Part shown: one piece after another, positions 1-17,007 of the stretch
Numbering within the stretch: position 1 is the first letter of the stretch
Layout of the letters: every line of letters begins with the position of its first letter
Origin: Verrucomicrobiota bacterium
GTDB lineage: Bacteria; Verrucomicrobiota; Verrucomicrobiia; Opitutales; UBA2995
Length of the DNA stretch: 17,007 nucleotides
NCBI GenBank assembly: GCA_027297085.1
Contig: JAPUIL010000744.1
Coordinates: 1-17,007 of the forward strand
Reading direction: 5' to 3'
The notes under the pieces: model-generated
What the model was told of the DNA's origin: nothing
The model's database searches: none
Seen by the model: the letters and a program-made list of their open reading frames with translations, nothing else
Made by a program: the position numbers and the translations under genes

Positions 1-220
1 TGGGAAACTAAGTAAGGACAAGCCGCTGGAGGCCTTCGATCAGATTGCCCGCCTGGCCTGCTTAAATGCAGTTAGGCTCGACGATTCGGTGACTGAGACA
101 GAAATGATTTCCCTGGTCTCCCGGCTAATTCAGTGCAAAAACCCGCTGATTAGTCCGTTGGGGAAACCGACCTATTTCGAAATTGGCAGGAACGAGTTAG
201 ACCGCCGGTTTATGAAGTAA
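1..220 (+). CDS. 3' end of an unrecognised protein-coding gene (5' truncated by window edge)
   Basis: The reading frame from base 2 is open to a TAA at 218-220, giving 72 residues that end in FEIGRNELDRRFMK. The fragment is mixed in composition and mostly helical in character (DQIARLACLNAVRL, EMISLVSRLIQC), as expected of a soluble protein tail. I do not recognise the family and assign no function. About 178 bases separate its stop from the glgP start, and no strong terminator is visible there. The gap contains only a weak 5-bp stem (CCCGC/GCGGG at 342-354) in the glgP leader. Coding is supported by the continuous frame and protein-like composition, but the fragment is short. Confidence 0.6.
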   Translation, partial: GKLSKDKPLEAFDQIARLACLNAVRLDDSVTETEMISLVSRLIQCKNPLISPLGKPTYFEIGRNELDRRFMK

Positions 221-384
221 GTGAGCTTCTTTTTTGGGCCCATTCATCAAAAGTATGACAAATTCGCGTGAAAATAACTGTTTTTGGTGCTCGTCATCCC
301 ATTGTGGCTCTTTATTAAAGGCCTCTCTTAGAAATTGAGTGCCCGCTTGGCGGGATACCTGGAAAGAGCAGCACACAGACCTTC

Positions 385-390
385 GAGGAA
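385..390 (+). promoter_or_regulatory. Ribosome binding site that fixes the glgP start
   Basis: GAGGAA lies 8 bases before the ATG at 399. A longer frame could begin at a GTG at 339, but that adds 20 residues of poor composition and has no Shine-Dalgarno match. The ATG at 399 is therefore the likely start. Confidence 0.7.
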
Positions 391-398
391 AAGCGAAA

Positions 399-2900
399 AT
401 GAGCGTTAGCAGCCCAATAGCCAAAAGCCCAAAAGCTAAAAACGGATTTCACTTTAATACCGATAGCACGGCGGAGGGTATGAAAACCTCTATTCTGAAT
501 CACCTCAAATTTACCCTGGCACGTGATCTTAACAGCGCAGCCAGCCGCGATTACTGGGTATCCACCTGCATGGCCGTCCGCGATCGGATTCTCGAGCGTA
601 TGATCGCCACCCAGGAAACGCACTATGAACAGGATGTGCGCCGTGTTTATTACCTGTCTTTGGAATATTTGATGGGTCGACTATTGAACAACAATTTGTT
701 CAACACCGGGTTGGAGGAACAGGCACGCCAAGCCCTTGATGAACTCGGTTATGACCTCAAGGAGATCCGGGAAGAGGAACCCGATATGGGCCTTGGCAAT
801 GGTGGATTGGGCCGGCTTGCGGCCTGCTTCCTCGATTCGATGGCCAGTTTGGATTACCCGGCCATCGGGTACGGCATCCACTATGAATATGGATTGTTTC
901 GGCAGGAGTTTGTAAATGGTCACCAAAAGGAGCACCCGGACAATTGGTTACAGTTCGCCAATCCCTGGGAAGTGGTGCGTCCTGAGTATTCCATGGAAGT
1001 TTGTCTCTATGGACGGGTGGAAACGCATTTTGATAGTTTTGGAAATCCTTACCCTGAATGGGTGCAGACCCAGGTAATGATAGGAGTTCCATACGATATC
1101 CCTATCTGCGGCTATGGTGCAGGCACGGTAAACTTCCTTCGCTTGTGGGCCTGCAAATCGTCTGAAGAATTCGACCTCGATACGTTTAACCAAGGTGGCT
1201 ACGTCGAGGCGGTTCAGGAAAAGGCTGTCAGTGAAACCATTTCGAAAGTATTGTATCCTAATGATGCCACTGAAAGCGGTAAAGAGCTTCGTTTAGTGCA
1301 ACAGTATTTCTTTGTATGCTGTACACTGCAGGATATTATCCGCCGCTACCAGTTGAGCCATTCCGGATGGGATGAGTTTGCGGATAAGGCGGTCATCCAG
1401 CTAAACGATACGCACCCGGCTCTGGCCATTGTTGAGTTACTTCGTATCCTCCTCGATGAAGTACATCTTGAATGGGATCAGGCTTGGAACATCATTGTAA
1501 AAACCTTTGGCTACACCAACCATACATTGCTGCCTGAGGCACTAGAAAAGTGGAGTGTTCCGCTTCTGCAAAAAGTTCTGCCACGCCACTTGGATCTTAT
1601 TTACGACATCAATCAGTGGTTTTTGGATACACATGTTGAAGCTAAATGGCCGGGTGACACCAACATGAAAACCGCCCTCTCGATTATTGAAGAGGGCAAC
1701 CCAAAAATGGTTCGGATGGCCCACCTTTCCGTCATAGGCAGTCATAGCACTAATGGTGTAGCCGCCCTGCATACCGAGCTCCTTAAGAAACATTTGCTGA
1801 AAGACTTTTTTGAACTTTATCCCGAGCGTTTTAACAACAAGACCAACGGTATTACACCACGACGTTGGTTGCTGGCCTGCAATCCAAGGCTATCTAAGCT
1901 GATTTCCGAATGTGTGGGTAAAGATTGGCCTCTTGACTTGAATAAGCTGCGCAAATTGCAACCCTTCGCGGATAAGGCGGATTTCCAGAAGCGTTTCATG
2001 GAAATCAAGCGCGAAAATAAAATTGAATTGACTGCTATCATTAAGCGGCTTTGCCACATCGATGTGAATCCGGATGCCATGTTTGATGTGCAGATCAAGC
2101 GCTTGCATGAGTACAAACGTCAGCATTTGAATCTCCTGCATATTCTGGCCCTGTATTATCGAATCCTCCACAATCCGGATTATGACATGGTGCCCCGGGT
2201 ATTTATTTTTGGAGCAAAAGCGGCTCCTGGATATTACCTGGCCAAAACGATCATAAAGGCGATCAACTCGGTGGGTGAGGTGATCAACAATGATCCACGA
2301 GTCAAAGACCGTATCAAGGTAGTGTTTCTTCCGAATTATGGGGTATCTCTAAGTGAAAAAATTATACCTGCTTCCGATCTTTCAGAACAGATCTCCACAG
2401 CCGGCAAGGAAGCTTCTGGAACGGGCAACATGAAACTGGCTCTAAACGGATCGCTGACGATAGGTACACTGGACGGTGCAAACGTGGAAATCCGTGAAGA
2501 AGTCGGCGAAGATAATATCTTTATTTTTGGCCTGACAGTTGATGAAGTGGAAGCCCTTCGCGCCAAAGGCTATAATCCATACAATTACTATTACGAAAAT
2601 GAAGAGCTGCGAAATATTATCGATTGGTTGGGCAGTGATTCCTTCACGCCCAATGATCCCGGTGTATTGGCTCCGCTGAGACACAGTCTACTCGATGGCG
2701 GCGATCCCTTCCTCGTTCTGGCAGATTATGCGTCCTATATTGCCAAACAGCAGGAAGTGGATGTGGCTTTCCGGGACCAAACGAATTGGGCTCGTATGGC
2801 GATACTGAATACGGCGCGGGTCGGAAAATTTTCATCAGACAGAACTATTCACCAATACTCGGAGGAGATATGGAATCTCAAGCAAGTAAAGATACCCTGA
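399..2900 (+). CDS. glgP: Glycogen (alpha-glucan) phosphorylase
   Basis: This enzyme releases glucose-1-phosphate from alpha-1,4-glucans with phosphate, using covalently bound pyridoxal phosphate, in the cytoplasm. The protein has 833 residues, the normal length for the bacterial family of GT35 phosphorylases. The N-terminal half carries [30 protein letters not shown] and [11 protein letters not shown], all strong family signatures. The C-terminal half carries [28 protein letters not shown] and the cofactor motif EASGTGNMK, whose lysine (about residue 679) should form the Schiff base. The start at 399 is chosen for its good ribosome binding site. No other glycogen gene is adjacent; the next gene begins 43 bases downstream and is an exported DUF3108 protein. 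No sign of damage or transfer is visible. The assignment is very secure. Confidence 0.97.
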
Positions 2901-2943
2901 CAGGGTTGCCTGGAACCCACGTACCATTTCACAGTCAGAGACC

Positions 2944-3756
2944 ATGATGTTATACTCCAAAACACGATTAGTGCTTCACTTTCCCTATGATAAAGTGCGC
3001 ATGTTACCGTTGATTTTAAGTGTGCTCTTCATGATACCTGCCTGGGTTACTGCCGAGACCCCCAACGATCTGCCTTTCAACGTAGGCGATCATTTCTATT
3101 ACGACATCAAATGGGGTATCTTCAAGGTGGGTGAGGCAGAGATGTTGGTCGAAGATGCGGATGAAAAATTTCCCGGTGATCTCAAGTTTGTTCTGCTGGT
3201 GCGCACTACGTCTTGGGCGGATGCCTTTTACAGAGTACGCAACCGCATCGAAAGTCGTACAAACGCCACGGTGACTAAATCTCTACATTACACAAAAAGC
3301 CAACATGAAGGCAGCCGTAAGAGAGAAATAGTTGTGAACTTTGATTGGGAAAAAAAACAAGCCCAATATTCAAACTTCGATGAAAAGTTGGAGCCGATTT
3401 CGATTTCTGACAACTGTCATGATCCTTTCTCCGTTTTATTTGCTTACCGTTTGCGGGATTTTGTTTTGGGCGACCATATTGTAATTCCCATTACGGATGG
3501 TAAAAAGTGCCTGGATACAGACATCGCGGTTATGGAACGTGAAAATATCAAGGTGAAAGCTGGTCGATTTGATTGCCTGCGGGTTAGACCGGACGTTAAA
3601 GATCTCGGCGGAATCTTTAGTAAAAGTAAAAACGCCAGCATGGATATCTGGTTTTCTGACGATAAAAATAAATTGATCGTTAAAATGAGCAGCTCCGTAA
3701 GCATTGGGAAGTTTAGGGTTGAGTTGAGAGAGTATGTCCTAGGGGATTCAATCTAG
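2944..3756 (+). CDS. Exported DUF3108 domain protein
   Basis: This is a 270-residue protein with a hydrophobic segment (about residues 20-37, MLPLILSVLFMIPAWVTA) followed by ETP, consistent with a Sec signal peptide and a periplasmic product. The body opens with LPFNVGDHFYYDIKWGIFKVGEAEM, the typical beginning of DUF3108 (first strands of a beta-rich fold). It continues through DPFSVLFAYRLRDF and the KAGRFDCLRVRP segment, and ends with IWFSDDKNKLIVKMSSSVSIGKFRVEL. The family's biochemical function is not established; members are exported beta-rich proteins. The start is uncertain: ATG 2944, ATG 2947, GTG 2995 (MRMLPL) and ATG 3001 are in frame, and none has a good ribosome binding site. The later starts would give a more usual signal-peptide length. 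It may be co-transcribed with glgP, though no functional link is evident. Confidence 0.85.
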   Translation: MMLYSKTRLVLHFPYDKVRMLPLILSVLFMIPAWVTAETPNDLPFNVGDHFYYDIKWGIFKVGEAEMLVEDADEKFPGDLKFVLLVRTTSWADAFYRVRNRIESRTNATVTKSLHYTKSQHEGSRKREIVVNFDWEKKQAQYSNFDEKLEPISISDNCHDPFSVLFAYRLRDFVLGDHIVIPITDGKKCLDTDIAVMERENIKVKAGRFDCLRVRPDVKDLGGIFSKSKNASMDIWFSDDKNKLIVKMSSSVSIGKFRVELREYVLGDSI

Positions 3757-3938
3757 TTTCTCAGCCAATAACTACACCCTGGGGACCATTTCAGGCTACC
3801 AGGTTCAATCTCGATTTTTGATATTTGATTGGGTTCTAGAAGCTGGCAGTGCTTCGGCTCATTTGTCAGCTCATCCTTATCATTTTATCTTCGAAACTTG
3901 GGATTCATGTTACCCAACCGAAAAAATAACTTCCGGAA

Positions 3939-4142
3939 GTGAATGATCCTGAGATCGCCAGGAAGATTGAACAACGGTTAGTAAAACTCCTATTTCAAAC
4001 CAACGAGTTTGCATTGTATGCATTCATGGTGATTAGCCTTGGTATCTGGTGGATATTGACACTCTCTCACGACTGGATTTGGCCTACGTTTTGGCTGGTG
4101 GGGTTTTTCGGATTGTTGCTGTTTCGTCTGATGCCAACGTAA
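3939..4142 (+). pseudogene. Short 2TM-like membrane reading frame, probably a truncated gene
   Basis: GTG 3939 to TAA 4142 encodes 67 residues. The opening NDPEIARKIEQRL is an amphipathic helix. Two hydrophobic helices follow (about residues 24-41, FALYAFMVISLGIWWIL, and residues 47-63) around a WIWPTFWLVG segment. The layout of charged helix, hairpin and tryptophan-proline turn resembles the small 2TM domain found alone or attached to regulators. From about base 4100 the DNA makes better sense in another frame, where it matches the tail of a receiver domain. The last 8-12 residues are therefore probably out-of-frame readthrough, and the original 3' end is lost. No ribosome binding site is clear. 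The frame could still be translated as a small membrane peptide. The 182 bases before it (3757-3938) show nothing I can identify. Confidence 0.45.
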
Positions 4143-4306
4143 AGGATGAAGACCGTAAAGCCTGTAAAGATGCCGGGATGGACGACTTTCTTGCCAAGCC
4201 GGTTCGCAAAGACACCTTGTCCGCCGTCCTCTGTACCTGCTTAGAAGAAAAGTCCTGTGCTCGTACCAGAGTTTCTACTAAGCTTTTCGCAAAACGTGCA
4301 TGGTAA
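4109..4306 (+). pseudogene. Orphan C-terminal fragment of a response-regulator receiver domain
   Basis: In the frame of base 4109 the translation reads RIVAVSSDANVKDEDRKACKDAG and then MDDFLAKPVRKDTLSAVL. This is the classic end of a CheY-like receiver: strand beta4 with its alcohol-bearing residue, the DRKACKDAGMDDFLAKP signature with the conserved Lys-Pro, and helix alpha5. The phosphorylated aspartate and the first three strands are absent, so this cannot be a working receiver. Receivers with this signature often end hybrid sensor kinases. The open frame extends upstream only as out-of-frame 2TM-like sequence. Downstream it runs to a stop at 4304-4306, overlapping the tail of the opposite-strand phosphoesterase gene by 29 bases. 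It is best read as the relic of a deletion that fused two former genes. Confidence 0.7.
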
Positions 4307-5252
4307 TTTCTGGTGGGCAGAAAAACCGTATGGGAAGGCGACACCCTCCTGAACCTCGTGACGTATAGCCCTTTAGGGATTTGTAGGTCCAATTTCCAGC
4401 CAGCATGTAGCTGGGGCAATCTCCGTTGTGAATTACGATGATGCCTCCAGGCAGGCAGATTTGGCCTCCATGCGTATGCCCAGTCAGCACAAAATCGTAG
4501 CCTAGTTCTACCGCCTGTTTGTGCGTTTCTGGAGCATGGGATAAAAGGACGCTGAATTCCCCGTTGGGAACAGTTCCCCGGAGCCGGTCAAAATCATGTC
4601 CTTCATAGTAGTGCGGATCATCAATGCCTGAGAGGTATAGCTTTGCGCCGTTTTTCTCGAAGGTCACTGTTTCGTTCATGAGCATGGGCAATCCCATTTC
4701 CTCAAGAGCGGGAACCAGCTCGATAGGATCGTGGTTCCCCATGATGCCGTAGACGGGAGGAGTCAGTGCTTTGCAGATCTTTTCCATATACTTCAAACAG
4801 GCTGTGATGCTGCCCTTGGTGTCATCGCGGTAATCCCCGGTAACAACTGCGAGGTCATACTCCAGACCTTGCAAGAGATTCAGGAGCACGGGAGTCAATT
4901 CCGGATCCAGATCCAAGTGAAGATCTGAAATCTGGAGAATACGCAGACCATCCAGTTCCGTTGGCAGCTGTTCAAAAGCCACTTCGTTGGTGATCAGTCG
5001 TAAGTCGAGGAACTGCCGGTGGCCCCAGTTATATAGCCCTGTCACCTTGAGGATAAAGCGCACCGTTTCATAAAATAAGGGAATGCGGTCAGGGTTAAAT
5101 AAGTTCTTCCCTTGAAACACTTGCTCGCTCTCGTGCTGAGCCTGTTTGAAAAGGCGCTCTTGCAACGCTTTCTCTCCTAAACGTTTAGACAGGCCTTCAT
5201 ACACCTCGGGCAGGTGTTCGAGAATCGAATAAGTCGAATCGCCGCTCGCCAT
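4278..5252 (-). CDS. Calcineurin-like metallophosphoesterase (YkuE/YaeI-like)
   Basis: This is a 324-residue two-metal phosphoesterase. All five metal-binding motifs are visible: ISDLH (Asp110, His112), TGD (Asp140), GNHD (Asn173, His174), LSHAPE (His239) and GHTHGGQ (His259, His261). The GHTHGGQ ending and overall layout match the YkuE/YaeI branch, some of whose members act on lipid-linked or nucleotide phosphates; the substrate here is unknown. Unlike many relatives it has no clear N-terminal membrane helix. It carries instead a roughly 100-residue soluble extension rich in charged helices (GLSKRLGEKALQERLFKQAQ). It is transcribed divergently from ribB across a 69-base gap and ends facing the receiver-domain relic. 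The family call is firm; the substrate is open. Confidence 0.92.
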   Translation of the reverse strand: MASGDSTYSILEHLPEVYEGLSKRLGEKALQERLFKQAQHESEQVFQGKNLFNPDRIPLFYETVRFILKVTGLYNWGHRQFLDLRLITNEVAFEQLPTELDGLRILQISDLHLDLDPELTPVLLNLLQGLEYDLAVVTGDYRDDTKGSITACLKYMEKICKALTPPVYGIMGNHDPIELVPALEEMGLPMLMNETVTFEKNGAKLYLSGIDDPHYYEGHDFDRLRGTVPNGEFSVLLSHAPETHKQAVELGYDFVLTGHTHGGQICLPGGIIVIHNGDCPSYMLAGNWTYKSLKGYTSRGSGGCRLPIRFFCPPEITMHVLRKA

Positions 5253-5282
5253 TGTCTAAGCCAGTTATGGATCTGACGTTTT

Positions 5283-5313
5283 TTGAAAACAACTTCTAAA
5301 TATTATTTATACT
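5283..5313 (+). promoter_or_regulatory. Possible promoter for the ribB cluster
   Basis: In the short divergent gap before ribB, TTGAAA (5283-5288) and TATACT (5308-5313) resemble -35 and -10 boxes, but their 19-base spacing is longer than ideal. If used, transcription would begin at about 5320, making ATG 5322 nearly leaderless. That would fit the lack of any Shine-Dalgarno sequence there. This is inference from motif resemblance only. Confidence 0.25.
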
Positions 5314-5321
5314 GGCCAACG

Positions 5322-6455
5322 ATGTCATTTAGTGAAGAGTCAGGGCTCAATAATCCCCGCATTATGTCCGAAAAATTACAGGATGCCTTTGATCCGGTTG
5401 AAGATGCCATTGCCGCCATTGCAGATGGGAAAATCGTCATAGTTACCGACGATGAAAACCGCGAAAACGAAGGAGACCTCATATTCGCAGCAGAAAAAGC
5501 TACGCCCGAGCTAGTGAACATGATGATCCGCTATTGTAGCGGAGTGATCTGCGTGCCCTGTACCGAACCACAACTGAAGCGGTTGGGAATTAAACCCATG
5601 GTGCCCTATAATCGGGAGTCTTATCGAACTGATTATGCCGTGTCGGTAGACTCAGCAGAAGGCATTACTACCGGTATCAGCGCATTCGATCGAGCGGAAA
5701 CCATTCGCCTTTTAGGCAAGGCTTCGGCCACACCAGATGACTTTGTGCAGCCAGGGCATGTATTTCCTTTGCGCGCCCGCTCTGGGGGTGTGTTGGAGCG
5801 CAGCGGACATACCGAAGCAGCCGTCGACCTGGCTCAGCTTGCCGGACTTTTCCCGGCCGGTGTTCTCTGCGAAGTAGTCAATAAAGATGGCACTATGGCG
5901 CGGTTGCCAGATCTGGTGGAATTCAAGAAACGGTTTAACATGCCGCTCATATCCATTGCCTCCCTGATAGAGTACCGGCTCCAGCGTGATCAGCTGGTGG
6001 AAAAGGTAGCTCAGAGACCGTTTAAGTCCGAGTATGGCGAATTTGAACTACAAGTTTTCCGCAGCGTGGTTGATGGTCGGCAACACCTAGCTTTTGTCAA
6101 AGGAACCATTTCAAAAGAGCCGACCTTGGTCCGAGTTCAGAGTGAAAACCTGCTCGAAGATGTTTTTCGATCACTGGAGGGTGGGAGATTCAAGAACCTT
6201 GGCGCCGCCTTTAAAAGTCTGGCACAAGAGGAAAATGGCGTCCTGCTCTATATGGAACAAGCTCATGGGGGTTTGGAGTTGAAGCGGGGAAAACTGGAAC
6301 CGTCCCGGATGGGATTCCGCGACTACGGCATAGGCGCCCAGATCCTCGTTGCCCTTGGACTAAGAAAAATCCGGTTGCTTTCCAGCACTCCCCGAAAAGT
6401 CGTAGCCCTGGAGGGATACAACCTTGAAATTGTCGAGCAAGTGCCCTTGAACTAA
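5322..6455 (+). CDS. ribB: 3,4-dihydroxy-2-butanone-4-phosphate synthase with degenerate GTP cyclohydrolase II-like domain (RibBX-like)
   Basis: The N-terminal domain (about residues 15-220) makes the four-carbon precursor of riboflavin from ribulose-5-phosphate. It contains DDENRENEGDL (metal and substrate loop), AEGITTGISAFDRAETI and GHVFPLRARSGGVLERSGHTEAA, so it should be active. The C-terminal domain (about 225-377) aligns with GTP cyclohydrolase II, but all three zinc cysteines are lost. The usual SEC and RCDCG motifs have become SEN and EGGRF, and the middle of the domain is shortened. RDYGIGAQI, TPRK and ALEGYNLEIVEQVPL remain. This matches the known RibBX arrangement, in which the second domain is not catalytic, so a separate RibA is expected elsewhere. 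The start is ambiguous: ATG 5322 or ATG 5364 (MSEKLQ, the usual family start), neither with a ribosome site. ribH follows after 26 bases. No FMN riboswitch fits in the short leader. Confidence 0.93.
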   Translation: MSFSEESGLNNPRIMSEKLQDAFDPVEDAIAAIADGKIVIVTDDENRENEGDLIFAAEKATPELVNMMIRYCSGVICVPCTEPQLKRLGIKPMVPYNRESYRTDYAVSVDSAEGITTGISAFDRAETIRLLGKASATPDDFVQPGHVFPLRARSGGVLERSGHTEAAVDLAQLAGLFPAGVLCEVVNKDGTMARLPDLVEFKKRFNMPLISIASLIEYRLQRDQLVEKVAQRPFKSEYGEFELQVFRSVVDGRQHLAFVKGTISKEPTLVRVQSENLLEDVFRSLEGGRFKNLGAAFKSLAQEENGVLLYMEQAHGGLELKRGKLEPSRMGFRDYGIGAQILVALGLRKIRLLSSTPRKVVALEGYNLEIVEQVPLN

Positions 6456-6481
6456 CGCCCTTTTAAACAACAGCTGTTTGC

Positions 6482-6973
6482 ATGAGCACTTTTAAACCAG
6501 ACTACGATCCAATTGATGGGAGTCCTTACTCCTTCGGTATTGTATGTTCGCGCTTCAATCCCGAGGCGGTAGATGCCCTGTTGAAGAATACGTTGGCAAC
6601 CTTGAGTGAGTCCGGAGTGGAAGAAAAAAACATCCGCGTTATGCGTGTGCCAGGCTCGAATGAAGTTCCTTGGGGAGTGCAAGTGTTGGCGAGTAGTGGG
6701 CAGTTTGATTGCTGCATCGGGTTGGGCGTCCTTCTCAGAGGCGGAACGGTCCATTTTGAAGTCGTGGCTCAAAGCGCGTCAGACGGATTGCAAAAGGTCG
6801 CTCTCAATGAATTGATACCAGTCATCAACGGCATTGTTGTGGCGGATACAATAGAACAGGCCTTGGAGAGAACCCGTGGCGAAATCAATCGTGGGCGTGA
6901 ATTTGGCGAGGCTGCCTTGCAGATGGCCCAACTTAAACAGGAATACCTGCCTATAGATGAGCAAGAGGCCTAG
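6482..6973 (+). CDS. ribH: 6,7-dimethyl-8-ribityllumazine synthase
   Basis: This enzyme condenses the ribB product with the pyrimidine intermediate to form lumazine, the penultimate step of riboflavin synthesis. The protein has 163 residues, normal for the family. Visible signatures are CSRFNPEAVDALL (the RFN substrate loop), VPGSNEVPWGVQVLA, LLRGGTVHFEVVA (conserved active-site His91) and DTIEQALERTRGEINRGREFG, with the phosphate-binding arginine near residue 130. The GIVVADTIEQA segment replaces the more usual GVLTTDTIEQA, a mild change. No Shine-Dalgarno sequence precedes the ATG; the preceding bases contain a 10-bp palindrome (AACAGCTGTT, 6469-6478) of unknown meaning. The gene lies 26 bases after ribB, and its last 17 bases overlap nusB, suggesting one transcript. 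Confidence 0.96.
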   Translation: MSTFKPDYDPIDGSPYSFGIVCSRFNPEAVDALLKNTLATLSESGVEEKNIRVMRVPGSNEVPWGVQVLASSGQFDCCIGLGVLLRGGTVHFEVVAQSASDGLQKVALNELIPVINGIVVADTIEQALERTRGEINRGREFGEAALQMAQLKQEYLPIDEQEA

Positions 6974-7400
6974 ACGACGCGAAAACCGGATTGCCGCTAT
7001 GCAATTTCTCTACGCTTGTACCTTGAATCCGCCTGATAATCTTCCGGAACAGTTAAACATGTTTTTTGAGGAGAAAGACCAGTCGCGTGAATTTTACGCC
7101 TTTGCTGAAGAATTGATATTTGGAGTGTTCGACCACCTGGAGGAAGTAGACCAGGAAATCAAAACCTACACCGAGAACTGGGACTTTGAACGAATTGCCA
7201 AGATGGATCTCACCATCCTCAGGTTAGCCATATTCGAGCTGCTCAAACGCCTGGACATTCCACCTATCGTTTCAATAAACGAGGCAATTGAGCTCAGTAA
7301 ACAATTTTCCGGACCGGATTCCAAGCGCTTCATCAATGGCATTCTCGACAAAATGAAGGACAAGATTCAGCGCCCCTTGCGGGAAGCGACTGAACTGTAA
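6957..7400 (+). CDS. nusB: Transcription antitermination factor NusB
   Basis: NusB pairs with NusE (ribosomal protein S10) on boxA RNA to promote antitermination, mainly in rRNA operons. The 147-residue protein is all-helical, with the family features RRRENRIAAMQFLYAC at the N terminus, WDFERIAKMDLTILRLAIFELL in the middle and PPIVSINEAIELSKQF...SKRFINGILDKM at the end. The start ATG 6957 lies inside ribH (17-base overlap), and a purine-rich stretch within ribH could help initiation. The ribH-nusB order is conserved in many bacteria, which supports the call. ftsY follows 15 bases later. Confidence 0.96.
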   Translation: MSKRPRRRENRIAAMQFLYACTLNPPDNLPEQLNMFFEEKDQSREFYAFAEELIFGVFDHLEEVDQEIKTYTENWDFERIAKMDLTILRLAIFELLKRLDIPPIVSINEAIELSKQFSGPDSKRFINGILDKMKDKIQRPLREATEL

Positions 7401-7415
7401 TCATATACACGTCGT

Positions 7416-8348
7416 ATGTTTGGACTACTTAAGAAATTCAAGTCGGGTTTTGCCCGAACCACGCAATCTCTATTCGGTGCCGTAGGCGGTATCTTTGGCG
7501 CCAAAAAGCTGGATGCTGCCACACTCGATACCTTGGAGGAGGCGTTGTATGGTGCGGACTTTGGAGTGGAGACTACCGAGGAAATCATGGACGAGATCCA
7601 GGCGGCCTTCAAAAATGACAAGGAGCTGCGAGGACTGGATGCGGCCGAGATTGGTGCCCAGGTATTGCTTCGAGTCCTCGACGGTGCCGAAGGTAAGTTT
7701 GAAAGCCGGGAAGCGGATCCGGAAGTGATCCTGTTGCTCGGTGTCAATGGTTCTGGCAAAACCACCACCACGGCCAAGCTGGGACATCTCTACGAGGGCG
7801 ACGGCAGATCAGTCTTGCTCGCTGCCTGCGACACCTTTCGCGCTGCAGCCAATGAGCAAATTAAATCCTGGTCGGAGCGCTTGAACATAGACTTGATTGC
7901 CAGTAAACTCGGCGCGGATGCCGCCGCTGTGGCGTTTGATGCCTACCAGGCTGCCGAAAGCCGCCAGCATGATTTGATAATCATCGATACGGCGGGCCGT
8001 TTGCATAATAAACCCCATTTGATGGGGGAATTGGAGAAGATCGTTCGTGTCTTGAAGAAGAAGGACGAATCGGCTCCTCATCACCGTTGGTTGGTAGTGG
8101 ATGGCAGTTTGGGCTCCAACTCTATTGAGCAAGCCCGCAGCTTTCATAAAGCCATAAATCTCACCGGGCTCGTAATCACCAAGCTCGACGGCACCAGCCG
8201 AGGAGGGGCCTTGGTGGGCATATACAGGGAGTTAAAGATACCGATCTATTTTGTCGGCCTGGGTGAGCAGCCGGATGATCTGCAACCATTCACCATTGAA
8301 AATTATGTGTCAGCCCTATTTGGTCTGCGGCAAGAAGTGACTGAATGA
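7416..8348 (+). CDS. ftsY: Signal recognition particle receptor FtsY
   Basis: FtsY is the GTPase that docks SRP-ribosome complexes at the inner membrane. The 310-residue protein consists of a short basic amphipathic N terminus (MFGLLKKFKSGFARTTQSLF), which could bind membrane, then the N and G domains. The acidic A domain of enterobacterial FtsY is absent, as in many phyla. G-domain motifs are GVNGSGKTTTTAKL (109-122), DTFRAAANEQ (139-148), DTAGR (191-195), TKLDGTSRGG (255-264) and GLGEQPDDL (281-289). One motif departs from the family: the usual DATTGQNA is DGSLGSNS (229-236). No ribosome binding site is obvious. The stop overlaps the aroB start by four bases (ATGA), indicating translational coupling. 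Confidence 0.96.
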   Translation: MFGLLKKFKSGFARTTQSLFGAVGGIFGAKKLDAATLDTLEEALYGADFGVETTEEIMDEIQAAFKNDKELRGLDAAEIGAQVLLRVLDGAEGKFESREADPEVILLLGVNGSGKTTTTAKLGHLYEGDGRSVLLAACDTFRAAANEQIKSWSERLNIDLIASKLGADAAAVAFDAYQAAESRQHDLIIIDTAGRLHNKPHLMGELEKIVRVLKKKDESAPHHRWLVVDGSLGSNSIEQARSFHKAINLTGLVITKLDGTSRGGALVGIYRELKIPIYFVGLGEQPDDLQPFTIENYVSALFGLRQEVTE

Positions 8349-9445
8349 GCTGGTTTGAAACATCCGTGGAACTTGAATTGGGCGAGCGAAGCTACCCGAT
8401 TTGGATCGGCCGTAATACGGAAGAAGGAGTCTTAGAGACTGCCGCAAAATTGCGGTCAGAACAACGTAGAAGCGCCTTTCTAGTAGATGCTGGTTTTGCG
8501 GAAAAACAGACGACGTTTGTTTCCAGTATGGAAGAGCTGGGGCCGGTGTTGCTGCTACCTGCTGGTGAAAAGACCAAGAGTCTCGAACAGCTTTCCTCCA
8601 TTTATGATTTTCTGGCTGAACAAAGCTTCGATCGCAGCTCATGCATCTTTGCCGTGGGTGGGGGTGTCATTGGAGATTTGGCCGGGTTTGGAGCAGCCAG
8701 CTATCTGCGAGGTATCGATTTCTATCAAGTGCCCACGACTCTTCTGTCGATGGTGGACAGTTCTGTCGGAGGCAAAACGGGCATAAACATTGCGGCTGGG
8801 AAAAATCTGGTTGGCGCTTTTTTTCAACCCAAAGGTGTTTTCTCAAGTACCGGATTTTTAACTACATTGCCGGCCAGAGAATTTAATTCAGGCATGGCCG
8901 AAGTCATCAAACACGGTCTACTGAACGACCGCGCATTGTTCGAGCAACTGGAACAGCTGGATGTATTACATGCGGAGCATTCGGAGTTGCCAGCGATTAT
9001 TCGTCGCAATTGCGAAATCAAGTCCGCGGTGGTCAAAGGCGATGAAACGGAAGTTGCGGCCTCCGGTGGCAGGGCTCTGCTAAACTTGGGGCATACTTTC
9101 GGACATGCGATTGAGAATGTAGCCGGCTATGGTGAATACAAACACGGAGAGGCAATAGGCCTGGGATTGGTCATGGCGGCGAATCTCTCCTTGCGCTTGG
9201 GCAACATTTCAACGGAGGACGTTGAGCGTATATGTAACTTGGTGAGTCGTTACTCGCTTCCGATAAAGCTGGTGCAGCCAATCGCAGCTTCAGGTCTGAT
9301 GGATGCTATGCAACGCGATAAAAAAGTTCATCGCGGAACCCTGCGATTTGTAGGGCTACAGCAGATAGGGCAGGCTTATACCATTTCGGAGGTGGACGGA
9401 GAGTTGGTCCGCGAGATATTACTTGAGTATGGAGCCTCTGAGTAG
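8345..9445 (+). CDS. aroB: 3-dehydroquinate synthase
   Basis: AroB converts DAHP to 3-dehydroquinate, the second step of the shikimate pathway, using NAD and a divalent metal. The 366-residue length is typical. Key motifs are LPAGEKTKSLE, AVGGGVIGDLAGFGAASYLRG (NAD-binding glycine-rich loop, about 103-122), QVPTTLLSMVDSSVGGKTGIN and AGKNLVGAFFQP. The metal ligands are recognisable as Glu186 (MAEVIKHG), His250 (LNLGHTFGHAIE) and His267 (KHGEAI). The catalytic core looks intact. The gene is fused to ftsY by an ATGA overlap. It ends 77 bases before the next gene, with no convincing terminator in between. Confidence 0.97.
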   Translation: MSWFETSVELELGERSYPIWIGRNTEEGVLETAAKLRSEQRRSAFLVDAGFAEKQTTFVSSMEELGPVLLLPAGEKTKSLEQLSSIYDFLAEQSFDRSSCIFAVGGGVIGDLAGFGAASYLRGIDFYQVPTTLLSMVDSSVGGKTGINIAAGKNLVGAFFQPKGVFSSTGFLTTLPAREFNSGMAEVIKHGLLNDRALFEQLEQLDVLHAEHSELPAIIRRNCEIKSAVVKGDETEVAASGGRALLNLGHTFGHAIENVAGYGEYKHGEAIGLGLVMAANLSLRLGNISTEDVERICNLVSRYSLPIKLVQPIAASGLMDAMQRDKKVHRGTLRFVGLQQIGQAYTISEVDGELVREILLEYGASE

Positions 9446-9522
9446 GGGATTTCTCCATACAGTTATTCTTCAGCAATTTTTGTGTTGGCAATTCCCTTAC
9501 ATTTAACCTTATCCTGTGTCCC

Positions 9523-10140
9523 ATGTCGTCTGTAGATGAGAGTATTGTGCGTGAATATTTCGAACAGAACGGATTTCTGGTTCGGCAGCTGCGCAAGTAC
9601 CAGGTTCAGTCACGAAAAAAGACTGCCGATGAGGAGATTGATTTGCTGGTCTATAATCCATCATTCCAACCGAATTCTCGAAAGCCGGATTTCATGTTGT
9701 TTTCGAGCGAGTTAAAATACATCCATAAAGCCGTGGTGGTTGTCAAAGGATGGCATACACTGCGGTTTACTCCCGCCATGCTTAAAAGTAGTCCGGAGAT
9801 TTTTCGTTTCCTGGAAAAGACGGTGGTTAAAAAAGTGAGCGATCTCTTTTTCGAAGATTCCAAAAACCAGGATGAATCGGAAAATGATGGTGAGGGAGAT
9901 TTGCTGAAAATTTTGGTGCTACCCGGTCTGCCGACGGAAAATCCCTACCGCGAGCAAAGTATGCAGTTGTTGAAGGAAAAAGGAGTGGATGGTATCATTT
10001 CCTTCCGGTCTATGCTCCTGGACATTCTGGCCAAAATCGAAATTAACCGGAATTACCAAAAGTCGGAGATTTTGCAGGTGTTAAGGATCCTGAAAAACTA
10101 CGATCTATTGGGCCAACCGCAGCTTGAATTGTTCAAGTAG
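9523..10140 (+). CDS. Conserved-looking hypothetical protein with PD-(D/E)XK nuclease-like N terminus
   Basis: This 205-residue protein has no family I can name with certainty. The N-terminal 80 residues resemble a PD-(D/E)XK nuclease core. A helix ESIVREYFEQNGFLVRQ could hold the first acidic residue (Glu11), EEIDLLVYNP places an aspartate at residue 40 at the end of a strand, and AVVVVKGWHT carries a lysine (Lys75) where ExK would sit. The glutamate of ExK is replaced by valine (Val73), so cleavage activity is doubtful. An acidic linker (EDSKNQDESENDGEGD, about 107-122) leads to LLKILVLPGLP, a possible Rossmann-like strand and loop, and then a helical tail (SEILQVLRILKNYDLL). The gene sits between aroB and pdxA, 13 bases before pdxA, so they may share a transcript. 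DNA binding without cleavage is one possibility. Confidence 0.75.
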   Translation: MSSVDESIVREYFEQNGFLVRQLRKYQVQSRKKTADEEIDLLVYNPSFQPNSRKPDFMLFSSELKYIHKAVVVVKGWHTLRFTPAMLKSSPEIFRFLEKTVVKKVSDLFFEDSKNQDESENDGEGDLLKILVLPGLPTENPYREQSMQLLKEKGVDGIISFRSMLLDILAKIEINRNYQKSEILQVLRILKNYDLLGQPQLELFK

Positions 10141-10153
10141 AAGTTGAAGGGTC

Positions 10154-11122
10154 ATGGGTGAAGAAACAAATGGCGGGGAATTACCTTTGGGTATTACTAG
10201 TGGGGATCCGGCCGGAGTAGGGCCCGAGGTGATTCTTTCCTGGGCTAAAGCTTATGAGGGTAATCGGGAAGGCTTCATGTTCTTTGGCCCGGAATCCTGG
10301 ATCGAAGAGTTACGACAATTAGGTTTTCTCGGGCGTGGTCTTGGGTTTGCCGATTATGAAGTGAAACCCGGATCGCCGGACAGGGCCGGCAGCCTGATTG
10401 CGATGGATGCCCTTATGAAAGCCGCACGGGGCTGCCAGCAGAAACGGCTCTCCGGGGTTGTTACGGGCCCGGTGAGTAAAGAATTGCTCAAGCAAAACGG
10501 GTTCGAGCATCCCGGCCACACCGAATATTTTGCGGAGCAATGGGGTGGCGCACCCGTAATGAGCTTCGTGGGTGCCGAACTCAAGGTGGTTTTGGCTACG
10601 TGGCACGTCGCTTTGCACGATGTTTTTCATGATTTGAGTCCTGTAAAATTGATCCGAGCGGTGACGCAAGCAGATTACCTGGCCCGTGTGTATGAGGCTG
10701 AGGTCCCCAAGATTGGTGTCTGCGGCCTTAATCCTCACGCCGGCGAAAATGGCCTACTTGGAGAAGAAGAGCGCGAGTGGATTGATCCTTTACTAAGCGA
10801 TCTCCGGAATAAATTTCCCGGACTATCTTCGACTCAAGCGGCGGATTCGTTATTTTGGCGAGCTCGCGAGGGAGAATTTGATGTAATTGTGGCCCTGTAC
10901 CATGACCAGGGGCTGATTCCTTTGAAGACGCTGGAATTCGACCAGGCGGTTAATGTAACCCTTGGATTGCCATTTATCCGTACCAGTCCAGATCACGGCA
11001 CCGGGTTTTCAAAAGCGGGTCGTGGGGTGGTTAGCTCGGACAGTTTTAGCTGTGCTGTGACCGTCGCTCTGAACTTGATTAAGTATCAGGCCGTGATGGC
11101 AAATCGACCCGAATCCACTTGA
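10154..11122 (+). CDS. pdxA: 4-hydroxythreonine-4-phosphate dehydrogenase
   Basis: PdxA oxidises 4-phosphohydroxy-L-threonine with NAD(P) in the DXP-dependent route to pyridoxal phosphate, the cofactor that glycogen phosphorylase in this window also needs. The 322-residue protein shows GITSGDPAGVGPEVIL at the N terminus, VVTGPVSKELL and GHTEYFAEQ. It also has the metal-binding histidines in GHTEY, WHVALHDVF and YHDQGLIPLK, then CGLNPHAGENG and RTSPDHGTGFSKAG near the end. All family motifs are intact. GAAGGG (10145-10150) stands just before the ATG with short spacing. It closely follows the hypothetical gene at 9523, suggesting an operon. Confidence 0.96.
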   Translation: MGEETNGGELPLGITSGDPAGVGPEVILSWAKAYEGNREGFMFFGPESWIEELRQLGFLGRGLGFADYEVKPGSPDRAGSLIAMDALMKAARGCQQKRLSGVVTGPVSKELLKQNGFEHPGHTEYFAEQWGGAPVMSFVGAELKVVLATWHVALHDVFHDLSPVKLIRAVTQADYLARVYEAEVPKIGVCGLNPHAGENGLLGEEEREWIDPLLSDLRNKFPGLSSTQAADSLFWRAREGEFDVIVALYHDQGLIPLKTLEFDQAVNVTLGLPFIRTSPDHGTGFSKAGRGVVSSDSFSCAVTVALNLIKYQAVMANRPEST

Positions 11123-11157
11123 TTCCGCACAAAAATGGGTACATTGGTGTTTAATCT

Positions 11158-11523
11158 ATGAATAAAACCCTTCCAGAAGGCGTCCGGCTTGGAAATGATC
11201 GATTAATCCACTTAACCGAGTCTGCCGCTGAAAAAACCAATACTCTGCTTGCCAATGAACCCGAGGGCAGTTTGTTGCGGGTCAAGATTTCGGGCGGGGG
11301 TTGTAATGGGTTGAGTTACAAACTGGATTTTGTAAATACGTTCAAGCGGGGAGACATCGTAGTGGAGTCATCGGGTGCACAAGTTGTGGTAGATTCGAAA
11401 AGCGCCCTGTACCTCCGCGGAACGACATTAATTTACTCGAACGCGCTGGTAGCCGGCGGATTCAAATTCGAAAATCCGAATGCCAAATCCAGTTGCTCTT
11501 GCGGAGAAAGTTTCAGTGTGTAA
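11158..11523 (+). CDS. A-type iron-sulfur cluster carrier (HesB/IscA/ErpA family)
   Basis: A-type carriers accept iron-sulfur clusters from the assembly scaffold and pass them to target enzymes. This 121-residue protein carries the three family cysteines: Cys49 in SGGGCNGLSYKLDF, and Cys113 and Cys115 in the terminal CSCGESF. The core VKISGGGCNGLSY and YSNALVAGGFKFENPNAKSSCSCG are diagnostic. It most resembles ErpA/IscA, but paralogues are hard to separate without a tree, so no symbol is given. There is no Shine-Dalgarno sequence before the ATG. The gap to pdxA is 35 bases, and a stem-loop follows the stop before the infC leader. Confidence 0.94.
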   Translation: MNKTLPEGVRLGNDRLIHLTESAAEKTNTLLANEPEGSLLRVKISGGGCNGLSYKLDFVNTFKRGDIVVESSGAQVVVDSKSALYLRGTTLIYSNALVAGGFKFENPNAKSSCSCGESFSV

Positions 11524-11534
11524 TACACGGGTGA

Positions 11535-11553
11535 ATGCGCTTGCAAAGCGCAT
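11535..11553 (+). terminator. Perfect 8-bp stem-loop after the iron-sulfur carrier gene
   Basis: ATGCGCTT and AAGCGCAT form a perfect 8-bp stem with a GCA loop, 12 bases after the stop codon. The position suits a transcription end or an RNA-stabilising hairpin. No run of T follows, so a classic intrinsic terminator is not shown. Confidence 0.4.
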
Positions 11554-11613
11554 CAGATGCATGCTTGAATCTCCAAAATTTTCTCAATCAGATAGTGATT
11601 ACATGGAAATAAA

Positions 11614-11712
11614 AATGGTACCAACTCACGTAAACAGACCCATTTTAAACAGCTAATGGCTGTTGGGAAGACTATGTCGTTTTGTTTTGTTAAACCCTCT
11701 GTTGGTACCGTT
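11614..11712 (+). promoter_or_regulatory. Structured 5' leader of infC
   Basis: AATGGTACCAAC (11614-11625) can pair with GTTGGTACCGTT (11701-11712): 12 base pairs, one of them G-U, with a perfect 9-bp GGTACCAAC/GTTGGTACC core. The stem encloses 75 bases. Inside lies a perfect hairpin, AACAGC/GCTGTT (11648-11664, loop TAATG), and an alternative stem CCATT/AATGG (11640-11659) that would exclude it. The structure ends 32 bases before the infC ATG. infC leaders in other bacteria are autoregulatory, so a control role is plausible but not demonstrated. Confidence 0.45.
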
Positions 11713-11744
11713 CTCTTGCTTAATTTAACCAAGGCTGACTGTTA

Positions 11745-12341
11745 ATGCCAAGAAGAGGCTCTCGTCCAAGAAGGAACTACGTTCCTAGAATCCGTAAAAA
11801 CGAAAGAATCCGTGCCCGTGAAATTCGGGTAATAGGTCCGGATGCCAAGCAGATCGGAATAATGTCTCCGGCAGAAGCGCTTGCCATCGCCAAGAATCAT
11901 GGGTTGGACCTGGTTGAAATTTCGCCCTCTGCGCGTCCTCCTGTTTGTCGTATTCTCGACTTCGGCAAATACAAGTACGAACAGTCAAAGAAGGATAAAG
12001 AAAGCAAGCAGAAGAAAAGTACTTCCGGCAAGGTGAAGGAAGTAAAGTTCCGCGTGCGTATTGAAAACCATGATTTCATGTTCAAGATCAAGCACGCGGA
12101 AGAATTCCTTGGCAAAGGCAACAAGGTGAAATTAACGTTGATGTTTCGTGGCCGCGAGAATGAACATCGAGAGCTGGGTTTCGAGACCATCAATCGGGCG
12201 GTTAAGGAGCTCGAGCATATCGGCCACCGGGATACTGAACCCAGATTATCCGGTCGGATTGTAAGTACCATGTTGTCTCCGCTTCCTGAAAAAGACCGCG
12301 TCTTCAAGTACAACCAGCCGGACCACGAAGAAAAGGAGTAA
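11745..12341 (+). CDS. infC: Translation initiation factor IF-3
   Basis: IF-3 binds the 30S subunit, keeps it apart from 50S and checks start-codon and initiator-tRNA pairing. The 198-residue protein has a basic N-terminal tail ([22 protein letters not shown]). The N domain follows ([49 protein letters not shown]), then a lysine-rich linker, and the C domain ([38 protein letters not shown]). It begins with ATG, not the rare AUU used for self-control in E. coli. AAGG (11731-11734) gives a modest ribosome site with long spacing. rpmI and rplT, the usual partners, do not follow; an amidase gene begins 25 bases downstream. Confidence 0.97.
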
Positions 12342-12350
12342 TCTCCTTTT
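12331..12350 (+). terminator. Hairpin spanning the infC stop codon
   Basis: AAAAGGAG and CTCCTTTT form a perfect 8-bp stem with loop TAAT that contains the infC TAA. The descending arm ends in four T residues, then GTTGT. It could act as a weak terminator or attenuator between infC and the amidase, but only three of its pairs are G-C. Confidence 0.35.
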
Positions 12351-12366
12351 GTTGTAGCCTTGGCTT

Positions 12367-13395
12367 ATGGATACAACTTTTCGGCAGTTGGTAATGTTAC
12401 GGTCCTGGTTTCTGATTCTGACTTTAATTGGCTTGTCTGCAAGCCAGGGTTGGAGTGATCCGCCGTTAGCCTCCGCAGATGTAACTCTTTTTAAAACCCC
12501 TTACATCAATTTGGGCAAAGTGTCCGGGCAATTGGGAATGAAGTATCAGCTTTCCAAGGACATGAAGGAAGGGATACTCTCCAGCCGGTGGACCAAGGTG
12601 CGATTTAAAAAAGACAGCCGGTTGTTGTTGCTCAATAATTACAAAGTATACCTGGGGTATGCAGTGGCCCTCTACCGGGGAAAGCTCTACATCTCCACCT
12701 ACGACTATCATAAGACCATCAAACCTCTTCTCACTCCTCAGGTCTTTACTTCGGTGCCCAAGCTAAAGACGATTGTGATCGATCCGGGTCATGGTGGGAA
12801 AAACCCCGGTTGTATTAATAAAAACCTGGGCATGATCGAGAAGGACATGACTCTCGATCTGGCGAAGCGCTTAAAACGGCTTTTGGAGTCCCGTGGCTAT
12901 CGCGTGTTTCTAACGCGTGACTCCGACCGCACCGTCGAGAACCAGAACCGGGCTCTGTTTGCCAACCACGTGAAAGCGGACCTTTTTGTATGCCTGCATT
13001 TCAATTCGGTAGAATCGCGTTCGGTTAAAGGGATTGAGACTTATACCTTTACCCCGCAGAACCAGCCTTCCACTGCTCGCAGCCGGTTGATTGAAGAGGA
13101 TCGTAAATTATTTCCCGCCAACCGGGACAATCCTTGGAGTACCCTGGCCGGTTTCTACGTGCAACGGCAACTGATTAAAACCATGGGAGGAGTCGATCGG
13201 GGCTTCAAACGTGCCAGGTTCTCCATGATGATCGACTTGCAGTGTCCCGGATTTTTGGTTGAAGGCGGATTCTTCAGCCACTATGAAGAGGGCAGGAAGA
13301 TTAAGACTATTAATCACCGCGTCCGCCTTTCGGAAGCCATCACAAACGGAATTGTCACCTACCACAAAACTCTAAACCGTATTGCAAACCCATGA
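12367..13395 (+). CDS. N-acetylmuramoyl-L-alanine amidase (Amidase_3), exported
   Basis: This zinc amidase cuts the bond between N-acetylmuramic acid and the stem peptide of peptidoglycan, usually in cell separation or turnover. The 342-residue precursor has a signal peptide (MLRSWFLILTLIGLSASQGWS after a short leader). A strand-rich region at about residues 40-120 resembles a copper amine oxidase N-terminal-like or AMIN-type binding domain (INLGKVSGQLGMKY, KDSRLLLLNNYKVYLGYAV). The catalytic domain starts with IVIDPGHGGKNPG (His142) and continues with EKDMTLDLAKRLK (Glu158), FLTRDSD, LHFNS (His211) and FLVEGGFFSH (Glu299). All expected zinc ligands and the catalytic glutamate are present. 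ATG 12394 is an alternative start that gives a cleaner signal peptide. The stop overlaps the crcB start (ATGA). Confidence 0.93.
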   Translation: MDTTFRQLVMLRSWFLILTLIGLSASQGWSDPPLASADVTLFKTPYINLGKVSGQLGMKYQLSKDMKEGILSSRWTKVRFKKDSRLLLLNNYKVYLGYAVALYRGKLYISTYDYHKTIKPLLTPQVFTSVPKLKTIVIDPGHGGKNPGCINKNLGMIEKDMTLDLAKRLKRLLESRGYRVFLTRDSDRTVENQNRALFANHVKADLFVCLHFNSVESRSVKGIETYTFTPQNQPSTARSRLIEEDRKLFPANRDNPWSTLAGFYVQRQLIKTMGGVDRGFKRARFSMMIDLQCPGFLVEGGFFSHYEEGRKIKTINHRVRLSEAITNGIVTYHKTLNRIANP

Positions 13396-13772
13396 GCCTG
13401 TTAGCTTTATTTTTGAATGGATTGGGTGGTGCTTTGGGGTCGATTTTGCGAGCCTTGATTGCGGTTGGAATTAGAACCGAATTTCCTTGGGCTACCCTTC
13501 TCGCGAATGTTACTGGCTGCCTGCTGATCGGCCTGGTCATAGGTCATGAGTCCGTCACGTCTGATTGGGCCCATCATTCTCGTGGGTTTGTAGTCATAGG
13601 ATTTTGCGGCGGCTTCACGACCTTTTCGACGTTTGGACTTCAGACAATCAAGCAGCTGGAATCCGGTAATATCGAGAGTGCGTTTTCCAACATTCTTTTG
13701 TCTCTTGTTGTTTGCCTTATTGCGGTATGGGCAGGGATCAAGCTCGGCAAACTGCTGTTTCAAGGAGGATGA
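13392..13772 (+). CDS. crcB: Fluoride ion channel CrcB/Fluc
   Basis: CrcB (Fluc) is a small dual-topology channel that exports fluoride. The 126-residue protein has four hydrophobic helices. It shows NGLGGALGSILRALI at the first helix, WATLLANVTGCLLIGL (conserved pore-region Asn) at the second and GFCGGFTTFSTFGLQT (the signature with the central break and phenylalanines) at the third. The fourth helix is LLSLVVCLIAVWAGIKLG. Overlaps of four bases join it to the amidase upstream and the TIGR03790 gene downstream. No fluoride riboswitch is visible near it, so any fluoride response would have to act elsewhere. The pairing with cell-wall and exported proteins is probably only operon packing. Confidence 0.94.
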   Translation: MSLLALFLNGLGGALGSILRALIAVGIRTEFPWATLLANVTGCLLIGLVIGHESVTSDWAHHSRGFVVIGFCGGFTTFSTFGLQTIKQLESGNIESAFSNILLSLVVCLIAVWAGIKLGKLLFQGG

Positions 13773-15382
13773 GAGCTTGCTGTACGATCCTGATGATCTA
13801 CTGCTTCTGGTGGTTGCAGGTCTCAGCGATTGATACGGAGAATGTGGTTATATTGGTAAATTCGACTGATCAGGAATCAATCGACCTGGGATATTACTAT
13901 GCGCTTAAGCGCAACGTGCCTACCCAAAACATTATTCAACTTCCGTTACCGGCCGAAGAAAAAATCTCCTGGGAAAGCTATTTGGATAGTCTCTACAATC
14001 CATTGGTGACCCAGTTGCTTGCAGCGGGTTGGTTGGAAGGATTTAGTTCTCGTCGTAAAGATCCTTTGGGCCGTGTAGTTAGCCTAATTGAATCGCACCG
14101 CATAGAAGCGCTGGTTATCTGCAAGGGAGTTCCTCTCCGCATTCTGAACGATCCGGCACGATTACCAGCCGGGGAGACGTATCCTAAAGGCAAGAAACAA
14201 TTTTATACCAACCGTGCAGCGGTCGATTCTGAGTTGGCTCTGCTTCCTTTTCCCAAAGCCAATGTGGATGCCTTCTACCCCAATTCGCTTTATAGGCGAA
14301 CAAAGCCGAGGAATCTATTTGATATGAAACCGCTAGTGGTTGGCCGGTTGGACGGACCTTCCTACGAGTTGGCCCGAGCGTTGGTAGACCGTGCGATCAC
14401 TGCAGAGGAAGATGGCATCGCTGGCAGGGCTTATGTCGATATGTCCGGTCCCCATGAACAGGGCGATGAGTGGCTGGAATCGGTTGTGGAAACCTTGGAG
14501 GAAAATGGCTTTGATGTCGCTGTCCACCGAGAGAAAGGTCAATTCAATTTGGTGGACCGTTTTGATGAGCCACTTTTCTATTTCGGATGGTATTCAGGCG
14601 GCATAGATGGGCCGTTTACTCAGTACGGCTTTAAATTTCCTGTAGGGGCAATAGCCCTGCACATTCACAGTTTTAGCGCCTCTTCCATACGCACTAGCAG
14701 CAAGCATTGGGTGGGTCCTCTGATAGCCCGCGGCGTGACTGCTACCTTTGGAAATACATCTGAGCCTTTTTTGTTTCTGACTCATCAACCGCAGTATTTC
14801 GTGGAAGGCCTGTTTAAGGGCCTGACCACTGGAGAAGCAGCTTTGTTCTGTGTGCCAGCACTAAGCTGGGTTGGAATTTTTATTGGAGATCCTTTGTACC
14901 TGCCACCATTGGGATTCAAACTATTGCCCAAGAATGAATACGATGTGCTTCGTACAGCCAATAAGGCCCGGCGTGCAGGAGATGCTTCCGCATACAAGGC
15001 TGTGGTGTCCGAGCATTCCCGCTCCGGTCACTTTGCGACTGGGTTGTGGTTGCACCGCTACTTCCTGGCCCGCAATGATCCTGATTCAGCATACGAATAC
15101 CTGCAATCTACCTACCGGCCTTCGCTTGATGACTCTAAAAATTGGGGGATTTTAGTGGAAATCTCCGAAGCCTACTTTGAGCTCGATTACAAAAAGGAAG
15201 CCGAAGGCATACTGGATGGCTTGCTCAAGTTCACCCGTTCAAAGCGGGAAGTACAATTACAGCTGTTGGATAAATCTATTCAACTTGCCACCTATTACGG
15301 ACTGCTGGAGAAAGCTGATATCTGGCAGAAGCGCCTGAATGAACTGACAGCTCCAGCAGAAGAAAAAGCAAATAAGAACTAA
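13769..15382 (+). CDS. Exported TIGR03790 family protein with helical-repeat C terminus
   Basis: The protein belongs to TIGR03790, a family of unknown function found mainly in Verrucomicrobiota, Planctomycetota and some other environmental lineages. Signatures include VVILVNSTDQESIDLGYYYALKRNVP, IEALVICKGVPLRI, VVGRLDGPSYELARALVDRA and WYSGGIDGPF. Further on come GAIALHIHSFSASSIR, the WVGPLIARGVTATFGN segment and FIGDPLY. ATG 13769 (537 residues) is preferred to an earlier in-frame start at 13712. It overlaps the crcB stop as ATGA, and MRACCTILMIYCFWWLQVSA makes a good signal peptide. AAGGAGG directly abuts this ATG, unusually close. After about residue 390 the chain turns helical and TPR-like (NDPDSAYEYLQSTY, KKEAEGILDGLLKF). 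Its TAA lies in a 4-bp repeat flanking the element downstream. Confidence 0.85.
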   Translation: MRACCTILMIYCFWWLQVSAIDTENVVILVNSTDQESIDLGYYYALKRNVPTQNIIQLPLPAEEKISWESYLDSLYNPLVTQLLAAGWLEGFSSRRKDPLGRVVSLIESHRIEALVICKGVPLRILNDPARLPAGETYPKGKKQFYTNRAAVDSELALLPFPKANVDAFYPNSLYRRTKPRNLFDMKPLVVGRLDGPSYELARALVDRAITAEEDGIAGRAYVDMSGPHEQGDEWLESVVETLEENGFDVAVHREKGQFNLVDRFDEPLFYFGWYSGGIDGPFTQYGFKFPVGAIALHIHSFSASSIRTSSKHWVGPLIARGVTATFGNTSEPFLFLTHQPQYFVEGLFKGLTTGEAALFCVPALSWVGIFIGDPLYLPPLGFKLLPKNEYDVLRTANKARRAGDASAYKAVVSEHSRSGHFATGLWLHRYFLARNDPDSAYEYLQSTYRPSLDDSKNWGILVEISEAYFELDYKKEAEGILDGLLKFTRSKREVQLQLLDKSIQLATYYGLLEKADIWQKRLNELTAPAEEKANKN

Positions 15383-15396
15383 CCTGCAATTCTCAC
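15383..15396 (+). repeat. Left terminal inverted repeat of the MITE-like element
   Basis: CCTGCAATTCTCAC is the exact reverse complement of 15588-15601. It directly follows the CTAA copy that contains the TIGR03790 stop codon. Confidence 0.85.
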
Positions 15397-15587
15397 CGGA
15401 TGAATTCAAACTAAAGTAATGTTATTTTTATACGGTAATTATGGAATTAGTCGAAATTGCAGTCTGTCAATCACCGGTTTGCATCCATCCTCGGGCTGAC
15501 ATTCCGCGTATTCCTTCCTCCTGGATTGGTTACGCACTGAAGTGCGCGCCCGCACCTATCGGTCGTCAAGCACGGCATCTCAACTCT

Positions 15588-15601
15588 GTGAGAATTGCAG
15601 G
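15588..15601 (-). repeat. Right terminal inverted repeat of the MITE-like element
   Basis: GTGAGAATTGCAGG mirrors 15383-15396. It is directly followed by the second CTAA copy, whose first three bases are the clpP stop codon read on the minus strand (TAG). Confidence 0.85.
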
Positions 15602-16180
15602 CTAAACGCCTTCCACAACCGCGTCCGCTAAACCGTATTCGATTGCTTCCCGTGCGTTCATGTAAAAATCGCGGTCCGTGTCTTCGGTGATTTTTTCCAG
15701 ACTTTGCCCGGATGATTCAGCCAGAATTTTATTCAATTCCTCGCGCGTTCGTTCCATTTCAAGAGCCTGGATATTGATATCAACGGCAGGTCCCGTGAAG
15801 CGGCCTTGAATCAAAGGCTGGTGAATGAGCACTCGGGCATGAGGATACAGCAAGCGTTTACCCTTGGGAGCTCCGCATAACAAAATAGATCCCATGCTGG
15901 CGGCCAGGGCAGTTACTATCACCGTCACCGGCGAGGTGATCAGTTTCATGGTATCGTAGATCGCCATGCCGCCAGTAATGCTCCCGCCCGGTGTGTTGAC
16001 ATAAAAAGTAATCTCTTTTCCGGGGTCATTCCATTCAAGGTAGAGCAACTTCTCAGTGACTTCCTTGGCTGACTTCTCAGTGACGTCGGTCCATAGAAAT
16101 ACCTTTCGTGCATCTAAAAATTTCTTTTGCATCGCTTCCAATAGTGGAGACGGGCTTTTTGATTCCTGTTCTTCAGACAT
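15602..16180 (-). CDS. clpP: ATP-dependent Clp protease proteolytic subunit
   Basis: ClpP forms the barrel-shaped serine peptidase that degrades proteins unfolded by ClpX or ClpA. The 192-residue protein has the catalytic triad Ser95 (AASMGS), His120 (VLIHQP) and Asp171 (TDRDFYMNA). Other core motifs are FYVNTPGGSITGGMAIYDTM, ILLCGAPKGKRLLYPHAR and EAIEYGLADAVV at the C terminus. Length and order are normal. No clpX or tig lies next to it, unlike the common tig-clpP-clpX order, so it may be one of several clpP copies. The ATG has no Shine-Dalgarno sequence. The gene ends at the edge of the MITE-like element, and its TAG lies in the duplicated CTAA. Confidence 0.96.
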   Translation of the reverse strand: MSEEQESKSPSPLLEAMQKKFLDARKVFLWTDVTEKSAKEVTEKLLYLEWNDPGKEITFYVNTPGGSITGGMAIYDTMKLITSPVTVIVTALAASMGSILLCGAPKGKRLLYPHARVLIHQPLIQGRFTGPAVDINIQALEMERTREELNKILAESSGQSLEKITEDTDRDFYMNAREAIEYGLADAVVEGV

Positions 16181-16210
16181 AGGGTTGTATGAAAACTGGT
16201 ATTTCCAAAT

Positions 16211-16223
16211 ATTCCAGTGGAAT
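16211..16223. promoter_or_regulatory. 13-bp palindrome upstream of clpP, possible operator
   Basis: ATTCCA-G-TGGAAT is a perfect inverted repeat 31 bases before the clpP ATG, beside an AT-rich stretch that could hold a promoter. An operator role is possible from position and symmetry alone. Confidence 0.25.
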
Positions 16224-16301
16224 CTATAATTTTATTTTTCCAAACTGTTTTGAAAGCTTGGGGTTTTTCTAGAAGGTCCCTTAAAGAGGGCGCCGAAGAA
16301 T

Positions 16302-16329
16302 AGCGGGAGTAGTATGGACCACTCCCGCT
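16302..16329 (-). terminator. Stem-loop downstream of the 129-residue membrane protein gene
   Basis: AGCGGGAGT and ACTCCCGCT form a perfect 9-bp, GC-rich stem with a 10-base loop, 7 bases past the stop codon on the minus strand. On that strand it is followed by ATTCTTC, an imperfect T-rich stretch. This is a good candidate terminator for the gene pair at 16337-17007. Confidence 0.6.
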
Positions 16330-16336
16330 GGTAAAC

Positions 16337-16726
16337 TTAAGTTGTGGCCGGGTGTGCCGCTTCTTTGTCGTAGATGCGCTTCTTCGCCTTTTTCCTCATT
16401 TTGGCGATGTTGAACATATTGAAGAAGTGCATGCCGCCCAAAACGATGAGTACGACGCCGATCTTTGTGGCGACATATTCTATCCCTTCAACCGTGCCGG
16501 TTGGCTTTTCGCCAATTTTCAAGAACAGATTTACGAACCCGAAATTGACCAGGTAAAATCCAACCAGCAGGAGGTGATTTACAGAATCAGCCATTTGCTC
16601 ATGCCCATTGAAGGATTCGACAATGAAAATCCTCCCATTGGTATAGAGCGTTTTGCCGACCCAGTAGGTGAGCCCTACGCTAATGATGATATACAGGGTG
16701 TAGGTGATGATGGCGGTTGTGTTCAT
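16337..16726 (-). CDS. Unrecognised small integral membrane protein (three helices)
   Basis: This 129-residue protein has three predicted membrane helices, at about 5-24 (AIITYTLYIIISVGLTYWVG), 51-70 (HLLLVGFYLVNFGFVNLFLK) and 88-107 (KIGVVLIVLGGMHFFNMFNI). A short polar loop, GRIFIVESFNGHEQMADSVN, lies between the first two. The C-terminal tail is basic (KMRKKAKKRIYDKEA). I cannot name the family. The ribosome binding site AGGAGG (16732-16737 on the complementary strand) stands 5 bases before the ATG and is the strongest in the window, suggesting high translation. The gene follows the partial gene at 16748 by 21 bases, so the two are probably co-transcribed. A GC-rich stem-loop follows the stop. 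Conserved His51, Asn61 and His100 within or beside the helices could matter, but no function is implied. Confidence 0.8.
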   Translation of the reverse strand: MNTTAIITYTLYIIISVGLTYWVGKTLYTNGRIFIVESFNGHEQMADSVNHLLLVGFYLVNFGFVNLFLKIGEKPTGTVEGIEYVATKIGVVLIVLGGMHFFNMFNIAKMRKKAKKRIYDKEAAHPATT

Positions 16727-16747
16727 GATTTCCTCCTTTTTTGGGGG

Positions 16748-17007
16748 TTATTTGAAAAGTTTGAGAACTGCGGGCACGATCAGGCTTCGCTCCGATCGAG
16801 ACACTTTTTCGAGCAGCGAGTCACACAGGTTAACAAATTCCAGGAGCTCTGTGATTTGCCGGTTAAACTGTTTTGCATCTTTGGTTTTCAGCGTCCGGGT
16901 TTGATCTATACAGCGTTGCAGGACATCGATGGCTGGTTCCACCTCCCGGCGCTTTCTTTCGCGGCTGATGATGCAGAACATTTTCCAAACATCTTTTTCC
17001 GCTTCAA
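16748..17007 (-). CDS. 3' part of an unrecognised helical protein (5' truncated by window edge)
   Basis: The minus-strand frame is open from the window edge to TAA at 16750-16748, about 85 codons. A methionine at 16981 could be internal, because codons for EAEKDVWK continue upstream of it to the edge. The sequence is charged and helical, with heptad-like spacing (QITELLEFVNLCDSLLEKVS), and is soluble, with no signal or membrane segment. I do not recognise it. It precedes the three-helix membrane protein gene by 21 bases and probably shares its transcript, so the two products may act together; this is inference from spacing only. Confidence 0.65.
   Translation of the reverse strand, partial: EAEKDVWKMFCIISRERKRREVEPAIDVLQRCIDQTRTLKTKDAKQFNRQITELLEFVNLCDSLLEKVSRSERSLIVPAVLKLFK

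What the first reader, a model, noticed from the sequence alone, without database searches (positions are those of the whole stretch)
15379..15605. A 219-bp MITE-like element with 14-bp perfect ends and a CTAA target duplication
The sequence shows perfect 14-bp terminal inverted repeats (CCTGCAATTCTCAC/GTGAGAATTGCAGG) with CTAA directly repeated outside both. A perfect inverted repeat of this length bordered exactly by a direct repeat is very unlikely by chance. It lacks coding capacity, so it must be mobilised in trans. CTAA fits the YTAR target known for IS5-family transposases, but the family assignment is inference.
Basis: partly seen in the sequence, partly recalled or inferred. Interest (0 to 1): 0.75.

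Follow-up and report, generated by a model that had tools for sequence, protein, structure and literature searches.

The report
Stop-codon-docking folded mobile repeat
The window holds one recently inserted copy of a small mobile DNA element that carries no gene, folds into a conserved three-armed shape, and often lands exactly on the stop codon of a gene, so that it can spread with little damage to proteins.

Summary
Confirmed and extended. The 219-bp element (15383-15601) with perfect 14-bp ends and CTAA repeats belongs to a family with 64 core matches in its own draft genome and matches in 6 of 6 held genomes of the genus (uncultured Opitutales, inferred). The locus is empty in 4 of 4 relatives that keep the neighbouring gene, so insertion is shown. 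In the own genome 12 of 47 copies keep identical flanking 4-mers, all YTAR.

A relative (G002) has an IS1634-family transposase gene beside an end, CTAA-CCCGACTTTCTCAAC, that matches the element's ends: the likely mobiliser is IS1634-like, not IS5.

It is more than a plain MITE. Its ends are the base stem of a three-way junction whose arms covary: they differ between copies but pair within each. The strand opposite to the upstream gene folds better in 86 of 94 copies. In 85 of 127 copies the left end sits on the stop codon of a co-oriented gene (49 in one register), against 8 of 127 at the mirror position. A similar layout (stop codon, stem, GTCACGCAC-NNNN-GTGCGCTCC hairpin) occurs in genomes labelled Dormiibacterota, Changshengia and Sandaracinaceae.

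Why orientation is one-sided and structure is kept remains open.

The parts
15379..15382 (+). Left copy of the 4-bp target duplication CTAA; its TAA is the stop codon of the upstream gene (13712-15382)
   Evidence: empty sites of relatives
15383..15601 (+). The element, 219 bp, no conserved coding capacity
   Evidence: no conserved ORF behind the conserved ATG of the better-folding strand
15383..15396 (+). P1 left arm = left terminal inverted repeat CCTGCAATTCTCAC
15398..15410 (+). P2 left arm (GGATGAATTCAAA); partly paired in this copy, near-perfect in many others
15478..15490 (+). P2 right arm (TTTGCATCCATCC)
15491..15601 (+). Conserved core (P3 and inner hairpins), the 111-position part modelled as R1
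15533..15546 (+). Apical hairpin CGCAC-TGAA-GTGCG, among the most conserved parts and the piece shared with other phyla
15588..15601 (+). P1 right arm = right terminal inverted repeat GTGAGAATTGCAGG
15602..15605 (+). Right copy of CTAA; holds the stop codon (TAG on the minus strand) of the convergent gene
13712..15382 (+). Upstream co-oriented gene, 556 aa, no Pfam match; its stop codon lies in the left CTAA
15602..16180 (-). Convergent ClpP-like protease gene; its stop codon lies in the right CTAA

Best explanation
A non-autonomous mobile element of about 219 bp that inserts into YTAR and duplicates it, moved in trans by an IS1634-family (DDE) transposase whose ends it shares. YTAR reads as a stop codon (TAR) on both strands, so an insertion on a terminal stop codon, or between two convergent genes whose stop codons overlap as in the window, rebuilds the stop on each side and leaves both proteins unchanged. 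The element folds as a three-way junction: P1 is its terminal inverted repeat, P2 a long-loop hairpin, P3 a long imperfect stem ending in a conserved GCAC/GTGC hairpin. Copies persist at gene 3' ends, usually with the left end next to the stop codon and the better-folding strand antisense to the gene, and keep their pairing while their sequence changes. Shown: insertion with duplication, copy number, fold with covariation, stop-codon register, orientation bias, and one IS1634 end in a relative that matches. Inferred: that this transposase moves the element; that the folded bottom strand (RNA or single-stranded DNA) is what the machinery or selection reads; that the bias comes from orientation-specific insertion or from selection against the reverse orientation.
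For: Empty sites at the window locus in 4 of 4 relatives with the upstream gene and at a second locus, L021, in G002. 12 of 47 G000 copies with identical YTAR flanks, 3.5 expected. Mobiliser: in G002 an IS1634-family transposase (L221, 402 codons to the contig edge) has about 100 nt before its frame the end CTAA-CCCGACTTTCTCAAC, 14 of 15 bases like the left end of element copy L007; outside element copies no YTAR-flanked end with at most one mismatch to the 13-base consensus occurred in 397,926 background positions. A second G002 IS1634 copy (L219, 66% identical transposase) has perfect 16-bp inverted ends CCCGACTTGGCCGATT with CTAA on one side and CTAG on the other. Covariation: 677 cells with changes on both sides against 213 in shuffles, score 0.430 against 0.162, 0 of 500 shuffles as high, collapse on sliding (70 copies). 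Within-copy against cross-copy pairing: P2 at least 11 of 12 in 73 of 141 against 100 of 1410; P1 at least 10 of 11 in 55 of 107 against 47 of 535. Same-gene loci: of 274 changed stem positions 117 are double changes to a new Watson-Crick pair. Bottom strand folds better in 86 of 94 (control 37 of 94). Stop codon at left boundary in 85 of 127, mirror 8 of 127, random sites 38 of 2144.
Against: Only one end of the matching IS is seen (its contig stops inside the gene) and it lies in another species; PF01609 gave only 2 weak hits in G000, a 76%-complete draft in 849 contigs, and no two of the 80 TIR pattern matches in G000 lie at IS length on one contig (20 of these regions were read). As I recall, IS1634-family duplications are usually 5-6 bp, not 4; not checked. 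P1 sequences of old copies differ so much that one transposase could hardly recognise all by sequence. A symmetric target such as YTAR gives no reason for one-sided orientation. Identical 4-mers are rare in the other genomes (2 of 89 copies in G001-G005). In G036 the left end abuts a minus-gene start (11 of 28) about as often as a plus-gene stop (8 of 28), and 25 of 27 matches in one 66-kb region lie on one strand, so the stop-codon rule is not universal. Some same-gene copies may be separate insertions at one stop codon, which would weaken the same-gene count.
Confidence: 0.78

Rival explanations
1. A cis-acting structured RNA (3'-UTR element, terminator or mRNA stabiliser) kept by host selection; mobility is a minor or past feature.
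For: Stop-codon register, compensatory changes at same-gene loci, presence at the same gene in several species, similar layout in other phyla.
Against: The better-folding strand is antisense to the upstream gene; no Rfam family at its gathering score; the window copy is absent from 4 relatives; matching IS end. I saw no T-run after the right arm in the copies printed, but did not count it.
Confidence: 0.12
2. A plain MITE: TIR-recognised and selfish; stop-codon docking only reflects survival of harmless insertions, and pairing is kept by arm-to-arm template switching, not by selection.
For: TSDs and a recent subfamily with shared ends in G000; IS1634 end in G002; internally deleted and end-only derivatives.
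Against: Survival alone does not explain 85 left against 8 right, since the duplication spares the stop codon in either orientation. The excess of A-C over G-T mismatches in P1 and P2 (182 against 70) suggests one strand is read, though P3 and inner stems show none (125 against 119). Template switching was not tested.
Confidence: 0.35
3. Integron-like attC site marking the end of gene cassettes.
For: Site after the stop codon, folded bottom strand, variable arms, and a one-strand cluster in G036.
Against: G001 has 43 core matches but only two PF00589 matches; none of 30 ORFs scanned in the G036 cluster matched a recombinase family, and they include chromosomal-type and Mu-like phage genes; the element moves alone with a TSD.
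Confidence: 0.02
4. REP/REPIN-type repeat moved by a Y1 (RAYT) transposase acting on single-stranded hairpins.
For: Palindromic, high copy, downstream of genes; GTAG REPs often supply a TAG stop codon (passages of PMC3733652).
Against: Length about 219 bp against 20-40 bp in that paper, a 4-bp duplication, and a DDE-type IS with the same end. Y1 transposases were not searched.
Confidence: 0.03

Closest known systems
Bacterial MITEs (review PMC10969869, passages seen; ERIC, RUP, Correia elements recalled)
   Same: Short, non-coding, multi-copy, inverted-repeat ends, TSD, ends shared with an IS
   Different: Ends of old copies covary instead of staying constant; conserved three-way junction and inner hairpin; one-sided stop-codon docking
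IS1634-family insertion sequences (NCBIfam NF033559)
   Same: A G002 member has an end CTAA-CCCGACTTTCTCAAC like the element's; another has CCCG ends at YTAR
   Different: The element has no transposase; beyond about 15 terminal bases no similarity was established
IS5-group target choice (YTAR; two passages of PMC10359306)
   Same: 4-bp YTAR duplication
   Different: The transposase beside the matching end is IS1634-like, not IS5
GTAG/CGTC-tagged REPs (passages of PMC3733652)
   Same: Palindromic repeats mostly downstream of genes; GTAG ends often provide a TAG stop codon; abundant in O. terrae (Verrucomicrobia)
   Different: 20-40 bp against 219 bp; target duplication; conserved core
IS1272, inverted-repeat-replacing transposition (abstract of PMC5678879)
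   Same: Mobile element tied to hairpin-forming inverted repeats
   Different: IS1272 targets existing inverted repeats with no TSD; here young copies bring their own P1 and make a TSD
Integron attC sites (recalled)
   Same: Follows a stop codon; bottom strand folds; arms vary
   Different: Present without an integron integrase in G001; element moves alone with a TSD

Membership tests
MITE | Short, no transposase gene | tested here: met
   219 bp; frames behind the conserved bottom-strand ATG have a median of 9 codons in 99 copies
MITE | Terminal inverted repeats | tested here: met
   14-bp perfect
MITE | Target site duplication with empty site in relatives | tested here: met
MITE | Ends shared with an autonomous IS | tested here: met
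   one end of an IS1634-family copy in G002, 14 of 15 bases like copy L007; not seen in G000; the other end of that IS is off its contig
MITE | TIR sequence conserved among copies | tested here: inconclusive
   conserved in the young G000 copies, not among old copies
IS5-mobilised element | YTAR duplication | tested here: met
   12 of 12 identical pairs in G000 are YTAR
IS5-mobilised element | IS5-family transposase with these ends | tested here: not met
   the transposase beside the matching end is IS1634-family; IS5_3 model 19.4 bits, cut-off 110. IS5-specific models were not searched genome-wide
IS1634-mobilised element | IS1634 transposase acting on these ends | not testable with these tools
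   end match and family match only; activity needs an assay
Integron attC | IntI-type integrase in the genome | tested here: not met
   G001 has two PF00589 matches (frames of 310 and 320 codons), which I read as XerC/XerD
Integron attC | Cassette arrays as the main setting | tested here: not met
   matches dispersed over the one-contig 4.8-Mb genome G001
REP/REPIN | 20-40 bp palindrome | tested here: not met
   219 bp with three main stems; size from the abstract of PMC3733652
REP/REPIN | Y1 (RAYT) transposase | not tested
   no Y1 family search was run
Any Rfam 15 family | Match at gathering score | tested here: not met
   window 15200-15800 (best: sR32, 15.1 bits against 40, inside the element) and 20 loci searched with the evalue setting; no match reached its gathering score

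The most novel reading that the evidence does not exclude
A class of mobile elements recognised by folded shape as well as by a few end bases, which places itself in one register and one orientation on stop codons (and, in two Actinomycetota copies, just after a tRNA gene) in several bacterial phyla, so that its spread is matched to the ends of genes.
Probability: 0.25. Interest if true: 0.9.

Novelty: new variant of a known kind. Interest (0 to 1): 0.68.

Why it matters
It suggests a simple rule by which a mobile element can spread through compact genomes without breaking genes: target the tetramer that is a stop codon on both strands. It also joins two usually separate things, a transposable element and a structured-RNA-like motif with strong covariation, and so makes it testable whether shape, beyond end sequence, is what mobilises or preserves such repeats.

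Tried and rejected
Integron/attC reading, raised by the one-strand cluster in G036, was followed and rejected: no recombinase family among 30 scanned ORFs of the cluster, chromosomal-type and Mu-like phage genes inside, two PF00589 matches in G001. A coding reading of the conserved GGAGGAAC..ATG on the bottom strand failed (median 9 codons in 99 copies). IS with matching ends: one search was first read as negative; on re-checking, L219 and L221 proved to be IS1634-family copies, and for that reason I raised the confidence of the best explanation from 0.72 to 0.78, moved odds among the rivals, lowered the novel case from 0.30 to 0.25 and the interest from 0.70 to 0.68. Another G002 locus, L218, is an IS4-family transposase inside perfect 14-bp ends (GGGGCTGAATTGAG) flanked by TTAA; its ends do not resemble the element's. 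Other transposase families were not searched. The pattern scan of viral contigs gave 0. A genome-contig scan with the upstream protein found nothing. Order search: 18 of 273 genomes; phylum search: 7 of 387, mostly weak; both with strict filters and few candidates scored per genome. Literature: 8 searches; I saw no description of this element in the listings; most subscription journals are not held. The mir-942 and mir-3121 matches at L133 lie about 0.9 kb from the element and were taken as chance or another palindrome.

Limits: 141 copies were examined of 188 R1 matches in the genus. P1 and P2 were located automatically; copies with nested inserts score low. In one search, 127 of 142 model matches were counted (13 too near a contig or locus edge, 2 partial). 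One search used the 107 copies with P2 of at least 10 of 12, another the 94 without long inserts, a chosen 70 of those. The structure counted was derived from the same alignment, so the share of paired cells leans upward; shuffles and slides are the controls. In one search, 22 copy pairs were compared, most in both directions, so counts are not independent. In one search, 28 of 33 G036 cluster matches were used (weak or truncated ones dropped). In one search some copies from related genomes are near-identical, so the 22 are not independent.

Full report
OBSERVATION. The window shows CTAA-[219 bp]-CTAA with perfect 14-bp inverted ends. The left CTAA contains the TAA stop of a 556-aa gene (13712-15382, +) and the right CTAA the TAG stop, on the minus strand, of a ClpP-like gene (15602-16180, -).

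IT IS A REPEAT. The own genome gave 42 blastn matches and 64 matches to a core model R1. With R1, 6 of 6 held genomes of the genus have matches: G000 64, G001 43, G003 39, G005 32, G002 9, G004 1 (150 candidates scored per genome, so lower bounds, while contig breaks can split a copy). Contig lengths of G003 and G005 equal those of Opitutales bacterium UBA2995 and an uncultured Opitutales bin (against 83), so the window genus is placed in Opitutales, Verrucomicrobiota, by inference. With the full model R2, 18 of 273 genomes of the order and 7 of 387 of the phylum match: patchy.

IT INSERTS. Five of six genus genomes, the own one included, have the upstream gene. In G002, G004, G005 and G001 it is followed within a few bases by the ClpP-like gene, whose stop tetramer reads CTAA, CTAA, CTAA and CTAG, and no element; in G002 the two stops overlap in one CTAA exactly as they would have before insertion, in the other three they lie a few bases apart. 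A second copy, L021, lies between two co-oriented genes in G000; the best match of the first gene in G002 (83% identity) is followed by the next gene without the element. In G000, 12 of 47 copies keep identical flanking 4-mers, all YTAR; shuffling gives 3.5. The other genomes keep 2 of 89, as expected of older copies. Among 51 extracted G000 cores, copies with intact duplications have nearer relatives (mean best identity 0.91 against 0.83). Internally deleted and end-only derivatives exist.

WHAT MOVES IT. Among the DDE_Tnp_1 loci of G002 (8 matches; G000 has 2 weak ones), L221 has an IS1634-family transposase cut by the contig end (196.7 bits, cut-off 100). About 100 nt before its frame stands CTAA-CCCGACTTTCTCAAC, 14 of 15 bases like the left end of copy L007 (CCCGGCTTTCTCAAC) and flanked by YTAR. 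In 397,926 background positions, 16 ends with at most one mismatch to the 13-base consensus occurred; the 4 with YTAR before them all belong to element copies. L219, with a transposase 66% identical over 367 residues and IS1634 family at 312 bits, has perfect 16-bp ends CCCGACTTGGCCGATT, flanked by CTAA and CTAG. So the IS5 guess gives way to an IS1634-family mobiliser, seen in a relative and with one matching end only.

IT HAS A SHAPE. On 70 copies, 57 pairs, 53 with changes on both sides; 677 such cells against 213 in shuffles, score 0.430 against 0.162, at most 0.119 when the partner is slid by 1-3 columns. Arms pair within a copy far better than across copies: P2 73 of 141 against 100 of 1410, P1 55 of 107 against 47 of 535. 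At same-gene loci in different species, of 274 changed stem positions 117 are double changes to another Watson-Crick pair, 43 become A-C, 24 G-T, 90 other; 618 were unchanged and 28 fell in gaps. Some such pairs may be separate insertions at one stop codon. The bottom strand is more stable as RNA in 86 of 94 copies, mean -74.3 against -61.4 kcal/mol, while coding control pieces show no such bias (37 of 94). In P1 and P2, A-C mismatches on the top strand outnumber G-T, 182 against 70; A-C on top is a wobble pair on the bottom strand. In P3 and inner stems the difference vanishes (125 against 119).

IT DOCKS ON STOP CODONS. 85 of 127 copies have the stop of a co-oriented ORF of at least 100 codons at the left boundary, 49 in one exact register; at the mirror position 8 of 127, of which 7 also have the left one; random positions 38 of 2144 on each side. 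By genome, left/right: G000 22/4 of 40, G001 28/1 of 35, G003 14/1 of 21, G005 17/2 of 23, G002 4/0 of 7, G004 0/0 of 1. YTAR is TAR, a stop, read on either strand, which explains harmlessness but not the one-sidedness.

BEYOND THE GENUS. G036 (another family of the order) has 27 of its 29 matches in one 66-kb region, 25 of them on one strand; the left end abuts a plus-gene stop in 8 of 28 or a minus-gene start in 11 of 28, the right end 1 and 1. In 8 copies from five further genomes of the order (G014, G034, G156, G186, G210) the left end abuts a plus-gene stop in 4. The core hairpin pattern found 39 stretches in named genomes, 17 labelled Opitutales or Opitutia, 9 Dormiibacterota, 3 Actinomycetota, 2 Sandaracinaceae, 2 Changshengia, 6 others. 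Of 25 R2 matches in 24 loci of that scan (all but most Opitutales), 2 are full-length (L226, an Opitutia; L245, an Eggerthellaceae) and the rest cover the hairpin region only, so homology of the whole element across phyla is not shown. Yet in 22 distinct copies from Dormiibacterota, Changshengia, Sandaracinaceae and Actinomycetota records, 19 have an ORF stop 30-85 nt upstream, and in 14 of those 19 ten bases at the stop pair at 9 or 10 positions with the downstream side, against 18 of 570 controls; for Sandaracinaceae alone this holds in 2 of 5. In two Actinomycetota copies the hairpin begins about 50 nt after the end of a tRNA-Ile and a tRNA-Ser gene.

MECHANISM. Best supported: a non-autonomous element moved in trans by an IS1634-family transposase at YTAR. 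The fold may be read by the mobilising machinery, by the host, or kept by arm-to-arm copying; the data do not decide. That YTAR is the IS5 motif is stated in passages of PMC10359306; here the motif alone misled.

Noticed in passing
L010, L011, L013, L022, L029, L033 (P2/P3 junction); L064, L065, L087, L106, L137, L142 (core); L018, L031, L148, L158: At least three other short hairpin-like inserts sit at recurring places inside copies of the element: perhaps nested mini-elements.
   Followed up: partly
L149, L150, L152, L154, L156 (left-end matches): Derivatives of little more than the two end repeats, some by eye next to a stop codon; L145 and L146 end at an internal CGGGCT, as if by deletion between direct repeats.
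   Followed up: partly
L174-L177, L199 (G036:C11:56-123 kb): Dense, nearly one-strand cluster of about 30 elements across chromosomal-type genes and a Mu-like phage region, many followed by a short GGTCTACGAA-like motif.
   Followed up: partly
right flanks of G001 copies, e.g. L050, L063, L067, L068, L072: A CGTCG.GCTCGCGG-like sequence often follows the right end within a few bases; it recalls CGTC-tagged REPs but was not tested.
   Followed up: no
L182:8526-8932: Two matches face each other, the second resembling an inverted copy of the first's left part, making a long palindrome.
   Followed up: no
bottom strand of the core, e.g. window about 15500-15520: A conserved GGAGGAACACTCGGCATG (ribosome-site-like, then ATG) with no conserved reading frame behind it.
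   Followed up: yes
L218 (G002:C174): An IS4-family transposase between perfect 14-bp ends flanked by TTAA, a second YTAR-type insertion in the genus.
   Followed up: partly
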